A DNA stretch of 64,000 bases from a virus. This document shows, in pieces, positions 1-64,000 of the stretch. The position numbers and the translations under genes were made by a program. The stretch is taken from positions 62,001 through 126,000 of IMG/VR virus record IMGVR_UViG_3300049460_000312, one strand, 5' to 3'. The notes under the pieces were generated by a model, which made no database searches, was not told the origin of the DNA, and worked only from the letters and a program-made list of their open reading frames with translations. The number at the start of each line of letters is the position of its first letter. Within the stretch, counting starts at the first letter, position 1.

Positions 1-292
1 CACCCGTGGCCGTGACACCGACTTGACCCACCACGACGGTTAGATGTTCGCCCGGGGTCACGGGGATTTGGTTCTTCCAGCCTAGGCCACCACCACCCCC
101 TGAGGACCCCCAATGGCCTGTATCCTTGAAAGTGTTAATCCAGCCACCCCCGCCTGCACCGATACCCACCCCGCAGAGGAAGTAGACACCGCCCGGCACC
201 ACGAAGTCATACGTACCCGGCGTGGTAAAGGCCATCTGACCCGGCCCAGCCGCGACAGTCTTAGGCTTAATTGTTAAGAGCATTTCCAACAT
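1..292 (-). CDS. Glycine-rich adhesin-like protein, N-terminal part (cut by window edge)
   Basis: The first 97 residues are visible and the gene runs off the window at base 1. It starts at ATG 290-292 with the tag MLEMLL, which it shares with five other genes here. It then has FTTPGTY and a VVPGG block, runs of glycine, and IPVTPGE, the same order as the neighbouring gene at 304-1155. This suggests a tandem paralogue. Glycine-rich phage proteins of this kind are often tail-fibre tips or receptor-binding adhesins, so that role is inferred here. No enzyme motif is visible. Confidence 0.8.
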   Translation of the reverse strand, partial: MLEMLLTIKPKTVAAGPGQMAFTTPGTYDFVVPGGVYFLCGVGIGAGGGGWINTFKDTGHWGSSGGGGGLGWKNQIPVTPGEHLTVVVGQVGVTATG

Positions 293-303
293 AGCTATCC
301 TTT

Positions 304-1155
304 TTACACATCCGGCACGTAATTGGGATAAGTGCGGCCCGTACCCCAAACAATCCGGCAAGCACCGGTCTGGGCAGGATCATTGGCGAAACCCGGTCCG
401 CCTTCGCTGGCACCACCACCGTATTCACCTGAGCCGGGATACTGAGAACCAGCCCCGCCCTTAGTATTAGCGGCCGTACCTGCCCCAGCGCCATTTGAGC
501 CAGCACCCAGAATACCTACACCACCGCCGCGGCCACCGGCCCCAGAACCACCCCGTAGCACGCCAAAGCCGCCACCGCCACCGCCACCGGTGCCGTTGGC
601 ACCCGGTGTGCCTGCGACGTTAGCGCCACCGGCCCCACCATTGCCTGAATAACCACCCGCACCACAACCGCCGCCGGCATATTCCCAGTAATAGACAGCC
701 GGTGTACCTGAGTCACCGCCGCCATCGCCGATACCGCCCGCATTGGTATTCAGAATCGTGGCACTTTCTGTTTGACCGCCCCCCGTGCCGCCATTAGCTT
801 GCAGCAGCACGGTACTGCCGCGCAGAATTTTCGTAACACCGCCATTACTAGCACGACCTGATTTCACGCTGGTGCCGCGATCACCTACGATAATGGTGAG
901 CGTTTCTCCGGGCGTCACTGGAATTGAGGTTTTCCAACGCAGTGAACCGCCGTAGCCTGCCGAACCCCACCCACCGGTGGAGCCTGGGCTACGATCCCAG
1001 CTGCCGCCACCGCCACCCACCCCGACTGCTGAAATAGAAAACACACCTGCTGGCACTACCCAGGAGTACGTACCGGGTGTCGTAAAAGCCACCTGATTAT
1101 TACCAACCGTCTGGCTAGTGCCTGTACCCTTTATCTGCAATAAGGCTTCTAACAT
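304..1155 (-). CDS. Glycine-rich adhesin-like protein
   Basis: This is a protein of 283 residues if it starts at ATG 1153-1155, chosen because the protein then begins with the tag MLEALL shared with other genes in the window. A longer open frame reaches base 1311 but crosses a hairpin and looks non-coding. Residues after the tag have FTTPGTY, a VVPAGV block and then many runs of glycine with Ala, Ser and Asn, a composition typical of glycine-rich phage receptor-binding tips. It lies 11 bases upstream of a paralogue at 1-292. An adhesin role is inferred from composition and the paralogue set. Confidence 0.8.
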   Translation of the reverse strand: MLEALLQIKGTGTSQTVGNNQVAFTTPGTYSWVVPAGVFSISAVGVGGGGGSWDRSPGSTGGWGSAGYGGSLRWKTSIPVTPGETLTIIVGDRGTSVKSGRASNGGVTKILRGSTVLLQANGGTGGGQTESATILNTNAGGIGDGGGDSGTPAVYYWEYAGGGCGAGGYSGNGGAGGANVAGTPGANGTGGGGGGGFGVLRGGSGAGGRGGGVGILGAGSNGAGAGTAANTKGGAGSQYPGSGEYGGGASEGGPGFANDPAQTGACRIVWGTGRTYPNYVPDV

Positions 1156-1258
1156 TGCCGTACCCCGTTTGACTAATTCTTCGACATAGGATTTTGCGGC
1201 ATAAAGGAAAGAGAGGTGATCCCCTCCTTCCTTGTCTCCAAAAATTGACGGCATAAAA

Positions 1259-1284
1259 AGATCGAGCGGTTGCCCGCTCGATCT
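1259..1284 (-). terminator. Hairpin with TATGCCG trailer
   Basis: An 11-bp stem (AGATCGAGCGG paired with CCGCTCGATCT) is followed on the minus strand by TTTTTATGCCG. It belongs to the repeated hairpin family of this genome and lies between gene 1720-2052 and gene 304-1155. Confidence 0.7.
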
Positions 1285-1719
1285 AGTAATTGCATGATGG
1301 TGAAGCTGCACCCTGCCGCCGTAATCTCCTCGTACGTCGGGACCCTACTCGCCTATCCTGCAATCGGGGCACTCGGGAGAATGTCCTTAGGGTAGTGATC
1401 TTTTTCGCGTGGTAGCTTATCCGCCCAGGGGACGGGGTAATGCAAGGGGGTTAGGTGGCTTCGTCCTATCGCAGGATACTGCGCACCTGAACCGTACAGA
1501 TTGTCAAAGAAAGCGCTGCGTCATCCCGACGTGGGCGCTACTTGGTGGATTCTTCAGGACGTGATTGGGCTCCGGAATGATTACTTCTAAATGGCATGCC
1601 CTGCCTGCGTGTCAGTCTCGGTGTCATTGCTTTTGCTGTGTTCCCCGATGGGATTTAATCAGCCTGTGTCGACGTTTGAGACCTTACTGCGTTTCCACAT
1701 AACATACAGCGATAGGCTG
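1285..1719. other. Non-coding intergenic region
   Basis: No convincing gene is seen in either strand. A separated inverted repeat TATCCTGC (near 1353) and GCAGGATA (near 1471) could fold into a long stem. The region probably holds the 3' end of the upstream transcript and the promoter for the glycine-rich genes, but no clear promoter could be identified. Confidence 0.4.
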
Positions 1720-2052
1720 TTATTTTTTACCCTGCTCTTTCTTCATGTCCTGCAGCAGGTCATGGAGTTCCTGGGCCTGCTCCGGTGCACGCTTCTCCAT
1801 GATCTCTAGCATCAGGTCGCACATGTACGGGGGCTGGTTGATAAACTCGGTAAAGGACATGTGAAAGGCGGTGCCAATCTTCAGATCGGCAAACGCTTCC
1901 AGACGCTCGCGCAAGCGAGAGGCCACGATCGCATCTTCACACCAGTGATGTCTCACCAGCGCAAAGTGGTCGTCGGTTGCGGCCCGATGGTCGTAGATAC
2001 CATGTGACTGCTCATACCGCTCCCGCATCAAGATCTGCACATCGGTGCTCAC
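1720..2052 (-). CDS. Protein of unknown function, possible frameshift extension of the upstream gene
   Basis: This is 110 residues if it starts at GTG 2050-2052, which has only a weak AAAGG three bases upstream. The same frame stays open without ATG, GTG or TTG well past the stop of the upstream gene at 2163, and the extra codons have the coding-like third-base pattern of neighbours. It may therefore be the end of a -1 frameshift product of gene 2163-3869, with a slip at the seven-T run at 2205-2211. The C-terminal half is charged and probably helical (many E, K, Q). No known domain is recognised. Confidence 0.65.
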   Translation of the reverse strand: MSTDVQILMRERYEQSHGIYDHRAATDDHFALVRHHWCEDAIVASRLRERLEAFADLKIGTAFHMSFTEFINQPPYMCDLMLEIMEKRAPEQAQELHDLLQDMKKEQGKK

Positions 2053-2162
2053 GAACCTTTTGGGTACGCGAGCGATGTCGCCGGTATGCTCCTCGATGCG
2101 GACCTCTTCGCCGAACTTCCAATCCCCGACATGCTTGGAATTGGCGATTTCGGCTTCTGTGG

Positions 2163-3869
2163 TTAGCGGCGGCTGATGATATCGACGCGCTGCGCGAGAA
2201 GGGTAAAAAAAGTGTTCACCACATCGATCGGAATCAGGTGCGGGAAGCGGGGCAAACCCATTTCCTTGCCGCTGGTTTCCGGGATCGCAATCAGGGCACG
2301 CGTGGAGTCGTCCTTGAACTTGTTGATCGCTTCGTCCACCAGGCGGGTCGCTTCCTCATCCACCGACAGCACGTTGAGCACTTCCGCGATATCCTCACGG
2401 CTGGTGTTCTCGTTGCCTTCGATGATGATCGACTTGACCCAGGCGCCGTTGTTGCGCAGGCGCGAAGCCCGTGCGTGCGTCTCGATCATGCGGTTGCGTT
2501 CGGCTTCGTTAGGGGCGGCCTGCGTGAACGTCGAGTCCACGGTCTGCACGATACCCGCAATCCAGTGCTCGCCATCGGCGATGTAGTTGTCCACATCGGT
2601 CGAGGCCACGAGCACTTCCAGGCCCGGCTTGATTTCCACCCGACGACCGTTGGCGAGCGACGGAATGAACGTGGCCTGGTAGTCCTTCACCTGGTCCAAG
2701 GTCATCTTGCCGCGCTGACGGTTGGCCATGTGCGCCCGGTGCTTCGGCTCGAAACTGGCGTTGTCCACCCACATCAGCTTGCCCAGGTTGATCTTGGCGG
2801 AGACCGTTTGGGTATTCTCGATCCCTTCCTTGGTCACCAGCGAGCGCACGTAGTCGAAACCACGCGGCCAGATCAAACAAGCCAGGCCCCAGAACAGGAT
2901 GTTCAGATCCTGAATCTTGATCAGTGAACGCAACTCTTGATTGCTGTCCACCCGGACGCTATGCTCGTAGATGTGCTCGAAGCAGAAGTCGAGCAGCCAG
3001 CTGTTGATGTAGCTCTGCTCGTTGGAGAACACCAGGCCGAAGGTCTCGCGACCCAGCTCGATCTTCTCTTCCTGCAGACGGCGTTGCAGCTCGATGAGTG
3101 CCGACTCGGTCGGCGTGGTGAGCGTGATCCAGAAGCCCGAGTGCCACAGCGGAATCGAGACGATGCCGCCCAGTCCCATGATTGAGCGTACGCGCAGGAT
3201 ACCCTTCTCACCAGTGTAACCACCCGCGCCGGCTTCAGCGATCTTCGGGGCCGAGAAACCCAGCTTGCCCGATTCCGCTTCCAGATACTGCAGATAATTA
3301 CTGCCGTCGAAATTCACGGAAGCTTCAAAGCGACGGTCCACGTAGACACTGCGCGAAGCAGCCGCCACGATGGACTCGTTCCAGTCAGCGCCCTTGCCGG
3401 TACGCAGCGAGTTCGGCGACACAAACGCACGGATGCGCTCGTCCACCTTCTTGCCGCGCTCCGACAGGAAGAACATCACTTCGTTCTGGCCGTTCAGGTC
3501 CGTGCGCTCCGACAGAGGCACCGGTGTACTGGTGTAGTCCATCGTGAGTGTGACGCCCTTGTTCTCCGCCGGCCCGAGCGACAGGCCGTCGAAGTCGTTG
3601 TTCTCCGGCGCGCCTGGGGTGGCCAGGTTGATCGTACCACTGGTGGTCTGACCCACGAGCACCGGACGTTCTTTCTGGTCTTGCTGCGGCGCTGCGGCCG
3701 CAGCCGCAGACGTAGCCGGGGCTGCCGGAGCAACCGCCGCAGCAGCAGGCGCGACAGCCGCGGGGGCAGGCGCCCGTACGGGCGAGTTAATCGTCACCAC
3801 CGGATCTTGCGCCGGGAGTTGCGACGGATCGATCGCGGGCGGATTGCCTTGTTCGTTGTTCTCACTCAT
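2163..3869 (-). CDS. Large structural-looking protein with Ala/Pro-rich N-terminus
   Basis: This protein has 568 residues with a start at ATG 3867-3869 and an AGGAAC ribosome site. Residues 1-65 are a flexible segment rich in Ala, Pro and Val. The rest is a globular mixed domain without a recognised motif. It follows gene 3885-4685 by 15 bases and probably shares its transcript. Its size, lack of enzyme motifs and flexible N-terminus would fit a virion or nucleus-associated protein, but that is inference. A slippery T-run near its 3' end may extend it by frameshift into 1720-2052. Confidence 0.85.
   Translation of the reverse strand: MSENNEQGNPPAIDPSQLPAQDPVVTINSPVRAPAPAAVAPAAAAVAPAAPATSAAAAAAPQQDQKERPVLVGQTTSGTINLATPGAPENNDFDGLSLGPAENKGVTLTMDYTSTPVPLSERTDLNGQNEVMFFLSERGKKVDERIRAFVSPNSLRTGKGADWNESIVAAASRSVYVDRRFEASVNFDGSNYLQYLEAESGKLGFSAPKIAEAGAGGYTGEKGILRVRSIMGLGGIVSIPLWHSGFWITLTTPTESALIELQRRLQEEKIELGRETFGLVFSNEQSYINSWLLDFCFEHIYEHSVRVDSNQELRSLIKIQDLNILFWGLACLIWPRGFDYVRSLVTKEGIENTQTVSAKINLGKLMWVDNASFEPKHRAHMANRQRGKMTLDQVKDYQATFIPSLANGRRVEIKPGLEVLVASTDVDNYIADGEHWIAGIVQTVDSTFTQAAPNEAERNRMIETHARASRLRNNGAWVKSIIIEGNENTSREDIAEVLNVLSVDEEATRLVDEAINKFKDDSTRALIAIPETSGKEMGLPRFPHLIPIDVVNTFFTLLAQRVDIISRR
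2186..2211 (-). promoter_or_regulatory. Candidate -1 ribosomal frameshift site
   Basis: On the minus strand the end of gene 2163-3869 reads ACT TTT TTT ACC, so a T TTT TTT slippery heptamer sits in frame at 2205-2211. Eight bases later comes CGCG-CAG-CGCG (2186-2196), a small GC hairpin at a distance usual for stimulating structures. A slip would join the 568-residue frame to the downstream open frame and give about 716 residues. Confidence 0.4.
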
Positions 3870-3884
3870 GTTGCGAGTTCCTGG

Positions 3885-4685
3885 TTAAGCCGGTTCTGCT
3901 TCGGCTGCGGGCGCGGCGGCCTGCGGTTCTTCGGGAACGGGCACGGGATCGGCACCAGTCGTGTCGGCGACGATATTGCGGATCTTCGCGAGATTGCTCA
4001 GCAGCTTGTGGTTCAGTTCCGCGGCGAGTTCCGGGTTCGTGTCCTTCAGCTTGAGCAGTCCTTCTTGCAGCTGTTCCGAGGCATGCACGACGAGCGGCAT
4101 CAGCGCGCTATCGTAACGCTCCATAAACTGCACGTATTCCGAGAACACCGCGCAGGAGATCATCAGGTCTTCCTGGCTGATCGCGCCCTTGTCCTTGTCC
4201 TTGTGCTGGGCACGGATCTTGCCGAGTTCTTCGACGAGCTTCTTCGTGTCGTTGGTGATCGCGTGGATGTTGCGCGAGAGCAGACGCTTGTTGGTGACGT
4301 GCACCAGCAGCTCTTCTTCCTTCAGCAGCGGCACGAGAGCCAGCGACGTACGCAGCAGGTCGATACAGGCGAAGTAGATGCCGTTGACTTCGGTCCAGGC
4401 GTCGTTGGTCGCGAAGTAATGATCCGCGTGCTTTTCCCACGAACGCTTCTCGCCCTTACGGCTGCGCTGGTTGGCACCGATCGTGCCCTTGCCCATTTCC
4501 TGGACAGCGTCCGACAGCAACTTCTTGGCGCGAGGCGACGGCACCGCTGCGGCGGCCGTCATCAGTTGTCCTACCGTGGCGATGGCCGCGACGGAGTCTT
4601 GATGCTGTTCTGCTTCCTTGAGCTGAGCGGCCGGCGTCTTGGGCCACTTGATGCCCGGATTTTTGGGTCGGGAGTTCTTTGCCAT
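3885..4685 (-). CDS. Helical protein of unknown function
   Basis: This protein has 266 residues and a start at ATG 4683-4685. The N-terminus is basic (MAKNSRPKNP), the middle is predicted to be mostly helical with many Leu and charged residues, and the last 20 residues are Ala/Pro/Glu-rich. It is the first gene of a minus-strand pair with 2163-3869. The 177-base divergent gap before 4863 must hold promoters for both directions; on the minus side a CCACATTAC sequence near 4718-4730 weakly resembles the early promoter motif. No family was recognised. Confidence 0.85.
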   Translation of the reverse strand: MAKNSRPKNPGIKWPKTPAAQLKEAEQHQDSVAAIATVGQLMTAAAAVPSPRAKKLLSDAVQEMGKGTIGANQRSRKGEKRSWEKHADHYFATNDAWTEVNGIYFACIDLLRTSLALVPLLKEEELLVHVTNKRLLSRNIHAITNDTKKLVEELGKIRAQHKDKDKGAISQEDLMISCAVFSEYVQFMERYDSALMPLVVHASEQLQEGLLKLKDTNPELAAELNHKLLSNLAKIRNIVADTTGADPVPVPEEPQAAAPAAEAEPA

Positions 4686-4862
4686 GGTAGTAGTTTGGTA
4701 ATTCGGGGTGGTGATGGAACATGTAATGTGGCGAATCTTTTGATACGTCGAAAATGACGTCCGCCAAATACAGCACTACAGAATTTCAGGCAAGGTAAAT
4801 AAATACATGAAAACTATTTACCAGCGCTTCTGGGTTCTATAGAAAGACATGAGGAAGTAATA

Positions 4863-5741
4863 ATGCTCGCAATCTTGCAAGACCATCTGAGTCTGTCGGT
4901 GGCGCCCGAGTTGATGGCGCTCTATGAACGGGCCAATGACCTGTTCGACAAATACGACCTGGAGGACTACCAGCTCGGCTACGAAGACCTGCTGGTCTCG
5001 GCTGACGGAGCAGGCGACGGCGTCTCGGTGATGGATAACGACGCGATCTGGCGTCTGACCATGCAGTACCTCCAACAGATCACCACCGAGCATCAGATCA
5101 CCCTCAGTGCCGAAGCGGGTCTGCTGCAATATATTCAGGTGCTGGAGTTCGTGCGGCAGATCGAAGCCACTGAGCTGACCCAGGAGTGTCTGGATGCGCT
5201 CTCCTGTGACGAGTTCGATAACAAGGATGCCTTTGAGCGCTGCATGCTGATCGTCTCGGACATTCCCGAAGAAGAGAGCATGCTCTACATCGAATCGATT
5301 CCGGACTGCGTGATTGCGACGATGCGAGAGTATTTCTTCCGTCGCACGGAGCTGGAGATTGAAACCGAACGACTCGACCCGGCTTCCAAGGAAGTCTACC
5401 GAGAGATGGACAAGTTTGCCCGGGTGATCAAGGGCCAGGACATGCGCTGCTACAAGTACCTCTTCGATGAGGAAGGGGCGCTGAACCTGCCGTTCGAACA
5501 CCACTGGCGCGAGAATGAGCAATACCTGTTGCACCTGCCCGTGGAAGCGATGGTCTACGAGTGTATCGGTTACGCACTGATTTCCGAAGACGGTCTCAAG
5601 AACCCGCAACAGACCATCATGGACTGTGTTGGCAAAGCCGTCTCCGATCTGGAACGGGTCACTACGATCCAGTACCAGATTTCCAAAACCCTGATCGAGT
5701 ACCGGAATGAAGTCGCCTCCGGGATCGGTCTCGTTGTCTAA
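4863..5741 (+). CDS. Protein of unknown function beside an RNA polymerase gene
   Basis: This protein has 292 residues, starting at ATG 4863 with GAGGAAG seven bases upstream. It is acidic and probably all-helical (many Glu, Asp, Leu, Tyr) and has no transmembrane segment. It ends six bases before the RNA polymerase beta-prime piece at 5748, so the two are almost certainly co-translated. This context suggests a transcription or virion-polymerase role, but no motif supports it directly. Confidence 0.85.
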   Translation: MLAILQDHLSLSVAPELMALYERANDLFDKYDLEDYQLGYEDLLVSADGAGDGVSVMDNDAIWRLTMQYLQQITTEHQITLSAEAGLLQYIQVLEFVRQIEATELTQECLDALSCDEFDNKDAFERCMLIVSDIPEEESMLYIESIPDCVIATMREYFFRRTELEIETERLDPASKEVYREMDKFARVIKGQDMRCYKYLFDEEGALNLPFEHHWRENEQYLLHLPVEAMVYECIGYALISEDGLKNPQQTIMDCVGKAVSDLERVTTIQYQISKTLIEYRNEVASGIGLVV

Positions 5742-5747
5742 ACCGTC

Positions 5748-7088
5748 ATGAATAAACGTGAGTTTTATCTCCGCGCGCTCGCCAATGACGCGTATCTGGT
5801 TACGGCCTGGAATATCGCCTGTTACAGCCTGATCGCCGAAGGGCCAGAAGACTGGAAGCACAACGCCTATCCGTACCGGCTCGTGCAGTTGCCGAACTCG
5901 TACTACTTCGTTGACCCGGAGGACACCTCCAAGCTGATCCAGATTACGGACGGCATAGCGGGCAAGCCGCTCTTCGCCCGCAATGAGCTGATCGAGCTGG
6001 ATGTCGGCGAATTGCCCAACGTCTACGAAAAGGTGATTACCACCTATGGTAACGTGCTCGCGAACCAGATCGTGCTGGTGCGCGCATTCGGTGCCAAGAT
6101 CAAGTTCCAGGTCGGACGGATGAATATCCGTAAGATCGAGAAGATCATCGAGATGCGTCTGCAGGACAAGCGCGACGCCGAAGGACTGGTGGAAGCGGGT
6201 CTGGGTTCGGACGAGGGCAGTAACCTGCTCAAAGCGCCGATCTACGTCGACGAGTACCTGCGCTTCTGTGACGGCGCTTTCTCGCTCGTGGCTTACACCC
6301 AACTCTTCACGCCTGCGGACACGCGCAAGACCATGACCGCGCCACCTGGGGTCAAGGAACTGCGCGATATGCTGGTCAAGCAGAATAAGGATCACCTGCA
6401 TGACCGGGCTGTGGTGGCTGACATCGGGGAGAAGTTGCAGAAGCTGGACGCTGAGTATCTGAAGGGCGACCGCGGTGAGGACTTCCTGATCACGGGCAAG
6501 CTGCGTAAGATCGTGCGCCCGCGTCTGTTCCTGATGTATGGTGCGGAAACCGGCGTGGAAGAAAAGGTGGACGTCGACCTGATCCAGAATTCGCTCGCTG
6601 AAGGTTGGGACATCGACAAGTTCCCCTCGATGAACAACGCATTGCGGGCCGGCTCGTTTAACCGCGGCAAGCAGACCGAGCTCGGTGGGGAGGCGGTGAA
6701 GGATCTGTTCCGTGCTTCGGGTAACCTGAAGATCTCCAGTCCCGACTGTGGTTCGACAGTGGGTCTGCCGACCTATGTCGAGGAAGACCAGGCTGATCGC
6801 ATTATTGGCTTCAGCGTGATCGAAGCAGGTGGTCCGACCAAGGTCACGCAGGATAACGTGGGTAACTACCTGGGCAAGCAGATCTCGTTGCGCTCCTCGA
6901 TGACCTGCAAGAACTCGGTAACTGACTATTGCGCGGTGTGTCTGGGCGATCGTCTCGCTAATACGCCGACGGGGTTATCCATGGCGGTGGCGGACTATGG
7001 TTCAGCGTTCCTGGAAATCTATATGAGTGCGGCTCACTCCAAAGGTATTCAGGTAGCGAGGCTGGACATCAAGAAGCAGCTGATGTAA
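5748..7088 (+). CDS. RNA polymerase beta-prime-like subunit, C-terminal type (probably virion polymerase)
   Basis: This protein of 446 residues resembles the bacterial beta-prime region around the trigger loop and second zinc site. The segment near residues 300-335 (RAGSFNRGKQTELGGEA, then SPDCGS) matches the place where bacteria have the trigger region and a DCG zinc ligand. Near 389-402, MTCK and CAVCLGDR match the beta-prime CxxC and YGRDLA region. phiKZ-like phages split beta-prime into separate genes, with one set packaged in the virion and one made after infection. A second, different beta-prime-C gene lies at 21312-23342. By gene order this one is a candidate counterpart of phiKZ gp80, but that assignment is inferred. 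Confidence 0.8.
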   Translation: MNKREFYLRALANDAYLVTAWNIACYSLIAEGPEDWKHNAYPYRLVQLPNSYYFVDPEDTSKLIQITDGIAGKPLFARNELIELDVGELPNVYEKVITTYGNVLANQIVLVRAFGAKIKFQVGRMNIRKIEKIIEMRLQDKRDAEGLVEAGLGSDEGSNLLKAPIYVDEYLRFCDGAFSLVAYTQLFTPADTRKTMTAPPGVKELRDMLVKQNKDHLHDRAVVADIGEKLQKLDAEYLKGDRGEDFLITGKLRKIVRPRLFLMYGAETGVEEKVDVDLIQNSLAEGWDIDKFPSMNNALRAGSFNRGKQTELGGEAVKDLFRASGNLKISSPDCGSTVGLPTYVEEDQADRIIGFSVIEAGGPTKVTQDNVGNYLGKQISLRSSMTCKNSVTDYCAVCLGDRLANTPTGLSMAVADYGSAFLEIYMSAAHSKGIQVARLDIKKQLM

Positions 7089-7099
7089 AGCGGCATAGC

Positions 7100-7119
7100 G
7101 GACGGGCCTGGGCCCGTCC
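7100..7119 (+). terminator. Terminator after RNA polymerase gene
   Basis: A perfect 9-bp stem (GGACGGGCC and GGCCCGTCC, 2-base loop) is followed by TTTATGTCG and preceded by CGGCATA. It is a member of the repeated hairpin family. Confidence 0.85.
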
Positions 7120-7156
7120 TTTATGTCGCATTTTATGTCAAGCTGAGGAATACACT

Positions 7157-7858
7157 ATGTTAGAACTTTTATTAGCAGGGAAGGGCCAGCCTGCGCAAAT
7201 TGGTGTGCAGTATAACGGGATTATTCCGGCGGCTTCCCTCATTACGGGTTCAGCACTCTGGGCAGCCATTGGCGCCAGTGGTGGAACCGCTTTTAATGAC
7301 ACCGAAGGATGGCTCAGCTTCGTCCTCGATGGCAAGACTTTGCTAGTTGCCAAAAAAGCTTTTCGTTATAGCGTCACATGGACATCCATCTACAACGCTG
7401 GAGCAGTGTATGGACGTGATGACACGGGACCTGCCGGTCTGTCTTATGCAGGCCTGACAGCGGCGGCGCAGAACAAACGTGTCACCATTAACGGCACGAC
7501 TTACAAGGTGAGATTGCTCACCGGATCAAACACGAACCCGGCACCGAACACGACGGGGGATGCCTTGACCACCACGGCGAACTCGGAATGGGATCGTTTG
7601 ATGTATGCGGTGGCTGCTTCCCGACCGGCTATCTACACCGGTCCCGTCTTGGACAATCTCTCTGACATGGATCTGGGAATCGTCAGCAAAGATGCCGGTG
7701 AAGGCAACGGAGGTTATACCTGGTGTGTGGAACAACACGGCTATGGTGCTACGTATCGCGTCTGTCGTGGATTCTACGATGTGGGCTTTGTGTATCGTGA
7801 AACAGTGAGTTTGTCCAATATTGGCTGGGGCTGGCGTCCAGTGCTCGAAGCCATTTAA
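7157..7858 (+). CDS. Small adhesin-like protein, WRPVLE family, paralogue 1
   Basis: This protein has 233 residues, with ATG 7157 and GAGGAA as ribosome site. It begins MLELLL, the tag shared by six genes here, and ends GWGWRPVLEAI. It is related along its length to 13011-13742 and 60997-61692, sharing an SGSAL-like segment near residue 30, an NDT..WL.F block, an AG.VYG.D segment, a W.RLMY segment and the RPVLE end. It looks like a phage-specific virion or tail-tip protein with a variable middle. Function is inferred from tag sharing and paralogy. Confidence 0.85.
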   Translation: MLELLLAGKGQPAQIGVQYNGIIPAASLITGSALWAAIGASGGTAFNDTEGWLSFVLDGKTLLVAKKAFRYSVTWTSIYNAGAVYGRDDTGPAGLSYAGLTAAAQNKRVTINGTTYKVRLLTGSNTNPAPNTTGDALTTTANSEWDRLMYAVAASRPAIYTGPVLDNLSDMDLGIVSKDAGEGNGGYTWCVEQHGYGATYRVCRGFYDVGFVYRETVSLSNIGWGWRPVLEAI

Positions 7859-7866
7859 CCACACGG

Positions 7867-7888
7867 AAGCAGGACTTCGGTCCTGCTT
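7867..7888 (+). terminator. Terminator
   Basis: A 9-bp stem (AAGCAGGAC and GTCCTGCTT) with a short TTCG-containing loop is followed by TTATGCCGC. It ends gene 7157-7858 and is a member of the repeated hairpin family. Confidence 0.85.
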
Positions 7889-7915
7889 TTATGCCGCTCA
7901 GTCCTTTACGAATAC

Positions 7916-7941
7916 AAAAAAAAAAGAGGCCGAAGCCTCTT
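7916..7941 (-). terminator. Strong intrinsic terminator of the adhesin gene
   Basis: On the minus strand AAGAGGC-TTCG-GCCTCTT is followed by about ten T. A second hairpin with GCTCTCCGG arms lies just upstream at 7943-7964. Confidence 0.85.
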
Positions 7942-7976
7942 AGCTCTCCGGTTTCCCGGAGAGCGTTTAAGCCAGT

Positions 7977-10184
7977 TTAGAACTGGAAGCCAGCCGAGCC
8001 GACGGCTGCGACATCGCCGCGGGTGCTGCTGGACAGACCCGCCTTGATGACCCAACGGTTGTCACCCGTCACCGTCGACACGCCCACTGCAATGCCTTGC
8101 TGACCATGGTAGGTCGACACGGCAGCAGAGATCATCGACTTGCCCGCTTGCGTCGGTTGCGGCAGACCTGCGATCGCCAGCACCGACGCAAGACCACCGT
8201 AGTTGTCTTTCTTGTAGCTGTCGAACTGGTTCTGCAGATTGCTCACCGCCTTGTCGGTGTAAGCGTACGACTGCTGCTGTGCGTAATTCACCTGACCCAC
8301 GTTGGCGGCATCCGTCGGCGCAGTACCGGCCGCTACGTGCGTGATCTGACGTTCGTTGCCGGCAGCGCCCACCGACACCGTGTTGTCACGATCGGCCACC
8401 GAGTCGGCACCCAGCGCTACCGAGTTCTTCGACGTGACCTGAGCTTTCGCACCCATCTGGCCCTTGTTCATGCTATCGCGCCAGTTGGACAGGTTGTCGA
8501 TCGACTTGGTGTTGCCAGTGATCTGCGTTTGCAGACCTGCTTCCGCCGTGGTAGCCCGTGTCGTTTCGTTGTCGATCTTCGTGTTCAGGCCAGCTTCAGC
8601 CGTTTGCGCGCGAGTCGATTCCGAATTGATGTTGGCCTGCAGCTGGCCTTCCGCGGCTTGGGCACGACCGGACTCAGCACCGACCGCCTTGTCCGTGTAG
8701 TGGTTGGCCGAGCCGAGCGTCTTGCCTGCGACGTAGTCGGTGTAACCCGCCGACGTAGCCACTGCGCCCACGTAAGCTGCCGCAGCAGCTGCATTTGCGT
8801 GCTGGTTCGCTGACGCGAGCGTCTTGGCGTCACCCTTATCCGCATACGACTGAGCGGACTGGAGCGTCGCTGCGTCGCCCGCTTGCTGTTGGGTTTGCAG
8901 GTCATGAGCTACGTTGTTCGTGTAATCGAACGACGTATCGATGGCGGTTTGCACACCCTTGGCAACTGACGTGTCGGTGTAGCTGTTAGCCGACTGCAGT
9001 GTTGCAGCATCACCAGCAGCCCGGGCTTGGGCTTCGGCCTTGATGTCGTGGGCATTCTTGGCCGAGGAAGCCAGGGCTGCGCCACCAACGGCCAGCGCGA
9101 TGTCAGCAGTGCCTTGCGCATGCGCTGCAGCACCTGCGGCGGCGTTAGCCGTACCTTGTGCTTTGTTCACTCCCGACTGCAGACCGGCTTCTGCCGTTTC
9201 AGCACGCGACGTTTCGGACGAGATGGCTTTACCATTTGCGTCTGCCTTGGCATTGGCTGTGTTGGCCGTTGCTTGGGCGTGCTGTGCGTCGCCTTCTGCC
9301 TTCACGGCGATGGCACCCGCTACCAGACCAACACCGAGGGCGGCATCTGCCGTACCTTGTGCATGGGCGGCGGCGCTGCCCGCTGCGGCAGCGGCTGCGT
9401 CAGCATGGTTAGCCGTGCCCTGAGCAGCCGTGGCAGCCTTACCTGCTGCATCGGCCTTCGAGCCCGCGACGTTCGCTGCAGCAGCCGCACCTTCCGCGAC
9501 ACCTTCAGCGTGACCCGCGACGATTGCTGCACCCGTAGCCGTGATCGTGGCACTGGTTGCGATACCCACTGCAACGTCTGCCTTTACGTCCGCACCCTTG
9601 GCGATGGTCGAGGCTTGGTTCGCCGTCGAGACGGCCTGTTGCGAGTTAGACAAGGCCGTGCCGGCTGTGGCGCTCACGCCGTTGACTTGCGATTGCAGGT
9701 TGGCTTCGGCACCCTTGGCACGTGCGGCTTCGTTGGCGACACCGATATCGGCATGGATATTGGCAGAAGCCAGCGTACCGGCTGCGGTATCGGTCACTTC
9801 CTGATGCGTGGCGCTGTTGAGCTGCAGCTCATTGATCGCCGAGGAGTTCGCACTGGTTTGCGTTTGCACCTTAGTGACGTTGGCGTTGGTCGCGTCAAGC
9901 TGGGAGGAGGTTGCAACACCTGTTACCGAACCCGTGACCTTGGTGCCGTTCGACAGCGTCGTGGTAGACGTGTTGCCGTTGATCGACACACTCGTGACCG
10001 TTGCACCGTCTTTGCCGGCTGCACCGGTTGCGCCGATGTCACCCTTGTCACCCTTGTCGCCCTTGTCGCCCTTCGGGCCCTGCTGGCCTTCGCAGGAGAA
10101 AATGTTGCAACTCGTGGCGTGCGCACCCATCGAGAGTGCGGCGAAGGAAGCGAAGACAGCAGCAGCAATGAGATTCTTTTTCAT
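7977..10184 (-). CDS. Trimeric autotransporter (YadA-like) adhesin with collagen-like N-terminus
   Basis: This protein of 735 residues has the layout of a bacterial type Vc secretion adhesin. Residues 1-23 form a signal peptide (MKKN, hydrophobic core, AHA). A small Cys pair (SCNIFSC) follows at 25-31, then collagen-type G-x-y triplets at 36-60 ([11 protein letters not shown]), then a long Ala-rich stalk with repeated AEAGLQ and [10 protein letters not shown] units. At about 600-640 are YadA-head-type SVALGADS and ANVGQV motifs, and the last 70 residues look like the outer-membrane anchor barrel, ending in the aromatic F that barrels need. It would be exported and trimerise in the host outer membrane. 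Such a gene in a lytic jumbo phage is unusual; a virion fibre is possible but less likely because of the signal peptide. Confidence 0.85.
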
Positions 10185-10249
10185 GTTGTATCCTGAATTC
10201 CTGATTGAGAGAAGGTTAGATAAGCTGCAAATGGTTGGTACAGCTCAAG

Positions 10250-10262
10250 TTAAGAATATGTG
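10250..10262 (-). promoter_or_regulatory. Possible diverged early promoter for the adhesin
   Basis: Minus strand CACATATTCTTAA matches 10 of 13 bases of the repeated CACATATTACYAA motif and sits 66 bases upstream of the adhesin start. Confidence 0.4.
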
Positions 10263-10297
10263 GTTAAAACTTTCTGGAATTGGATTTTGACGGCATA

Positions 10298-10323
10298 GCG
10301 GGCGGAGCCGAAGCCCCGCCCGC
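10298..10323 (-). terminator. Terminator
   Basis: On the minus strand, GCGGGCGG pairs with CCGCCCGC and is followed by TATGCCG. It lies after the RNA ligase-like gene and belongs to the repeated hairpin family. Confidence 0.8.
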
Positions 10324-10334
10324 ATGCGTTCTAC

Positions 10335-10913
10335 TTAGACCGGAAAATCCGCTTTCTTGATCTTCACCATGCGACCATCAGGATGATGCCACACGATGCC
10401 TTCAATCGGCAGATCCTGCAGGTACGCCTTCAGTGCATCAAAGGTGCGAGGACAATCCTCAATCACATCCTGCCCGTGCGGGTAGAGGCGATGTTCGGTG
10501 AGTCCCTCCGGATTGGCGCCATGGCGTGTACCAATCTTAGGCCCACACGCTTCGTAGGTGCCATCAGGGATTCCAGCAGGCCAGCTCTCACGAGCCCGGT
10601 TTACGGCCTCCATCACGTGCTTGCCCGACGGTGAATTGGCTGTGACCCAACCCGGCCAGTGACCGGTAATGCGATCAGGTTCAGCCTGGGCGGGTACGAA
10701 CGTAGCGGGACGCACCCGACCTACCTTGAGGTCGTAGCGCATGAATACTTCACCGTTCTTTATCAGAACAGCAACACCGTCCCACTTACGCGTCGCGACG
10801 CCTTCTCCGTTAGCGACCCAGAGCGCAGCGGGCATGACTTCATCACGCACACGGCGGCTACCAGTAACGTCACACTCAAGATTACGATGGAACAACGAAA
10901 CGATCTTCTTCAC
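10335..10913 (-). CDS. RNA ligase-like nucleotidyltransferase (DUF5565-type)
   Basis: This protein has 192 residues starting at GTG 10911-10913, chosen because GGAG lies five bases upstream and the product then begins VKKIVSLFHRN, typical of a small phage/bacterial ligase-like family. The nucleotide-binding motif KWDG is at residues 43-46 (the Lys would carry AMP). A GTYEACGP block, an EGIVW motif IV and a VKIKKADF motif V follow. The family joins nucleic acid ends, in phages often to repair cut tRNA, and the gene sits beside a tRNA-like stretch at 11042-11243. The reaction and substrate are inferred. An open frame upstream to 11138 is not counted. Confidence 0.8.
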   Translation of the reverse strand: MKKIVSLFHRNLECDVTGSRRVRDEVMPAALWVANGEGVATRKWDGVAVLIKNGEVFMRYDLKVGRVRPATFVPAQAEPDRITGHWPGWVTANSPSGKHVMEAVNRARESWPAGIPDGTYEACGPKIGTRHGANPEGLTEHRLYPHGQDVIEDCPRTFDALKAYLQDLPIEGIVWHHPDGRMVKIKKADFPV

Positions 10914-11041
10914 AGCAACTCCGAATGGTGGATAGAAAGTTTCGAATCCCACCACCCCCACCGGAGTATTTACAGCCTTTACTGCGACAACGTGCACAAG
11001 CGGGGCTTTCACCCCGCTTGTGGTTAGCTCGGTTTGGTCAT

Positions 11042-11243
11042 TGCTTTCTGAGGGAGGACTCGAACCTCCAATCTTGGTCTGAGACCGGACCCAATGACAG
11101 GCCGACTGTGTCGATAGCATCCATTTCGCACAAGGCACCGAATGCTATCCCGCTTTAGGTGTTCACAGCCTTGCAGATCTCGGCAGAGGGGAAGTCCTGC
11201 CTACTGTCCACGTGTATACCAATTCCACCACTCATCCTGCTAA
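11042..11243 (-). tRNA. tRNA-like stretch: D-arm and T-arm separated by about 110 bases
   Basis: On the minus strand a near-canonical D-arm (TGGTGGAATTGGTATACACG) at about 11213-11232 looks like the start of a class II tRNA such as tRNA-Leu. A perfect T-arm (GGAGG, TTCGAGT, CCTCC) lies at 11051-11067. TGGAC after the D-arm can pair with GTCCG before a small variable arm, but about 110 bases lie between, and only 4 of 7 acceptor positions pair. The insert holds an 8-bp stem (GATAGCAT/ATGCTATC). It could be a degenerate tRNA, an interrupted tRNA or another structured RNA. The 3' CCA is not encoded. Confidence 0.35.
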
Positions 11244-11303
11244 CGAGCACGGCTGCATGCGACTGCAAGTGCTCCATCAGATCTCTACTGCGGTAAAAAA
11301 ATG

Positions 11304-11612
11304 CTAGATGCTGTTTCTCGGCACCAGCACTTCTTCGAGGACCACTGCTGGCGAATACATCTGCAGCGTCTTGTCGTAATCACTGCCTTGTTCGATCCGC
11401 ATCTCGGCGAGCGTATAGTCATTTTCCAGCGCGACCTTGATGCCCTTCGCTTGCAGCATTTCCTGGATCAGCGAGAGGATCGCGGTCTTGGCGCTACCCA
11501 CGCTGCCGGCCACCGTGATCTTGACGATCGGTCGGTCGGTGCCAGTGAGAACATCAGTGGCCAGACTCAGTTCCGGACGAACGCGTACTTCTGCTACGGG
11601 GATGTCAGACAT
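11304..11612 (-). CDS. Small protein with P-loop-like motif
   Basis: This protein has 102 residues, start ATG 11610-11612, with AAGGAG close upstream. The sequence around residues 33-43 (VAGSVGSAKTAIL) resembles a Walker A loop, but the Gly before Lys is Ala, so nucleotide binding is uncertain. The C-terminus has beta-rich EEVLVPRN. No Walker B is visible and the protein is too short for a full NTPase, so it may be a nucleotide-binding regulator or an unrelated fold. It precedes the tRNA-like stretch and the ligase gene on the same strand. Confidence 0.75.
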   Translation of the reverse strand: MSDIPVAEVRVRPELSLATDVLTGTDRPIVKITVAGSVGSAKTAILSLIQEMLQAKGIKVALENDYTLAEMRIEQGSDYDKTLQMYSPAVVLEEVLVPRNSI

Positions 11613-11667
11613 GTGGCTCTCCTTGGATTAGGGTCGTTTACATCAATAACTACCCCTCGGAGTAAAA

Positions 11668-12330
11668 TCATGATGTCGGTCTGGAGAGCTTGAGGTACTT
11701 CAGATATCCAGGAAACATGTAATTACCTGTCTTGTGTCCACCAATGGTCAGTTCAGTGTCGCGCGGCACCGGGAAACTGGCAAAGGACTGGACAGCGTTA
11801 GTCGTCAGGTTCTTGATCGTCATGCCATTAGTACGCTTCTGGATTAGGAACTCCTGATAAGTCTGGGGGTTAGCACCAAAACCCTGGTTACGCTGGAAGG
11901 TGGTATCGCCCTTACTGAGAAAAACCTGGAACCACGTACTGGTGAACTGGTCAAACAGGACCGAGCTTCCGGGGTCTGCAACGTTGGCATACGTGCCTGA
12001 GTTGAAAATATAGACCGAGGGTGTGGTGTTCGGTTTTAGGATACCCAGCTGCAGATCATAATCCTGCGTAGAAAAGTTATTCAGTGGATTATTCGGATTA
12101 TGAAAGCAATTGATTGCATTGAACTGGAAACAACGCCCTACACCCGCCACATCCACCACACCAAAATTGGTAGCCTGGCTGGCTGCTGCACCGAGGGTAG
12201 TAAATGTGATACCCTGCGCGCGGTCCACGATGGTCTTGGTGCCCAGGGCCACATCTTCGAAATGCAGATCAAGCAGGCTCGGCGGCGCCGGAGCGGCCTG
12301 ATTGCGTCGGATAAGTAAGGATTCAAACAT
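11668..12330 (-). CDS. Tagged LamG-like (concanavalin-fold) protein
   Basis: This protein has 220 residues if started at ATG 12328-12330, where the product begins MFESLL, the same N-terminal tag as the glycine-rich and WRPVLE proteins. A longer frame reaches 12456 and was rejected. After a short Pro-rich linker (AAPAPP), LLDLHFED and repeated aromatic beta-strand-like segments (FLSKGDTTFQR, FPGYLKYLKL at the end) resemble phage LamG/concanavalin-type carbohydrate-binding domains. Sugar binding at the cell surface is inferred. Confidence 0.75.
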   Translation of the reverse strand: MFESLLIRRNQAAPAPPSLLDLHFEDVALGTKTIVDRAQGITFTTLGAAASQATNFGVVDVAGVGRCFQFNAINCFHNPNNPLNNFSTQDYDLQLGILKPNTTPSVYIFNSGTYANVADPGSSVLFDQFTSTWFQVFLSKGDTTFQRNQGFGANPQTYQEFLIQKRTNGMTIKNLTTNAVQSFASFPVPRDTELTIGGHKTGNYMFPGYLKYLKLSRPTS

Positions 12331-12409
12331 CGCACTAGCCTGTAAGAAATAACATAGGATGCAGTAATCACCTTTGTATGAGATTCCTCTCATAACCCGG
12401 AGACACCCG

Positions 12410-12544
12410 ATGCTGTATATGCCGACCATTGTTGCGTTCATGGGCGCACGTGCCATGTTTCAAATGAGCTGGATGCTGCCCATGACCTTGATGCAGATGG
12501 CAATGCCGGCTTTGCCGGTGCAAGAGAAGCAGGCTAAGGCTTAA
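12410..12544 (+). CDS. Small Met-rich hydrophobic protein
   Basis: This short gene of 44 residues starts at ATG 12410 with CGGAGA seven bases upstream, a good ribosome site. The product is rich in Met (about ten) and hydrophobic residues, with one probable membrane-spanning stretch and a Lys/Gln C-terminal end (VQEKQAKA). It may be a small membrane protein, for example a holin-like or regulatory peptide, but nothing identifies its role. Confidence 0.6.
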   Translation: MLYMPTIVAFMGARAMFQMSWMLPMTLMQMAMPALPVQEKQAKA

Positions 12545-12714
12545 TTTACCCGGTCTCCCTATCAGATGCGAGTGCGTGACACCACTCGTGGGGATGGAGC
12601 GAAATGCCCACCAGAGGTGGGGGAAATATTAAGTTATTATACCTAGTGCGTGAGCACTCTGGAATCTTATAGAGCAACAAGAACAACAACACCCCACCTA
12701 ACGGAGGTTAGACC

Positions 12715-12936
12715 ATGAGCAGCACTGCAATCGCTCCGGATACGACGGAGCTGGAAGAAGAATGCATGGACCGGCTACTGCCGTGGAAGTGCTACTCGGA
12801 CAATCTGCGTCGCTACGAGGAGTATCCCTCACTCCAGGCACTGGCAGAAGCGAAGAGCATGAGTGTGAGTGTCATCATGGATGCCATTGCCAATCACAAG
12901 GGCAATCTGTACGACATGCATATCGTCAAGCGATGA
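12715..12936 (+). CDS. Small acidic protein of unknown function
   Basis: This protein has 73 residues with ATG 12715 and ACGGAGG seven bases upstream, a strong ribosome site. It has a Leu/Glu-rich N-terminal half and a helical C-terminal half with a HIVKR end. It is followed by a hairpin terminator. No family was recognised. The 170 bases upstream hold AT-rich stretches (TTATTATACC) that could be its promoter. Confidence 0.75.
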   Translation: MSSTAIAPDTTELEEECMDRLLPWKCYSDNLRRYEEYPSLQALAEAKSMSVSVIMDAIANHKGNLYDMHIVKR

Positions 12937-12948
12937 TCGCATCGATAG

Positions 12949-12969
12949 CGGGAGGGTCATTCCCTCCCG
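12949..12969 (+). terminator. Terminator
   Basis: An 8-bp stem (CGGGAGGG and CCCTCCCG) is followed by TTTATGCCGG, a member of the repeated hairpin family. Confidence 0.85.
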
Positions 12970-13010
12970 TTTATGCCGGAATTTTATGTACAATCTTTAG
13001 GCAGAACGCT

Positions 13011-13742
13011 ATGTTGGAGCTATTACTGGCTAGTCCTAAAAAGGCCATCGTAGGATTACCGAGTAACACCGGCCCAGGCCCAACTACTTTAGTTGGCTCG
13101 AACGCCACGGCAGGGTTCTACGGGGAACTCACCTCGGCCAGCTTTATCAGTGGGAGTGCGCTGGCGGCAGCCTGCGGTCTCGTTGCAGGCACCCTGATGA
13201 ATGACACCGCGTCGTGGCTGAAGTTCTTTCTGGATGATAAAGTTCTCTTTATTCCTAAATTGGGCATTCGCACCAGTTTTTACTGGCAAGACCTGTATCA
13301 GGCTGGTGTAGTCTATGGCGACGGGACTATTGGTAAGAACCCGGCAGGTGCAAATCGATTACAGAATGCCCGAGTCTCCGTGCAGGGTTATACCTTTATT
13401 GTTCGCCTCATGAAGTGTGCGAACAGCGATCCCTATGTCGATTACACAACTAACGATCCGGTATCCAGCACGACTTCGGAATGGAATCGGTTGATGTACA
13501 ACATCTGCGATACCGCTGCGTCTAAAAGCTCGCAGGTGGGGCCGAACTGGACGCACTATACCGAGGCGCAGCTCGGGATGAACTACTACACCTGGGGGCA
13601 GGAGACGCCGTCTAACTCGGGGGCTCAAGCTCGCATCGTCCGTGCGGCGAGCTCGCTTTCGTACGCGACCTATGGCTGGCTCACCACCCCCTATAACACC
13701 TGTGTCTGGCGACCCGTGCTGGAACTGGTGCCACCCGCATAA
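13011..13742 (+). CDS. Small adhesin-like protein, WRPVLE family, paralogue 2
   Basis: This protein has 243 residues, started at ATG 13011 because the product then begins with the shared tag MLELLL. An upstream-extended frame reaching 12762 is spurious because it overlaps gene 12715-12936 and its terminator. It shares a SGSALAAACG-like segment, NDTASWLKF, AGVVYGDG, an ARVS..G.T segment, WNRLMYN and the C-terminal CVWRPVLELV with paralogues at 7157 and 60997. The middle diverges, suggesting different binding specificities. The role is inferred. Confidence 0.85.
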   Translation: MLELLLASPKKAIVGLPSNTGPGPTTLVGSNATAGFYGELTSASFISGSALAAACGLVAGTLMNDTASWLKFFLDDKVLFIPKLGIRTSFYWQDLYQAGVVYGDGTIGKNPAGANRLQNARVSVQGYTFIVRLMKCANSDPYVDYTTNDPVSSTTSEWNRLMYNICDTAASKSSQVGPNWTHYTEAQLGMNYYTWGQETPSNSGAQARIVRAASSLSYATYGWLTTPYNTCVWRPVLELVPPA

Positions 13743-13745
13743 AAG

Positions 13746-13769
13746 ACGGAGGGAGTGACGTCCCTCCGT
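13746..13769 (+). terminator. Terminator
   Basis: A perfect 9-bp stem (ACGGAGGGA and TCCCTCCGT) is followed by TTATGCCGC, a member of the repeated hairpin family. Confidence 0.85.
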
Positions 13770-13828
13770 TTATGCCGCCTATTTAGTGGAGTGTTTCTCC
13801 ATCCATCAACTTCAACAACAAAATCACC

Positions 13829-14188
13829 ATGCATGCCTTTTTCCATTTCTCCTTTCCCGTCCTGCTGTTTGTGCTGATCGGCTGTCATTTCTTCGGGGAC
13901 TTCGTGTTCCAGAATGATTTTGTCGCCAAAGCCAAGAACTTCAAACTGACGCCCGATCCGTGCTTCTGGGTGCCGGTGCTGCTCTCGCACTGCTGGGTGC
14001 ATGCGATGCTGGTGCTGCTCGCCACCGGAGTATTCTGGACTGCGCTCTTTATGCTGGTCACGCACTGGTGCATCGACTGGTTCAAATGCGCCGGCCTGCT
14101 TGGTCAGAATGGCCTGGGCTTTGTGATCGATCAACTGCTGCACCTTCTCGTGATCGTCATGATTGCGTGGGCGGTGGCACCGTTCTAA
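13829..14188 (+). CDS. DUF3307-type membrane protein
   Basis: This protein has 119 residues and at least three membrane-spanning stretches. Conserved polar residues lie on helices: the N-terminal H-F-G-D-F pattern, THWCIDWFK in the middle and VIDQLLHL at the end. These match the DUF3307 family of small bacterial and phage inner-membrane proteins. The function of that family is unknown. It lies alone between a terminator and gene 14270-15064. No clear ribosome site is visible. Confidence 0.75.
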   Translation: MHAFFHFSFPVLLFVLIGCHFFGDFVFQNDFVAKAKNFKLTPDPCFWVPVLLSHCWVHAMLVLLATGVFWTALFMLVTHWCIDWFKCAGLLGQNGLGFVIDQLLHLLVIVMIAWAVAPF

Positions 14189-14269
14189 ACGCGCTCTATT
14201 CTGTGCTAGAGCAAAGTCCATCAATTTTGCTCGCATTTTTCTATTTTCCTATTCTCGGAGTCCATTTCC

Positions 14270-15064
14270 ATGGGTAAGCAAAACGTCAAGGCTGGCGGCT
14301 TCCAGCTGGCGCAACAAGTCGCTCAACAACAAGCGGCTGAGCAGGCCAAGCAAGATGCGGCCTCGCAGGAAAGCACCACCCCGGCGGTGACGCAAGAAGG
14401 CGTGAACGACCAGAGCAACGAAGGCTCGCAAGAGCAAAGCAAGGACGTCGCGCAAGACAGCGCGCAGGAATCGAGCGAATCGAAGGAACAGGCATCGGAC
14501 GACATCGTGATCCAGCCGACCGTCGTCACGCCGGCGCCGGCGGCTGCCCCGGTCGTCGCCAAGGCTATCGTGGTTGAGAAGTCGCAACCGGCTCCGGCTA
14601 ACGCCACGCTCACCGAAAAGCTCGGCGAGATCCTGAAGGACGTGCCGCCGGCGCACCAGACGGACATCAACCGCGTGGTGCTGTATCTCGAACGCATGAC
14701 CCCGAAGCGTCCGATCGACGCGAAGACGGGTATCGCCGAACAGGTCGCCCTGTACCGTTCGATCCAGAACATCATCAACCGTCAGGAAGACTACTTCACG
14801 CAGCTCTTCTCGGCTCTGCTCTTTATCTTCAAGAGCGAAGCCAAGGGCGCGTTGAGCGATCGTTACCGTCTGCGCTTCATGGACAACGTCACGCTCGCGA
14901 CCGGTGACCGCAAGGCCTTCGCGAACATCACGCACGCGCTCGCCCTGCTTGCTGATGCGCAAAGCCGTCCGCTGGCAATGCGCCAGCTCAATCTGGGCAA
15001 AGCACTGGAAAACGGTCTCACGGCCGCGGGCCAGCAGCGCGTACTGCATTACTTCGACGCGTAA
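14270..15064 (+). CDS. Gln/Ala-rich N-terminal, helical protein
   Basis: This protein has 264 residues with ATG 14270 and CGGAG upstream. Residues 1-90 are disordered-looking and rich in Gln, Ser, Glu and Ala (AEQAKQDAAS), followed by a Pro/Ala linker and then a compact helical domain (residues 110-260) with DRYRLRFMDN. It resembles structural phage proteins with flexible N-termini, but the family is not recognised. It lies next to the endolysin and ends in a terminator. Confidence 0.8.
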   Translation: MGKQNVKAGGFQLAQQVAQQQAAEQAKQDAASQESTTPAVTQEGVNDQSNEGSQEQSKDVAQDSAQESSESKEQASDDIVIQPTVVTPAPAAAPVVAKAIVVEKSQPAPANATLTEKLGEILKDVPPAHQTDINRVVLYLERMTPKRPIDAKTGIAEQVALYRSIQNIINRQEDYFTQLFSALLFIFKSEAKGALSDRYRLRFMDNVTLATGDRKAFANITHALALLADAQSRPLAMRQLNLGKALENGLTAAGQQRVLHYFDA

Positions 15065-15080
15065 GCTTCGTTTTAATAGC

Positions 15081-15110
15081 CTCCTTCTACTCCTGCGGGG
15101 GTAGAAGGAG
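15081..15110 (+). terminator. Terminator
   Basis: A 10-bp stem (CTCCTTCTAC and GTAGAAGGAG) is followed by TTTATGTTTGG. Confidence 0.8.
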
Positions 15111-15138
15111 TTTATGTTTGGTATTTTGGAGAACGACT

Positions 15139-15981
15139 ATGGCAATGACTAAGTCACAGGTCAAACAGTTGCAGCGCGCTTTGCGCGAAACGGTCATGCC
15201 CAGTATCGGCGTAGACGGCGCCTGGGGCGCTCAGTGCGACCAGGGCTTGGCTGCGTATGCCAAGGCTACGGGAACCGACACAGCGGGCGCTACGGCCCTC
15301 CTGCAGGCCTATGCAGCGCTGCGCTTCGTGAACGACGACGCCTTCGCGACGGCAGCGGCTGCATTGAGCGTGCCGGAGAGCTATGTGCGGGCAATTGCAC
15401 AGGTGGAAACCAATGGCGATGGTTTCTTGAAGGACGGCCGGGTCAAGATCCTGTTCGAGCGTCACTGGTTCTACAAGGACCTCACGGCAGCGCTGGCATC
15501 GTCGGCTGATGCGCGCGCTCACGTGGCAGGTAAGCTGGGGATTGCAACGAGCTCCACGGTCACGCAGTTGATGGCCGAAATGGTCAAGCAACAGAACAAC
15601 ATCTGCAACCCGGAGCGTGGTGGTTATCTCGGTAACGAGAAAGAGTGGGATCGCCTGAACCTGGCGATGGACTTCGATGTGGAAGCCGGTGCACAGTCGG
15701 CCAGCTACGGCGGCTTCCAGCTGATGGGCTTTAACTTCAAGCAGTGCGGCTACCCCAACGCCCGTTCGATGATGATTGATCTGGCGGGTTCGGAATCCAA
15801 ACAGTTCCTGGCGGTGGTCGCGTTCATCAAGGCCAATCCCAACCTGCTCTCCGCAGTCCGGGCAGCTGACTGGGCCAAGTTCGCCATGGGCTATAACGGT
15901 TCCTCGTACAAGGAAAACAAGTACGACACCAAGCTCGCAGACGCGGTCAAGTCTTTCAACAGCAACACTGCTTTGGCCTAA
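15139..15981 (+). CDS. Endolysin: peptidoglycan-binding domain plus DUF3380 N-acetylmuramidase
   Basis: This protein has 280 residues, starting at ATG 15139 with GGAG eight bases before. The N-terminal 60 residues (SQVKQLQRAL, GVDGAWG) match the PG_binding repeat, with the typical G-x-D-G-x-W/F-G turn. From about 75 onward the sequence matches DUF3380 muramidases (VPESYVRAIAQVET, a candidate catalytic Glu, then ILFERHWF). Such enzymes cut the glycan chain to release phage. No signal peptide is seen, so a holin or other export route would be needed. It is single-copy in the window and ends in a bidirectional terminator. Confidence 0.9.
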   Translation: MAMTKSQVKQLQRALRETVMPSIGVDGAWGAQCDQGLAAYAKATGTDTAGATALLQAYAALRFVNDDAFATAAAALSVPESYVRAIAQVETNGDGFLKDGRVKILFERHWFYKDLTAALASSADARAHVAGKLGIATSSTVTQLMAEMVKQQNNICNPERGGYLGNEKEWDRLNLAMDFDVEAGAQSASYGGFQLMGFNFKQCGYPNARSMMIDLAGSESKQFLAVVAFIKANPNLLSAVRAADWAKFAMGYNGSSYKENKYDTKLADAVKSFNSNTALA

Positions 15982-16005
15982 GCAAAAAAAAAAGCGGACA
16001 TAAGC

Positions 16006-16037
16006 AGAGAGAAGCGACCGTGTGGTCGCTTCTCTCT
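16006..16037. terminator. Bidirectional terminator between convergent genes
   Basis: A perfect 14-bp stem (AGAGAGAAGCGACC with GGTCGCTTCTCTCT) is flanked by GGACATA and TATGCCG. It lies between the endolysin and the minus-strand gene ending at 16054. Confidence 0.9.
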
Positions 16038-16053
16038 TTATGCCGTCACGGTC

Positions 16054-17229
16054 TTACTTCGCGGCTTGGGCGCCCGAAGCGAAATCGGTCAGTTCCTTCA
16101 GCAGACGTGCCGAGTACGTCGCCGACAGATGCGTCGGGCTGAACCAGCGCACGTGTTGCGGATCACGATCCGAGAGACCTGCCATGTAAATCGCGATGCT
16201 ATCCGGTTCGAGGGTAAACGACCAGATCACAATCGTGCTTTGCAAACGCAACACCACACAGGCCGGGACCGAGTCACCGCCGAAGAAACCTGCCGGCAGG
16301 GTGGAACGGTCTTCAGCTGCGAGTTGCAGCGGATTGGCGCGCTTATACCACTGGAAGCCAGCCGAGCCCACCGTGATAATCCCGCGACCGTCAGGCAACC
16401 ACGGACCCGCAGCGAAGATGTCGAGCAGGGGCGAAGCCTGACCCAAGAGGATATCCACGCTGTTTTGCGGCGGGCGAGCCACTTGCAGTTCGCCCAGGGC
16501 CTTCACCGGGGGCAAGCCTGCAGAAGTCGATTGGATACCCAGATCCACCGGTGAGTGCATCGGCACACCACCGGACGAATGACCCATCGGTTCGTCATCG
16601 AGGCTGGCGAGTTGCTCGCGCCGGGCGGCCAGTTGATCTGCCGGTGTGCTGGCCAGTGCAGCGATTTCAGCCAGATGCGCTGCTGCAGCGGCACGTGCAC
16701 CGCTCACGGTCGGCGTACCATCGGGCATCGCAGCCGGGGCAACAGGCGGGATACTGCGCAACGGCGGTTCCGGTGTCAGATCGACGGGCGGCGTGATGTC
16801 GAGGGCTTCCACGGGCGGCGGACGACGCGAGGCAATGGCGGCATCGTGCGTGGCTTGACGCAGACGCGCGACCGCGGCTTCGACATCCACGGGTGCCGCT
16901 TCGTCAGCCGGCGCAACAGCCGTTTCGACGACATCTGACAGACCGACCGACTTCTTGTAGTTTTCGATGTGGTTGACGTAATAGCCTGCCATCGACGACA
17001 GGTTGTGCTGGATGTTCTGGATGCTGATCAAGCCTTCCTGCGTGAGAATCGTCGGGCAGGTGGCACCACCCGATTGCTGCCAGGTCACCGCGTCACGCAA
17101 GACGGTTTCGAGCACCTTGTCGGTGTTCTCCAGCGCCTTGGTGATAGCGTTGCTCAGGAACTGCAAACGACCCAGAACTGTTTGATGCGTGTTGTTCGTT
17201 TCGGACATGATGAAAGAGAAGATGCCCAA
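16054..17229 (-). CDS. Pro/Ala-rich protein of unknown function
   Basis: The frame gives 391 residues from TTG 17227-17229 (GGAAG eight bases upstream) or 384 from ATG 17206-17208 (no ribosome site). The choice is open. It has a helical N-terminus (TITKALENTD-like), a long Ala/Pro/Val-rich linker (about 110-230) and a C-terminal domain with LPAGFFGG and FSPTHLSA. A motif VGSAGFQ in the C-terminal domain is also found at the C-terminus of the adhesin at 7977-10184, over a 19-base identical DNA stretch. It is probably a structural or nucleus-associated protein. Confidence 0.8.
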   Translation of the reverse strand: MGIFSFIMSETNNTHQTVLGRLQFLSNAITKALENTDKVLETVLRDAVTWQQSGGATCPTILTQEGLISIQNIQHNLSSMAGYYVNHIENYKKSVGLSDVVETAVAPADEAAPVDVEAAVARLRQATHDAAIASRRPPPVEALDITPPVDLTPEPPLRSIPPVAPAAMPDGTPTVSGARAAAAAHLAEIAALASTPADQLAARREQLASLDDEPMGHSSGGVPMHSPVDLGIQSTSAGLPPVKALGELQVARPPQNSVDILLGQASPLLDIFAAGPWLPDGRGIITVGSAGFQWYKRANPLQLAAEDRSTLPAGFFGGDSVPACVVLRLQSTIVIWSFTLEPDSIAIYMAGLSDRDPQHVRWFSPTHLSATYSARLLKELTDFASGAQAAK

Positions 17230-17253
17230 CGGAATCGCTTCCGTCAGGCTGGG

Positions 17254-18837
17254 TTAGTGGACAGTGGCGTTGCCTTGATGAAATACTTTCTCGCCCACGA
17301 TAAACGGCAGCGTGAGCAGGTGACACTCTGCGGCTTTCTCAGCCAGCAGTAATTCCTTGCGGATGTGATACTCCATGTGCTTGGCGATGTCCTCACACGT
17401 GAAATACTCAAACTCCACATCGACGCCATCGATCTTGCGCAGACGACCAAAGCCCTGAATGTTGGCAGCCGAAGCATTGATGGCATTGGTCAGAATCACG
17501 GTAATAAGTCCCTTGATATCGTGACCGGTGCCTGCCGAGCCAATCGTTGAGACACAGACGGTGGCACTCATCAGGTTGTCGTACGGATCATCCTCCACGT
17601 AGCGCCGGACATCGAGGTCCGGATACCGGCGTTTCAGATAGTCCTTGATCGCTGTACACATCTGGATCGAGGCGGCGTAAATCAGACACTTCTGCCCAGG
17701 CTCGTAACGCGTTAAGAAGCGCTCCTGGAACCGCTCGTCAATGAAGTCCAGGTAATGCCGGAGCAGCCAGCTAAACCGGTTGCCAAAGAAGTTCTTCTCA
17801 AACGCCATGTGCGAGTAGTTCGCTGAACCCATCTCGGTCGTGCGCAACTGGTCACCGTGCTTGATCCGGTAACGCATCGCATACGACTTGACGTACTTGT
17901 CTTCCACCACCACCTTGCACCGTTCTTCCGGCGGGTAGGCGATTTCCTGCATCTTACGGATAAACTGGTCATCCGCAATCAGCGTGGCAGACAAAGAGAT
18001 GGACCACTCGATGTGGGTGTACAGGTCGATCTTGAAGTTGCAATGGAAGTCTTCGTGCACTTCATCGATGATACGCAGACCGGCCTGAATCACCTGACAG
18101 AACTGTTCAGGCAAACAGTCGTAGCCCAGATCCAGAATCGCATCGCCCTTCTGTTCATAAAGGTCGATATAGTTCTGGAACGTGCGGTTGGACACGAGGA
18201 TCGCTTTCGCCTCCAGCGTGCCTTCCTTGGCAGCCCGAATCACTTCCATCAACATGGCAGAGCCCTGCACGACAATCACGTCACGCGAAGGCGTCATCCC
18301 CAGCAACTCTTCCAAGTCACTCGGCCACTTCTTCAGATACTTCGGCTTCAGAAACGCAACAATGCGCTTATCCAGCTGCGACGCAAACCACGACGCCACA
18401 AAGGTCTTCCCCTTGCCTGGAGGAATCCCCACAAACTTACGTCGGGAAGGTTCAGTCGAGATGTTGTACTTATTGATCTCGACCTGATAGTCACGCGGTG
18501 TTTTCTCCTTGGTGATCTCGCAGTCAAGCTTGGCGGCTTCAACGTATCCGAATTCTTGCACAGTCCAGCCGTGCTCGGGTACGCCGGTGTCTGCGAGATA
18601 ATGCTGAAAAGCCTTCCACTGGCCAATGTGGAGACGGATGTGATTCTTGCGGACAACCTTCGCCGCAAACACCTTGACGGGACCACGCTTAAAGAAGCGC
18701 CCGACTTTGATCATGCCGAACTGGATATAGTTGCGGACAAATTTCTCCACAATGGCCTGTCCAGACGGGGACATGTTCCGCACCACAAAGTGATGCGAGA
18801 ACCGGTCGACCTCGAAATACTTGCTCACAGCACTCAT
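17254..18837 (-). CDS. SF2 DNA/RNA helicase
   Basis: This protein has 527 residues. Walker A (PPGKGKT) is at 139-145, motif II DEVH at 258-261, an SLSAT motif III follows at about 284-288, and QGFGRLRK (motif VI) is near 470. Upstream of Walker A is a Q-like PRDYQVE motif. It fits the UvsW-like/DEAH helicase group of large phages, which unwind DNA or RNA structures in replication and recombination. The N-terminal 110 residues have no recognised domain. It lies downstream of the RNA polymerase and nucleic-acid genes on the same strand. Confidence 0.9.
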   Translation of the reverse strand: MSAVSKYFEVDRFSHHFVVRNMSPSGQAIVEKFVRNYIQFGMIKVGRFFKRGPVKVFAAKVVRKNHIRLHIGQWKAFQHYLADTGVPEHGWTVQEFGYVEAAKLDCEITKEKTPRDYQVEINKYNISTEPSRRKFVGIPPGKGKTFVASWFASQLDKRIVAFLKPKYLKKWPSDLEELLGMTPSRDVIVVQGSAMLMEVIRAAKEGTLEAKAILVSNRTFQNYIDLYEQKGDAILDLGYDCLPEQFCQVIQAGLRIIDEVHEDFHCNFKIDLYTHIEWSISLSATLIADDQFIRKMQEIAYPPEERCKVVVEDKYVKSYAMRYRIKHGDQLRTTEMGSANYSHMAFEKNFFGNRFSWLLRHYLDFIDERFQERFLTRYEPGQKCLIYAASIQMCTAIKDYLKRRYPDLDVRRYVEDDPYDNLMSATVCVSTIGSAGTGHDIKGLITVILTNAINASAANIQGFGRLRKIDGVDVEFEYFTCEDIAKHMEYHIRKELLLAEKAAECHLLTLPFIVGEKVFHQGNATVH

Positions 18838-18903
18838 GTTTTCTCGCCTTCATACAGAACTCTATGGGATGTGTCTCGCAGGTAAGAAAATATGGGCTGT
18901 TGT

Positions 18904-19146
18904 TTAACCAGGCACATGACAGTCATGACCCCAGCAATCCGGACACGGGCCCGGTACTCGGGTATCGTATCGCGGACAGTAATAACGACGCTGGGGTGGC
19001 GGCTCCTGTTGCTGTACTGGTTGGGGCTTGGCTTCGTTAGGCGTCACTTTCGGTTTCCTCCCGATCCATGTGCGCGTGCATGATACAACTCCACACGCGA
19101 CGATTACCGTCATCGCCGTCATTGCGATAAGCGACGAGATCGCCAT
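18904..19146 (-). CDS. Small Cys/Pro-rich protein with membrane anchor or lipobox-like N-terminus
   Basis: The frame gives 80 residues; ATG 19144-19146 has no clear ribosome site and internal ATGs also exist. The N-terminus is hydrophobic (MAISSLIAMTAMTVIVACG), followed by Cys residues (VACGVVSC) that could be a lipobox-like cleavage site. A Pro/Gln-rich stretch and two CPxC-type clusters (CPDCWGHDC) at the end resemble a small zinc ribbon or outer-membrane spanin-like partner. It overlaps the 3' end of gene 19037-19669. The family is not recognised. Confidence 0.5.
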   Translation of the reverse strand: MAISSLIAMTAMTVIVACGVVSCTRTWIGRKPKVTPNEAKPQPVQQQEPPPQRRYYCPRYDTRVPGPCPDCWGHDCHVPG

Positions 19147-19669
19147 TACGGTTGTAACACTTCACCAGACGTCCGGTGCATTCGGCAATGGCCAGTGCCG
19201 CTGCTTTCGAACGCGACTGACCCATATTGCAATGGACCACGATGGTCGGAGCGTCCTTGTGCTTGAGCACGAAGTCGACGATGGCTTCTCCGTCTTCGAT
19301 CCGACACCAGCGGTCCCCCTGCGCCTCGCTACGAATGCTCACGTGGTCATGGAAGCCACGGTGCAATACTTCGACATCATCCGGCTTGCGGAAGAACGTA
19401 GGCGGCTCTGCGTGCGTGTCAGTGATGCTGATGATCGCATCACTCGAACGATACGGATAGCCGGAGGCATCGTTGCGCGACATGAAGATCACGCGCTTCG
19501 TGCCGGGTGCGTCTGGAGCGGGCTTTTGTTTGTTCTCTTCAGCCTTAGCATTCTCTTGCGGACTCAAGAAAGCCTTCTCAGGTTTGGCTGGGTCGTGGAA
19601 CGCCACCCCCGCACGTTCAGCCTGACGCTTCTGTGCAGCGCGTTGTTCATATTTGCTAATCTTCGGCAT
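19037..19669 (-). CDS. Dual-specificity/tyrosine-type protein phosphatase
   Basis: This protein has 210 residues, ATG 19667-19669. The catalytic signature HCNMGQSRS fits HCx5R at about 160-168, with a histidine before the cysteine and a following Ala-rich helix (KAAALAIAE). The N-terminal 80 residues are charged and likely disordered. Phosphatases of this family remove phosphate from tyrosine or other residues. The target could be host or phage proteins. The upstream gene ends in a terminator at 19706-19725. Confidence 0.8.
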   Translation of the reverse strand: MPKISKYEQRAAQKRQAERAGVAFHDPAKPEKAFLSPQENAKAEENKQKPAPDAPGTKRVIFMSRNDASGYPYRSSDAIISITDTHAEPPTFFRKPDDVEVLHRGFHDHVSIRSEAQGDRWCRIEDGEAIVDFVLKHKDAPTIVVHCNMGQSRSKAAALAIAECTGRLVKCYNRNGDLVAYRNDGDDGNRRVWSCIMHAHMDREETESDA

Positions 19670-19705
19670 GGTTGTATCCAAAAGAAAAAAGAGGCAACAC
19701 AAAAC

Positions 19706-19725
19706 CCGGAGGTTTCCCTCCGGGC
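19706..19725 (-). terminator. Terminator
   Basis: Stem CCCGGAGG and CCTCCGGG with a TTTC loop; on the minus strand it is followed by TTTTGTGTTGCC. It ends gene 19740-20753. Confidence 0.8.
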
Positions 19726-19739
19726 TTCGCGACGCGAGA

Positions 19740-20753
19740 TTACTTCTTGATCGGATCACGGTAGTTGAAGATGAGGGCAGCGAGTTGCAGGTCACCATTC
19801 AGTTTGCCGCCTGCCGCACGGATTTCCTTCACCAGTGCGTCGAAGCGGTTCAGCAGGTCGAGGTTCTTTTTCGCTTCGTCCGTAGCAGTCAGTGACTTGA
19901 TGAGCGCCGGCGAGGCGTTGATAGCTTCCGTGACCTTTGGCTGAGCTTTCTCGGCGGCGAAATGCTGCGCCGTTTGCTTGGTGAGCACCGAGATTTCGCT
20001 GGTGGAAACTTCGCCGTCGTTCATGGCGGCGTTGTGACCGATTTCGATGACGAAGCCTTCAGCAGCGGCCTTAGCGATCAGTTGCGTGGCTTCGAATGTC
20101 AGGTCCGCACGCATTTGCGTTTGTTCCTGCGTGAGTTCGCCCGTCGGCTTGACACGCTTGGCGGCTGCTTTTTTGGCCGGAGCTTTCTTCGCTGCTTCAG
20201 CCGGCTTGACCGGAGCCTTCAGTGCATCTGCCGCCTTCTTGATGGCCTTCTTCGCGGCCGGTGCGATGTCCGACTTCACCGCATCGACCTTCGGCTTGGC
20301 GACCTTCTTGGCGGGCGTAGCACGCACTTCGGCAGCCTTCTGTTCCGTGTCCGCCGGCAGCTTCACCAGTGCGCGCTTATTGCTGCGCGAGACGCGCTTG
20401 ACGGTCGACGGTGTCGCGACCTTGGCGGCCGGATCGGGTACGGCGTTGGCCTTGTCGAACAGTGCCTGCTTCTTCGCAGCACGACTCTTCGGTGCTGGCT
20501 TGTCTGCGGGGATGTCGATCTTCTGCGCAGTGACAACAGCTTTCGCAGCCGCGCCTGCCGGATCGTTCACGAGACCCGTCTGCGAAGCCGGCGTGGCGCG
20601 CGTCACGCGCTTCACAGCGGGTTTCTTCACAGGCACCGAGGTCTTGTCAGCGGTCTTGGCCATCGCGGGCTTCGGGAGCTTGTCCGTAGCTTGTTGTGCG
20701 GTGACGCGTTTAGCGACTTTCGAACCGAATTGTTTCTTTGCTGCAGTGGCCAT
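19740..20753 (-). CDS. Histone-H1-like basic DNA-binding protein
   Basis: This protein has 337 residues, start ATG 20751-20753 with AAGGAGAG. Residues 1-190 are a Lys/Ala/Pro tail like histone H1 or bacterial AlgP/HctB proteins, with KKPA, AKKAPAKKAA and KPA repeats. Residues 200-337 form a helical domain. A DNA or RNA binding role is inferred from the basic tail. In a nucleus-forming phage such a protein could compact or organise the phage DNA, but it could also simply be a structural or RNA-binding protein. It lies between the acetyltransferase and the phosphatase genes. Confidence 0.85.
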   Translation of the reverse strand: MATAAKKQFGSKVAKRVTAQQATDKLPKPAMAKTADKTSVPVKKPAVKRVTRATPASQTGLVNDPAGAAAKAVVTAQKIDIPADKPAPKSRAAKKQALFDKANAVPDPAAKVATPSTVKRVSRSNKRALVKLPADTEQKAAEVRATPAKKVAKPKVDAVKSDIAPAAKKAIKKAADALKAPVKPAEAAKKAPAKKAAAKRVKPTGELTQEQTQMRADLTFEATQLIAKAAAEGFVIEIGHNAAMNDGEVSTSEISVLTKQTAQHFAAEKAQPKVTEAINASPALIKSLTATDEAKKNLDLLNRFDALVKEIRAAGGKLNGDLQLAALIFNYRDPIKK

Positions 20754-20821
20754 TTTTCTCTCCTTTAGAGCTATGTGGCGTGGTGATATTTGTTCTCTGC
20801 AAAGGATGCAGATGGGGGTAA

Positions 20822-21262
20822 TTAATTCCAGTGATACTCTAGCCGGTTGCGTCGATACTCACCTTTGGTCACATCGCTGAGATGAAAACCATAACGCTTG
20901 ACGAACACCCGACTGTAATCATGAAACAGTTCTTCAGCTACGGTGCAGTGGGGCATCTCGGAGTCCAGTTGCTCCAGCATCCGGTCAATGAGTTTGACAC
21001 CGAGCCCACTACCCTGGTGCGACTCCTGCACTCGCACACAGCGCAGCTTGGTTTCATGGGCGTTGCGCTTACCGAGCGCCAGACCCACGACCCGTTCATT
21101 CTCTTTGGCCAGCAGGAGAATGTCTTTGCCGACCACAATCCCCGGCATCACGCTGTTGGTGTACCAGTATTCAAACTCCGGGTAGTAGGTGTCCAATCCC
21201 CGTAACAGCTTCAGACCGACTAGCGCTTCGGTAAAGGTGTGACCACGCACAAACGTCAGCAT
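20822..21262 (-). CDS. GNAT-type acetyltransferase
   Basis: This protein has 146 residues, ATG 21260-21262 with GAGGAG upstream. The GNAT acetyl-CoA binding signature is present: VRVQESHQGSGLGVKLI at about 78-94, followed by ELFHDYSRVFVKRYGF. The substrate cannot be read off. It may acetylate a phage or host target; its position beside the H1-like Lys-rich protein makes that a candidate substrate by guilt of neighbourhood only. Confidence 0.85.
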   Translation of the reverse strand: MLTFVRGHTFTEALVGLKLLRGLDTYYPEFEYWYTNSVMPGIVVGKDILLLAKENERVVGLALGKRNAHETKLRCVRVQESHQGSGLGVKLIDRMLEQLDSEMPHCTVAEELFHDYSRVFVKRYGFHLSDVTKGEYRRNRLEYHWN

Positions 21263-21285
21263 CTTTTCTCCTCATCAGCATAAGA

Positions 21286-21303
21286 CGGGGACCGAAGTCC
21301 CCG
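21286..21303. terminator. Terminator
   Basis: Stem CGGGGAC and GTCCCCG with a CGAA loop, preceded by GCATAAGA. It lies between the RNA polymerase gene and the acetyltransferase. Confidence 0.75.
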
Positions 21304-21311
21304 CCGTACGC

Positions 21312-23342
21312 TTAGTAGTTGCCGCGACCGCCAGCCCGCTTGTCCTCGTGATCTGCTACCTCACGCGGCATCAGGATGCCATCGAACGGATGGTTCGGTC
21401 GGTTACGCAAGGCAAACGACTCCGGTGCGTAAATCCCTTCCGCATGATGTTCGTAAGCCATAAACGGCGCCAACGAACGATACATGATGATGTTTCTCAG
21501 CACGCCCAGGCCGTTTTCCGTCCACGGCTTCGGCATCGAGTAATCGTAACGTTCAGCAGAACGGATCAACGCCCCACGCAACGTCACGGACACCACGGCG
21601 AGATTCACCCGGGCTTTCCGGTTCATCAGCTCCACCAGCTCCACGAGGGTCGAGGCAGGGTCGACCAGGCGGTCGCGCTCCACCACTTCCTTCACGGTCG
21701 ACTCCAGCACCTTCGCGATGTCACGCGAGTGGTCCGACATACTAAAGTCACGCATCGGCAACGACGCAAACGGTACATTCCACTTCCAGCCTTTCAGCGG
21801 AATCACGTAACAGCCCGTTTCCTCATCAACCGTATAATTCACGGCCTTGATGTGTTCCAGGAACTCGTACGTGAGAAAGGGCAGACGCTTGCCATCGCGC
21901 AGACTGATTTCCTCGCCATCGCCATTCGCTTGCCGGATCGTGACTTCCGAAAGCTCTGACATGCGCGATTCCATCAACACCCGCACGTTATCCACGTTGT
22001 AGATGTCCGACAGGTTCGGCGCAGCTTCACAGTCAAACAGCAGACTGAGATCGCCGTTCTTGCCGTTCTGCTTAAGCGTATCCGCAAACAGATAGCGATT
22101 GCCGTCGGTGGAGAGCTTGACGAACAACTGCGTGCGCGCATCGATCGAGGCGCCCTTGATGCTCTTGGACGAATCCAAGTGCTTCGTGGACAACACGCCC
22201 TGCGCGTTCTTTTCTGTCACGTGTGTGCAGTTCGCATGACCGATGTTGCTGTTGGACGGAATCAACTCGCTCATCAGCCCGTAACACGTCGAGCAGATGC
22301 CGTTTGGATCGGGCGACGCGCAGTACAGCACATTGCGCAGCTTGATGTTCTTGCCGATCAGGTACTTGTCATCGCGATGCACCGTCTTGAGCATGCCATC
22401 GTCATCGACGTAGTGGTTGCCGTCGAGGATTTCCAGATCGCTCGGCTTGTCCTCGTGCTTGCCCTGTACCCGCCAGTTAAGAAAGCGGGTCGTACCACAG
22501 TCGGTATGGTGAAGTGTTTCCACCCCCATGTCCATGGTGCGCAGCTTGCGCGAGAAATACTCCGTATCCTGCAGGTCGCCCTTGGAGGCATTCAAGGCCT
22601 TCGCTGCCGAGCGCGACTCGATCTGGATGTCCCGTTGTGAGCGGATACCCTGATAATAGCCGCGCATGATCGGAATGCCGAAGCGTTCGTTGTTGATGTC
22701 GGTCAAGAAACCCCGCGGGCCCAGACACTGATGGACCTGCTTGCTCGACACCAGTCCCGAGCGATACAGTTTCGACAATGCATTGTCACGCAGTTCCGGC
22801 TTGCGCTGCAACACCTGATCGATCGTGTAGTAGATGTCCGCAATCGACTCTTCGTCGGGTTTGGCCCGCTCGTACGACGCCACCACATCGGGGTCCTTGA
22901 ACACCGCGTGGAAGTCGAACAGATTCAGCGACGTGATATATGCGCCGAGATAGCGCACCATGTCGTTGTAATGCTGGTTCGAGATGTTGTACGCCAGCTC
23001 CGCCAGTTCAAAGCGCAGATCCACCATGCGCTCGACCGTATGGGTCGCGCTCAGATAATCCGCACAATCCCAGAGGATGTTCTGGATCAGCTTGATGTGC
23101 GTTTCCATGCCGAGCCGTCGCCCATTCAGGACCGCCGCGACATGATGCTTCTTCAGGATCGGTAGTCCCGGATAGTTCGCATGGAATTCCCAGAAATACC
23201 GGCTGTAGATGACCTCCTTGTGGTTGGTCAACAATTCCTCGCCGTCATCGAAGACGAGGATGAGGGGTCCGGCGAGCGAGCGCCAGGTATCCTCGATACT
23301 CAGGCCGAGAACGGTCCGAGCGGCAAGACGTTTTAGTGACAT
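21312..23342 (-). CDS. RNA polymerase beta-prime-like subunit, C-terminal type (probably non-virion polymerase)
   Basis: This protein has 676 residues. Residues 243-285 (ASKGDLQDTEYFSRKL then HHTDCGTT) match the beta-prime trigger-region and DCG zinc site. Near 341-355, YCASPDPNGICSTCYG supplies the remaining zinc cysteines. From about 370, IGHANCTHVTEKNAQGVLS matches the beta-prime segment after the zinc ribbon. It follows the beta-type gene at 23400 and probably pairs with it in the split polymerase, analogous to phiKZ gp71-73/gp74. Its C-terminus GGRGNY is shared with gene 39151-41265. Confidence 0.85.
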   Translation of the reverse strand: MSLKRLAARTVLGLSIEDTWRSLAGPLILVFDDGEELLTNHKEVIYSRYFWEFHANYPGLPILKKHHVAAVLNGRRLGMETHIKLIQNILWDCADYLSATHTVERMVDLRFELAELAYNISNQHYNDMVRYLGAYITSLNLFDFHAVFKDPDVVASYERAKPDEESIADIYYTIDQVLQRKPELRDNALSKLYRSGLVSSKQVHQCLGPRGFLTDINNERFGIPIMRGYYQGIRSQRDIQIESRSAAKALNASKGDLQDTEYFSRKLRTMDMGVETLHHTDCGTTRFLNWRVQGKHEDKPSDLEILDGNHYVDDDGMLKTVHRDDKYLIGKNIKLRNVLYCASPDPNGICSTCYGLMSELIPSNSNIGHANCTHVTEKNAQGVLSTKHLDSSKSIKGASIDARTQLFVKLSTDGNRYLFADTLKQNGKNGDLSLLFDCEAAPNLSDIYNVDNVRVLMESRMSELSEVTIRQANGDGEEISLRDGKRLPFLTYEFLEHIKAVNYTVDEETGCYVIPLKGWKWNVPFASLPMRDFSMSDHSRDIAKVLESTVKEVVERDRLVDPASTLVELVELMNRKARVNLAVVSVTLRGALIRSAERYDYSMPKPWTENGLGVLRNIIMYRSLAPFMAYEHHAEGIYAPESFALRNRPNHPFDGILMPREVADHEDKRAGGRGNY

Positions 23343-23364
23343 AGTGCTTTACCTGTGAGAGAAC

Positions 23365-23389
23365 GGGTCCGGGTGGTTAGGCCGGACCC
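23365..23389 (-). terminator. Terminator or attenuator between polymerase genes
   Basis: A perfect 8-bp stem GGGTCCGG and CCGGACCC with a 9-base loop, in the 57 bases between beta and beta-prime genes. There is no long T-run, so it may only partly stop transcription. Confidence 0.65.
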
Positions 23390-23399
23390 GAGGAGGTTG

Positions 23400-25700
23400 T
23401 CACGCGACAAACGTGATTGCCGACGGCTTCGGCTCCAGTTCCTGGTACGGCGCATACGTAAACTTCCATCCGTTACAGAGAGCCAAGTGCTTCACCAGCT
23501 CCAACGGTTTCGCGTTCCCCAGCGGAATCTTGCTGCGATCCACGAGCATATCGATGTTGGTTGGCTTGTCGGCCCGCAGGATGTTGTACACGCCCATGCG
23601 GTGTGCGGCGATATTATTGTTGCGATCAATCAACTCCGCCATCGGACGCCACCCCATATACGAGGTGCCAATGGCAGTTTCCGTTTCACCCCAGGCCCGG
23701 ATCGCTTGCTGGCGCCACGGCGACGCATGCTTATCCTGGTTGTTGATGTGCGACAGAATGCCGAAGTTTTGCAGCTTGCCCGAGGACACCGAAGTCCAGT
23801 CATCACCGGTCTTCTCCAGCAGGATGAAGTACACCTCGCCGACGATGATCTTTTCCTGGGTGGTGACGAACTTGCCCGTATGGTCACGATACGTAATGTG
23901 ACCAATCTGTGGCATGAAGTGCTTCTGGATTTCGTCGACGACGTCAGGCAGCTCCGGATCGTTGTTGCTCGGATGGTAGATGTAGATGCCATCCTCCAGG
24001 AACGAGGTCATGTGTTCATGAATCAACCCCGCTGCGGCTTCGCGCTCATAGAACTCAGCCTGCTCCGGACTCACGGTGCGCATGAAGTGCATGAAGCGAT
24101 CCCAGGCGGCCACGGCTGCCGGTTCCTGCTTCTTGTAAGCAATCTCCACCCGTGTTTTCTCCGCGAGACTGAGCTTCTGACCGTGCACGCCGGGATACTG
24201 CACTCCAAACAAGTTACAGAACTCCTTGTTCAGATCCCGGCCTGCTGCGTTAAAGCCCTGCTCGTAGAGACGACCCAGATTCTGCCGTGACACGGTAGCA
24301 CCGCCGTCCATCGCGATATGCGCGCGATTGCCGAACTCGTCCACCGGCATGTCTTCCTTCGGCACAATCTTCACCACCACGCCCTTACCACCCCAGCAGT
24401 CGGTGATCTTGTAGCCTTCCGTCGGTGTCGCTTCATACTCGACCACGAACTCGATGGTAAAGTCATCCATCGGGGAGGCCCGGTAGATCATCTGCACACG
24501 CTGTTCTTCGTTGATGGCTTCCTGTTGCGTCACCGCATACGCATGCTTGAGCAGGTTCTTGAAGTTGTGCGAGACCTTGTAACGGCCTTTAGGCTTATTC
24601 GCCTTCATCACGTTCGACTGACGCAGCACTTCGCGATAAAACACGCGTGCGGCCTGGTCGTACTTCAATGCCTGATCGTTACAGATGCTCGGCGCAAACG
24701 GTGCCCGGGATGCATCATGGCTCACGCGAATGTCGATCACCCGACCGCGGCTCATCACCTGACCGGTTTCCCGATCGGTTTTGGCCGACGGCACATACGT
24801 GAGCTTGTCGAACACGTAGTTCACTTCGCGAGAAGCTGTAGTCGACATTTCCACCGCCGAGTAGACATCGCTGTAACTGCGCAACGCCATCAGCAGGCCA
24901 TCGGGTCGGACATAATCGCCAATGTCCGGGAACGGCTTATAAATCGTTTCGTCCCCGTACAGGTTCAGCGGGAAGTGCGTCGAGCCATATGCCACCGTGC
25001 GCTTTTCATACTTGTGAATCTTCAGCCACGGTACTGCCTCGTCCGAGAGCAAGACACCGTCCTCAGCCACTTCCGGGAAGCTGCCAAAGACGACATTCAA
25101 GTTAATACCGTAACAGTAATTGCCATCCGGGCGTTTGGACGGCGAATCCTGCAAGATGGTATCGGCGGGCAGCATCGAGCCGCGTGAACCCGGCGTGGGC
25201 TGACGCAGCTGGCGAGCCTTTTCGGTATTCTTCAGCGGGAAGCCGAAATACTGGTGGTTGGAGAAATACTCCCGCATCGAAATACAGTCGACTTCACTTT
25301 CCCTGCCCGGCCCTTCATCCGGGTATTCGACAATCAGCATCGTTTCAGGGTTGTGGCGAATTGCATCCGTGCCCACGACTCTGGTGTTATAAAACGGGAT
25401 CATGGCCAAGATCTCGCAGTCACGTTCGACTTTCGTCGAGAACGTGGCTTTACCGTACTGGATCTCGGCCCCGGTTTGAATCCGTCGCGGTGTGGACTTC
25501 TCGAATACCAGGCACTGGGAAGTGTGGCTGGCGCCGAACATCTGCTTACGTGAAGCGGAGACTGTGCCGTCAAACGGCGACAAGCTCATCACGTTAGCCA
25601 ACTCGGGATAGAGTTGATTCGGCTCGTAGTGATAGTTCCAGACCGACGAAAGCGCTTGGGTCAGTGTGGTGTTACTGACACTTGTGTTGTCCTCTGCCAT
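23400..25700 (-). CDS. RNA polymerase beta-like subunit, C-terminal type (probably non-virion polymerase)
   Basis: This protein has 766 residues. Residues 192-260 match the bacterial beta segment around the NFEDAI region (AEDGVLLSDEA at about 212-222, FPLNLYGDE at 243-251). Residues 435-480 (GGKGVVVKIV, EDMPVDEFGNR, SRQNLGRLYE) match the conserved C-terminal beta region near the GDKVA/EDMP and MNxGQ motifs. In phiKZ-like phages beta is split in two; this is the part with the catalytic and clamp-facing regions. An early-type promoter lies 150 bases upstream. It probably forms the polymerase that transcribes later phage genes inside the nucleus. Confidence 0.85.
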   Translation of the reverse strand: MAEDNTSVSNTTLTQALSSVWNYHYEPNQLYPELANVMSLSPFDGTVSASRKQMFGASHTSQCLVFEKSTPRRIQTGAEIQYGKATFSTKVERDCEILAMIPFYNTRVVGTDAIRHNPETMLIVEYPDEGPGRESEVDCISMREYFSNHQYFGFPLKNTEKARQLRQPTPGSRGSMLPADTILQDSPSKRPDGNYCYGINLNVVFGSFPEVAEDGVLLSDEAVPWLKIHKYEKRTVAYGSTHFPLNLYGDETIYKPFPDIGDYVRPDGLLMALRSYSDVYSAVEMSTTASREVNYVFDKLTYVPSAKTDRETGQVMSRGRVIDIRVSHDASRAPFAPSICNDQALKYDQAARVFYREVLRQSNVMKANKPKGRYKVSHNFKNLLKHAYAVTQQEAINEEQRVQMIYRASPMDDFTIEFVVEYEATPTEGYKITDCWGGKGVVVKIVPKEDMPVDEFGNRAHIAMDGGATVSRQNLGRLYEQGFNAAGRDLNKEFCNLFGVQYPGVHGQKLSLAEKTRVEIAYKKQEPAAVAAWDRFMHFMRTVSPEQAEFYEREAAAGLIHEHMTSFLEDGIYIYHPSNNDPELPDVVDEIQKHFMPQIGHITYRDHTGKFVTTQEKIIVGEVYFILLEKTGDDWTSVSSGKLQNFGILSHINNQDKHASPWRQQAIRAWGETETAIGTSYMGWRPMAELIDRNNNIAAHRMGVYNILRADKPTNIDMLVDRSKIPLGNAKPLELVKHLALCNGWKFTYAPYQELEPKPSAITFVA

Positions 25701-25849
25701 ACAGCTTTCCTTTTATAGTCAGTCGCAGTAACGATGATATGTACGCTTGAACTCCAGAAATCCTCGTAAATTACGACGAATCGCACCTGGCTATTCAAAG
25801 CACACCATACCAGAGCGCAGTAAATTTCCTACTCGTCTGGTGCGTTCAC

Positions 25850-25862
25850 TTGGTAATATGTG
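25850..25862 (-). promoter_or_regulatory. Early-type promoter of the RNA polymerase beta operon
   Basis: Minus strand CACATATTACCAA, an exact copy of the repeated motif. The start codon is 150 bases downstream. Confidence 0.75.
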
Positions 25863-25889
25863 ATTAGAATCATTTCCACTAGGACACTC

Positions 25890-26234
25890 ATGCAAGCCTC
25901 CATTGAAAAGTTGCTCCAAGCCCCGTCGGCAACCACCTTCGATGATCCGGCCTTTCGGGCCATTCTCGAAGATCACCTGACTTGGCTGATCAACCACAAT
26001 ACCACCACGTCGCGCCCAGTTACGGCGCATCAGATCGAGGTGTACGACTTTGACTGGATTGGTCTCTTGCAAGACCTGAAGATCCATCCTGACCTGCACT
26101 GGCTCACGATCCGCATGAATGGCGGTACATCACTGACCGATGTGCCGATCAATCTGCGCTCGCTACGCGTGGCGGACTACAGCATCGTCAAGAATCTGGT
26201 GATGTTGAATGCCAGTAGCAAGAAGATCAAATAA
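25890..26234 (+). CDS. Small protein of unknown function
   Basis: This protein has 114 residues if started at ATG 25890 with AGGACACTC before it; an upstream GTG at 25860 is less likely. It starts MQASIEKLLQAPS and is compact, with alternating helical and strand segments. It is the only plus-strand gene in this part of the window, and it is convergent with 26325-28112. No motif was recognised. Confidence 0.75.
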   Translation: MQASIEKLLQAPSATTFDDPAFRAILEDHLTWLINHNTTTSRPVTAHQIEVYDFDWIGLLQDLKIHPDLHWLTIRMNGGTSLTDVPINLRSLRVADYSIVKNLVMLNASSKKIK

Positions 26235-26258
26235 CAAAAAAGAAAAACGACATAAGTA

Positions 26259-26306
26259 CCCCATCCCCGCCAGTGCATCCCGAAGGACGCACCGGTGAGG
26301 ATGGGG
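26259..26306. terminator. Bidirectional terminator between convergent genes
   Basis: Outer stem CCCCATCC and GGATGGGG with inner arms around a CGAA loop. It is flanked by CGACATA and TATGCCG. Confidence 0.85.
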
Positions 26307-26324
26307 CGCTATGCCGCCTTTACA

Positions 26325-28112
26325 TCAACGTCCGTTGAAGAAACCACGCGAGGCAAACTGATTCTGCTGTGCGGTTTCCACGGCGCTGCGCAGATAACGC
26401 GGCACGGTGGTTTGACGTTGCATCTGCTGCTGTTGCATTTGCGCCGCGCCGGCGACATGCATTTGCGACAGATAGTTCTGGAACATCACCGGGTTGCCGC
26501 GATACATCTGGATTTCAGCCTCGCTCAAACCCGGGATCTGTGCCGGATCGGTGATCGCCTGCACGGGCATGCCCATGCGCGGCGCCATCGGATTGAACGG
26601 CTGACCCATCGGCACCATGCCCGGTGCAGCTTGTGCCTGGTTGAGCGGGATGTAGACCTTACCATCGATCAGCATCGCGTTCGGCGGCATGGTGCTGACG
26701 CCTTGTGCTTCGACCGGGATATACAGCTGGCCGTTGAACAGACGTGCGCTTTCCGGCACTTTCATCGCTACCGGTTGCTGTTGCACCATCTGCTGCTGCA
26801 TCGGCACCATGCCGGCCTGCATCCCCGGCAACACGTTACCCGGCATGCCCATTTGCTGCTGGGGCGGTTGCTGAGCAGCCAGCAACGAACCCACCGGCGG
26901 CGTCACGGGTACGTGCGCGGTGAGCGGCGGTTGGTGATACGACAAACCCGCCACTTGTTTGGCCTGCTGGTCAGTGATGTGGTGAGTGGTGTGCTCGACG
27001 GTCGGGGCAGACACGCCCAGTTTGAATCGCGGCTTCACGGCATGGCCCTCGTGTTGAGCAGGTTGTTGTTGTTGGACAGCCGATACGCTGACTGCTTGTG
27101 CCGTGCTGACCGGCGTTTGCACCATCGACGCCGAGATCATCGGGGCGACATCAGCGCCCACGACCGTACGCGCCATCGGCGAATCGCTGATCTTCACCGG
27201 TGCATGCGCTTGGGCGATCCGCTCGGTCGGCGCATTACCTTCGAGCAGCGGAATCTTGCGGATTTCCGGCAACAGTGGCGTCAGATCGACGAAATCATCC
27301 CGCCAGTCGTTGACTATCAGCAAGGCATTCGCTGTATTGATCACCGGTTCCAGAATCGACACCGCCTGGTTCTGCACTTCCGTATAACGGCCGTACAAAG
27401 CCATCAGCGCTTCCAGCGACGGAGCAATCTTCGAGTCCGAACCGACTTCGTAGAAACCCGGCTCACGAATTCCGGTGAACAGGAACTCGTACATGTTGCG
27501 CAGCATCTTGACGTCAGCGATGCGCAGCTTGTGACCGGCGATTTCCGTCGGCTTGTTGTCTTTCGGCAACAGTTCGTACAGCGGGAAGTGACACACAGCC
27601 ACGCGCGAGCGTTTCTGACCCTGCCACACGCGTCCCTTGATAACCGAGAAGCGGATGAATTCCGCATTCTTCTTCGACACGCGCTTGGTGCCCACCAGAT
27701 CCGTGAGCAGCTTGACAAACTTCGCATCCGAATCCGAGAACGGGCCGAGATACGCAGCCTGTTCCGGTGTCAGGTCCTTGTGCATGTCCTTCTTGATGCC
27801 GAGTTGCGCGATGTCCACGAGCAACATGCCGAGCATGAAGTCGGCGTACGCGTTCATGCGCTCACGGAACTTCTCCAGCACACGCGACTCGCCACCCGCG
27901 ACGTTTTGCAGCAGCGGATGGAAACCGATACGGCTCGACCAGTCGGGTTGCTTCAGTTGCGTGTCAGTCGGCAACACCACCCGCTTGGAATCGACCAGCA
28001 GCGGCTTGGGGGTATCGCCACCGGGCAGGATCGTCGAGACGAATCCTTCGCTATCGGAGACCATGCCGACGCTTGCCTGAATACTCTTATACAGTTCGAT
28101 GAGGGTTTTCAT
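26325..28112 (-). CDS. Large protein with globular N-terminus and Gln/Met/Pro-rich C-terminus
   Basis: This protein has 595 residues. Residues 1-290 form a globular domain with no recognised motif (MKTLIELYKSIQ start, DIAQLGIKKDMHKDL). Residues 300-595 are low-complexity, rich in Gln, Met, Pro and Val, with GQPFNPMAPRMG and QQQQMQRQT. It is the last gene in the cluster that precedes RNA polymerase beta. It may be a nucleus, transcription or virion component. Its position between candidate gp55 and gp71-73 counterparts makes it one possible match to phiKZ gp68, which remains unproven. Confidence 0.85.
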   Translation of the reverse strand: MKTLIELYKSIQASVGMVSDSEGFVSTILPGGDTPKPLLVDSKRVVLPTDTQLKQPDWSSRIGFHPLLQNVAGGESRVLEKFRERMNAYADFMLGMLLVDIAQLGIKKDMHKDLTPEQAAYLGPFSDSDAKFVKLLTDLVGTKRVSKKNAEFIRFSVIKGRVWQGQKRSRVAVCHFPLYELLPKDNKPTEIAGHKLRIADVKMLRNMYEFLFTGIREPGFYEVGSDSKIAPSLEALMALYGRYTEVQNQAVSILEPVINTANALLIVNDWRDDFVDLTPLLPEIRKIPLLEGNAPTERIAQAHAPVKISDSPMARTVVGADVAPMISASMVQTPVSTAQAVSVSAVQQQQPAQHEGHAVKPRFKLGVSAPTVEHTTHHITDQQAKQVAGLSYHQPPLTAHVPVTPPVGSLLAAQQPPQQQMGMPGNVLPGMQAGMVPMQQQMVQQQPVAMKVPESARLFNGQLYIPVEAQGVSTMPPNAMLIDGKVYIPLNQAQAAPGMVPMGQPFNPMAPRMGMPVQAITDPAQIPGLSEAEIQMYRGNPVMFQNYLSQMHVAGAAQMQQQQMQRQTTVPRYLRSAVETAQQNQFASRGFFNGR

Positions 28113-28146
28113 CTTTTTTGTCCTTTCGTTTTCTGAGGGAAGAAAA

Positions 28147-28170
28147 GGGAAACGGGTTGCCCCGTTTCCC
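28147..28170 (-). terminator. Terminator
   Basis: A perfect 10-bp stem GGGAAACGGG and CCCGTTTCCC with a TTGC loop, followed on the minus strand by TTTTCT. Confidence 0.85.
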
Positions 28171-28180
28171 CATTCAGGCT

Positions 28181-29872
28181 TTAGTAATCGCCTGCCAGAC
28201 CACCAGCGCGACCATTCCCGTCACCTTGGACGGCAATGAGGTTCGACAGTGAGTCATGGCTTCCCGGGCTGAGGATAGACTTGCATGCGTCGACTACCTG
28301 ATCGATAGCCTGGGCCATTCCCGAGAGTCGGCTCAAATCGTTCGTCACGATCGGAGCGAGTGAGGAAGATGCGAAAGCCGGAATGACGTAATCGCGACGC
28401 TCGTTCTCCCAAGCGAGCTGGATATACACGTCATTGAACGCGTCAGCGAACACATCCACCTCGAACGGACGTTGGTCATGTTCACTCACGATGTTCAGGC
28501 ACTCCAGAATCAGGCGGCTCTTCAACACTTCCAGTCGCTGGAAGAGCGCACCATCATTGTCCATGCCATCCACGGCTTGGAGCGTCAGCTCGGTCTGACC
28601 GCTCATGTTGTTGGCGTTGTACGCCAGCGTCGCCACTCCCGACGTCGACATCAGGGCGAGGGTGGACTGCGCAATCGCCGTCGCATGCAACGCGATGGTT
28701 TCTGCCGCACCCAGCGAGCTCACGTCACGACCGTCCGGAATCACGATCGCACCGGTTTCGTACGCACGACCAAACACATCCGCACGATCATCGATGGTCG
28801 GATCGAGCATCAGCAGATCGCTGTAGGTGAACTGCGCCGTGGTGCCCACGCCATTCGCCAGTTTGCGATTCATCACGTGGATGAAACCGCTATTGGAAAA
28901 CGGCGTATCCTGAATGCGCTGGCTCGCCAAGGACCCGGCTGCCGAACCGTCCATGTTCATCGGATCGTATTCGTTCAGCGAGTTCTCGAACAGCCCCTTC
29001 ACCATACGGCTGGTAAAGGTCGGCACCATCAGGTTGGCGTCATTCGACATCATCGGCACATGCGTGAGCAGGCTATCCAGGTCCTGATACGTCATGGCCG
29101 TCGGGTCACCGACTGCTGCGGCTTGTTGCATGCCCGCGTACAACTGAACCTTGTCCACCGCTTTCAGGACATCCGACGGCCGCGTGAGGTACAGGCTTTC
29201 ACCCATACCGTTCAAGCCGCCGAAGCCCTGATTGCGCACCACCGAATTCGAACGCGTGACGAGCGGAATCGGATTCCCGTATCCGTCCATCCGACGCATG
29301 CGCGCTTCGGTGACGTGGTTGATCGTGAACACCATGCGCGGGCTGATCTTCACACTGGTCATGCCGATCTGCGTGGCTGCCGCTTCGTCCGTGTGGCCCG
29401 AGACGAACTCGGTACGGGCAAACCGGCCATTACGGAACACGTCGACCACCATCGTGAAACGGAAACGCTCCGCCCACCAGCCGTTATCGATGTCCACTGC
29501 GCCATCGGGCGTACCCGAAAAGCGGACGAAGTTACCGTTTTCCTGACTGAACACGTTGCTGATTGCTGCCGTGTCGAGCGCGGCCACGCCGTTACGACCA
29601 ATTTCGTCGGCGAGCAGGTTCAGACTGACGTCGCTGGCCACCACGTCGTACGAACGACGATGCTGGTCGGCTTGCGGACGGGTAAGACCCATATACAGCT
29701 TGCGGATCTCGATGTGCATCACACCAGCTGCTTCCACGGAAGCGTGGGCGGCAGGCGAACCGAAGTTATACGCTTGCTGGATCAAACTCGGCTGACCCTG
29801 GGCATCCAAGCTTCCGAAGCCCTGAGCTTGACCGATCTGGGAGTCGAGGCTACCGAAGTTGAAATTCTGCAT
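28181..29872 (-). CDS. Large protein of unknown function in the RNA polymerase cluster
   Basis: This protein has 563 residues, start ATG with GAAAGGAAAG. The N-terminus has repeated FGSLD and GSPAA segments, then a globular domain with several Asn/Asp/Gly-rich loops (GDGNGRAGG at the end). The C-terminus is GGLAGDY, similar to the GGRGNY and GGAGNY ends of 21312-23342 and 39151-41265. It may be a virion, nucleus or transcription-associated protein. It is not recognised as an enzyme. Confidence 0.85.
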   Translation of the reverse strand: MQNFNFGSLDSQIGQAQGFGSLDAQGQPSLIQQAYNFGSPAAHASVEAAGVMHIEIRKLYMGLTRPQADQHRRSYDVVASDVSLNLLADEIGRNGVAALDTAAISNVFSQENGNFVRFSGTPDGAVDIDNGWWAERFRFTMVVDVFRNGRFARTEFVSGHTDEAAATQIGMTSVKISPRMVFTINHVTEARMRRMDGYGNPIPLVTRSNSVVRNQGFGGLNGMGESLYLTRPSDVLKAVDKVQLYAGMQQAAAVGDPTAMTYQDLDSLLTHVPMMSNDANLMVPTFTSRMVKGLFENSLNEYDPMNMDGSAAGSLASQRIQDTPFSNSGFIHVMNRKLANGVGTTAQFTYSDLLMLDPTIDDRADVFGRAYETGAIVIPDGRDVSSLGAAETIALHATAIAQSTLALMSTSGVATLAYNANNMSGQTELTLQAVDGMDNDGALFQRLEVLKSRLILECLNIVSEHDQRPFEVDVFADAFNDVYIQLAWENERRDYVIPAFASSSLAPIVTNDLSRLSGMAQAIDQVVDACKSILSPGSHDSLSNLIAVQGDGNGRAGGLAGDY

Positions 29873-29897
29873 GATACTTTCCTTTCAGGTGGTTGAC

Positions 29898-29919
29898 CCG
29901 CGAGTTCGCTTGCTCGCGG
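29898..29919 (-). terminator. Terminator
   Basis: A 7-bp stem CCGCGAG and CTCGCGG in the 60-base gap between genes 28181-29872 and 29933-31699. Confidence 0.65.
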
Positions 29920-29932
29920 ATCTGTGGTGATA

Positions 29933-31699
29933 TCAGTGAGTGTACTGCCAGGGCACGAACGGTTGGTTGATCTTGGAACCACCGTCACGCGCCACCAATG
30001 CTGCATAAACCGCATCCGGATCAATTCGGACCATGGGACGCTCGGCCAGCCACTTGGCGTACTCCATGAACATCGTCACCGCTTTGGACGGAATGACGTA
30101 GGTGCGGTTGGGAATGTTACCTTGCACGCGCTTGAGCGTCGCTTCACTGAAGGTACAATTGATATCGTACTCTTGTAAAGAACGCGCCAGCTCGTACACG
30201 TCTTCAAAGACGAAGTTGCGGACTTTCTTCTGGTTACGGCTGCGTTGCTCCATCGGGAAGATGGAACGATACGTTTCTCGATCGGCCGCTCGCAACGGCG
30301 CAATCGATTCCCCGATAAACCGGGTGCCTTCCCCAGACGTGCTCATGCGCTCGTAAGCGCCGGTGACCAGACGGGCCAGGTCGATCTTGTTGTGGTGCAA
30401 CAGCACCGCTTGCGCCAGACCCAACAACGCCACAATCCGATCCTTACGCAGGTTACCGACGGTGCGGGCCTGACTGTACGGATGGAACAACCACGCGGCG
30501 ATGGTGATTTGCTCGTCGGCGATCGAGGCGTTATGCAGCGCCTTCGACGACTCCAGCGCATCCTTGACCAAGGCATGGTCAATCCCCGGTGCTACCCGTT
30601 CGAGCAAGGAGAAGGGATCGCGATTACCGACCACAAAGAGACTGTGAACGGCATTGCGCGCACCCAGCACCAGGTCGATCTGTCGCTCCAGATACTGATC
30701 GCCCAACGCTTCCTGACCCACGGTCAACGCAATCCGGTTCCGGAAGCCTTCCAGATAGGACTGGTTGTTTTCATCCGCGGAATACGAGGTTTCCGCAAAC
30801 TTGTTCTTGATCGCCGGCTGCGAGGACGCGATCGTGGTGACCCGATGCCGCACGTAGTTATACAGCGCCGAGACGACCGGTGTGAGGTTATTCACCCCCA
30901 TGACATCCACCACCGGCAAACGGTTGATCACGAGACTGGTCAATGCCCAGTACACGAAATCGTCCGAACCGATCCCCATCAGCACGGCTGCCGGGTTGTT
31001 GCGATCGGCACCGATCGTGTGGTCGACAAACTGTTCGAGTCGCGCCATCGCATCGGACTGCGCCGGCCACGATTGTTCGATCAGGCTATACGTGAGCATA
31101 TCTTTCAGCTCACGCGAGAGCACCGACTTAGTCAGTGCTGCAAAGTCGAACCAGAACGGACACGCCGCCCGCACGATAATCGCGAGTGGAATGAGGCCCT
31201 TGTAGTCCTCCAGCAAGTAAGTACGCTCACGCGTACCGGGCATGGTCTCCGGATTGAAGATGACGTTGATGTCCGCGGGGATGCGCGGTTTCAACGACGT
31301 CCACACCCAGTTGTAGAAATGCTGGGGATCGATCTGGTCAAACAGCGCCCTGGCCATCGGCCGAATGGCTTCGATCAGATCCTCGCAGTCGTCCTGCTGC
31401 ATGTTCGTCGAGCGCAGCACCTGATGGATGTTGCGATACTCGGCGAAGATCGCTGCCTGCTTGTCCATCGACAGCAGACCGAAATACAGGTTGACCTGAT
31501 CGAATGCATCCGCGTTCGTATCCGGGTCGGAATTCCACGTACGGGGCGGGAAATTCCATTGCAACTGATCGTTCCCGTGTTCGATGATCATGAATCGCTT
31601 GCTACGGGCTTTGCCATACGCATGCGAGAACATCGCGAGATCCGGATCGTCTGAGCCATCGAGCTGAAAGTCAGCTTGGCTCACCACTTTGATCTTCAT
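29933..31699 (-). CDS. Early protein of unknown function (candidate RNA polymerase accessory subunit)
   Basis: This protein has 588 residues, ATG with AAGGAAGG and an early-type promoter 49 bases upstream. It is helix-rich and globular with no recognised motif (FPPRTWNSDP, LLEDYKGLIPLAIIVRAACPF, DALVKDAL-like helices, IPNRTYVIPSKA). Its position after the candidate gp55 and before the beta gene makes it a possible counterpart of the non-canonical fifth subunit of the phiKZ polymerase (gp68), but this is only synteny; other proteins nearby fit as well. Confidence 0.85.
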   Translation of the reverse strand: MKIKVVSQADFQLDGSDDPDLAMFSHAYGKARSKRFMIIEHGNDQLQWNFPPRTWNSDPDTNADAFDQVNLYFGLLSMDKQAAIFAEYRNIHQVLRSTNMQQDDCEDLIEAIRPMARALFDQIDPQHFYNWVWTSLKPRIPADINVIFNPETMPGTRERTYLLEDYKGLIPLAIIVRAACPFWFDFAALTKSVLSRELKDMLTYSLIEQSWPAQSDAMARLEQFVDHTIGADRNNPAAVLMGIGSDDFVYWALTSLVINRLPVVDVMGVNNLTPVVSALYNYVRHRVTTIASSQPAIKNKFAETSYSADENNQSYLEGFRNRIALTVGQEALGDQYLERQIDLVLGARNAVHSLFVVGNRDPFSLLERVAPGIDHALVKDALESSKALHNASIADEQITIAAWLFHPYSQARTVGNLRKDRIVALLGLAQAVLLHHNKIDLARLVTGAYERMSTSGEGTRFIGESIAPLRAADRETYRSIFPMEQRSRNQKKVRNFVFEDVYELARSLQEYDINCTFSEATLKRVQGNIPNRTYVIPSKAVTMFMEYAKWLAERPMVRIDPDAVYAALVARDGGSKINQPFVPWQYTH

Positions 31700-31747
31700 G
31701 GCCTTCCTTTATGGGTGAATAGTGACCTTGTCGCACCAAGGTTCACA

Positions 31748-31760
31748 TTGGTAATATGTG
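31748..31760 (-). promoter_or_regulatory. Early-type promoter of gene 29933-31699
   Basis: Minus strand CACATATTACCAA, exact copy; the start codon is 49 bases downstream. Confidence 0.8.
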
Positions 31761-31822
31761 CTCAGAAAACCATCGATTCGAACCGGGTTTCTTTAGCCTG
31801 TTTGGCGCACGAAGGCTTTTAA

Positions 31823-31849
31823 GCCTGCGGCCCGTTTTGGGCCGCAGGC
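31823..31849. terminator. Terminator
   Basis: A perfect 11-bp stem GCCTGCGGCCC and GGGCCGCAGGC with a 5-base loop, followed on the plus strand by TCGTTTATGCG. It lies after SSB on the minus strand. Confidence 0.85.
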
Positions 31850-31876
31850 TCGTTTATGCGCTGAAGTACCGCTGGC

Positions 31877-32614
31877 TTACCAGGGGATATCGTCGCTGGC
31901 CATGTCGGCGCCCGCGCCAGCATTGCTGTAGCTGCGACCGCCACCACCATTGCCACCACCACCACCGCCGCCGTAGCTACCGCCACCTTGACCGCCGCGA
32001 TTGCCGCCACCGCCACCACCGAAGTTACCACCTTGCTTCGGTTCCGGATGCTTGTACTGTTCCTTCAGGAGCAGTGGCATCAGTTGACGCAGCGAAGCCA
32101 CCTGACCGAGGGCCAGGAACTTCGATTCGAGCGCCTTCGGCATTTCATTGCCGTCGCCGTCCTTGAAACGCGTCTTGGTGTCCGGCATGAAGCTGAACTT
32201 GATGTTCGGGCGCTTTTCCAGCACGATCGAGATGAACACCACGCCGTTTTCTTCACGGCCGACCACGAGGCGGTAAATCAGAACCGGACCGTCGGTCATC
32301 TTGCCCGGGCCGATGAACTTCTTGTCGTGATGCTCGTACGCCCAGCGGAACGGCTGGTCGGCCATCGCTGCGTGTTCGATCATCGACAGGAACATGTTGA
32401 ACTTGTCGAGCGGCACGTTTGCCTGAATTCGACCATAGTCGTTGTTCGCGTCGGCGGCGATATTCGTGCGCACCGTGATGATGGGATCGTTCTTCTTGAT
32501 GTCGAACGACATGTTGGCAAACTTGCCTTCACCATTGGGCGCGTACAACGAGAGGGCGCGATGGTTGAGGACAGTCTTCGGGCGCTGGTTGGGTTGGTTG
32601 TTGAATTCAGACAT
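31877..32614 (-). CDS. SSB-like single-stranded DNA-binding protein
   Basis: This protein has 245 residues with a folded N-terminal domain (about 1-190), a long Gly/Asn/Ser linker (about 197-230) and an acidic tail ending DMASDDIPW. The layout, an OB-fold-sized domain, a glycine linker and a terminal DDIPF-like tip, is that of bacterial SSB, which binds single-stranded DNA and recruits partners through the tip. The N-terminal fold was not directly recognised, so the call rests on layout and the DDIPW end. It is probably a replication protein and lies next to the SbcD-like gene. Confidence 0.75.
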   Translation of the reverse strand: MSEFNNQPNQRPKTVLNHRALSLYAPNGEGKFANMSFDIKKNDPIITVRTNIAADANNDYGRIQANVPLDKFNMFLSMIEHAAMADQPFRWAYEHHDKKFIGPGKMTDGPVLIYRLVVGREENGVVFISIVLEKRPNIKFSFMPDTKTRFKDGDGNEMPKALESKFLALGQVASLRQLMPLLLKEQYKHPEPKQGGNFGGGGGGNRGGQGGGSYGGGGGGGNGGGGRSYSNAGAGADMASDDIPW

Positions 32615-32678
32615 GGTATCGAGGTTGTAAAGTTATCCTATTCATGCAATGAAAGGACAGGGTAAAAAACGGCCGTGG

Positions 32679-33509
32679 TCACCCGTGTCTCAGGTAGAGA
32701 CGCAGCTTCTCGGCGAGGAATTTGTCCGACAGGGAATTGAGCCCGTAGTTGATCTTATCCTGGCTCGTGGCGAAGCTCCAGTGGTACTTGGTGCCCAGTT
32801 CGATCAGCGTTTTGCGATACGTGCCGCCAATCGGACGAAACAACTGGTTGTCACCAAAGATGGACAGGAAGCCTTCACGGAATGGGATCATGGGCAGATC
32901 CTTGCCGTTGTAGAACTTCGTGTACCACATGCTCTTGTCCTTGATGTTCCCGGTGTGGGATTCCAGCAGAGACAGCGCAGGAAACGCTTTGGTGGTGAGG
33001 TCAAACGGATAATGGGTCAGCATCACCGTATTGCCCACCTGTTCGTCAGTGATCTTGAGCGGGTAGAGTTTGATCAGCTCCTTTTCGTTCTTGATGATTT
33101 CACCCAGCACGGTGGCAAGGCTCTTGGCAAACAGAATCTGGTTCGGCGTGCTGTCGACCCGCAACAGTGCGTGCGGAAAGCGTCGTTCCAGACCGATGTA
33201 GTCCGGACAGTACAGCACGGTCTTGAACTGACCCTGACTCTGCTCGTCCGCAATTTCCTTGTACGTATCGAGCTCGTGACGGAAAGAATCGATGAGATCC
33301 TTCTGCGCCACATCCGGGATGTGATCCCGACCGATCGACTCGTAGTAGTTGCGAAAGAGCGTCTTCACATTCACCCAGTGCGCCGAGAAGTCCTTGAGAA
33401 CTTTCGGCCCAGCTGGATGATCGGGGTGGATACCAATAGCGCCTTCCACCGCCAGTGACGTGGCGATAGACAGCGGAAAGTATCCCGTGGCGCGTTCGGA
33501 TGCATTCAT
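32679..33509 (-). CDS. Protein of unknown function beside the SbcD-like gene
   Basis: This protein has 276 residues. The N-terminal part is hydrophobic but contains no clear signal peptide or transmembrane helix (MNASERATGYFPL). It is mixed alpha/beta, with GDNQLFRPIGGTYRKTLI near the C-terminus. It lies three bases after the phosphoesterase gene and 64 bases before the SSB-like gene, so a role in DNA repair or replication is likely by context but not shown by motif. Confidence 0.85.
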   Translation of the reverse strand: MNASERATGYFPLSIATSLAVEGAIGIHPDHPAGPKVLKDFSAHWVNVKTLFRNYYESIGRDHIPDVAQKDLIDSFRHELDTYKEIADEQSQGQFKTVLYCPDYIGLERRFPHALLRVDSTPNQILFAKSLATVLGEIIKNEKELIKLYPLKITDEQVGNTVMLTHYPFDLTTKAFPALSLLESHTGNIKDKSMWYTKFYNGKDLPMIPFREGFLSIFGDNQLFRPIGGTYRKTLIELGTKYHWSFATSQDKINYGLNSLSDKFLAEKLRLYLRHG

Positions 33510-33512
33510 GTT

Positions 33513-34718
33513 CTATACCAGTTCCGCGAGCTTGCGCTCGGCGAGATTAAAGATCTCTGGGTCCAGCCCCATCAGACTCAGCTTCTCCGACATCAGCTTC
33601 TGGACATTCTGCCGGGTAATTTCAATCGGCGTATAGTCCATGGCGTTTTGCAGCATTTCTGTCTGCTCGGCGAGGCTTTTGTCTTCATCGGCTTTACCCA
33701 GTCCCGTCCAGAAGAAGTGCGGACAATCCTTCTCATACTGCGCGACTGCCTGGAGAATCGGGTTACCCGTATCAGCGAGAATCCGGATGTGCGAACCATC
33801 CGGCAACGGTTCAATCTCCGTTAGAATCTTCTCGTGACACTCTTCCACTCCGAGTCCGCGACAATCCACGGTATGGAAAATCTTCGCGTCTTCTGTCTCC
33901 ACAAACTGGATCTCGTAATCGTCCTCACTGCGGACAATTGCTCGCACGTGACCCTTGGGCATTTCTTCGCCATGGCTGATGCGGTCAAACGAGCCCTGCG
34001 CGATAATCCGATCCAGGCGGTTGAACAGGTGCACGTGACCGATAAAGATCAGATAACGCACCAGGGCCAGATACGCAGCGGAGGAATGCTTCTGCGCTTT
34101 CACCACCGGCGGCAGCTGGAACTCAAACTGCCCGTGCATGACCGCGTAATCCACCTTGTCGATGCCCTGCTGGCGCATCAGGTCTTTCACTTCTTCCAGC
34201 GTCTTGTCCGCGTCGTCGGTCCACTCATCCGGGACAAACAACACATGAATGCTAAACTTCGGCATCCAGACAATCCGCAACGTATCCACGTACAACAGAT
34301 CACAGCCAATCTCCAGCGTCTCGTTCAACCACACAAAACGCGCCGACTGATCCCGGTCGTGGCTGGGTGTGCCGCGCAAGACCCACAGCTGAATGCCCAG
34401 CGCCTTACACAACCTGAGCATGTAGATGATCCAGTCATCGATCACGCTCACGTGGTCCTGCGGCAGATTCAGCAGGTGGTCGTACACATCGCCGGCTAAA
34501 ACAATTACATCCAACTTGGCGGTTTCCGCATCGCGCGGAAACCGCTTTTTCAACCGCTCCACCATTTCCTCGGGCGGGTTTTTGCCGTGCCCGAGGTGGA
34601 GGTCGCTCGCCGACGCAATACGGAAATCGCGCCGTGTCGCCGGCTGGGGATAGATCGCTTGAATCTCTTGCGCTATGCCCGTGAGCTGAGGCTCTTGTTG
34701 TTCAGAGGAGGTCGCCAT
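33513..34718 (-). CDS. SbcD/Mre11-like metallophosphoesterase
   Basis: This protein has 401 residues from ATG 34716-34718, which overlaps the upstream stop by 17 bases; a longer frame to 34781 is not needed. Metal-binding motifs are in order: DLHLGH at 39-44, GDVYD at 76-80, GTPSHD in place of GNHD at 116-121, MHGQF and GHVHLFNR further on. The family makes double-strand-end nucleases that work with SbcC/Rad50. No SbcC partner was found in the window. The variant GTPSHD replaces the common GNHD, so activity needs checking. It probably acts in DNA processing. Confidence 0.9.
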   Translation of the reverse strand: MATSSEQQEPQLTGIAQEIQAIYPQPATRRDFRIASASDLHLGHGKNPPEEMVERLKKRFPRDAETAKLDVIVLAGDVYDHLLNLPQDHVSVIDDWIIYMLRLCKALGIQLWVLRGTPSHDRDQSARFVWLNETLEIGCDLLYVDTLRIVWMPKFSIHVLFVPDEWTDDADKTLEEVKDLMRQQGIDKVDYAVMHGQFEFQLPPVVKAQKHSSAAYLALVRYLIFIGHVHLFNRLDRIIAQGSFDRISHGEEMPKGHVRAIVRSEDDYEIQFVETEDAKIFHTVDCRGLGVEECHEKILTEIEPLPDGSHIRILADTGNPILQAVAQYEKDCPHFFWTGLGKADEDKSLAEQTEMLQNAMDYTPIEITRQNVQKLMSEKLSLMGLDPEIFNLAERKLAELV

Positions 34719-35295
34719 CTTCAAAGTCGAGTTGCGGCTTCTCTTTGCTGCCCTGCGTGCCTTCGGGAGGATTACCTTCACCGACCGTGCCGTCGAGCTT
34801 CAGAGATTTGCCGTAGCGAGCCAGGATAGCGTTCCAGCGTTCCTGTCGCTTTTTGATGAGTTCTTCGCGGTTGCTTGCAATACCACGTCCATTAAATTCA
34901 TGTTCGAGGTACATTTCTGCGCGCTTGGGCGACTGATGCGACAGCATCCCGACGGTGATCATCATCGACGCGAGCGAACCACGACGTTCGGCTTGCGCTC
35001 GGCTAAAGATATTGCGCTCCAGCAGGGCTGGCATTCTGAAGAGTACGTTTCCTTCGGCATCACAGACATCGATTTCAGAGAAGGGACTGCCCGCCACGGC
35101 CGCCATCAGCAACGGAAATTCCGTGCTGACGACGTCACCGGTGAGGATGGGCAAGATTTCTTTTACGAATGTACCTTCGGGAATTTTCTTCACTTCCGCA
35201 TCCACCACCAATGCACGGTGGATGTTTTCAATATCGCTTGCGAGCTTCTGTTCTTTGAAACTCTGCAAACCACTCTTGGGCTGCTGTTGGGACAT
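34702..35295 (-). CDS. Protein of unknown function upstream of the SbcD-like gene
   Basis: This protein has 197 residues (MSQQQPKSGLQ start). It is helical and charged, with KRQERWNAILARYG near the end and an acidic C-terminus (DFEDGDLL). It overlaps the SbcD-like gene by 17 bases, so translation is probably coupled. The acidic tail is SSB-like in style but does not end IPF/IPW. A DNA-metabolism role is suggested by position only. Confidence 0.85.
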   Translation of the reverse strand: MSQQQPKSGLQSFKEQKLASDIENIHRALVVDAEVKKIPEGTFVKEILPILTGDVVSTEFPLLMAAVAGSPFSEIDVCDAEGNVLFRMPALLERNIFSRAQAERRGSLASMMITVGMLSHQSPKRAEMYLEHEFNGRGIASNREELIKKRQERWNAILARYGKSLKLDGTVGEGNPPEGTQGSKEKPQLDFEDGDLL

Positions 35296-35331
35296 AGCGG
35301 CACAAAACCTTTATAAAAAGGGAGAGGGAAT

Positions 35332-35367
35332 GGGAGTAGGAGTATGTTTGCATACAATACTACTCCC
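35332..35367. terminator. Hairpin, probable terminator
   Basis: Stem GGGAGTAG and CTACTCCC with an inner TATG-TTTG-CATA stem, in the gap between two minus-strand genes. Confidence 0.6.
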
Positions 35368-35386
35368 GGTATGAACTTACGTGTGA

Positions 35387-35992
35387 TTACAGCAGATCGT
35401 GGTTCACCGCGGGCAACACACCCGGTGCTTCGGCCACGTCTTCCACGCGAGCTTGCGTGGTATCCTGCGGCGGGGTTTGCGGCGGCACAGTCGGTTGTTC
35501 TTCGTCGGGCTTGAAGTAATCCGGCACGATCGTGCAGCACAGCAACACCACGCCATCATTCTTGACGACGTTGGCCAGCTGGCGAATCACTTCATTGCCG
35601 ATCGGCGGCGGCAGTGCGAGGAACTTCGTCTGGTTCAGATCGAATTCATCCGGTTGGTAAGCGTAGATGCTGAACGCACGGTGGTTGCCTTCCGACGTGG
35701 AACCGATGCCCAGCACATAGAAGCTTTGCTTGGCAACCAGCACGCGCCGCGTGAGCAGGACAGCCGAGCCATCTTCCGCGTCGACCCGTTCGGGTTGACA
35801 GAGGATTTCTTCCGGACGAATCGGCAAGTAACCTGTCGATTGCGAGAACAGCATGCCGCCGATATGGCGCATCGCTTCACCAACCGTGCGGTTGATGTGG
35901 TGGGGATCGTCGATTGCGTGACCGACTTCGTGTTCGACCAGACTACTGATGAACTTGTGGACTTCGGCGAGTTGTTGATCGGGTTTATCCAT
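35387..35992 (-). CDS. Protein of unknown function with Pro/Thr-rich tail
   Basis: This protein has 201 residues. The N-terminus has HEVGHAIDD, which looks metal-site-like (HExGH) but lacks the rest of a zinc protease, so it may be coincidence. The tail (about 170-201) is Pro/Thr/Val-rich. It overlaps the stop of gene 35985-36389 by eight bases, so it is the second gene of a coupled pair. The function is unknown. Confidence 0.85.
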   Translation of the reverse strand: MDKPDQQLAEVHKFISSLVEHEVGHAIDDPHHINRTVGEAMRHIGGMLFSQSTGYLPIRPEEILCQPERVDAEDGSAVLLTRRVLVAKQSFYVLGIGSTSEGNHRAFSIYAYQPDEFDLNQTKFLALPPPIGNEVIRQLANVVKNDGVVLLCCTIVPDYFKPDEEQPTVPPQTPPQDTTQARVEDVAEAPGVLPAVNHDLL

Positions 35993-36389
35993 TATTGACC
36001 TCGGTAATAGCTTTGAACTTACCGTTAAAGAAACTCAGCAAACGGTTGGCGGTGTAGGACACACCCTCCTCTGTAAAATTCAGAGCGAGTGTAATTTTTA
36101 CCGTCGTTTGTGATTCGGTCGGATTTTCCAACTCAAACTTCGCCTCCGCAATCACGTTCTCGTAATAACGACCCAGGAAACTCTGGATCGAGCGGGCAAT
36201 TTCATCTGCCGTCGTGAGCGGATCACCCGAATGCTGTTCGATGATGTACTGCAGATTCGACAGATTGCCACGGTAGCAGTTGGATTGGTCATAATCGGTG
36301 CTGATGTAATGGGACAGCAGCAAATCGATTTTGGTCGACAATTCGGTCACCCAGCCTTGGGTGGACATCGAAGGAACTGGAATGGTCAT
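35985..36389 (-). CDS. Small beta-rich protein (virion-like)
   Basis: This protein has 134 residues from ATG 36387-36389; no clear ribosome site. It has the pattern MTIPVPS, LLLSHYISTD, DPLTTADEIARSIQSFLGRYY and VKITLALNFTEEG. The late beta-rich segment slightly resembles small baseplate proteins, but this is weak. It is upstream of 35387-35992 with an eight-base overlap, so it is the first gene of the pair. It is preceded by a terminator-type hairpin at 36418-36465. Confidence 0.75.
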   Translation of the reverse strand: MTIPVPSMSTQGWVTELSTKIDLLLSHYISTDYDQSNCYRGNLSNLQYIIEQHSGDPLTTADEIARSIQSFLGRYYENVIAEAKFELENPTESQTTVKITLALNFTEEGVSYTANRLLSFFNGKFKAITEVNNG

Positions 36390-36417
36390 GGTAAAAGAAA
36401 AAAGAGTTGACATAAGA

Positions 36418-36465
36418 GCCCATACCATGCGCGCCACCCCAGAAGGGAGCGCACACGGTATGGGC
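36418..36465. terminator. Hairpin of the CATA/TATG family
   Basis: Stem GCCCATACC and GGTATGGGC with a further inner GCGC pairing; flanked by TTGACATA and TATGCCGG. Confidence 0.8.
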
Positions 36466-36487
36466 GGCCTATGCCGGCTTTTCTCTT

Positions 36488-36784
36488 TTACAGCGATAGC
36501 GGGCACTCAAAGGCCCATTCGTAACGCGCGGCCAGTTGGCGACCGTAGGCGGACGCTTCGGCATGGGAGCCAAAGTCAGCCACTGCCAGTGCACGACCGT
36601 CCTTGTGACGCACGTACACCGAAATGAACTGGGGCGCAACATTGTCGACAACGATTTCTTCATTGCCGGCAGCATCTTTGCTAAACACGCGCACGCCTTC
36701 GACTTCGACACAGACAAAGTCTTCCTTGACGGGGTTTTCGCCGAGGACTTTCGAAGCGTAGATACGGGGTTCCAGCATTTGCAT
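36488..36784 (-). CDS. Small protein of unknown function
   Basis: This protein has 98 residues from ATG 36782-36784 with AAGGAAGC upstream. It is beta-rich (EPRIYASKVLG start, FVCVEVEGVRVF, VAPQFISVYVRHKDG). It probably folds as a small domain. No motif or homologous family was recognised. It is downstream of 36851-37471 on the same strand. Confidence 0.8.
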   Translation of the reverse strand: MQMLEPRIYASKVLGENPVKEDFVCVEVEGVRVFSKDAAGNEEIVVDNVAPQFISVYVRHKDGRALAVADFGSHAEASAYGRQLAARYEWAFECPLSL

Positions 36785-36850
36785 GGTATTGCTTCCTTTT
36801 AGAGGTGTAGAAGGCATAGAACGGCGGGTTTCCCCACCGCTCCATGGATG

Positions 36851-37471
36851 TTACAGGCTTGCGCCGTACTGGCTGGTCGGGTCTTGCTCGGCCGCCGCGT
36901 ACGCAGCTTCTGCCGCGTCGTGCGTATCGAGAATAGCCGCCACCTTACGCAAGGTCAGCATCTTGTCGCGATCGTCAGGACGGTCTGCGTACAGACTGTA
37001 CTGCCACGATTGGGTTTCGTGCTCCACAAACACGCCATTCATCAACTGACGATAGGCTTCCTGTTCGTGACCGACGCGACCGGGTTCCGGATCGACGTAC
37101 GTGTCGCTGTACCCTTCGAGTTTGCCGTCGTACCATGCCTGTCGGATGACCGGGCTAGTCATCACCCAACCTTGCATCTGGCTTTGGGCAGACTGCAATT
37201 GCGGAATCGTCAGCAATGTCTCAATCATGTCTTGTCCCATCATGGACTCGACCTGCGTGAGCACAGCTTCTGCGGCGAGCACCGCCGCATCACTGTTAAT
37301 TGCATCGAACATGGCCATCGATCGTTCATAGACCTTCTTGCCATATTCCGTTCCCGCACTTGCCAGCGAACTGATCTGGTTCTGCAGATACTGAACCGTA
37401 TTACTGCTCAGCGTGCCAAACAAGCCTTTCCCGAACAAGGAACCTGTCGGGGCGGAGACGAGTCGTGCCAT
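36851..37471 (-). CDS. Protein of unknown function (helical)
   Basis: This protein has 206 residues, ATG 37469-37471 with AAAGGAAAG. It starts MARLVSAPTGS and is helical, rich in Ala and Gln, with SQMQGWVMTSPVIRQAWYDG. It has no recognised domain. It follows the RNA polymerase beta-prime-N gene by 41 bases, so it is likely co-transcribed with it. Confidence 0.85.
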   Translation of the reverse strand: MARLVSAPTGSLFGKGLFGTLSSNTVQYLQNQISSLASAGTEYGKKVYERSMAMFDAINSDAAVLAAEAVLTQVESMMGQDMIETLLTIPQLQSAQSQMQGWVMTSPVIRQAWYDGKLEGYSDTYVDPEPGRVGHEQEAYRQLMNGVFVEHETQSWQYSLYADRPDDRDKMLTLRKVAAILDTHDAAEAAYAAAEQDPTSQYGASL

Positions 37472-37512
37472 TTCTTTCCTTTAAATGCCGAAATCCAAAC
37501 TTCGCTCGCCGA

Positions 37513-39042
37513 TCAGTGCATTTGTGCTCTGGGTGGTGGTGCGTCGGGTAATGCGTTCATACGCTCCAGAGCCGCCTGATCAAGTTCTTCATCCGTGGTT
37601 TCCATCCAGTTGGATGTCGTACCCACCACCGTCTTGGAATGCTCCAATGCCGACGAGATGGCCCGAATGTTGTCCAGACTAAACGAGTTCTTGTACGGTG
37701 CCAGATTCTTCAGTGCATTCGCAATGTAGCCATCCAGTGCGAGCGTGAACTGGAGTGCATCACCGTCAAAGTCGCAGTTAAGCGGCCTGACGATCAGAAT
37801 CGACATCGAAACCGTTTGTCCCTCGTCCGGCGCTTTCACGCGGGCGATGAACACAGCCTGAATAGAACCCCGCTTCAGTGACGGAGGACGGTTCAGCGTC
37901 GCGGCGATGCCACGCGAGTCCGGGGACTCTTCGATCATCTCCTTGAAGAGATAATCCATCAACGGATGGTACGTGGTAGCGTAGCGATGCAGGAAGTCCT
38001 GCGCCTCGTTTGGCGTGAATCCCAACTTGTACAGCTTGTTGGTCAAATGCAGCTGGAACACCGAAGTGGCCACACCCCACGGGATATAAATCTGCTCGTG
38101 ATGATGCGGTTCAGTGATGGAGGCCACCACCGCCCGGAAGCTGAAGTGACTCCGCGTTGCGAACACGTGCTTCCGGAAGATCCCTTCCTTCTTCGCGAGT
38201 CGCTTACTGCACACGTAGTAGTAATACTCGGCGAGACGCGCAACTGCCCGCACCGCACGAGATTCCCGCAACCGCAAGCTCGTGGTGAGCTCGCCCTTTG
38301 ACGAAGGTGTATCGATGCCCGCCAGCGTGAGCACCGCATTGATCGCTTTCGGCGTGAATTCGTCGAGATACACGCCGCCTGAGGTGCCATCTTCCACCAC
38401 CAACAGCGAACGGTGGGGAATCGGCAGATGCGACGAGAACAAGCAGTCCGGATTCTCGTCCAGCATCTTGCGCAGGAAGTCGGTCGTGACGCGACCCTTG
38501 ACCCGCGATTTGAAGATATTCAGCGAAAACAGGAACTCTTTGATCCCGTTCGGACCATTCCAGTTCTCGATGAAGTGATTCAGTCCACGCTCAAACGGCA
38601 ACTGGTCCGTGATCGGCGTGAACTTGCCCACCTGATTCTCAGGAACGCGATATTGCGTATCCGTAAGATATTGAATCAGGTTAAAAGAGCCAATACTGAA
38701 GCGCTCGCTCAGCATCGTCCAGACGATCGGGTTGATCAGTCCGTGAACGCCTGCTGGGGCGCGAATCCATGTAACCGTCTCCAGTTCTTCCGCAACGACT
38801 TCTCGCACTTCGTCATGGCAGAAGGGGCACGTAGTCCCTAGTCGAAATTCCCCTTTGCTTTTCCCGCATGTGCACGAGGGCACATTCGAGAGCATGTCCG
38901 GTGTATGGCGCGTGTAGATCGTCTTGTGGATCAACTCCATGTTCTGCTCGGTAAATGCGGGCAGATCATTGACGATTACAGGCTCGACGGACAGGGTGCT
39001 GTGGACGTGATTAAAGTCCACGAGGCTCTGGTGAATACCCAT
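37513..39042 (-). CDS. RNA polymerase beta-prime-like subunit, N-terminal type
   Basis: This protein has 509 residues. Cysteines C57, C59, C72 and C75 (SCTCGKSKG, TTCPFCHDEV) are a beta-prime-type zinc finger. NRPPSLKRGSIQA near 384 matches the beta-prime NRAPTLHR segment, and NCDFDGDALQ with DFDGD at 424-428 matches the universal NADFDGD motif whose aspartates hold the catalytic magnesium. It is the active-site piece of the split polymerase. By order it follows the 704-residue protein, as phiKZ gp55 follows gp54. Only one such piece is in the window, so the virion version lies elsewhere. Confidence 0.9.
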   Translation of the reverse strand: MGIHQSLVDFNHVHSTLSVEPVIVNDLPAFTEQNMELIHKTIYTRHTPDMLSNVPSCTCGKSKGEFRLGTTCPFCHDEVREVVAEELETVTWIRAPAGVHGLINPIVWTMLSERFSIGSFNLIQYLTDTQYRVPENQVGKFTPITDQLPFERGLNHFIENWNGPNGIKEFLFSLNIFKSRVKGRVTTDFLRKMLDENPDCLFSSHLPIPHRSLLVVEDGTSGGVYLDEFTPKAINAVLTLAGIDTPSSKGELTTSLRLRESRAVRAVARLAEYYYYVCSKRLAKKEGIFRKHVFATRSHFSFRAVVASITEPHHHEQIYIPWGVATSVFQLHLTNKLYKLGFTPNEAQDFLHRYATTYHPLMDYLFKEMIEESPDSRGIAATLNRPPSLKRGSIQAVFIARVKAPDEGQTVSMSILIVRPLNCDFDGDALQFTLALDGYIANALKNLAPYKNSFSLDNIRAISSALEHSKTVVGTTSNWMETTDEELDQAALERMNALPDAPPPRAQMH

Positions 39043-39080
39043 AAGGCAGTGGTGAGGTGACTTGTGGAAGGAAAAAAAGA

Positions 39081-39138
39081 AAGCCGCCGAAGCGGCTTCC
39101 GACTACTTCAGAACACTGGGCCGGGGTTTTCACCCCGG
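39081..39138 (-). terminator. Two hairpins after the 704-residue gene
   Basis: AAGCCGC-CGAA-GCGGCTT (39081-39098) and CCGGGG-TTTTCA-CCCCGG (39121-39138). The first is followed on the minus strand by TTCTTTTTTT. Confidence 0.85.
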
Positions 39139-39150
39139 CTTGCATGCTCC

Positions 39151-41265
39151 TTAGTAGTTGCCTGCACCACCCGTGTTGGTGGCACGCTGATGCGCGTAGC
39201 GGCCGAACGAGCCCGCTGCCACACCTGCGGCTGCATTGCGACGCATGCCCGACGGCACGAACGAACCAGCCGTGCCGAGGTTCGTCGGCAGGTTGCGCAT
39301 GTACGGAGCAACCATACGTGCGGTGCCCTGCGGAGCCGAGACGCCGACCTTCGTTTCGTACACGATACCTGCTTCCGCAACTGCTGCGGCGATAGCGTAG
39401 ATGAACGTCGGGTTGAACGTCACGCGAACCGAGCGACCGGTGATGGTCATCGATTCGAACAGGCCTTGCTGGATACGACGCGTTTCGGTCAGACGGAACA
39501 TCGGATCGACTTCTGCGTTGGCCTGCAGGTTCGACCAGTCGTTGATGGTTTCCAGCTCGCTGTCGCCCGTGGCGTTCAGCACGCAGAGGTAGTCGCCGTC
39601 GCGGATGTCGCGCTTGCCGCCTTGTGCGAAGTAGAAACCGTTGTTCACGTACATGTTGTCGTTGAACACCGGAGCCTTCATCACACCGCCGTTGGCCGCC
39701 TTGTAGATCGGCGAGAACTTGCCGCCCGTCAGCAGGTCTGCTGCGTCGAACAGGTCCTTGATCGCGTTCTGGTCACCGCGTGCAGCTGCGGCGAACACGC
39801 CCGTGATCCAGCTCGACGGACCGCTTTCCGGCACGTCCATGGAGATGAGCAGCGGTTCCAGATGGAAGTACGTCTGGATGACAGCGGCGAGCGCTGCATC
39901 GTTGACGTTCGCGCTGTTCAGCGGCAGACGGCCAGCCTTCGGCAGTTCGCCACCCATGTAGCCCATCGGCATTTGCTGCGGTGCTTCCAGACCGATTGCC
40001 GACAGGTCGCGGATGTTCATGCCGCCTTCCTGATGGCTCGCGCCGTTCTTGTGCTGCTGGATCAACGCGCCGATCCAACGGTTGTCGTTGTACAGCGCTT
40101 GCGTGGTCGCGAGACCTTGCAGGATCACCGGCAGTTCGCACACGTCGTCCGGTGCATCGATGTTCGTGATGACCAGGCGCGGCGTGTAGATCTTCAGCTG
40201 ATCCGGCGTTTGCGCCATGTTGCCCATACCGCCGAACTGCGCAGGCGACGAAGCCGTCGACGGCGTCGAGGTCAGGTCGATGTAGCCGAGCAGCTGCGTG
40301 AGCAACGTCTTCGCTTGCGACGTGTTGTACTGGAACTCACCGGTGTTCTGGTTGTTCTGCTGCTTGCCCGTCAGCATCGACATTTCCAGCACGACGTCGC
40401 CGCGTACCGGCTGGCCGTTCAAGTCGACGAAGTGACCCCAGCTCGACTTGATTTCGTTCTGGAACGTCTGTTGCGCCATTTCCGGCGTGATCGTCCAGCT
40501 GTCTTCTGCGACCATCGTGGCGAGCATCACCGACGTTGCCGTCGTCGCGTTGGCGATGACGTTACGCACCGCTTCTTCCGAACGCAGGTCCAGATCCGCC
40601 GGCACGACGTTCGATTCTGCGTCGATCAGCGTGTAGCCGCGGTAGTTGTCCGAGATGATCTGCACGACACGGGCGCGCAGCGTTGCGTCGTACGCGTCAG
40701 CCGGGACGACCAGGCGTTCGTACTTGATGCCGTTGCCGAACTGCGCTTCGACAGCGGTCTGACCGCGGGCGGTTTGCGCGAGCAACAGCGTGTGGTAGGC
40801 GACGTACTTTTCGCCGGCGTTTTCCTGGCCCTTCAGGACCGCTGCGACGACCAGTGCCGAGATGAGCAGGCCTTCCTTTTCACCGTCGAGCGCGAAGAAC
40901 GCGAACTTGACGGGCTGGTCGACTTCACCTTCGGCGATCTTGTCGGTGACTTCGACGATGGCGCGCATGGCTTGCGAAGTGGCCGCGCGCGAGATGCCGT
41001 AGTTTTGACGGGTGGAGATCATGGAACGGGTTCCTTGCGATTGAGTATTGTTGGTGGTTTGATGCGAAGCTTGCTGGGTTTGCGGTGCGGCACCCTGCGT
41101 GCCGGTGTTGCTAGCAGCGGCTGCGGCGGCGGCGAAGGTATTCTTCTTGCCCGGCGCCTGCGGCGGCTGCTTGTTCGGTTCGGAAGGCGTCGAAGCCGAC
41201 GTGTCGGCAGCCTTTTCACCATTGTTGTTTCCGTCGCTACCGTTGTCGTCGACTTGGATGGCCAT
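39151..41265 (-). CDS. Candidate nuclear shell protein (chimallin-like)
   Basis: This protein has 704 residues with an early-type promoter 84 bases upstream and strongly preferred codons, pointing to very high early expression. Residues 1-85 are disordered (Asn/Gly, then Ala/Gln/Pro-rich), residues 90-660 are globular, and the C-terminal 40 are Ala/Gly-rich ending GGAGNY. It directly precedes the beta-prime-N gene, as phiKZ gp54, the shell protein of the phage nucleus, precedes gp55. The identification rests on synteny, promoter and size. A structure prediction should show the chimallin fold; other abundant proteins remain possible. Confidence 0.6.
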   Translation of the reverse strand: MAIQVDDNGSDGNNNGEKAADTSASTPSEPNKQPPQAPGKKNTFAAAAAAASNTGTQGAAPQTQQASHQTTNNTQSQGTRSMISTRQNYGISRAATSQAMRAIVEVTDKIAEGEVDQPVKFAFFALDGEKEGLLISALVVAAVLKGQENAGEKYVAYHTLLLAQTARGQTAVEAQFGNGIKYERLVVPADAYDATLRARVVQIISDNYRGYTLIDAESNVVPADLDLRSEEAVRNVIANATTATSVMLATMVAEDSWTITPEMAQQTFQNEIKSSWGHFVDLNGQPVRGDVVLEMSMLTGKQQNNQNTGEFQYNTSQAKTLLTQLLGYIDLTSTPSTASSPAQFGGMGNMAQTPDQLKIYTPRLVITNIDAPDDVCELPVILQGLATTQALYNDNRWIGALIQQHKNGASHQEGGMNIRDLSAIGLEAPQQMPMGYMGGELPKAGRLPLNSANVNDAALAAVIQTYFHLEPLLISMDVPESGPSSWITGVFAAAARGDQNAIKDLFDAADLLTGGKFSPIYKAANGGVMKAPVFNDNMYVNNGFYFAQGGKRDIRDGDYLCVLNATGDSELETINDWSNLQANAEVDPMFRLTETRRIQQGLFESMTITGRSVRVTFNPTFIYAIAAAVAEAGIVYETKVGVSAPQGTARMVAPYMRNLPTNLGTAGSFVPSGMRRNAAAGVAAGSFGRYAHQRATNTGGAGNY

Positions 41266-41348
41266 GGTACTTTCCTTTTACGGTTGATGGTTTAGACAAA
41301 CAGGCTTTGCAAAGCTGTCTTTTGGAGCATAGCGCACTGTACTCCAAG

Positions 41349-41361
41349 TTAGTAATATGAG
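41349..41361 (-). promoter_or_regulatory. Early-type promoter of the candidate shell gene
   Basis: Minus strand CTCATATTACTAA, matching 11-12 bases of the motif; 84 bases upstream of the start. Confidence 0.75.
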
Positions 41362-41613
41362 ACTCAAAAATCTTTGAATCCAATTCCACTCGGTAGACAG
41401 GGTTGCTAAGTTCCCACGACATCATAGTCGTGGGGCAGAGGAGGGCTCGATGGCTGTTCTCTTCTACACAATATATAACGGTGTAAATTTATACCTTTGT
41501 TCTTATTCTCCGTACGAAACGTGGGACTACAGCCCAATCTTGTAGACAATTTCAGCGGGACTCCCACTCTTAAGAGGCCCAGCATCCAGAACTCACTATA
41601 GTCAGCTCCAGCC
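41362..41613. other. Non-coding leader of gene 41614-42693
   Basis: No gene was seen. It holds a hairpin around CCCACGAC..GTCGTGGG at about 41409-41427 and an AT-rich block (ATATATAACGGTGTAAATTTATACC) broken into short pieces. It probably carries the plus-strand promoter of 41614. Confidence 0.5.
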
Positions 41614-42693
41614 ATGCAAAACCTCTTTCGCCTTGAGCCCGATACCAATACGGGAAGTATTGAATTGCGGCAATGGCACTACGCTGCGGACGGACTACTC
41701 GCAAACGTCGACAAAGTCGAACAGTTCTATCGCGATTACCCCATCGCCGTTTCCGGCTCCCACCTGCTGGTTCGCTTGATCCAGTCGGTCAACGTGAGCC
41801 GCACACTTCCCTTTGATCGCTACGTTGCGAACTGCAGCGCTCGGTCATTGAATGTCGCGCAGGCGTTAAAAATCACCTCAGCCCTCGGTAAGGGTCAGAT
41901 GTGGGACGGCGTCTTCCACGGTGGTGCGCAAGAGATTATCCTCGCCCATGACACGTATTTCAATCTGCAGGATGCATACACCAACTGGAAGGACCTGCAA
42001 CCCATCACGGTACTGCTGCATAGCCAGTCGAATACCAACCTGCTGATTCCGGATGGCCGCAAGAACTCACTCGACACCGGCGTGGCGATGATTGCGATCA
42101 ATGTGCCGATGCTTCTCGCGCAGTATTATCGCTTTAACCAGGAACAGGACCTGGTCGAACAGAATGGTGGGGCACGGCGTACCCTGTATCAGTTTCTCCA
42201 CAGCTATCCGCTCACGAACATGGTGCGTTCACAGCTGGATAGCGCGGTATTCAACCGTCTGTACAACCGGGTAACCGGTGTGCCGAACGTGGACGCCATT
42301 CGTAAGCACAGTTTCTTCCTGGTGGACTACGATCAGGCGTTGGATACCTCAGCTGAGCAGCAGATTACTTGGCTGCGTCAACAGAAGCGACGCTTTCCGG
42401 GTCTGATGGCAGGGACAAAACTACCCGTGAGTGGTGATCTGTGGGAATTCTCCCGACTGCCGACCGTGCCGTACACGTTACAGGTGTTCTGGGCGCTTAC
42501 GGTTGCCCGCATGAAGGAAGTGGCGTTCATGTGTCTAGCCATGAAAGACATTGAAGCCAGTAACAAGCGGGAATTGGACACGATTCGTTGGTTGATGAAG
42601 CTGCACCAGACCAAACAGGTCGTGAAAAACTCGATGGGCTTAGAAGCCTGGTTTGAAGTAGCACCTTACTTTGACATCGTCGGGATTGAATAA
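41614..42693 (+). CDS. Protein of unknown function (structural-like)
   Basis: This protein has 359 residues, ATG 41614. It has several conserved-looking segments (RTLPFDRYVAN, GKGQMWDGVFHGG, ILAHDTYFN, HSQSNTNLLIPDG) but no catalytic motif. It lies between a divergent early promoter region and a bidirectional terminator and is a single-gene unit. phiKZ-like virion or nucleus proteins of this size are common; no specific call is possible. Confidence 0.85.
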   Translation: MQNLFRLEPDTNTGSIELRQWHYAADGLLANVDKVEQFYRDYPIAVSGSHLLVRLIQSVNVSRTLPFDRYVANCSARSLNVAQALKITSALGKGQMWDGVFHGGAQEIILAHDTYFNLQDAYTNWKDLQPITVLLHSQSNTNLLIPDGRKNSLDTGVAMIAINVPMLLAQYYRFNQEQDLVEQNGGARRTLYQFLHSYPLTNMVRSQLDSAVFNRLYNRVTGVPNVDAIRKHSFFLVDYDQALDTSAEQQITWLRQQKRRFPGLMAGTKLPVSGDLWEFSRLPTVPYTLQVFWALTVARMKEVAFMCLAMKDIEASNKRELDTIRWLMKLHQTKQVVKNSMGLEAWFEVAPYFDIVGIE

Positions 42694-42715
42694 AAGAAAA
42701 AGGCGGCATAAAAAC

Positions 42716-42740
42716 GAGAGCGGGCGAAATGCCCGCTCTC
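42716..42740. terminator. Bidirectional terminator between convergent genes
   Basis: A perfect 10-bp stem GAGAGCGGGC and GCCCGCTCTC, flanked by GGCGGCATA and TATGCCGC, the most symmetric member of the family. Confidence 0.9.
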
Positions 42741-42747
42741 TATGCCG

Positions 42748-43092
42748 CTATTTGACAATATCGTACTTGGCGTGGAACGCCATAACGATGGCCTGCTCTT
42801 CGGGCTTCAGGGGATCAACTTCCACACTGTAGTGCGGAGCCCAACCCCGGTGCAGAATGACCAGCGCAGTCAGTTGATTGCTGTACTGGCCATCTTCCCG
42901 ACGCCAGCCCTCCAAACGCCAGGGATACTCGGTCAGCGTATACTCTGCTTCTGAATCAATCCTTCCATTCACCCACAGCTGGCGGATCTCGTCCTCGTTG
43001 TAGGAACATTCCAGGATGTCTTGCGACAGATCCCCGATATACTCCCACAACGTGCCTTCCGGAATCTTAAATGCTTTCTTGTCGCTGGACAC
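42748..43092 (-). CDS. Small protein of unknown function
   Basis: This protein has 114 residues, starting at GTG 43090-43092 with AAAGGAGG, a strong ribosome site. It has an acidic helical N-terminal half and a hydrophobic C-terminal part (ALVILHRGWAPHYS). It lies 15 bases after the DNA polymerase gene, so probably shares its transcript. No motif was seen. Confidence 0.85.
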   Translation of the reverse strand: MSSDKKAFKIPEGTLWEYIGDLSQDILECSYNEDEIRQLWVNGRIDSEAEYTLTEYPWRLEGWRREDGQYSNQLTALVILHRGWAPHYSVEVDPLKPEEQAIVMAFHAKYDIVK

Positions 43093-43106
43093 GCACCCTC
43101 CTTTTG

Positions 43107-45338
43107 TTAATAGTAGTCGCTCGCGAGCTCCGAGATCTTGTCATCCAGGCAGTAATATCCGAGTGTCTCAAGAATTAAATAAAACACCGCCGTACAGTCG
43201 AGCACCGTACGACGCAAATCCATCGCCTGAACGATTTCAGTCGGCACACCGTGGACGGCCAGACGCTGCTGCGGGAGCAGGAACGTCGAAATCGTCTTTT
43301 TGCCGGTTTCCTTGAAGTATTTGTCAAGTTCCGTCTTGATGTGCTTGTCCTCAATCCCTTCCAGCCACGAGGTGATCACGCGTTGGTTCGGCAAATGCAC
43401 CGGCACCTTGAACACCGCATACGGCGGCTCGTCCATATGGCCATACTTCTGGGCAAAGATGCGTTGCCAGAGCATGTAGTGCACATACGGCGACTGTTCC
43501 GGCTCTTTCGTGTACGAACCCTTGGACTTGATCTGCTGCGAACGGAAGTACGTCGAGTCACCCGCAATCGCCGCCGCGATAATGTCGCGTTCGATCTGGG
43601 CAACCTGCTCCAGCTTCTCGGCAATGGAAATCTTCTCACCCTGAGCCGCAGCATCCATGATAGCCTGCATCATTTTCTCTGCTTTCTTCATGATCGCGGC
43701 CGGCACGTTTGATGACTTCAAGTGCACGCCCTTGATTTCCATGTCGTACTCGATGAAGAGGTTACCTTCCTGGCAGCCGATATAGGCGAAGTAGTGCTTC
43801 CCTACCTGGGTCGGCACAAACACGTCGAACTTGAACTCGTTTTTCATTGCCACCTGATAAATACGCTTGGTAACAATGCCGAAGTTCGCGGACATCCGCG
43901 CCAGAATGTGGGTGATCGATTCCGCCGCCAGCCAGATCATCGTGGCCGCTACTGCATTGGTTTCGTCGTCCACCAGCATCTTGCCGGTTTGCCACTTCAC
44001 CCAGTCCTGCACGGTGAAAATGGTCGAGTCGGTGTCCGAGGTCAAGGCCGCACGACGGATCGAGGTCGGGAAGAACGCGAGTGAAGCCGGGACGTTCTGC
44101 GTCACCAGCAGCGTTTCGATCAGGGTACGTTGTTCGATCACCACGCGATGGATGTTGACACAGGTGGCTGCGATATGACTCAGCTTGACGCGATCCTTTT
44201 CCATCCGGATCACTTCATCGGCTTTGAACTTCGCGATCTCTTCCTCCGAAGCCCCATCCTTGATCAGCTTCGCCAGGGCTTTCTCGTCCGGCTTCTCCGA
44301 GAGCTTCTTCCAGTCGACGCCCTTCATCACATCGGGAATCAACTGCACGGCAAGCAACACGTACTCGCCCCGCAGACCCTTGATGATCTTCGACGGTTCT
44401 TCAAAGTCACCGTAGCAGGGCGTTGAAAGCTCGCCGATAAACTTGCGAATCGGTGCATCGTTATACATCGCGACGTGGAACAGGTCGCCGATATACACGA
44501 AGGCTGCACGTTCGATGGGCGTGAGCTTGTCGAGCAGCTCGGCAATTATGCGTTCCTGCTTGGCGCTCTTCCAATAGAAGCGTGTGGAGAACAACACGCA
44601 CTGCATCGCCTCTTCGGTCGTCGGGTAATGCAGTTGGTACTCGTCCATCAGCTTCTGCATCTGGGCGAGATCTGTGCGGTTCGCGATCGAGACGATGTTG
44701 TTGATCACAATCGACGGATGGTGATAGTGCCGGTTACCCGACAGCATCTTCTCGTTATTCGCGTTACCGTAACCCGAGGTCGAGCGGCAGTTCGAGGTGA
44801 GCGTTGAGTGCGCGGTCTTGTTGTTCAGCGGCGTCGACGTTGAGACATGGCCGCCGGAGATCGCGTTATTCGCAATCTTCGCATTCGACTGCTCGGAATT
44901 CTTGAAGGTTTCCAGTTCGTTATTGCCCGCCATCTTCGCGGCAAACATGGCATGCTTCGCTTTGGAGCGGATTGCCACGTTCTCGTCGACAAATTCCACC
45001 AGGATCGATTGCTTCTCGTCCGGATGCACGTAGGTGGTCAGCGTCGGCGCAATCAGTTCACGGTTCTTCAGGGAGTCGGTGATATACCCGAGCAGCGTCC
45101 CTTCCTTTTCCACCCGGTCTTCGTAATCTTCACGTTCGAGATACGTGATCTTCGGGTCCTTGAACTCAAAGAGTCCACCCGGCTTCAGGTTTGCCTTGAT
45201 AAATTCGGCGCACTTCTCAATAGGGTCGCCCGTCATGATTGACAGGAACTTCGACACGTCTTCCACGTAGTGCTTCAGCGGATTGATATCGCGCTGATAG
45301 TCACCTTGTTCCAGAACAAAAGGGTTTTCGACAGTCAT
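43107..45338 (-). CDS. Diverged family B DNA polymerase, C-terminal (motifs B and C) piece
   Basis: This protein has 743 residues. Near residue 154 (SNAKIANNAISGG) it resembles motif B (KxxxNSxYG), and at 434-438 SDTDS is motif C, whose aspartates bind the catalytic metals. No 3'-5' exonuclease motifs and no clear motif A (DxxSLYPS) are present before motif B, so the polymerase seems split with its N-terminal half elsewhere, as has been described for phiKZ-like phages. The gene lies between the PhuZ region and the candidate shell gene. The call is based on these motifs by eye. Confidence 0.7.
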   Translation of the reverse strand: MTVENPFVLEQGDYQRDINPLKHYVEDVSKFLSIMTGDPIEKCAEFIKANLKPGGLFEFKDPKITYLEREDYEDRVEKEGTLLGYITDSLKNRELIAPTLTTYVHPDEKQSILVEFVDENVAIRSKAKHAMFAAKMAGNNELETFKNSEQSNAKIANNAISGGHVSTSTPLNNKTAHSTLTSNCRSTSGYGNANNEKMLSGNRHYHHPSIVINNIVSIANRTDLAQMQKLMDEYQLHYPTTEEAMQCVLFSTRFYWKSAKQERIIAELLDKLTPIERAAFVYIGDLFHVAMYNDAPIRKFIGELSTPCYGDFEEPSKIIKGLRGEYVLLAVQLIPDVMKGVDWKKLSEKPDEKALAKLIKDGASEEEIAKFKADEVIRMEKDRVKLSHIAATCVNIHRVVIEQRTLIETLLVTQNVPASLAFFPTSIRRAALTSDTDSTIFTVQDWVKWQTGKMLVDDETNAVAATMIWLAAESITHILARMSANFGIVTKRIYQVAMKNEFKFDVFVPTQVGKHYFAYIGCQEGNLFIEYDMEIKGVHLKSSNVPAAIMKKAEKMMQAIMDAAAQGEKISIAEKLEQVAQIERDIIAAAIAGDSTYFRSQQIKSKGSYTKEPEQSPYVHYMLWQRIFAQKYGHMDEPPYAVFKVPVHLPNQRVITSWLEGIEDKHIKTELDKYFKETGKKTISTFLLPQQRLAVHGVPTEIVQAMDLRRTVLDCTAVFYLILETLGYYCLDDKISELASDYY

Positions 45339-45420
45339 TGTTGTTGCGTGGTAGGTAAGAGGGTGGCACTCACTTCGTGCCTAGCAGATAATGCTCCGAA
45401 AAAATAAAAAAGGCATAAAG

Positions 45421-45460
45421 GCGCAGCAGACGACCGAAGTCGCCCACCGCGCTCTCTGCT
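45421..45460. terminator. Imperfect hairpin of the CATA family
   Basis: AGCAGA pairs with TCTGCT with an inner CGAC-CGAA-GTCG. It is preceded by GGCATAAA, and lies before the stop of gene 45460-45672. Confidence 0.45.
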
Positions 45461-45672
45461 TACACGCCCAAGCCTTCTGAACGCATGCTGTCCTCAATCG
45501 ACCAGCCGAGGTTCCAGGCGACGGCCTTGTCATGCCACGATTCAATCGTTTCACCCGTGGCGGCCGGCATCATCACCGGTTTGTAATAGGGGTTATCCAC
45601 AAAGCTGGAATTCAGCGCCCGTGCATTGGCGCCTTGCTTTTCGATATCGGGATGTTGCATAGCCTCACTCAT
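45460..45672 (-). CDS. Small protein of unknown function
   Basis: This protein has 70 residues from ATG 45670-45672. The start overlaps the stop of gene 45665-46141 (ATGAGTGA), so translation is coupled. It has MSEAMQHPDIEK at the start and an acidic tail. It is soluble and has no motif. It is the second gene of an operon whose promoter lies at 46529. Confidence 0.75.
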   Translation of the reverse strand: MSEAMQHPDIEKQGANARALNSSFVDNPYYKPVMMPAATGETIESWHDKAVAWNLGWSIEDSMRSEGLGV

Positions 45673-46141
45673 TCGGTAATCTTTTTGGCAGCAAAAGACG
45701 CCACCTGTCTTTGAGATAAACGAGAAGCGCCCGGAGCTTGGCCTGGAACCGGCCATGTCTGAAACGCTTCCGGATGTAGTGCGGGTGAACACGCACGCTC
45801 TCCAGATTCATCCACCGAAGAATGTCGACGAGATCGTCTTGCGGATCTTCTGAACCACCGTTGGTGAATTTGATACGCAGACCGTACAGCAAATCATCGC
45901 CCGCACAAGAATAGCGGATCTGCAGCCTGACTTCATTCGTCGGGGTATCGTATTCGACGAGGGCCACGTGAATAAAGTCCTGCTCCACGGGGTAGATATA
46001 GAAGTAATCCTTGTTGACCTCGTACTGCTGGAACTCCTTGCGTAGATGGTGGAGCACTACCGGATGGGTAATCCGGTAGAAGCCTTTTTCGCGCAGGATC
46101 TCGCGCGCCTTTTCAATCGTGAGAGAAATCGTGAGAGACAT
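45665..46141 (-). CDS. Small protein of unknown function under an early-type promoter
   Basis: This protein has 158 residues with ATG 46139-46141. The N-terminus is helical and basic (TIEKAREILREKG), the middle has FYIYPVEQDF and GDDLLYGLRI, and the end is very basic (HGRFQAKLRALL, KDRWRLLLPKRLPNE), which would fit nucleic-acid or membrane contact. Its early-type promoter is 388 bases upstream, giving an unusually long non-coding leader. Confidence 0.8.
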   Translation of the reverse strand: MSLTISLTIEKAREILREKGFYRITHPVVLHHLRKEFQQYEVNKDYFYIYPVEQDFIHVALVEYDTPTNEVRLQIRYSCAGDDLLYGLRIKFTNGGSEDPQDDLVDILRWMNLESVRVHPHYIRKRFRHGRFQAKLRALLVYLKDRWRLLLPKRLPNE

Positions 46142-46528
46142 GGGTTAGTTTTCCTTTAATTTGCGGCATAAACCAGAAACAGACCCCACGCCCGTGAGGA
46201 ATCTGTTCCTGGTTCAGAGGCGCTCCACAAGTACCACTCAACAACCGTTCCCGATAAATCTACACCAAAGAAGGAGTGCGAGACCTTCCCTGGCGGATCT
46301 ACCTAACCCACACGGGATTCTTTCCTACGTGCTTCACCGCGCGTAGAAGTCAGCAGAGTATCAGAACGATCGTTAGTCCTAGGCTTCACCACAAAGCCGC
46401 TCGTCACGCTCTAAAGGAAAGAGAAAACTTCGTGACGGGAACGAGGGTGACCAGTCCCTCGGTCTTTGCATCAAATATTGCTCGCCGTAAAAAATAACCA
46501 ACGAGCCCTATCCTTACTACATTGCAAC
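46142..46528. other. Long non-coding leader
   Basis: No gene was found. It lies between the early-type promoter at 46529 and gene 45665-46141. It contains a hairpin at 46171-46214 and other partial stems, so it may be a structured RNA leader. Confidence 0.5.
46171..46214 (-). terminator. Hairpin with TATGCCG trailer inside a leader
   Basis: Minus strand AACCAGGAACAGA and TCTGTTTCTGGTT (one bulge) followed by TATGCCGC. It lies upstream of gene 46141, not after a gene, so it may be an attenuator or a late promoter site. Confidence 0.6.
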
Positions 46529-46541
46529 TTGGTAATGTGTT
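46529..46541 (-). promoter_or_regulatory. Diverged early-type promoter
   Basis: Minus strand AACACATTACCAA, lacking two bases of the usual core, just after the stop of gene 46558-48381. Confidence 0.45.
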
Positions 46542-46557
46542 GCTGAAAACATCTGCA

Positions 46558-48381
46558 TCAGAGCGAGGCGATCGACTGGTCCACGTACTTGAACACCGAG
46601 TACATCACGTCATGGGCTCGGTCTTCGATCCGCGAGAAAATCGTGGCGGACGTGTCTTCGTGCGCGTAGATCATGCCGATGGCGTTGCGCTGTTCTTCGC
46701 TCATCATGTCCCACAGATGGCGGACCGGACGATCCCACTCGAACCAGGCATCGACTTCGCCGAGTTCTTCGTCATTGAGCGCGCCTTTGAGCATCGGGAA
46801 ACTGACGTCGACGTCGATATACTCGAACAGCACGGTGAGGATGTCTTGCAGCTGCTTGACATCCCGAGCCTTACCCACGGCAACCGGAATCGGCTTGAGA
46901 TCGTAATCGATGTCCAGGTGCGCGTGGCCGCGAAAGTCCACCTGCTTCGGATGCACGGGGTTACCACCGATCCAGCCGTCGTACTTGCTCGCTTCCTTTT
47001 CCATGAAGGCTACGAAACCATTGCTGTCACGTACCCGTTCTGCATTGGCGACCAACGGCTTCATCGCTTCGTCCAGTACCTCCTGGGGCAGGTTGCCTTC
47101 GCGATCCATGGCACCTACCACCGTGCGTTCGAACTTCTGCACCAGCGGGCCAGCAAGACGTGCATAAGCCTTGACATTCTTGGCCATGCGCTCGTTCACA
47201 GCCGAGGCTTCCTTGAACATCTTGGCAAGCGCCGGAGCGATCTCTTCCGGCCGCGGACCCTGCCCGTTGATCGAGAGCTTCAGTTTATCGCCGGGCGTGA
47301 ACGATTTACTTGTCAACTGGAACTGGCTCGGATCAGCCAGGAACTTGCTGCAGCGCTTCCAGGCCGACTGGATGTCGAAGCGCTCGATCGGCTGTGCCGT
47401 CGGACCCGTCTTCACTTTGCTACGGAAGTAATCCATCAGGCCTTCGGTCGCCGGCTGCTTCGTGATCAACGTCTTGTCGAACATGGCGATATACAAGCCG
47501 CTCATGATCGGCGCAAGCTCGTACTCGATGAAGCTGGCGAGATCGCTGACGTTATTATCGTCCTGGCTGGAAAAGAGACTGCGGAAGATGTCATCGCCGT
47601 GTTTGAGATTGTCGTACTCGATCTCATCGGCCACACTATCCCAATAGGGAATGTAGTTCTCGTCACGAATCTTGTCTGCTTCGAGCGCCACAGCCATCAG
47701 AGCGCGCAGTGCATCGGCAAAAGCCTTGGCGTTGTGCTGGTTCGGCGCTTCGAGCTCGCCCGTGGTTTTCACCCGACCATAGGTGGTAAAGGAGAAATCC
47801 TTCGGGTCGGCAAAATTGATCGGGAAGGTGCACGAGCGGTCATCACACCCGAACGCCGGAGCCGGCCGTTTGAACGCCTTGCGAGCACGATCCACCGGTG
47901 ACTCATTGAGTTCTTTAGCGTGAGCTTCCCAGAACTTGTCGAGCTCGCCATTGTTCTTGATCCCTTCAGCTTGCTTACACAGCCGCTTGCGCAGCTCCGT
48001 ATGCGGCTTCTCAGTATGCGCAATCGTCTTCACGGTCGCGAGCATCTCGCCAGCGACCTTGGCGATCGCTTGCGGATTGGTGAGGGCCTTGCCGAACACG
48101 TTGGCCTGTGTCAGCCCGGCCACGTGAATCGTTTCCTGAGCTTCACCGAGGTTCTTCTTCACCCAGTCCGGATTGTCGTAGGTGCTGCGCAAGTCGCCTT
48201 CCAGATCACGGGAGAGCTTTTGCGCTGCATTCCAACTGTCCTTATGCAACAGCTCGGCGCGGGCCTGCTGCTTGCTCTTTTTTGCAAAAAGCTTTTTGAT
48301 CGTGTCGACAAACCCTTCGCACGCGGGTCCGTACTCGCCGAAGTCGCGTGCGTGTTCGTCTTGCAGTTGGAGGATCTTCAT
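46558..48381 (-). CDS. Large protein of unknown function (inner-head-like)
   Basis: This protein has 607 residues. A segment near 25-40 (EGFVDTIKKLFAKKSK) resembles the N-termini of internal virion proteins in some jumbo phages, and a second ATEGLMDYF segment is similar. The remainder is helical, with PVHPKQVDFRGHAH and DIDVDVSFPML. It may be a structural or inner-body protein, but its neighbours are early-type genes, so that is uncertain. Confidence 0.8.
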   Translation of the reverse strand: MKILQLQDEHARDFGEYGPACEGFVDTIKKLFAKKSKQQARAELLHKDSWNAAQKLSRDLEGDLRSTYDNPDWVKKNLGEAQETIHVAGLTQANVFGKALTNPQAIAKVAGEMLATVKTIAHTEKPHTELRKRLCKQAEGIKNNGELDKFWEAHAKELNESPVDRARKAFKRPAPAFGCDDRSCTFPINFADPKDFSFTTYGRVKTTGELEAPNQHNAKAFADALRALMAVALEADKIRDENYIPYWDSVADEIEYDNLKHGDDIFRSLFSSQDDNNVSDLASFIEYELAPIMSGLYIAMFDKTLITKQPATEGLMDYFRSKVKTGPTAQPIERFDIQSAWKRCSKFLADPSQFQLTSKSFTPGDKLKLSINGQGPRPEEIAPALAKMFKEASAVNERMAKNVKAYARLAGPLVQKFERTVVGAMDREGNLPQEVLDEAMKPLVANAERVRDSNGFVAFMEKEASKYDGWIGGNPVHPKQVDFRGHAHLDIDYDLKPIPVAVGKARDVKQLQDILTVLFEYIDVDVSFPMLKGALNDEELGEVDAWFEWDRPVRHLWDMMSEEQRNAIGMIYAHEDTSATIFSRIEDRAHDVMYSVFKYVDQSIASL

Positions 48382-48383
48382 GA

Positions 48384-48785
48384 TCAGCTGATCAGTTGCA
48401 GGTCGATGTTGTTATAGCCGTTCTGTGTGAGACAGATCCGGATGCGTTCGAGGTCGGCCGAACCCACGCCGTCGATGATGGCCTGGACCTTGAGGGCCTC
48501 GACCAGTTCCACGGTGTCGTCGATAATCCAGGGAATCCCGACCACAGTCTGATCGCCGCTTTCGGTGCGCAGCAACAGGTAGTCGAAGTCCTGGGGACGA
48601 TTGGGGGTGCCCGCAGGCAGATAGGGGTAGACGTTGATGTGCAACGCTTCGATATCAGCAAAGCCCAGGGCCGTGTTGTAATCGAGAATTGCGAGCGCGG
48701 TCACTTTCTTGAACGACGTCCCGATGACAGCACTCGGGTACACGTCGAATGAATAAACCTTGCGGTTAACGAATGCGTAAGCCAT
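48384..48785 (-). CDS. Small protein of unknown function
   Basis: This protein has 133 residues from ATG 48783-48785 (product starts MAYAFVNRKV); an upstream-extended frame to 48827 was rejected because it runs through a non-coding stretch. It is beta-rich and hydrophobic but has no clear transmembrane helix. It ends two bases before gene 46558 in the minus direction, so the pair is co-transcribed. No motif was seen. Confidence 0.8.
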   Translation of the reverse strand: MAYAFVNRKVYSFDVYPSAVIGTSFKKVTALAILDYNTALGFADIEALHINVYPYLPAGTPNRPQDFDYLLLRTESGDQTVVGIPWIIDDTVELVEALKVQAIIDGVGSADLERIRICLTQNGYNNIDLQLIS

Positions 48786-48861
48786 AGTAAAAATGGGTCC
48801 ATGAGGGAAACATAAAATTACCCCCATTCGCTACGGCAAAAAAGAAAAGAGCCGACATAGA

Positions 48862-48887
48862 GCGAGCGGGGCTTACGCCTCGCTCGC
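48862..48887. terminator. Bidirectional hairpin
   Basis: Stem GCGAGCG and CGCTCGC with GGGC-GCCT inside, flanked by CGACATA and TATGCCG. Confidence 0.85.
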
Positions 48888-48896
48888 CTTATGCCG

Positions 48897-49277
48897 TCAA
48901 TAGAACAGAACTGCCGCATTGTTCACCCGTGCCATTTCATAGCGTCTTGCATGAAACACGTCGTAAATCCCGCGTTCCAGCAGATAAGCGTTGAAATCAT
49001 TGGTCAGATCGTCGAACACCTTCGCGATATACTTCCTCGTGAAGGTATCGTGGATATGTAACTCATCCAGCAAGTCGTCACTGGGGAACACCGACGCCTC
49101 GTTATCGAAGTACGTCAGCTGCCGCCAGTGTTCGAACATCGCTTCGACGATGCGATTAAAGCATGATGCACTGATCGGTTTTGGCAGAATAATCCGTTCG
49201 ATAGCTCGCTTGCATTTGCTGAGCGGCAAATGAAGGCTGAGTGACAACGGTTGGTCTGAAGGTTGGTAAGTTTGCAT
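48897..49277 (-). CDS. Small protein of unknown function
   Basis: The frame gives 126 residues from ATG 49275-49277, but the first 40 residues overlap the C-terminus of gene 49156-49797 in another frame. The true start may be later, for instance near the MFEHW segment. From CFNRIVEAMFEHW onward the sequence looks real (EASVFPSDDLLDELHIHD). No family was recognised. Confidence 0.65.
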   Translation of the reverse strand: MQTYQPSDQPLSLSLHLPLSKCKRAIERIILPKPISASCFNRIVEAMFEHWRQLTYFDNEASVFPSDDLLDELHIHDTFTRKYIAKVFDDLTNDFNAYLLERGIYDVFHARRYEMARVNNAAVLFY

Positions 49278-49797
49278 CGAACACTATTTTTGTCAAAAAC
49301 AAGTATCTACCTTTGTGCAGCTGATAGAACTCGTAAGGGAAGAACTCTGCATGTGATTGCATGCAAGTGTCAAAACTTGCCAGCAGGAAATTGCAGACGC
49401 TCTCGACGCCCCGGATCAATGCGTTCACTTCCCAGATCCCGCCGTCTTCATCCAGACCACCGTCCAGACCGGTTTCCAGGCACAGCGCGGTGAGCTCCAT
49501 ACGGAACGCGGCCTTGCTGATTTCATAATTGCTCCGCGCGGAGATTAACTCCAGCGCTTTCTTGATGCACAACTCGTGGGGGGCGCTCAGTGCTTGCAGC
49601 GTGTTGGTGAATATGTGGAGCTCGCGCAGCGCCTCCAACATATCCAGACTCACAATGCCTGGAAGGACTGGGTTGGGGGAAAACCCACCCACGAGGTCAT
49701 CGCCTGCGCTCAGTAGAGATTGCATGTCAAATGCCTCGTCTCGGTAATCATAGACTCCGGAGATAAATAACTCGGCCGTCAAAGGAGTGGAATTCAT
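49156..49797 (-). CDS. Protein of unknown function, FPYEF family 1
   Basis: This protein has 213 residues from ATG 49795-49797 (MNSTPLTAEL), after rejecting a longer frame to 49935. The centre is acidic and helical. A FFPYEFYQLHKGRYLFL segment near the C-terminus resembles the KFPYEFHSFDGRVIYL end of the neighbour 49748-50146, so the two may be distant paralogues. It overlaps that neighbour by 50 bases. Confidence 0.75.
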   Translation of the reverse strand: MNSTPLTAELFISGVYDYRDEAFDMQSLLSAGDDLVGGFSPNPVLPGIVSLDMLEALRELHIFTNTLQALSAPHELCIKKALELISARSNYEISKAAFRMELTALCLETGLDGGLDEDGGIWEVNALIRGVESVCNFLLASFDTCMQSHAEFFPYEFYQLHKGRYLFLTKIVFDANLPTFRPTVVTQPSFAAQQMQASYRTDYSAKTDQCIML

Positions 49798-50146
49798 AGG
49801 GAAACTTCCCGGAAGCGTCATAACGCCCAGCATTCTGGAGCGTCGTGTGTAGGTATTGGGCAACGATTTTTGTTCTTTCCGCGACGCTAAACATAAACTG
49901 CTGGGTACGCTCCGCGTGCTTCGCGGGCTCCCCATTGGACAGACAGTGGTGGTAGTATTCGCCTTCCGTCATATCGTACAACAGGTCGTTCAGATCAGTG
50001 GTAAACTCAGCATCGTACTTTAACGTGCCCACCAGATCGCTCATGAAGTAAAATTCAGGAGCGCCTACAGAATCTAGTTCTTTCAACAGTTGTTTCAACT
50101 CAGGTGCCTTCGGACCTGCGTGAATGATGGCGTAATGTTGGTCCAT
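49748..50146 (-). CDS. Protein of unknown function, FPYEF family 2
   Basis: This protein has 132 residues from ATG 50144-50146 with AGGAGAG upstream. It has MTEGEYYHHCLSNGEP and ends with KFPYEFHSFDGRVIYLRSL. The end resembles that of gene 49156-49797. No domain was recognised. Confidence 0.8.
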   Translation of the reverse strand: MDQHYAIIHAGPKAPELKQLLKELDSVGAPEFYFMSDLVGTLKYDAEFTTDLNDLLYDMTEGEYYHHCLSNGEPAKHAERTQQFMFSVAERTKIVAQYLHTTLQNAGRYDASGKFPYEFHSFDGRVIYLRSL

Positions 50147-50155
50147 CACACTCTC

Positions 50156-50557
50156 CTATTTGAGGAGGAACGACCCTGAATCAAACTTGCAGTTAGCTGC
50201 AATGCGCTTCACCTCAGAGAGGCCTGCATTCTCACCCAGGCGTTTGAGGGAAGTCTTGGCAAATCGATACACGTCGAAGGTGCGACGATAGAATTCACGC
50301 TTATCAGCCTGATACATTTCCATTGTCGCTGTATTCTCATCCAGACGCATCTGGTAATACGACTCGAAGACATTATCGATCTGCTCGAAAAAGTGCAGCA
50401 TGTCACCATCGAGGACGTTTTCCAGCGCCACTCCAAAGACAGCACTGGCCCCGCCATCGAAGCGACTGAAGAAATCCCGTTGATCCCGCAGCGAGTAACG
50501 CCCCGCGTCACCGATGGGATTCGGGTAATTGACGACGATTGCGTTCCTGGCGATCAT
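50156..50557 (-). CDS. Small protein of unknown function
   Basis: This protein has 133 residues (MIARNAIVVNYPNP start) with helical segments, charged (DKREFYRRTFDVYRFAK). It is nine bases upstream of 49748-50146, so the two share a transcript. No motif was seen. Confidence 0.8.
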   Translation of the reverse strand: MIARNAIVVNYPNPIGDAGRYSLRDQRDFFSRFDGGASAVFGVALENVLDGDMLHFFEQIDNVFESYYQMRLDENTATMEMYQADKREFYRRTFDVYRFAKTSLKRLGENAGLSEVKRIAANCKFDSGSFLLK

Positions 50558-50598
50558 GGGTTTCTACCTCGCGAAAGTTATCGACATAAAAAGAAGAT

Positions 50599-50622
50599 GC
50601 TCAGCGTAAATTCACGCCGAGC
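50599..50622. terminator. Hairpin of the CATA family
   Basis: GCTCAGCGT and ACGCCGAGC with a TAAATTC-like loop, preceded by CGACATAAA. Confidence 0.65.
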
Positions 50623-50639
50623 TTTCTCGTTTTCTTGGC

Positions 50640-51065
50640 TTAGCCGAAGACACGGCCCATCATGCGCACGACCCACGGAATGGGCGGCACCACACGACGG
50701 TTCAGGTTCTCGCGGTTCACGTACAGCGTCAGCTCACCGAGCTTGTGCAGCGGCACGGTGTTGTAGCCGATTTTATACTCACCCGTCTGCTTGTTCAGAC
50801 TCATGGACAGGAATTGCCCCTGCCAGGTGAACACGTTCACCTGCGGCTGCCCGGTCGGAAACAGTGCCGGATCAATACTGGGGAACAACCCCGTCAGACG
50901 CATCAGCCAGGGCCTAGCGAACTGCACGCTATGGATGCTATCAGTCATGTCGAAGCTGTCGCGCACCGCGTCCAGTTCCTGCAATTCCGTCAGCGCCAGC
51001 AGGTTGCCCTGCAGTTGGTCTTTATCAGCGAGGCTGATCTTGATTTTAGTTTTTGAGGTGATCAT
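50640..51065 (-). CDS. Small protein of unknown function
   Basis: This protein has 141 residues (MITSKTKIKISLADKD). It is mixed alpha/beta, with VRDSFDMTDSIHSV and NTVPLHKLGELT. It ends the operon of 51069-51620 and 51617-52555 on the same strand. No motif was seen. Confidence 0.8.
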   Translation of the reverse strand: MITSKTKIKISLADKDQLQGNLLALTELQELDAVRDSFDMTDSIHSVQFARPWLMRLTGLFPSIDPALFPTGQPQVNVFTWQGQFLSMSLNKQTGEYKIGYNTVPLHKLGELTLYVNRENLNRRVVPPIPWVVRMMGRVFG

Positions 51066-51068
51066 CTT

Positions 51069-51620
51069 TCAGGTGGAGGGAAAAGCAGACGCCAGCCACG
51101 AAGGCAAATATCCGAGGCAACCCGTGATCACAGCACGACCGTCCAGCGGAACGAAGCCGGGGTAGGTCACGCCTTGCAGGACTGGCGTATAGATCACCAG
51201 GTCACGGGTTTCGGGATAGAACTTGTACAAACATTCGTTCGGCCGATGGTTGTACGCCTGATTACCAGGCAACTGCACCATCAACGCACGATGGGTGATC
51301 ATATCCGCCAGCGACCAGAAGATCTCTCCCAGTGCCTCAATGGCGCCGGCGAGTTCCTGCTGGTTCAACGGCACGACCGGACCTTGGGGAGCAATCCCGC
51401 CAGTCGTAAAGAAGGGAAACACCAGCGTGCGATCTTCCACGGTGTAATGTGGTTTGCTGGTGCTGGGCGGCTCTCCATAGAAGTAGTCACCCAGCATCAC
51501 CCGCAGGGTTTCGCCGATATCGATCACCGACGCGGCGCCGATGTACTCGGTGAACTGGTGGTCGAGCTCCTGAAGCGACAAGCGCTTCTCGTGATACTGC
51601 GGAATGGCACTCTGGCTCAT
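51069..51620 (-). CDS. Protein of unknown function
   Basis: This protein has 183 residues from ATG 51618-51620, which overlaps the stop of 51617-52555 (ATGA), a sign of coupled translation. It has a helical N-terminus and a beta-rich rest (PFFTTGGIAPQGP, TRDLVIYTPVLQGVTYPGFV). No recognisable domain. Confidence 0.8.
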   Translation of the reverse strand: MSQSAIPQYHEKRLSLQELDHQFTEYIGAASVIDIGETLRVMLGDYFYGEPPSTSKPHYTVEDRTLVFPFFTTGGIAPQGPVVPLNQQELAGAIEALGEIFWSLADMITHRALMVQLPGNQAYNHRPNECLYKFYPETRDLVIYTPVLQGVTYPGFVPLDGRAVITGCLGYLPSWLASAFPST

Positions 51621-52555
51621 TGATTCAGTTCCCAATGCAGAATGCGATAGTCACCCAGACACAACACGGTCACGCCGCGCTCGTGTGTCGGTATCGCGTA
51701 ATAGACGTCGTAGCCCCGGGCCGGATGCAACGAGAGTTCGGCCAGATCCCGCATCGTCGGGAAGTGGGCAGTCATGATGCGCTCCAGGCTCACCGCAAGC
51801 TCACGCAACACGCACTGAACCTGTTGCTTGTCCCAGAACTCCTGACGGATACGCAGCTCCGCTTCCACAGCACGGGCATCGTAGCCCGCCATACCCAGCT
51901 CACGCGGCACATCCGCACCCTGCAAGCGGTAACGGGTCTGCTCGCCACCAGCGTCCTGATACATCAGCTCCAGATCGCTCTTGAGCTCGGGCAGTTCCAG
52001 CTCGACCAGCCGATCCAGATTCAGATACTTCTGCAAGAAATGCTGGGTCGGTTCACGATGGTTGTGCGTCCAGATCTGATCGACGTTCAGCGACCAGTTC
52101 AGGAAGTCGGCCACCAGTTCGCACATCACCGGATTCATCATGAAATCGTACATCCGGTCCTGCCAGACGTGCGCGATATGTGTCCGACTGGAAAGTGCGT
52201 AGGGTGCACCGACGCGAAAGATATTGCCGTCGGGCATGTCATCGACTGCAAACGGATTGATCGGGTAGATCTTGCCGTCCGTTTCCTGCACATACTGCCA
52301 GTCTTCGCGGAAAAGCATCGTGCCATTGGGTGAGCGGATGACTTCCAGCTGCGGCTTGAAGTCCAGTACCTGTTCCAGAGCGCTAGCGATCGGCCCCGCG
52401 ACGTTAGCGAGCGAGGTGTGAGCGAGATTGGTCGCGAACTTCTGCAGCGCACTAGCGCGGTGCGAGCAGTACGCGATATCGGTGAAGCTCAAGTCTCGAT
52501 TCGAAAGAAAGGTCTGCGGAACCGAGGTATGGGAATAGTTTGTTTGATCCGACAT
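51617..52555 (-). CDS. Protein of unknown function
   Basis: This protein has 312 residues from ATG 52553-52555. A longer frame to 52654 is likely not coding because it overlaps gene 52452-52811 too much. It has aromatic-rich segments (WSLNVDQIWTHNH, MGYDARAVEAELR-like) and ends HERGVTVLCLGDYRIL. No enzyme motif was found. It is followed by a coupled gene 51069-51620. Confidence 0.8.
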   Translation of the reverse strand: MSDQTNYSHTSVPQTFLSNRDLSFTDIAYCSHRASALQKFATNLAHTSLANVAGPIASALEQVLDFKPQLEVIRSPNGTMLFREDWQYVQETDGKIYPINPFAVDDMPDGNIFRVGAPYALSSRTHIAHVWQDRMYDFMMNPVMCELVADFLNWSLNVDQIWTHNHREPTQHFLQKYLNLDRLVELELPELKSDLELMYQDAGGEQTRYRLQGADVPRELGMAGYDARAVEAELRIRQEFWDKQQVQCVLRELAVSLERIMTAHFPTMRDLAELSLHPARGYDVYYAIPTHERGVTVLCLGDYRILHWELNQ

Positions 52556-52811
52556 CTTCTTGAAGGGTGTAGGTTTCCTCGCCCTCAATGCGGCGATAAT
52601 TCGAGCGTACCAACGTTGCAATAGGCTCCATCCTCGGATCATACGGAGGGTCAAGGTCTATTAGCATCACGTCTTCTACCGCCCGGGCGATGATATATGT
52701 CAGCCACTTTTCAAGTGGGATCGTCTTCGTGTCCGCACTGAAAAGAATCAGATCCTGACAGATCTGCTGAATAATCTCTTTCGCAGTGAAGGCTATGGCA
52801 ACTTGAGACAT
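52452..52811 (-). CDS. Small protein of unknown function
   Basis: This protein has 119 residues from ATG 52809-52811. It is helical at the N-terminus (TAKEIIQQICQDLILF) and basic near the end. It overlaps the start of gene 51617-52555 by 104 bases in another frame, so one boundary may be wrong; both frames look coding. No motif was recognised. Confidence 0.65.
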   Translation of the reverse strand: MSQVAIAFTAKEIIQQICQDLILFSADTKTIPLEKWLTYIIARAVEDVMLIDLDPPYDPRMEPIATLVRSNYRRIEGEETYTLQEDVGSNKLFPYLGSADLSFESRLELHRYRVLLAPR

Positions 52812-52878
52812 CAGGGCTCTCCCTTGAGTCACACATGAGATTGGCCACGGCGGTAAAAAACAATCGACAGCATAACTA

Positions 52879-52914
52879 CCCCTCCCCGGACCGCGCGAGC
52901 GGCCTGGAGAGGGG
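52879..52914. terminator. Terminator after PhuZ
   Basis: Stem CCCCTC and GAGGGG with inner CCGG/CCGC and GCGG/CCGG pairings, flanked by AGCATAAC and TTTTAAGCC. It follows the tubulin gene on the minus strand. Confidence 0.75.
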
Positions 52915-52935
52915 TTTTAAGCCGCCTGAGGGCTA

Positions 52936-53958
52936 TTACTCCGCGAGGAACCCACCAACCAGCTGTTCATCACCGTCGAGCACCTCGCTCTGGGTGGTGT
53001 AAGCGGCTGCCGCCTTTTCCATGTCGGCCAGGATACCCTTAAGCCGCGCCGAGATATCGTTGAACGGATAGGCTTTCGTCACCAGGTGCAGCGGTGCACG
53101 TTCCGTGACTTCCTTTTCAATGGCCGACGGCATCACGCCGTAGCAGGTGTAGGGAATCACGAAGTCGATGCCACGCGCATCCTTGTTCACGACAGCGGAC
53201 GCGACCGTGATCGTGTCCTTGTGCTCTTCCGCGTCGAGCTTGCCGACGAACGTCTGCAGGCCAGCTGCATGCGTCTTGAACGCCGTCATGCGATCGAAGT
53301 TCAGGAAGTTGTACATGTCGCGGGTGTCGAGCCCTTCGTTCTGACGCGAGAACAGCACGGAGAGCGCCACCACCAGATCGTTGATCTCCGTATCGACTTC
53401 CGAGGGCGGAGTGTCCTTGTTGTTCTCGAAGTACGCGACGGCGATCGACTTCTTGTTCGCCGCGACCAGGCCTTCGAACGTCTTGAACGTCGCGAGCGTG
53501 TTCTTGATCTCGGTGCCCGAGTCCAGCACGCCAACCGTGATCGCGACCACCAGCTCGTCCTGCGCGAGCAGTTCATTGATGACGGCTGCTGCCATCGGCG
53601 CACCCGTGCCGCCCGAGGCCGACGAGAGCACAACGTTCAGGTAACCCGGCTTGTGCTTTTGCAGCATGTCCTTCGCGTGCTTGAGCATCGCCGCCGACAG
53701 GTGCTTGCGCTCCTTGCCTGCGCCGTCCGGTTCCTTGCCCGACGCATCGGTCTTCGGCAGCTTGTAGATCTTGTCCTGTGGCAGGCTCGGCTTCAGGTTC
53801 GAGTTCGACGAATCGAAGTAGACGACATCGATCGTGGCCATGCCCGCTTCGACGTGGCTGCGGTAGTTCTCGAAGTTCGAGCCGATATTGATCCCTGCGC
53901 CACCGCAGGCATACAGCTTGATCGTGCCCAGCTCCGGTGCTTGTGCTTGTTGTTCCAT
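52936..53958 (-). CDS. phuZ: PhuZ-type phage tubulin
   Basis: This protein has 340 residues, ATG 53956-53958 with AAGGGAAGGA. The nucleotide loop YACGGAGINIG is at 16-26 and the tubulin signature SASGGTGAP at 113-121, where FtsZ has GGGTGS. A further LATFKTFEGLV helix and an acidic tail follow. PhuZ forms filaments that centre the phage nucleus and carry capsids to it. Its presence supports a nucleus-forming jumbo phage. In phiKZ it is gp39, and the genes after it here follow the phiKZ order. Confidence 0.9.
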   Translation of the reverse strand: MEQQAQAPELGTIKLYACGGAGINIGSNFENYRSHVEAGMATIDVVYFDSSNSNLKPSLPQDKIYKLPKTDASGKEPDGAGKERKHLSAAMLKHAKDMLQKHKPGYLNVVLSSASGGTGAPMAAAVINELLAQDELVVAITVGVLDSGTEIKNTLATFKTFEGLVAANKKSIAVAYFENNKDTPPSEVDTEINDLVVALSVLFSRQNEGLDTRDMYNFLNFDRMTAFKTHAAGLQTFVGKLDAEEHKDTITVASAVVNKDARGIDFVIPYTCYGVMPSAIEKEVTERAPLHLVTKAYPFNDISARLKGILADMEKAAAAYTTQSEVLDGDEQLVGGFLAE

Positions 53959-54044
53959 GATCCTTCCCTTTAATGCGTGGTTATAAAAAAAGAAAAAGTG
54001 CCCGACTGTTCTCGTACACACAAGAAAAGGTCGGGCTGTAAAAC

Positions 54045-54254
54045 TTAATCATCCCAGTTCTGGTTGTCAGCCAGTTCCTGAGCCCACGATGCAATCGCAG
54101 CGCGCTGGATTGCGGACAGCGTTGACCAGATTAGCTGAACCTGACTGGGAACTTCCCAACGCCAGTCATGAACCTTGTGGGCTTCACTCCAGGCCGGATC
54201 ATGATAGTCGCTGGGTACAGCGCAGGGGTTGCCCCGGGCGTTGTGGATTTCCAT
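54045..54254 (-). CDS. Small protein of unknown function
   Basis: This protein has 69 residues from ATG 54252-54254, one base after the stop of 54256-55137. It is Trp-rich (DWRWEVPSQVQLIWS) and acidic at the end. It probably shares the early transcript of 54256-55137. No motif was seen. Confidence 0.8.
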   Translation of the reverse strand: MEIHNARGNPCAVPSDYHDPAWSEAHKVHDWRWEVPSQVQLIWSTLSAIQRAAIASWAQELADNQNWDD

Positions 54255-54255
54255 C

Positions 54256-55137
54256 TCAGGGCTTCAGCGCGAAGGTTTCATCCTTGGCGCTGTCTTCGTC
54301 ATCCTTGATCACCGTCACCTTGACACCTTTCGTACCGTCAGCGTTGGTAATCATCAGCGGACCATCTGCAGGAACGACTTCGTTGATGTCCGGGAACTTC
54401 TTGTACTTGATTTCGTCACCGTAGAGATTCAGCGGATAACGACCCGGTTCACCGAACTCGATCGGAGTACGGATCATGCTTTCGCCACCGATGACGAGAC
54501 CGTCTTCCGTAATCATCGGCTTGTCTGCCATGATGACCGCGAGATCGGTGCCGTAACGATAACCTCCGGCTGGCACCCGCTCGATCGACTCGTCGACAGC
54601 CTTCTGCATGTCTTCCGGACGGATCACCAACCCCTTCGACTCTGCATCGAAGCTGACTGCAACGGACGAGGCGGGTTTGGAGAAGTCGACCACACCACCC
54701 AGGGCAGGGAAGTAGGCTTCACCGTGATGCTGGCTCAGATCCAGAAACTCGTGGGTCGCCATCATCTCGACATTGGCGGGGGTGTGTTCGTGGCCGAGAT
54801 CAGCCCGCTCGGGAATATTCGTTTCCGGATCGACTTTCGGCAGGTTGTCACCGAACAGGGCCTGCAATGCATCGGCCCCTTCCTGGACCACCGGCTGCGC
54901 AGTCGCCGCTTCCGTGTACACGGTACGCTGCTGGTCGATCATCGCCTGCTTGTGTTTGTTGACCAGCTTGAAGTGGGCTTCGCGACGGTCCTGTTCGCGC
55001 TGCACTTTGGCGCGATTCTTCATCAAACGCTTCTGCACACCCTTGTTGCGGAACTTGGCGTGCGTGATGCCGGCAGCGACAGCCTCGTCGACTTGACCCT
55101 TGGTGATCTTGGTGTTCAGCAGTTTAGCTTGGCTCAT
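54256..55137 (-). CDS. Protein with an RNA polymerase beta-derived segment
   Basis: This protein has 293 residues, ATG 55135-55137 with AAAGGAAAG and an early-type promoter 87 bases upstream. Residues 1-75 are basic and helical. Residues 191-264 line up with residues 192-270 of the RNA polymerase beta gene at 23400-25700: GGYRYGTDL versus GNYCYGINL, EDGLVI versus EDGVLL, PLNLYGDEIKYKKFPDI versus PLNLYGDETIYKPFPDI, and DGPLM versus DGLLM. The rest of beta is absent, so it is not a complete subunit. It may be a regulator that mimics or contacts polymerase, or a re-used domain. Confidence 0.75.
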   Translation of the reverse strand: MSQAKLLNTKITKGQVDEAVAAGITHAKFRNKGVQKRLMKNRAKVQREQDRREAHFKLVNKHKQAMIDQQRTVYTEAATAQPVVQEGADALQALFGDNLPKVDPETNIPERADLGHEHTPANVEMMATHEFLDLSQHHGEAYFPALGGVVDFSKPASSVAVSFDAESKGLVIRPEDMQKAVDESIERVPAGGYRYGTDLAVIMADKPMITEDGLVIGGESMIRTPIEFGEPGRYPLNLYGDEIKYKKFPDINEVVPADGPLMITNADGTKGVKVTVIKDDEDSAKDETFALKP

Positions 55138-55223
55138 GATACTTTCCTTTTTGTGGTGTAAAGGGGATTGGCGATATAATTGCGCCATACTGTAGAAAAC
55201 AACTCACGTTGCACTAGTTCAGA

Positions 55224-55236
55224 TTAGTAATATGTG
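55224..55236 (-). promoter_or_regulatory. Early-type promoter of gene 54256-55137
   Basis: Minus strand CACATATTACTAA, close to the consensus, 87 bases upstream of the start. Confidence 0.8.
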
Positions 55237-55508
55237 GGCAACGTTGCTTTGAATTGAGCAATGGTTTTCGCTTGAGCGTCGTGAACTTATCTCACGGCTG
55301 GTTACCAAAGTGTTGCCTCGATGGCACGTCTAACTTTTGGTTTTATGAAACTCACACACCCTCCGCCTATGGCTACCGTGCGTGAGTGAACCGGTTATCT
55401 GAAAGAAGTGATTGCCGAGCGGGTTCGGTCTCCTCGGAATCGCAATCTCCTTTCCTTCTCTGACCTGTTTGCTCGCCACGAGCACTACAACGCGAAAAGA
55501 GATTGAAC
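55237..55508. other. Divergent non-coding leader
   Basis: No gene was seen between the early promoter and ATG 55509. Some AT-rich and GC-rich blocks are present; the plus-strand promoter of 55509 must lie here. Confidence 0.5.
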
Positions 55509-56318
55509 ATGAATGCCCTTCGCAAAGCGCTGGACGAAATCAAATTCGTTATTCCGCGCTCGGTCCTTGAGACTGTCTTTATCAAGCGCCACTCGAACTA
55601 CCGAGTGGCTCAGGCACCGACGAGCTTGGATGACCAAGTTCTGAATGCCGTAATCCGTCCGCGCGTCTTTATCGACACCAACCTGGTGGGTGGTGCGGAA
55701 ATCCTGGTTTCTCTGGAAGGTCTGGACGGCGACGAAGTCAACACCACGGATATGGTGTACCGCATTCCGAAGAACCGTACCCAGAACCGCTCCATCATGA
55801 GCGTGCTCAACGTGACCTACGTGGATGCACAATCGATGGCGGCCGCTGGTCAGTACGCCTCCTGCGGCGTGTCTGCTGAGCAAAGTGCAGCCCAGCAGCT
55901 GCTCGATGCGGTATCACCCCTGCCACTGATCTCGACCGGCCGCATCACGTTGATCGGTGAGAACGTGGTGCTGATCCGTGACTCGATCCGCATTCCGTCG
56001 AACAGCTACCTGCGGTGTATCGTCGCGCACGATGAGGCGATGAGCCACATCCAGCCGCGTAGCTACAAGGCCTTCTGCAAGCTGGTGGAGTACGCCGTCA
56101 AGTCCTACATCTACAACGAGTACATCGTTGAACTGGATATGGGCGAGCTGCGTGGGGGTCACAATCTCGGCAAGTTCAAGGACATCATCGAAGGTTACTC
56201 GGACGCCGAGGAACTCTACGAGACGTACCTCGCTGAGAAGTGGGCCAAGATCAGTTTCCAGAATGATCGGGAAGGCATGAACCGGTGGATGAAGCTGCTC
56301 ATCGGTGGTCCGCGCTAA
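55509..56318 (+). CDS. Protein of unknown function (structural-like)
   Basis: This protein has 269 residues from ATG 55509; a TTG at 55503 is an alternative. It has SVLETVFIKRHSNYR, FIDTNLVGGAEILVSL, VYRIPKNRTQNRS and LRGGHNLGKFKDII. It is a mixed globular protein without catalytic motifs. It is a single-gene plus-strand unit ended by a bidirectional terminator, which matches the style of virion genes elsewhere in the window. Confidence 0.85.
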   Translation: MNALRKALDEIKFVIPRSVLETVFIKRHSNYRVAQAPTSLDDQVLNAVIRPRVFIDTNLVGGAEILVSLEGLDGDEVNTTDMVYRIPKNRTQNRSIMSVLNVTYVDAQSMAAAGQYASCGVSAEQSAAQQLLDAVSPLPLISTGRITLIGENVVLIRDSIRIPSNSYLRCIVAHDEAMSHIQPRSYKAFCKLVEYAVKSYIYNEYIVELDMGELRGGHNLGKFKDIIEGYSDAEELYETYLAEKWAKISFQNDREGMNRWMKLLIGGPR

Positions 56319-56344
56319 GCAAGAAAAAAAGCAACGACATAGAA

Positions 56345-56372
56345 GCGGAGTGGGCTTGCGCCCACTCCGCTC
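56345..56372. terminator. Bidirectional terminator between convergent genes
   Basis: A perfect 12-bp stem AGCGGAGTGGGC and GCCCACTCCGCT with a TTGC loop, flanked by CGACATA and TTATGCCGC. Confidence 0.9.
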
Positions 56373-56383
56373 TTTATGCCGCT

Positions 56384-56590
56384 TCACCAAACACTGCGAT
56401 AAACCCGGTGAATATAACGATGGAAGACAGATCGTGCGTGAGCCTGCCAGTCACTGCGGTAACCCCACCAGCTGTCAGTGTAAAGCGCGCGCAGCAGGCA
56501 CTCGTATTCAACCGAATCGATCCGGGAGTGATGCTCTTCCCCCGTCTCATCGATAATCGTCACCATCGACGGCTCAAACACGATATGCAT
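56384..56590 (-). CDS. Small protein of unknown function
   Basis: This protein has 68 residues from ATG 56588-56590 with AAGGAGAA. It has a beta-like N-terminus (MHIVFEPSMVTIID) and a basic C-terminus (HARSVFHRYIHRVYRSVW) that could contact nucleic acid. No motif was seen. Confidence 0.8.
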   Translation of the reverse strand: MHIVFEPSMVTIIDETGEEHHSRIDSVEYECLLRALYTDSWWGYRSDWQAHARSVFHRYIHRVYRSVW

Positions 56591-56600
56591 CTCGTTCTCC

Positions 56601-57173
56601 TTAATGCTCTTCGACGGATTCATCCGTCATTAGCCAGGGTGAGAGTTTGCCGAGATAAGCATTCTCTTCGATCTTGAAGATGACGTAGCCTTCTTCCGAA
56701 GCCACCGTGATATTCACCACCCGTTCTTTGCCGTACATGGTGCGCAGATGCTGCACGTTAATATACGCCTTATGCGGGCCGCCTGACGGACCTCCTGCCA
56801 CCCGCGCATTGGGCGTAGCCATCACCAGCGCCTTCTCGGTACGCACCGAGCAATACTGGGTGAGCAACTGCAGCAGCGTTTTGGTGCCTTCGCAATACAG
56901 CACGTTTTCGTCGTGCGTGCTGAACTGGGCCTCACTCAGGCTTTTGGCCGTCTCAGCAAGCTCGTCCCAGGTGCTCTTGCGCTTGAGCACCATCACGTGG
57001 CCGTGGATGCTGTAAAAAGAACGCGCACTGAGATCGCCTGAATGCGTCTCGGTCATGCGGTTGAACGGTTTAAGCTGCTTGATCAGATCGGTAACGATCT
57101 CATTAGCCTGGTCATCCAGTGCTGTCGTAAGAGGAAGAAGCGCCCCGTTCAGGCGCAGTTGGATTGGACTCAT
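56601..57173 (-). CDS. Protein of unknown function
   Basis: This protein has 190 residues (MSPIQLRLNGALLPL). Its start overlaps the stop of 57170-57709 by four bases (ATGA), so translation is coupled. It is mixed alpha/beta with GPHKAYINVQHLRTMYG. No recognised domain. Confidence 0.85.
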   Translation of the reverse strand: MSPIQLRLNGALLPLTTALDDQANEIVTDLIKQLKPFNRMTETHSGDLSARSFYSIHGHVMVLKRKSTWDELAETAKSLSEAQFSTHDENVLYCEGTKTLLQLLTQYCSVRTEKALVMATPNARVAGGPSGGPHKAYINVQHLRTMYGKERVVNITVASEEGYVIFKIEENAYLGKLSPWLMTDESVEEH

Positions 57174-57709
57174 TTTTCAGTTTTAACAGAGAAATAGCTA
57201 GTGATAACACAATGCGGCGCTCCTTCCGGTCCAAATTCGTGAACAACAGCCATCGAGTGCGTAGTGGTTCCTTCGCAGGTGTGTGGCATGTAGTAGTACG
57301 CGATCTTGTCGGCTTTGATACCGCTCAGCGTGGAAAGCAGATCCAGCAACGTATGCTCGCCCGCTTCATCAAATGCGGCGTCCCGAACGCTCGGGAGAAT
57401 CTCCTTCAAGATAGTCTCCTTGTCCCGGCAGCAGTGCGCGTGAACCAACCGAGCACAGGGGCGGTCATCTTTGGGTTTCTGGGCATACGCTACCATCCGG
57501 CACGAGACGATCGTTTCGCGCTTGGCTTTGCCCACAAAGACTTTCTTCGGTTTGAATCGCACAATCGGAAGCTGCAACGGTGCTTTGTCGTCCGGCGCTT
57601 CCGGCTTATCCTGCTCGTAGGACTTGAAAACCTCCTTGAGGGTGACTGCGATAGCGGTGAAAGCTTTGTTGGCCTCCTTGGGGAAGTCCTTACCGATTTT
57701 GATGTGCAT
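57170..57709 (-). CDS. Protein of unknown function
   Basis: This protein has 179 residues from ATG 57707-57709. It has KEVFKSYEQDKPEAPDDK and RFKPKKVFVGKAKRETIV. It is similar in style to its partner 56601-57173. No motif was recognised. Confidence 0.8.
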   Translation of the reverse strand: MHIKIGKDFPKEANKAFTAIAVTLKEVFKSYEQDKPEAPDDKAPLQLPIVRFKPKKVFVGKAKRETIVSCRMVAYAQKPKDDRPCARLVHAHCCRDKETILKEILPSVRDAAFDEAGEHTLLDLLSTLSGIKADKIAYYYMPHTCEGTTTHSMAVVHEFGPEGAPHCVITSYFSVKTEK

Positions 57710-57756
57710 GATTGTGGCGAGGTGGCGTGACAAAATAAAAGACAGGCAGGCCAGTG

Positions 57757-57784
57757 CCGGGAAACCCCTTGACGGGTCTCCCGG
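57757..57784. terminator. Terminator
   Basis: CCGGGA and TCCCGG with an inner ACCCC/GGGTC stem and TTGAC loop, after gene 57797-58345 on the minus strand. Confidence 0.75.
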
Positions 57785-57796
57785 TCTGGTCAGTTG

Positions 57797-58345
57797 TTAT
57801 TTGAACAGCGAGTGGATGCCGCTGCGCGTATGGGGTTTCACCAGGTCGACGTCATCGATGGTGATCTCCCAGCACAGCTGGTCTTCCACTTCGACGTCTT
57901 TCAGCTTCACATAGATGCTGAACACGTCGGTCATGCTATTGCGGTTGCGATAGACACCAGCGAACACGTCGAGCGAGTCTGCGTACTTGGCAATCACCGC
58001 GAGAATCGGGCGTAGGTAGTCTCGGGTCGTGACCACCGTATCACCACGGGCCCACGCCTTACCCTGCACGAAACTGTCGCGCAACATCGCGTCAAGACGA
58101 ATCGGTTGTACGTGGTGCAGCCGGTGCTTGTTCTTCAGGATCTTCCCTTCCAGGATTTCCGAGAGGGGGATGAAGTCCAGATTGTAATTCAGATAACCGC
58201 TCCGGGCGAAAAGAGCAGTGTGCTTACTGTCCGCAAAGCCTTGTTCAAAACGGAAGTGCTCGCCAAACTGATTCGCAGCAGCGTAGGCGGCGTGGTTCGC
58301 TTCCTTGGTGATGGCTTTGATTGCGGCGCGGGAGATAGTCTTCAT
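57797..58345 (-). CDS. Protein of unknown function
   Basis: This protein has 182 residues (MKTISRAAIKAITKEANHA). It is helical at the start with a basic middle and a beta-rich end (EDQLCWEITIDDVDLVKPH). No domain was recognised. It is the first gene of the operon with 57170 and 56601. Confidence 0.85.
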   Translation of the reverse strand: MKTISRAAIKAITKEANHAAYAAANQFGEHFRFEQGFADSKHTALFARSGYLNYNLDFIPLSEILEGKILKNKHRLHHVQPIRLDAMLRDSFVQGKAWARGDTVVTTRDYLRPILAVIAKYADSLDVFAGVYRNRNSMTDVFSIYVKLKDVEVEDQLCWEITIDDVDLVKPHTRSGIHSLFK

Positions 58346-58519
58346 AACGGGCTGATTTAGAGTTAGTGTACAGTGAGTCCATGGCTAGCATAGCTCAGAA
58401 CAGTCATATGCGTTTGAAACGAATTTCACTTCACTACGACAAGGGGTACAGCTGACTGACTCTCAGATCAATTACGCGAAGTGATAAAAAATGTCCCTAG
58501 CGGCAAAAAAAAAAAGAAC

Positions 58520-58554
58520 TTCGACACCGGCGCGGTCAGGCGCCGTGTGTCGAA
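58520..58554 (-). terminator. Strong terminator
   Basis: TTCGACAC and GTGTCGAA with inner CGGCGC/GCGCCG arms, followed on the minus strand by about eleven T. It ends the transcript of gene 58626-59135. Confidence 0.9.
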
Positions 58555-58625
58555 AGCCGTTATGTGCGCTTGATCAACTTCCTAGCAAATCACTCTTGTT
58601 GGCTGTTAGGGCGTCAGGATGTGAC

Positions 58626-59135
58626 TCACTCCTCCGTGAACGTCAGGATGCAGTTCAACTTGACGCCGTTGAACTCATCCACCACGGTGATGGCGCGCGT
58701 GCCGTCCAGGCCCGAGTAGTGGTAGTACCGGGTGTAGGGCGGCAGGGTCGCTGCGAAGTTGGCGATAGCGCGAAGCCGCCACGAGATCAACGGGCTTGCT
58801 TCGTTATTCGCCAACTGCTGCAGCTGAAGAATTTGTATTTCGTTCAGCGGATTGGAATCGGCTGCAAACCACGGGTAATCTAGACTACCCACCGAAACGT
58901 CCAGCACCGATTGACCTCGGTAGATGAACTTCTCGTGGATGCCTTCCCCGTTGTAGGAGTCGACTGCGTTATTGAACACACGGTAGAAAATCTCAGGGCT
59001 GTTCGTGTCGATCAGACCCATAGCCATGTCACGGTATCGCGTGTACATGGTGAACGAGGTTTCCGGGTTCACGCGTTGCGAGAACTGTGCGTTCGGAAAG
59101 AAGTTAAATGCGTTTGGAGCTGTAGCGGTCAACAT
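58626..59135 (-). CDS. Protein of unknown function
   Basis: This protein has 169 residues from ATG 59133-59135 with GAGGAA six bases upstream. It has ANFAATLPPYTRYYHYSGLDG and a C-terminal ILTFTEE. It is probably soluble. No motif was recognised. It is flanked upstream by a long structured non-coding region. Confidence 0.85.
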   Translation of the reverse strand: MLTATAPNAFNFFPNAQFSQRVNPETSFTMYTRYRDMAMGLIDTNSPEIFYRVFNNAVDSYNGEGIHEKFIYRGQSVLDVSVGSLDYPWFAADSNPLNEIQILQLQQLANNEASPLISWRLRAIANFAATLPPYTRYYHYSGLDGTRAITVVDEFNGVKLNCILTFTEE

Positions 59136-59846
59136 GGTATTCCTCACCTGTGGTCGGTATAGTCAAGCGGATAAGGCTTTAATGCCTCTTATAACTGGTC
59201 ACGATCTGGCCATTGCCGTAACCTTGGGTCCTGACTTACTTGGCACTTCAAAGAACACGAATTTCCCGTACTCTGCAATGAAAGTGTGTTGTCTCAACAC
59301 GGCGCTGTTGTCTGGGTGGGCTAGTAGCACCCGTAGGTCTCGTACCAGGCAACAAGGCATTCATTGTCTTTCACCACTTTTATTGTCCAGCTTTATTGCT
59401 GACCTATGGTGTTACAAAGAGCAGTACACTGCGCGTCAGATTCTCTGGACTTCATGACTAGGCGGTCCTCCTAGTCCCAGAGACCGATTCGCATTTGGGA
59501 GAATCGATGGATGGTTTCAAGAGCGGTCTTTATTTGTCGAATTTAGTCATCGTAGCTCATCCTGATGGAGTGTCTACTGCGCTGAGAGTGAAACGTGTTA
59601 GGTGTGCGAGAGGTCGTACTGGTTCGTATAGTCCTTAAACGGTAAAGTGTTAGAAAATTTTGCGCATAAAGCGAGAAAAAAGTGTGGTATCCAAGAAGAC
59701 ACGCTACAAGGAAGAGCGGAGTTAGTGGATACCACGAAGCCTGTTTGTCTTACCTTCAACATCGCAAAGCCAGCACCTCGCTCATGCTCTGCAATGGATA
59801 CATGGATGTAGTAAAAAATCTCTATTCCTCATGTACCACGAAGTAT
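59136..59846. other. Long structured non-coding region
   Basis: No gene was found in 711 bases. It contains nested inverted repeats: TCTCTGG..CCAGAGA enclosing ACTAGG..CCTAGT (about 59442-59489), CGATTC..GAATCG (about 59488-59510) and TGGTATCC..GGATACCA (about 59680-59733). It may be an RNA gene, an origin or a regulatory block. The direction is not known. Confidence 0.5.
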
Positions 59847-60539
59847 TTAGACGATGACCCAGTCCAGACGCGTGTAATACGAGAGTACACTCGGCGACAC
59901 TAGGGCCAATGAAATAACAATCCCGGAGGGACCATGTGAGCATGCAAAGGTGTGCACGCGCACCGTATTCTTGACGGCCTTCAGGAAAGCGATGATTTCA
60001 AGCAATACGGGCAGTGCTTCCTGGCCAGATTTCATCTTGGCGCCTGCCCACTTGTGATTTTCGTTTTCCAAAGAGTCTTCCAGATACGTGACAACATTCG
60101 CCACCGGCTGGGTGGGGTTGCTTGCGTCCTCTGCGAAGCACTGCTGAAAGGCCCGACGCTCGTCAGCCGTCGTCGGCTGGATGGTCAGGTTCAAGCCCTG
60201 GTCATCTCCTACGTCACGCAGACTCTCCTGAATGACATAGCGGTTGTTGGCCTTGCGTGTGTAGTGCGTCAGGTGGTATTCAAATACCCCTGGTTCACAC
60301 AACCGCGTAATCTTGGCGCAAGCTCGGTGCAACTGTTTCGTAAGCTCGCCCATGGCCTTGGGATAAAAGCGCCGACCATAGCGTTCTACAAACGCTACGT
60401 CCGAATCTTCCATGACACCACCGTATGGTTTAAACCACAGGTGCAAGGTATCGTTCTCAGTCATGATGTGTTGTTTCCAAAAAGTCGATTTCAATCCGGC
60501 GTATGCAGCCTCATGCATACGAGCGAACAATAAAGTCAT
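59847..60539 (-). CDS. Protein of unknown function
   Basis: The frame is 230 residues from ATG 60537-60539 (MTLLFARMHEAAYAG); a start at MTENDTLHLW (60464) is an alternative. It has a Cys/Arg-rich middle (CAKITRLCEPGVF) and ends in hydrophobic VIV. No motif was seen. It is the first gene on the minus strand after 60540. Confidence 0.7.
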   Translation of the reverse strand: MTLLFARMHEAAYAGLKSTFWKQHIMTENDTLHLWFKPYGGVMEDSDVAFVERYGRRFYPKAMGELTKQLHRACAKITRLCEPGVFEYHLTHYTRKANNRYVIQESLRDVGDDQGLNLTIQPTTADERRAFQQCFAEDASNPTQPVANVVTYLEDSLENENHKWAGAKMKSGQEALPVLLEIIAFLKAVKNTVRVHTFACSHGPSGIVISLALVSPSVLSYYTRLDWVIV

Positions 60540-60996
60540 AGAACCAGACAACCCTTATAGTTGTTACAGTCGAAGTCCGAACTACTGGACAGAATAGACT
60601 CCTGCCTCATAAAAGAGCCGTAAATTACGTTGACAGCATAAAGGAGAGGCTAAACCTCTCCCTTTAATATCTTTTTTACCTATTCTATTGATCTTGTGTA
60701 TGCTTAGACGCTACTCGTAAGCTTGGTGGGCCTTCGGCCCCACCTGCGCCTATGCTGGGTATGTTGGATCACCTGCGATGATGAGACTATCATCATGCTC
60801 ACAGTCTGACGCATGGGGCGTCAGCCTGGAATAGATAGTCACCTAACACTAAGTTATTTCTCCAACCCTAGCGCAGCTCACTTCTATCCCCTCTACCAGT
60901 GCATTCACTCCTGACCACACTGATCAAAACATAGGGGAAGGAGTGTAAAAAAATGAAAAGCCTAGAACGAATCGTATGTAACCTGAGGATTCGATT
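60540..60996. other. Divergent non-coding region with hairpins
   Basis: No gene was seen. It holds GGAGAGG..CCTCTCC (60644-60662) next to GCATAAA, GGTGGG..CCCACC near 60723-60744, GATGAT..ATCATC, and CTGACGC..GCGTCAG near 60808-60827. It is likely to carry promoters for genes 59847-60539 (minus) and 60997 (plus). Confidence 0.55.
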
Positions 60997-61692
60997 ATGC
61001 TCGAAGCATTACTACAAATACCCGCCGGTGCTGCCGCTGGAGGTGGCTCTGGCCTCAATGGCAATCCTACCACCCTTATCGCTGGTGATTCAAACGCAGG
61101 CTTCTATGGCGAGACTGATGGCAGCCAACTGATCACTGGCACTGCCCTGGCTAGCGCGATTGGTTTAGGCGCCGGCACCGATATCAATTCAACCGGTGGC
61201 TGGCTCAAGTTCTCCTGGAAGGGAAAGCCGCTGTACATTGCCAAGATGCCGTTCCGCGATAACTGTCCTTGGCAATACATCTACCAGAGCGGCGCTGTCT
61301 ATGGTGACGATACTGTCGGCACTTATCCTAGTGGCTTTAACCGCGTGCAGGACGCACGAGTTACCATCAACGGTGTCGTGCATCGAGTGAGACTGATGCA
61401 CATGGCTCTAACCGCCACCTCGCCACACGGCGTCCGTCCGGTTGCTGGAACCGAAGCCAATGATCTCTGGCTTGCGATCAAGGCCAATGCGGGCGGGCTT
61501 GCTAGCTATACCGATGCCCAGGTCGGACAGCCCACCGGGTCTTACTACTTCTCCGGCATTGAGTCCATGACCGGCACTACGACGATGTGTCTGTTGATGA
61601 ACAACGCTCTTCAGCTGTCGAACGACAACAAGACGCAAGGCAACGTCAACGGCGTTCACTTCCTGTGGCGACCGGTCCTGGAACCGATTTAA
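60997..61692 (+). CDS. Small adhesin-like protein, WRPVLE family, paralogue 3
   Basis: This protein has 231 residues with ATG 60997 and TGAGGA upstream. It begins MLEALLQIPAG with the shared tag, has ITGTALASAIG, NSTGGWLKF, AVYGDDTVG and ends FLWRPVLEPI. It is related to 7157-7858 and 13011-13742. It is probably a surface or tail-tip protein whose middle varies. The role is inferred from the paralogue set. Confidence 0.85.
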   Translation: MLEALLQIPAGAAAGGGSGLNGNPTTLIAGDSNAGFYGETDGSQLITGTALASAIGLGAGTDINSTGGWLKFSWKGKPLYIAKMPFRDNCPWQYIYQSGAVYGDDTVGTYPSGFNRVQDARVTINGVVHRVRLMHMALTATSPHGVRPVAGTEANDLWLAIKANAGGLASYTDAQVGQPTGSYYFSGIESMTGTTTMCLLMNNALQLSNDNKTQGNVNGVHFLWRPVLEPI

Positions 61693-61751
61693 GCATTTCC
61701 TTATGAGAGCGCCTGAGCGCTTGCCAAACAACCCCCTAGTGGTGAGTCATC

Positions 61752-62363
61752 ATGAAGAGCTTCATGTCTGCTGCATTGCAGAATACCGAACCAACCAAGA
61801 GCATCAAGCCCGCTGCAGAATGCAGCGACTGCGGTAACACCAAAGCCACGGCCACGGCTGGTGGTCTGGAATCCACCGAACAACAAGCGCCGGCTACTGA
61901 CAAACCTGCAGCCCCGCAACAGGAGAGCGCCGTCGTGGTTATGCAAGGACCGTTGGGCACCGCAATCACGGAAGCCCTGAACAAGTCACTCTCGAAGAAG
62001 AACCTCTCCGAGCCGGTGCAAGTCCCGGGGGTGGCGACCGAGTCGCTCACGACCGAGTATGTGCAAGCGAACGGTCAAATCAACAACCCGACCCAGCTCT
62101 TCGCCAAGATCAGCAAGGCCGTCGGGCTGGTGCCCGCTGTCGACGAGAAGCCTACCGCGATCAACACCATGCTCGACGCTGCAAGCAAAGTGGACGACAT
62201 CGACTTCATCATGGTCGAACACGTGGACGACGCTAACCCGTCGGCATCCGTCGTTCCGCAAAAAAGCACGATGCAGATCATGACCCCGGGTCAGGCCGCA
62301 TGCGAAAGCATCGCGATCGAGTCGGTGCAGATGGTGGTCACGTATCGCCGCCTGAAGGGATAA
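61752..62363 (+). CDS. Protein of unknown function with flexible N-terminus
   Basis: This protein has 203 residues. Residues 1-70 are low-complexity Ala/Thr/Lys/Glu. A small CSDCGNT motif at 24-30 looks zinc-like but is not complete. The rest is helical (ALNKSLSKKNLSEP). No function could be assigned. It shares its transcript with 62490-63794. Confidence 0.8.
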   Translation: MKSFMSAALQNTEPTKSIKPAAECSDCGNTKATATAGGLESTEQQAPATDKPAAPQQESAVVVMQGPLGTAITEALNKSLSKKNLSEPVQVPGVATESLTTEYVQANGQINNPTQLFAKISKAVGLVPAVDEKPTAINTMLDAASKVDDIDFIMVEHVDDANPSASVVPQKSTMQIMTPGQAACESIAIESVQMVVTYRRLKG

Positions 62364-62489
62364 CCTTGTAAGGCGCTCAGAGCCCCGTCAAGCGTTTCCA
62401 TCTGGATGGGGCAGCATTGCCCTGTCCATATGTCGCTCAGCCGCACACAGGGCCTCTGAAGCCTTCTCACCTTACAAGGACACCGATCC

Positions 62490-63794
62490 ATGTTTGAAAC
62501 CAACACAACGCAAGAAGCGCTTGATCTCGAACTGACGGCCGCTATGGAGTCAGGGCACGAGAGCCTGTACCGGACGGTGCGGGACGTGTTCGATGCCGAA
62601 GCCAAGGATCTGGAATTCGACAAGCGCATGGCCGAAGCGATCCATCGCTACAAGCAAAGCTTTATCAACCGCAACAAGGAACACGCGGCCTTTTTCGGTG
62701 GTAACCTGCTGGGTGCCAACGTGGTGCGCTTCGTGGACTCGGACAAGGACGCCTGGTTCGACAACATCATCCAGGCCGACGAAGAGCTGTTGCGCGAACA
62801 CCTGCATAACCTGCCCGGGATCAATCCTGAGTGGCACGTATCGTCCAACGTGATGAACCTCTCGTGTGCTTACCTGGTGCACAAGTTCTTTCACTCGGCG
62901 CTGCCGGCTGCCCAGAAGATGCAAGCGATGGTGGATGTCTTGCTGGTGCTCCAGTTCAAGTATATCTCTTCGATCCTCTACCGCTTCTTTCCGTATCCGG
63001 CGCCGCGTGAAGTCGCGGAAGCGACCTACGCCGCGCTGAACATGAAATTCATCCTGAAGGAGAAAGGCTCGTGGCTCGGATTGCTGCAACACCGCTGCGA
63101 CGAAATTCTCTCGCGCAACTCACCGCACTACAACGCTATCTCGCGCATGGATTCCGACAAGGAAGTCGTCGACATGCTCAACGCAATTCACGGGGCCCTG
63201 AAGGGTTACGTGAAGAACATGCGGGAAGTGATGGAGCGCATCCGTCTCACGGGCGGCAAGGTGAGCTCAGTGTCCTCAGTAGCTGGTGTGGATGGTGAGG
63301 AGATCCTGAAGGACAAGACGCGTGGTCCGATGGTCTACACCAACTACCTGAAGTCGATCCTCTCGGATAAGAATTCCTTTATCCGGGAAGAGCTGCTGCT
63401 GGTGGTGACCAAGATCATGCCGTCGGCCAACTACCGGCATCTGCGTGCAGCGCTTGAACACGTGTCGGGCAACTACTTCAAGTCCGATCACCAGAAGATC
63501 GAGAAGATTGTCAATTTGGCGATGGTGCACGCGTTTGCCTATCTGTCGGATAACCGTATCAGTCTGCGCTCGAACGTGGACCTCTCGGCGATGTTGATCC
63601 GGCTGAAGGGGGCCTACACTTCGTCGCGCTCTACTGATCCCGATCTGCTGGAGCTGAGGGACCTGGTCGAAGAAGTGATTCGGCCTTCCGTGGACTCCCG
63701 TACCCCGGCGGTGGTCGCTTCGGTGCGCACGGGAGTGCTGTTGTATCTGGTGTCGCGCGCATACACCATGTCGTACTACTCAGGCGGCCGTTAA
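62490..63794 (+). CDS. Protein of unknown function (structural-like)
   Basis: This protein has 434 residues with ATG 62490 and AAGGA upstream. It is helical, with FFGGNLLGANVVRFVDSD, VHKFFHSALPAAQKMQ and YRFFPYPAPREV. No enzyme motif was seen. It ends in a bidirectional hairpin. It may be a virion component, which is inference. Confidence 0.85.
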   Translation: MFETNTTQEALDLELTAAMESGHESLYRTVRDVFDAEAKDLEFDKRMAEAIHRYKQSFINRNKEHAAFFGGNLLGANVVRFVDSDKDAWFDNIIQADEELLREHLHNLPGINPEWHVSSNVMNLSCAYLVHKFFHSALPAAQKMQAMVDVLLVLQFKYISSILYRFFPYPAPREVAEATYAALNMKFILKEKGSWLGLLQHRCDEILSRNSPHYNAISRMDSDKEVVDMLNAIHGALKGYVKNMREVMERIRLTGGKVSSVSSVAGVDGEEILKDKTRGPMVYTNYLKSILSDKNSFIREELLLVVTKIMPSANYRHLRAALEHVSGNYFKSDHQKIEKIVNLAMVHAFAYLSDNRISLRSNVDLSAMLIRLKGAYTSSRSTDPDLLELRDLVEEVIRPSVDSRTPAVVASVRTGVLLYLVSRAYTMSYYSGGR

Positions 63795-63808
63795 TTACCA
63801 GCATAAGC

Positions 63809-63832
63809 GCCGGAGGGGTCACCCCCTCCGGC
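63809..63832. terminator. Bidirectional terminator between convergent genes
   Basis: Stem GCCGGAGGGG and CCCCTCCGGC with a TCAC loop, flanked by AGCATAA and TTATGTCGC. Confidence 0.85.
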
Positions 63833-63851
63833 CTTTATGTCGCTCTGAAAC

Positions 63852-64000
63852 TTACGAGCCCCAGCGACGCTGGGTTGAACCATACCCGTTCCAGCTGCCT
63901 GCAGCATTGCGGCTGTTCCAGTTATGGCCAGTGTTGCTACCGCCACTGACCCGGTCGGTGCGCTTCTTCTCCTTCGCTTCCTTGATCAGGTTATCCACGT
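63852..64000 (-). CDS. Protein of unknown function, C-terminal part (cut by window edge)
   Basis: This 49-residue C-terminal end is visible. It has a charged helix (IKEAKEKKRTD) followed by a Gly/Ser/Asn/Trp-rich tail ending RRWGS. The tail resembles flexible ends of structural proteins. The rest lies outside the window. Confidence 0.7.
   Translation of the reverse strand, partial: VDNLIKEAKEKKRTDRVSGGSNTGHNWNSRNAAGSWNGYGSTQRRWGS

Follow-up and report, generated by a model that had tools for sequence, protein, structure and literature searches.

P0001, a 293-amino-acid protein of a nucleus-forming jumbo phage, carries towards its C-terminus a piece homologous to the β subunit of the phage non-virion RNA polymerase (nvRNAP), and this recurrent, portable polymerase element is what is new here. 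We tentatively favour the interpretation that P0001 is an early accessory factor of the phage nvRNAP, docking or regulatory in nature, that uses a polymerase-derived linear motif. The computed basis for this interpretation consists of homology, selective retention of residues invariant in β, the lack of a predicted fold, a separate N-terminal module, an early-type promoter element and recurrence; the docking itself, its partner and any effect on transcription are what we infer from these results. Two of the findings go beyond a first-pass annotation of this DNA: the element recurs outside β in other jumbo phages, and in the closest sequenced relative the N-terminal module occurs on its own, with no β piece.

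The P0001 locus

The window analysed is a stretch of 64,000 nucleotides that forms a portion of a 283,373-bp virus record. It includes a chimallin gene (39151-41265; phrog_4795, E 8e-135), and the virus is therefore assigned to the nucleus-forming jumbo phages. The following features of the window are relevant to P0001.

54256..55137, minus strand: P0001, a 293-aa ORF with its ATG at 55137, consisting of a basic helical N-terminal module, an acidic linker, the β-derived piece and a short tail
54916..55131, minus strand: N-terminal module, P0001 residues 3-74 (phrog_36316, function unassigned; E 1e-25)
54352..54597, minus strand: β-derived piece, P0001 residues 181-262 (BLASTP to the nvRNAP β C-part, and profile)
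54499..54507, minus strand: EDG triplet, P0001 residues 211-213, invariant in the nvRNAP β subunits aligned here
54382..54435, minus strand: portable motif PLNLYGDEIKYKKFPDIN, P0001 residues 235-252, matching the most conserved 18-residue window of β
54045..54254, minus strand: 69-aa ORF starting beside the P0001 stop codon (phrog_9546, labelled RecX-like filament modulator; E 8e-12)
52936..53958, minus strand: PhuZ tubulin gene, ATG at 53958 (phrog_4733, E 2e-94)
23400..25700, minus strand: nvRNAP β C-part, 766 aa, a homologue of phiKZ gp71-73 (7ogp_C, E 2e-114; by fold 8que_C, E 8e-57)
24888..25154, minus strand: segment homologous to the P0001 piece, β residues 183-271 (BLASTP; AF2 pLDDT 83-92)

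P0001 had been described at first pass as adjoining PhuZ. The two genes are indeed nearby and on the same strand, but the minus-strand order is P0001, 69-aa ORF, PhuZ. On the other side, beyond the upstream intergenic region, lies a phrog_3179 gene that is divergent from P0001.

The closest relative found is G001, taken as Ralstonia phage RP12. Its syntenic orthologue of P0001 (171 aa, L014:6358-6873; phrog_36316) is located between PhuZ and the same divergent phrog_3179 gene, and it shares with P0001 the N-terminal module, the start region (AAGGAAAG just 5' of the P0001 ATG) and conserved upstream blocks. In contrast to P0001, the RP12 protein has no detectable β piece, and the 69-aa ORF was not found in RP12.

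The N-terminal module

P0001 was annotated as basic and helical at its N-terminus, and both properties are recovered: residues 1-75 have a pI of 10.9, and the AF2 model places helices at residues 13-21 and 32-98 (pLDDT mostly 75-97). According to this model, the N-terminal 98 residues are a module separate from the β piece. The phrog_36316 match is limited to profile positions 6-77, such that the N-terminal module of ~70 residues is present in P0001 while the 171-aa family is not matched over its full length. Identity with the RP12 orthologue is 68% over 59 aa of the module, with dN 0.22 and dS 1.18, indicating purifying selection.

Searches for other relatives of the module in viral_contigs, genome_contigs and 50 jumbo-phage records returned RP12 only, and none were found in INPHARED. 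Among the phages found, P0001 is the sole example of this module fused to a β piece. An MAFFT hint of a diverged or decayed piece in the RP12 orthologue was rejected, as the β-profile score of -2.1 lies within the shuffles and was exceeded by 11,449 of the 18,453 reported. The piece was therefore either gained in the lineage of the window or lost in that of RP12, two histories that a comparison of two genomes cannot tell apart.

An early-type promoter element upstream of P0001

The early promoter noted at first pass has a candidate counterpart in the sequence. An early-type element, CATATTAC, is located 90 bp upstream of the P0001 start and is conserved in RP12. There are four copies in the window, all on the minus strand, where 1.3 are expected for a slightly broader pattern.

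55227..55234, minus strand: CATATTAC, 90 bp upstream of the P0001 start
25853-25860, minus strand: CATATTAC, 153 bp upstream of the nvRNAP β gene
31751-31758, minus strand: CATATTAC, 52 bp upstream of an unknown 588-aa gene
41352-41359, minus strand: CATATTAC, 87 bp upstream of the chimallin gene
55187..55200, minus strand: GTTTTCTACAGTAT, a block that occurs once in the window and is also conserved 5' of the RP12 orthologue

TATATTAC is the predicted promoter of phiKZ and is also contained in the predicted promoter of 201phi2-1 (PMC7058600). Since the element precedes P0001 as it does the nvRNAP β and chimallin genes, and since RP12 shares the conserved blocks in this upstream region, P0001 is probably expressed early. 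The candidate GTTTTCTACAG was rejected as a repeated promoter because it has one copy only in the window, and an Rfam search of the upstream region yielded no match. The intergenic interval 55200-55410, between P0001 and the divergent phrog_3179 gene, is strongly conserved with RP12 (GGTTACCAAAG ... GTGAGTGAACCGGTTAT).

P0001 retains the most conserved residues of nvRNAP β

The match to β is real and slightly longer than the residues 191-264 originally claimed. BLASTP aligns P0001 residues 181-262 with β residues 183-271 (34/89 identical, 38%; E 6e-15), and the PHROG search recovers phrog_3295 (RNAP beta; E 3e-6). Within its own genome, P0001 as query matches only itself and the β gene; the best outside protein is the β of Burkholderia phage FLC9 (E 2e-10). 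Against a β-only profile P0001 scores 53.1 bits, whereas none of 5,000 shuffled versions of its sequence exceeds 12.3.

Near-invariant β positions, defined as those at least 90% conserved among β subunits, are kept at 19 of 23 sites in P0001, at an overall identity of ~40%. The retained residues include EDG and LN.YGD...YK..P.I, and the four lost are P185, one R within a deletion, G252 and R265. Also as first annotated, the rest of β is missing: homology ends at about residue 264, ~90% of β is absent, and P0001 has neither a second-half β motif nor a complete double-psi barrel with the GGKGV lysine motif. The counterparts in phiKZ (gp71-73; PDB 7ogp, 8que) and AR9 (7s00) are homologous to P0001 residues 181-262 and carry LNxYGDxxxYKxFPDI; unlike these, P0001 lacks most of β, a predicted fold and the β-invariant G252 and R265.

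Sequence comparison supports the derivation of the piece from a jumbo-phage nvRNAP β gene. The proposed duplication of a polymerase gene stands to this extent, whereas this phage's own β as the source is neither shown nor excluded: in the origin tree, a clade with that β is not rejected (AU test p 0.53) and not supported.

The β-derived piece has no predicted fold

Structure prediction, which the first-pass annotation had proposed as a check along with comparison with the phage β, did not support a β-like fold for the piece. In the AF2 model of P0001 (32 rows) the piece has pLDDT 38-49 and no strands, and a PDB search gave no match. The control, a model of full β (25 rows), has pLDDT 83-92 over the homologous stretch, a comparison between different sequence contexts and models without partners, in which disorder is a prediction. 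This β model has strands at residues 198-205, 215-219, 228-238 and 242-244, and P0001 has an 8-residue deletion where β forms strand 228-238. With low pLDDT, no strands, no PDB match and this deletion, a folded β domain is therefore unlikely, and the piece looks like a linear, disordered element in these models.

Residues 245-268 of the β model are mostly coil and hold NLYGDETIYKPFPDIG. Because the motif is mostly coil at high confidence even in β, it could act as a linear motif. This loop contains the most conserved 18-residue window of β, LNlYGdennyKpFPdIGe (23.4 bits, vs 21.3 for the GGKGV window). Thus, the most conserved stretch of nvRNAP β, and the one copied by other phage proteins, is an irregular loop rather than the catalytic lysine motif.

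The element recurs outside β in other jumbo phages

A profile of the P0001 piece was run against 100 jumbo-phage records. Besides β and the paralogous vRNAP genes, fragments spanning or flanking the loop were found in about ten other jumbo-phage records. Some are small reading frames, or mini-betas, at or near the gene for the N-terminal part of β' (β' N).

G033, L107:13036-13251, minus strand: mini-beta directly behind the β' N gene
G043, L106:14088-14240, minus strand: mini-beta directly behind the β' N gene
G067, L173:2870-3088, plus strand: mini-beta downstream of the β' N gene, with one other reading frame between
G039, L108:12871-13116, minus strand: mini-beta, its place near β' N inferred from distance to β only
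G074: weak mini-beta with a stop inside the match, its place near β' N inferred from distance to β only

The mini-beta genes of G033, G043, G067 and G039 encode 50-72 aa, and three mini-betas begin alike with MSQxVQEDGIV and share a GGAAAGGAG ribosome site. In G033, EDG...FPLNLY is joined to GFKITDEFGGNGV, with the flap omitted. Two mini-betas compared with each other have dN 0.29 and saturated dS, with ORF and ribosome site kept. Mini-betas retain EDG and FPLNLY without YKxFPDI, so they and the motif carriers described below may not share a partner.

The motif itself is present in otherwise unrelated proteins, including a 79-aa frame (G078), a 162-aa protein (G032) and a 412-aa frame (G076), together with the following.

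G002, L110:2275-2850, plus strand: 191-aa protein with a β' N zinc-finger piece and a PLNLYGDE-type β motif at its C-terminus
G044, L111:3170-6715, plus strand: 1,181-aa protein with one motif copy in a linker

The zinc-finger piece of the G002 protein matches β' N (46%, E 4e-9) and phrog_2987 (E 2e-8), with a further match at E 3.8e-9. Apart from P0001, the invariant G after FPDI is kept in one of five motif copies, as though positions that matter for the β fold were no longer constrained. The 1,181-aa protein appears by eye to contain winged-helix repeats, for which Pfam gives only E 0.098.

Scanning 2.9 million viral contigs for a strict DNA version of the motif yielded 59 matches, of which 56 are β, two are the G002 and G032 proteins, and one (L132) looks like chance and was set aside. 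With the full 721-position β profile, the clear places other than β and vRNAP in 42 records map to profile positions 177-257, and two mini-betas additionally match at 391-415. Being the best conserved part of β, the motif is also the easiest to detect. However, the nearly equally conserved GGKGV window was found outside β within mini-betas only, suggesting that ease of detection does not explain everything. Annotated cultured phages gave one place per record and no extra copy, within the limited sensitivity of tblastn, so the element would be dispensable in most. A weak match to β-profile positions 36-58 was also observed outside β, in a 356-aa frame (G016:C1:62600-62668 and G040:C1:219524-219592; E about 7e-4).

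Possible roles of P0001

Under the interpretation we tentatively favour, the C-terminal part of P0001 would be a copied, loop-rich β stretch around EDG...PLNLYGDExxYKxFPDI that is unfolded and retained as a flexible tag for docking. Such a tag may bind whatever the loop contacts in the polymerase, be it the β' N-part, the homologue of the sigma-like gp68, or a factor located there. P0001 could then hold subunits during assembly, compete with β, or recruit the polymerase to a target of the basic helices, for which DNA, RNA or a scaffold are candidates; docking would thereby affect the assembly, activity or location of the polymerase. Of the roles initially listed for P0001 (mimic, inhibitor, recruiter or regulator), a polymerase-linked one is still the most economical reading, whereas a folded polymerase mimic is disfavoured by the AF2 results. 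Counting against docking are the facts that P0001 is a single sequence and that RP12 does without the piece.

Other phage factors offer partial precedents. The sigma-like nvRNAP subunits phiKZ gp68 and AR9 gp226 act with nvRNAP, as proposed for P0001, but P0001 is in part derived from β itself, and family and PDB searches revealed no similarity to either protein. T5 gp026 and SPO1 Gp44 are likewise accessory proteins acting on a multisubunit RNAP, although their target is the host enzyme. To our knowledge, host-RNAP binders of this type are not derived from a polymerase subunit.

A wider proposal, which we consider doubtful, concerns jumbo phages with a multisubunit RNA polymerase of their own. 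In these phages the short, nvRNAP-specific LNxYGDExxYKxFPDI and flanking EDG stretch of β, in some cases together with a β' zinc-finger piece, would serve as a docking tag that is reused in various proteins, early ones included, and the carriers would make up a hidden network of interactions with the polymerase. If the loop is a docking site, the assembly and regulation of nvRNAP could be approached directly through it, and its sequence would be a simple query with which to look for accessory factors. Open questions in this area are how the split jumbo-phage polymerase coheres without α and ω, and whether middle promoters are served by another form of nvRNAP (PMC7598289).

It is also conceivable, but rather unlikely, that the P0001 piece is a tolerated, functionless tail, produced as illegitimate recombination or mobile elements copy β fragments into genes. 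Its absence from RP12, the presence of the lineage-specific 69-aa ORF at the junction region as well, and the splitting of the β gene in several related records would all be consistent with such an origin, and with one orthologue of P0001 selection on the piece itself is not measurable. However, random copying does not readily account for the retention of near-invariant β positions at this level of identity, for the recurrence of the same stretch outside β, or for the substitution pattern of the two mini-betas.

We regard it as improbable that the element is a tag for a non-polymerase partner that also recognises nvRNAP β; the machinery for import into the phage nucleus, a chaperone or a factor handling RNA would be examples. 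In favour of such a tag, the proteins that carry the motif are otherwise unrelated, several of them have it in tails or linkers, and nvRNAP subunits are concentrated within the phage nucleus (PMC11087766). Nuclear import has been found to involve no conserved motif, with recognition through species-specific surface residues (PMC11087766, PMC12908238). This finding and the presence of the motif in AR9 β disfavour a universal nuclear-import signal. The mini-betas behind β' N and the β' zinc-finger chimera suggest that the target is the polymerase and not nuclear import. AR9 is not known to form a nucleus, so the motif would not be restricted to nucleus-forming phages and their nuclear proteins.

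That P0001 acts as a folded β-domain mimic, inserted into a polymerase or blocking it, is very unlikely. Such a mimic would fit the homology to β, and the 71-aa mini-betas, in which the flap is left out between the EDG stretch and the KITDxFGG stretch, could fold in this way, but for P0001 the predicted lack of strands, the deleted strand region and the contrast with the β model argue against it. Least plausible of all is a decoy for host or satellite factors that attack nvRNAP β, as we know of no such factor and the neighbourhood holds no pointers to defence, although an early-type promoter and a copy of the most conserved β surface would fit.

Additional observations on the β gene

Two arrangements of β were noted among related records. 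In G074 and G045, nvRNAP β lies in separate frames around profile position 403, a possible intron site. In G036 and G046, it is matched in two pieces within one frame, with an insert at about positions 545-550.
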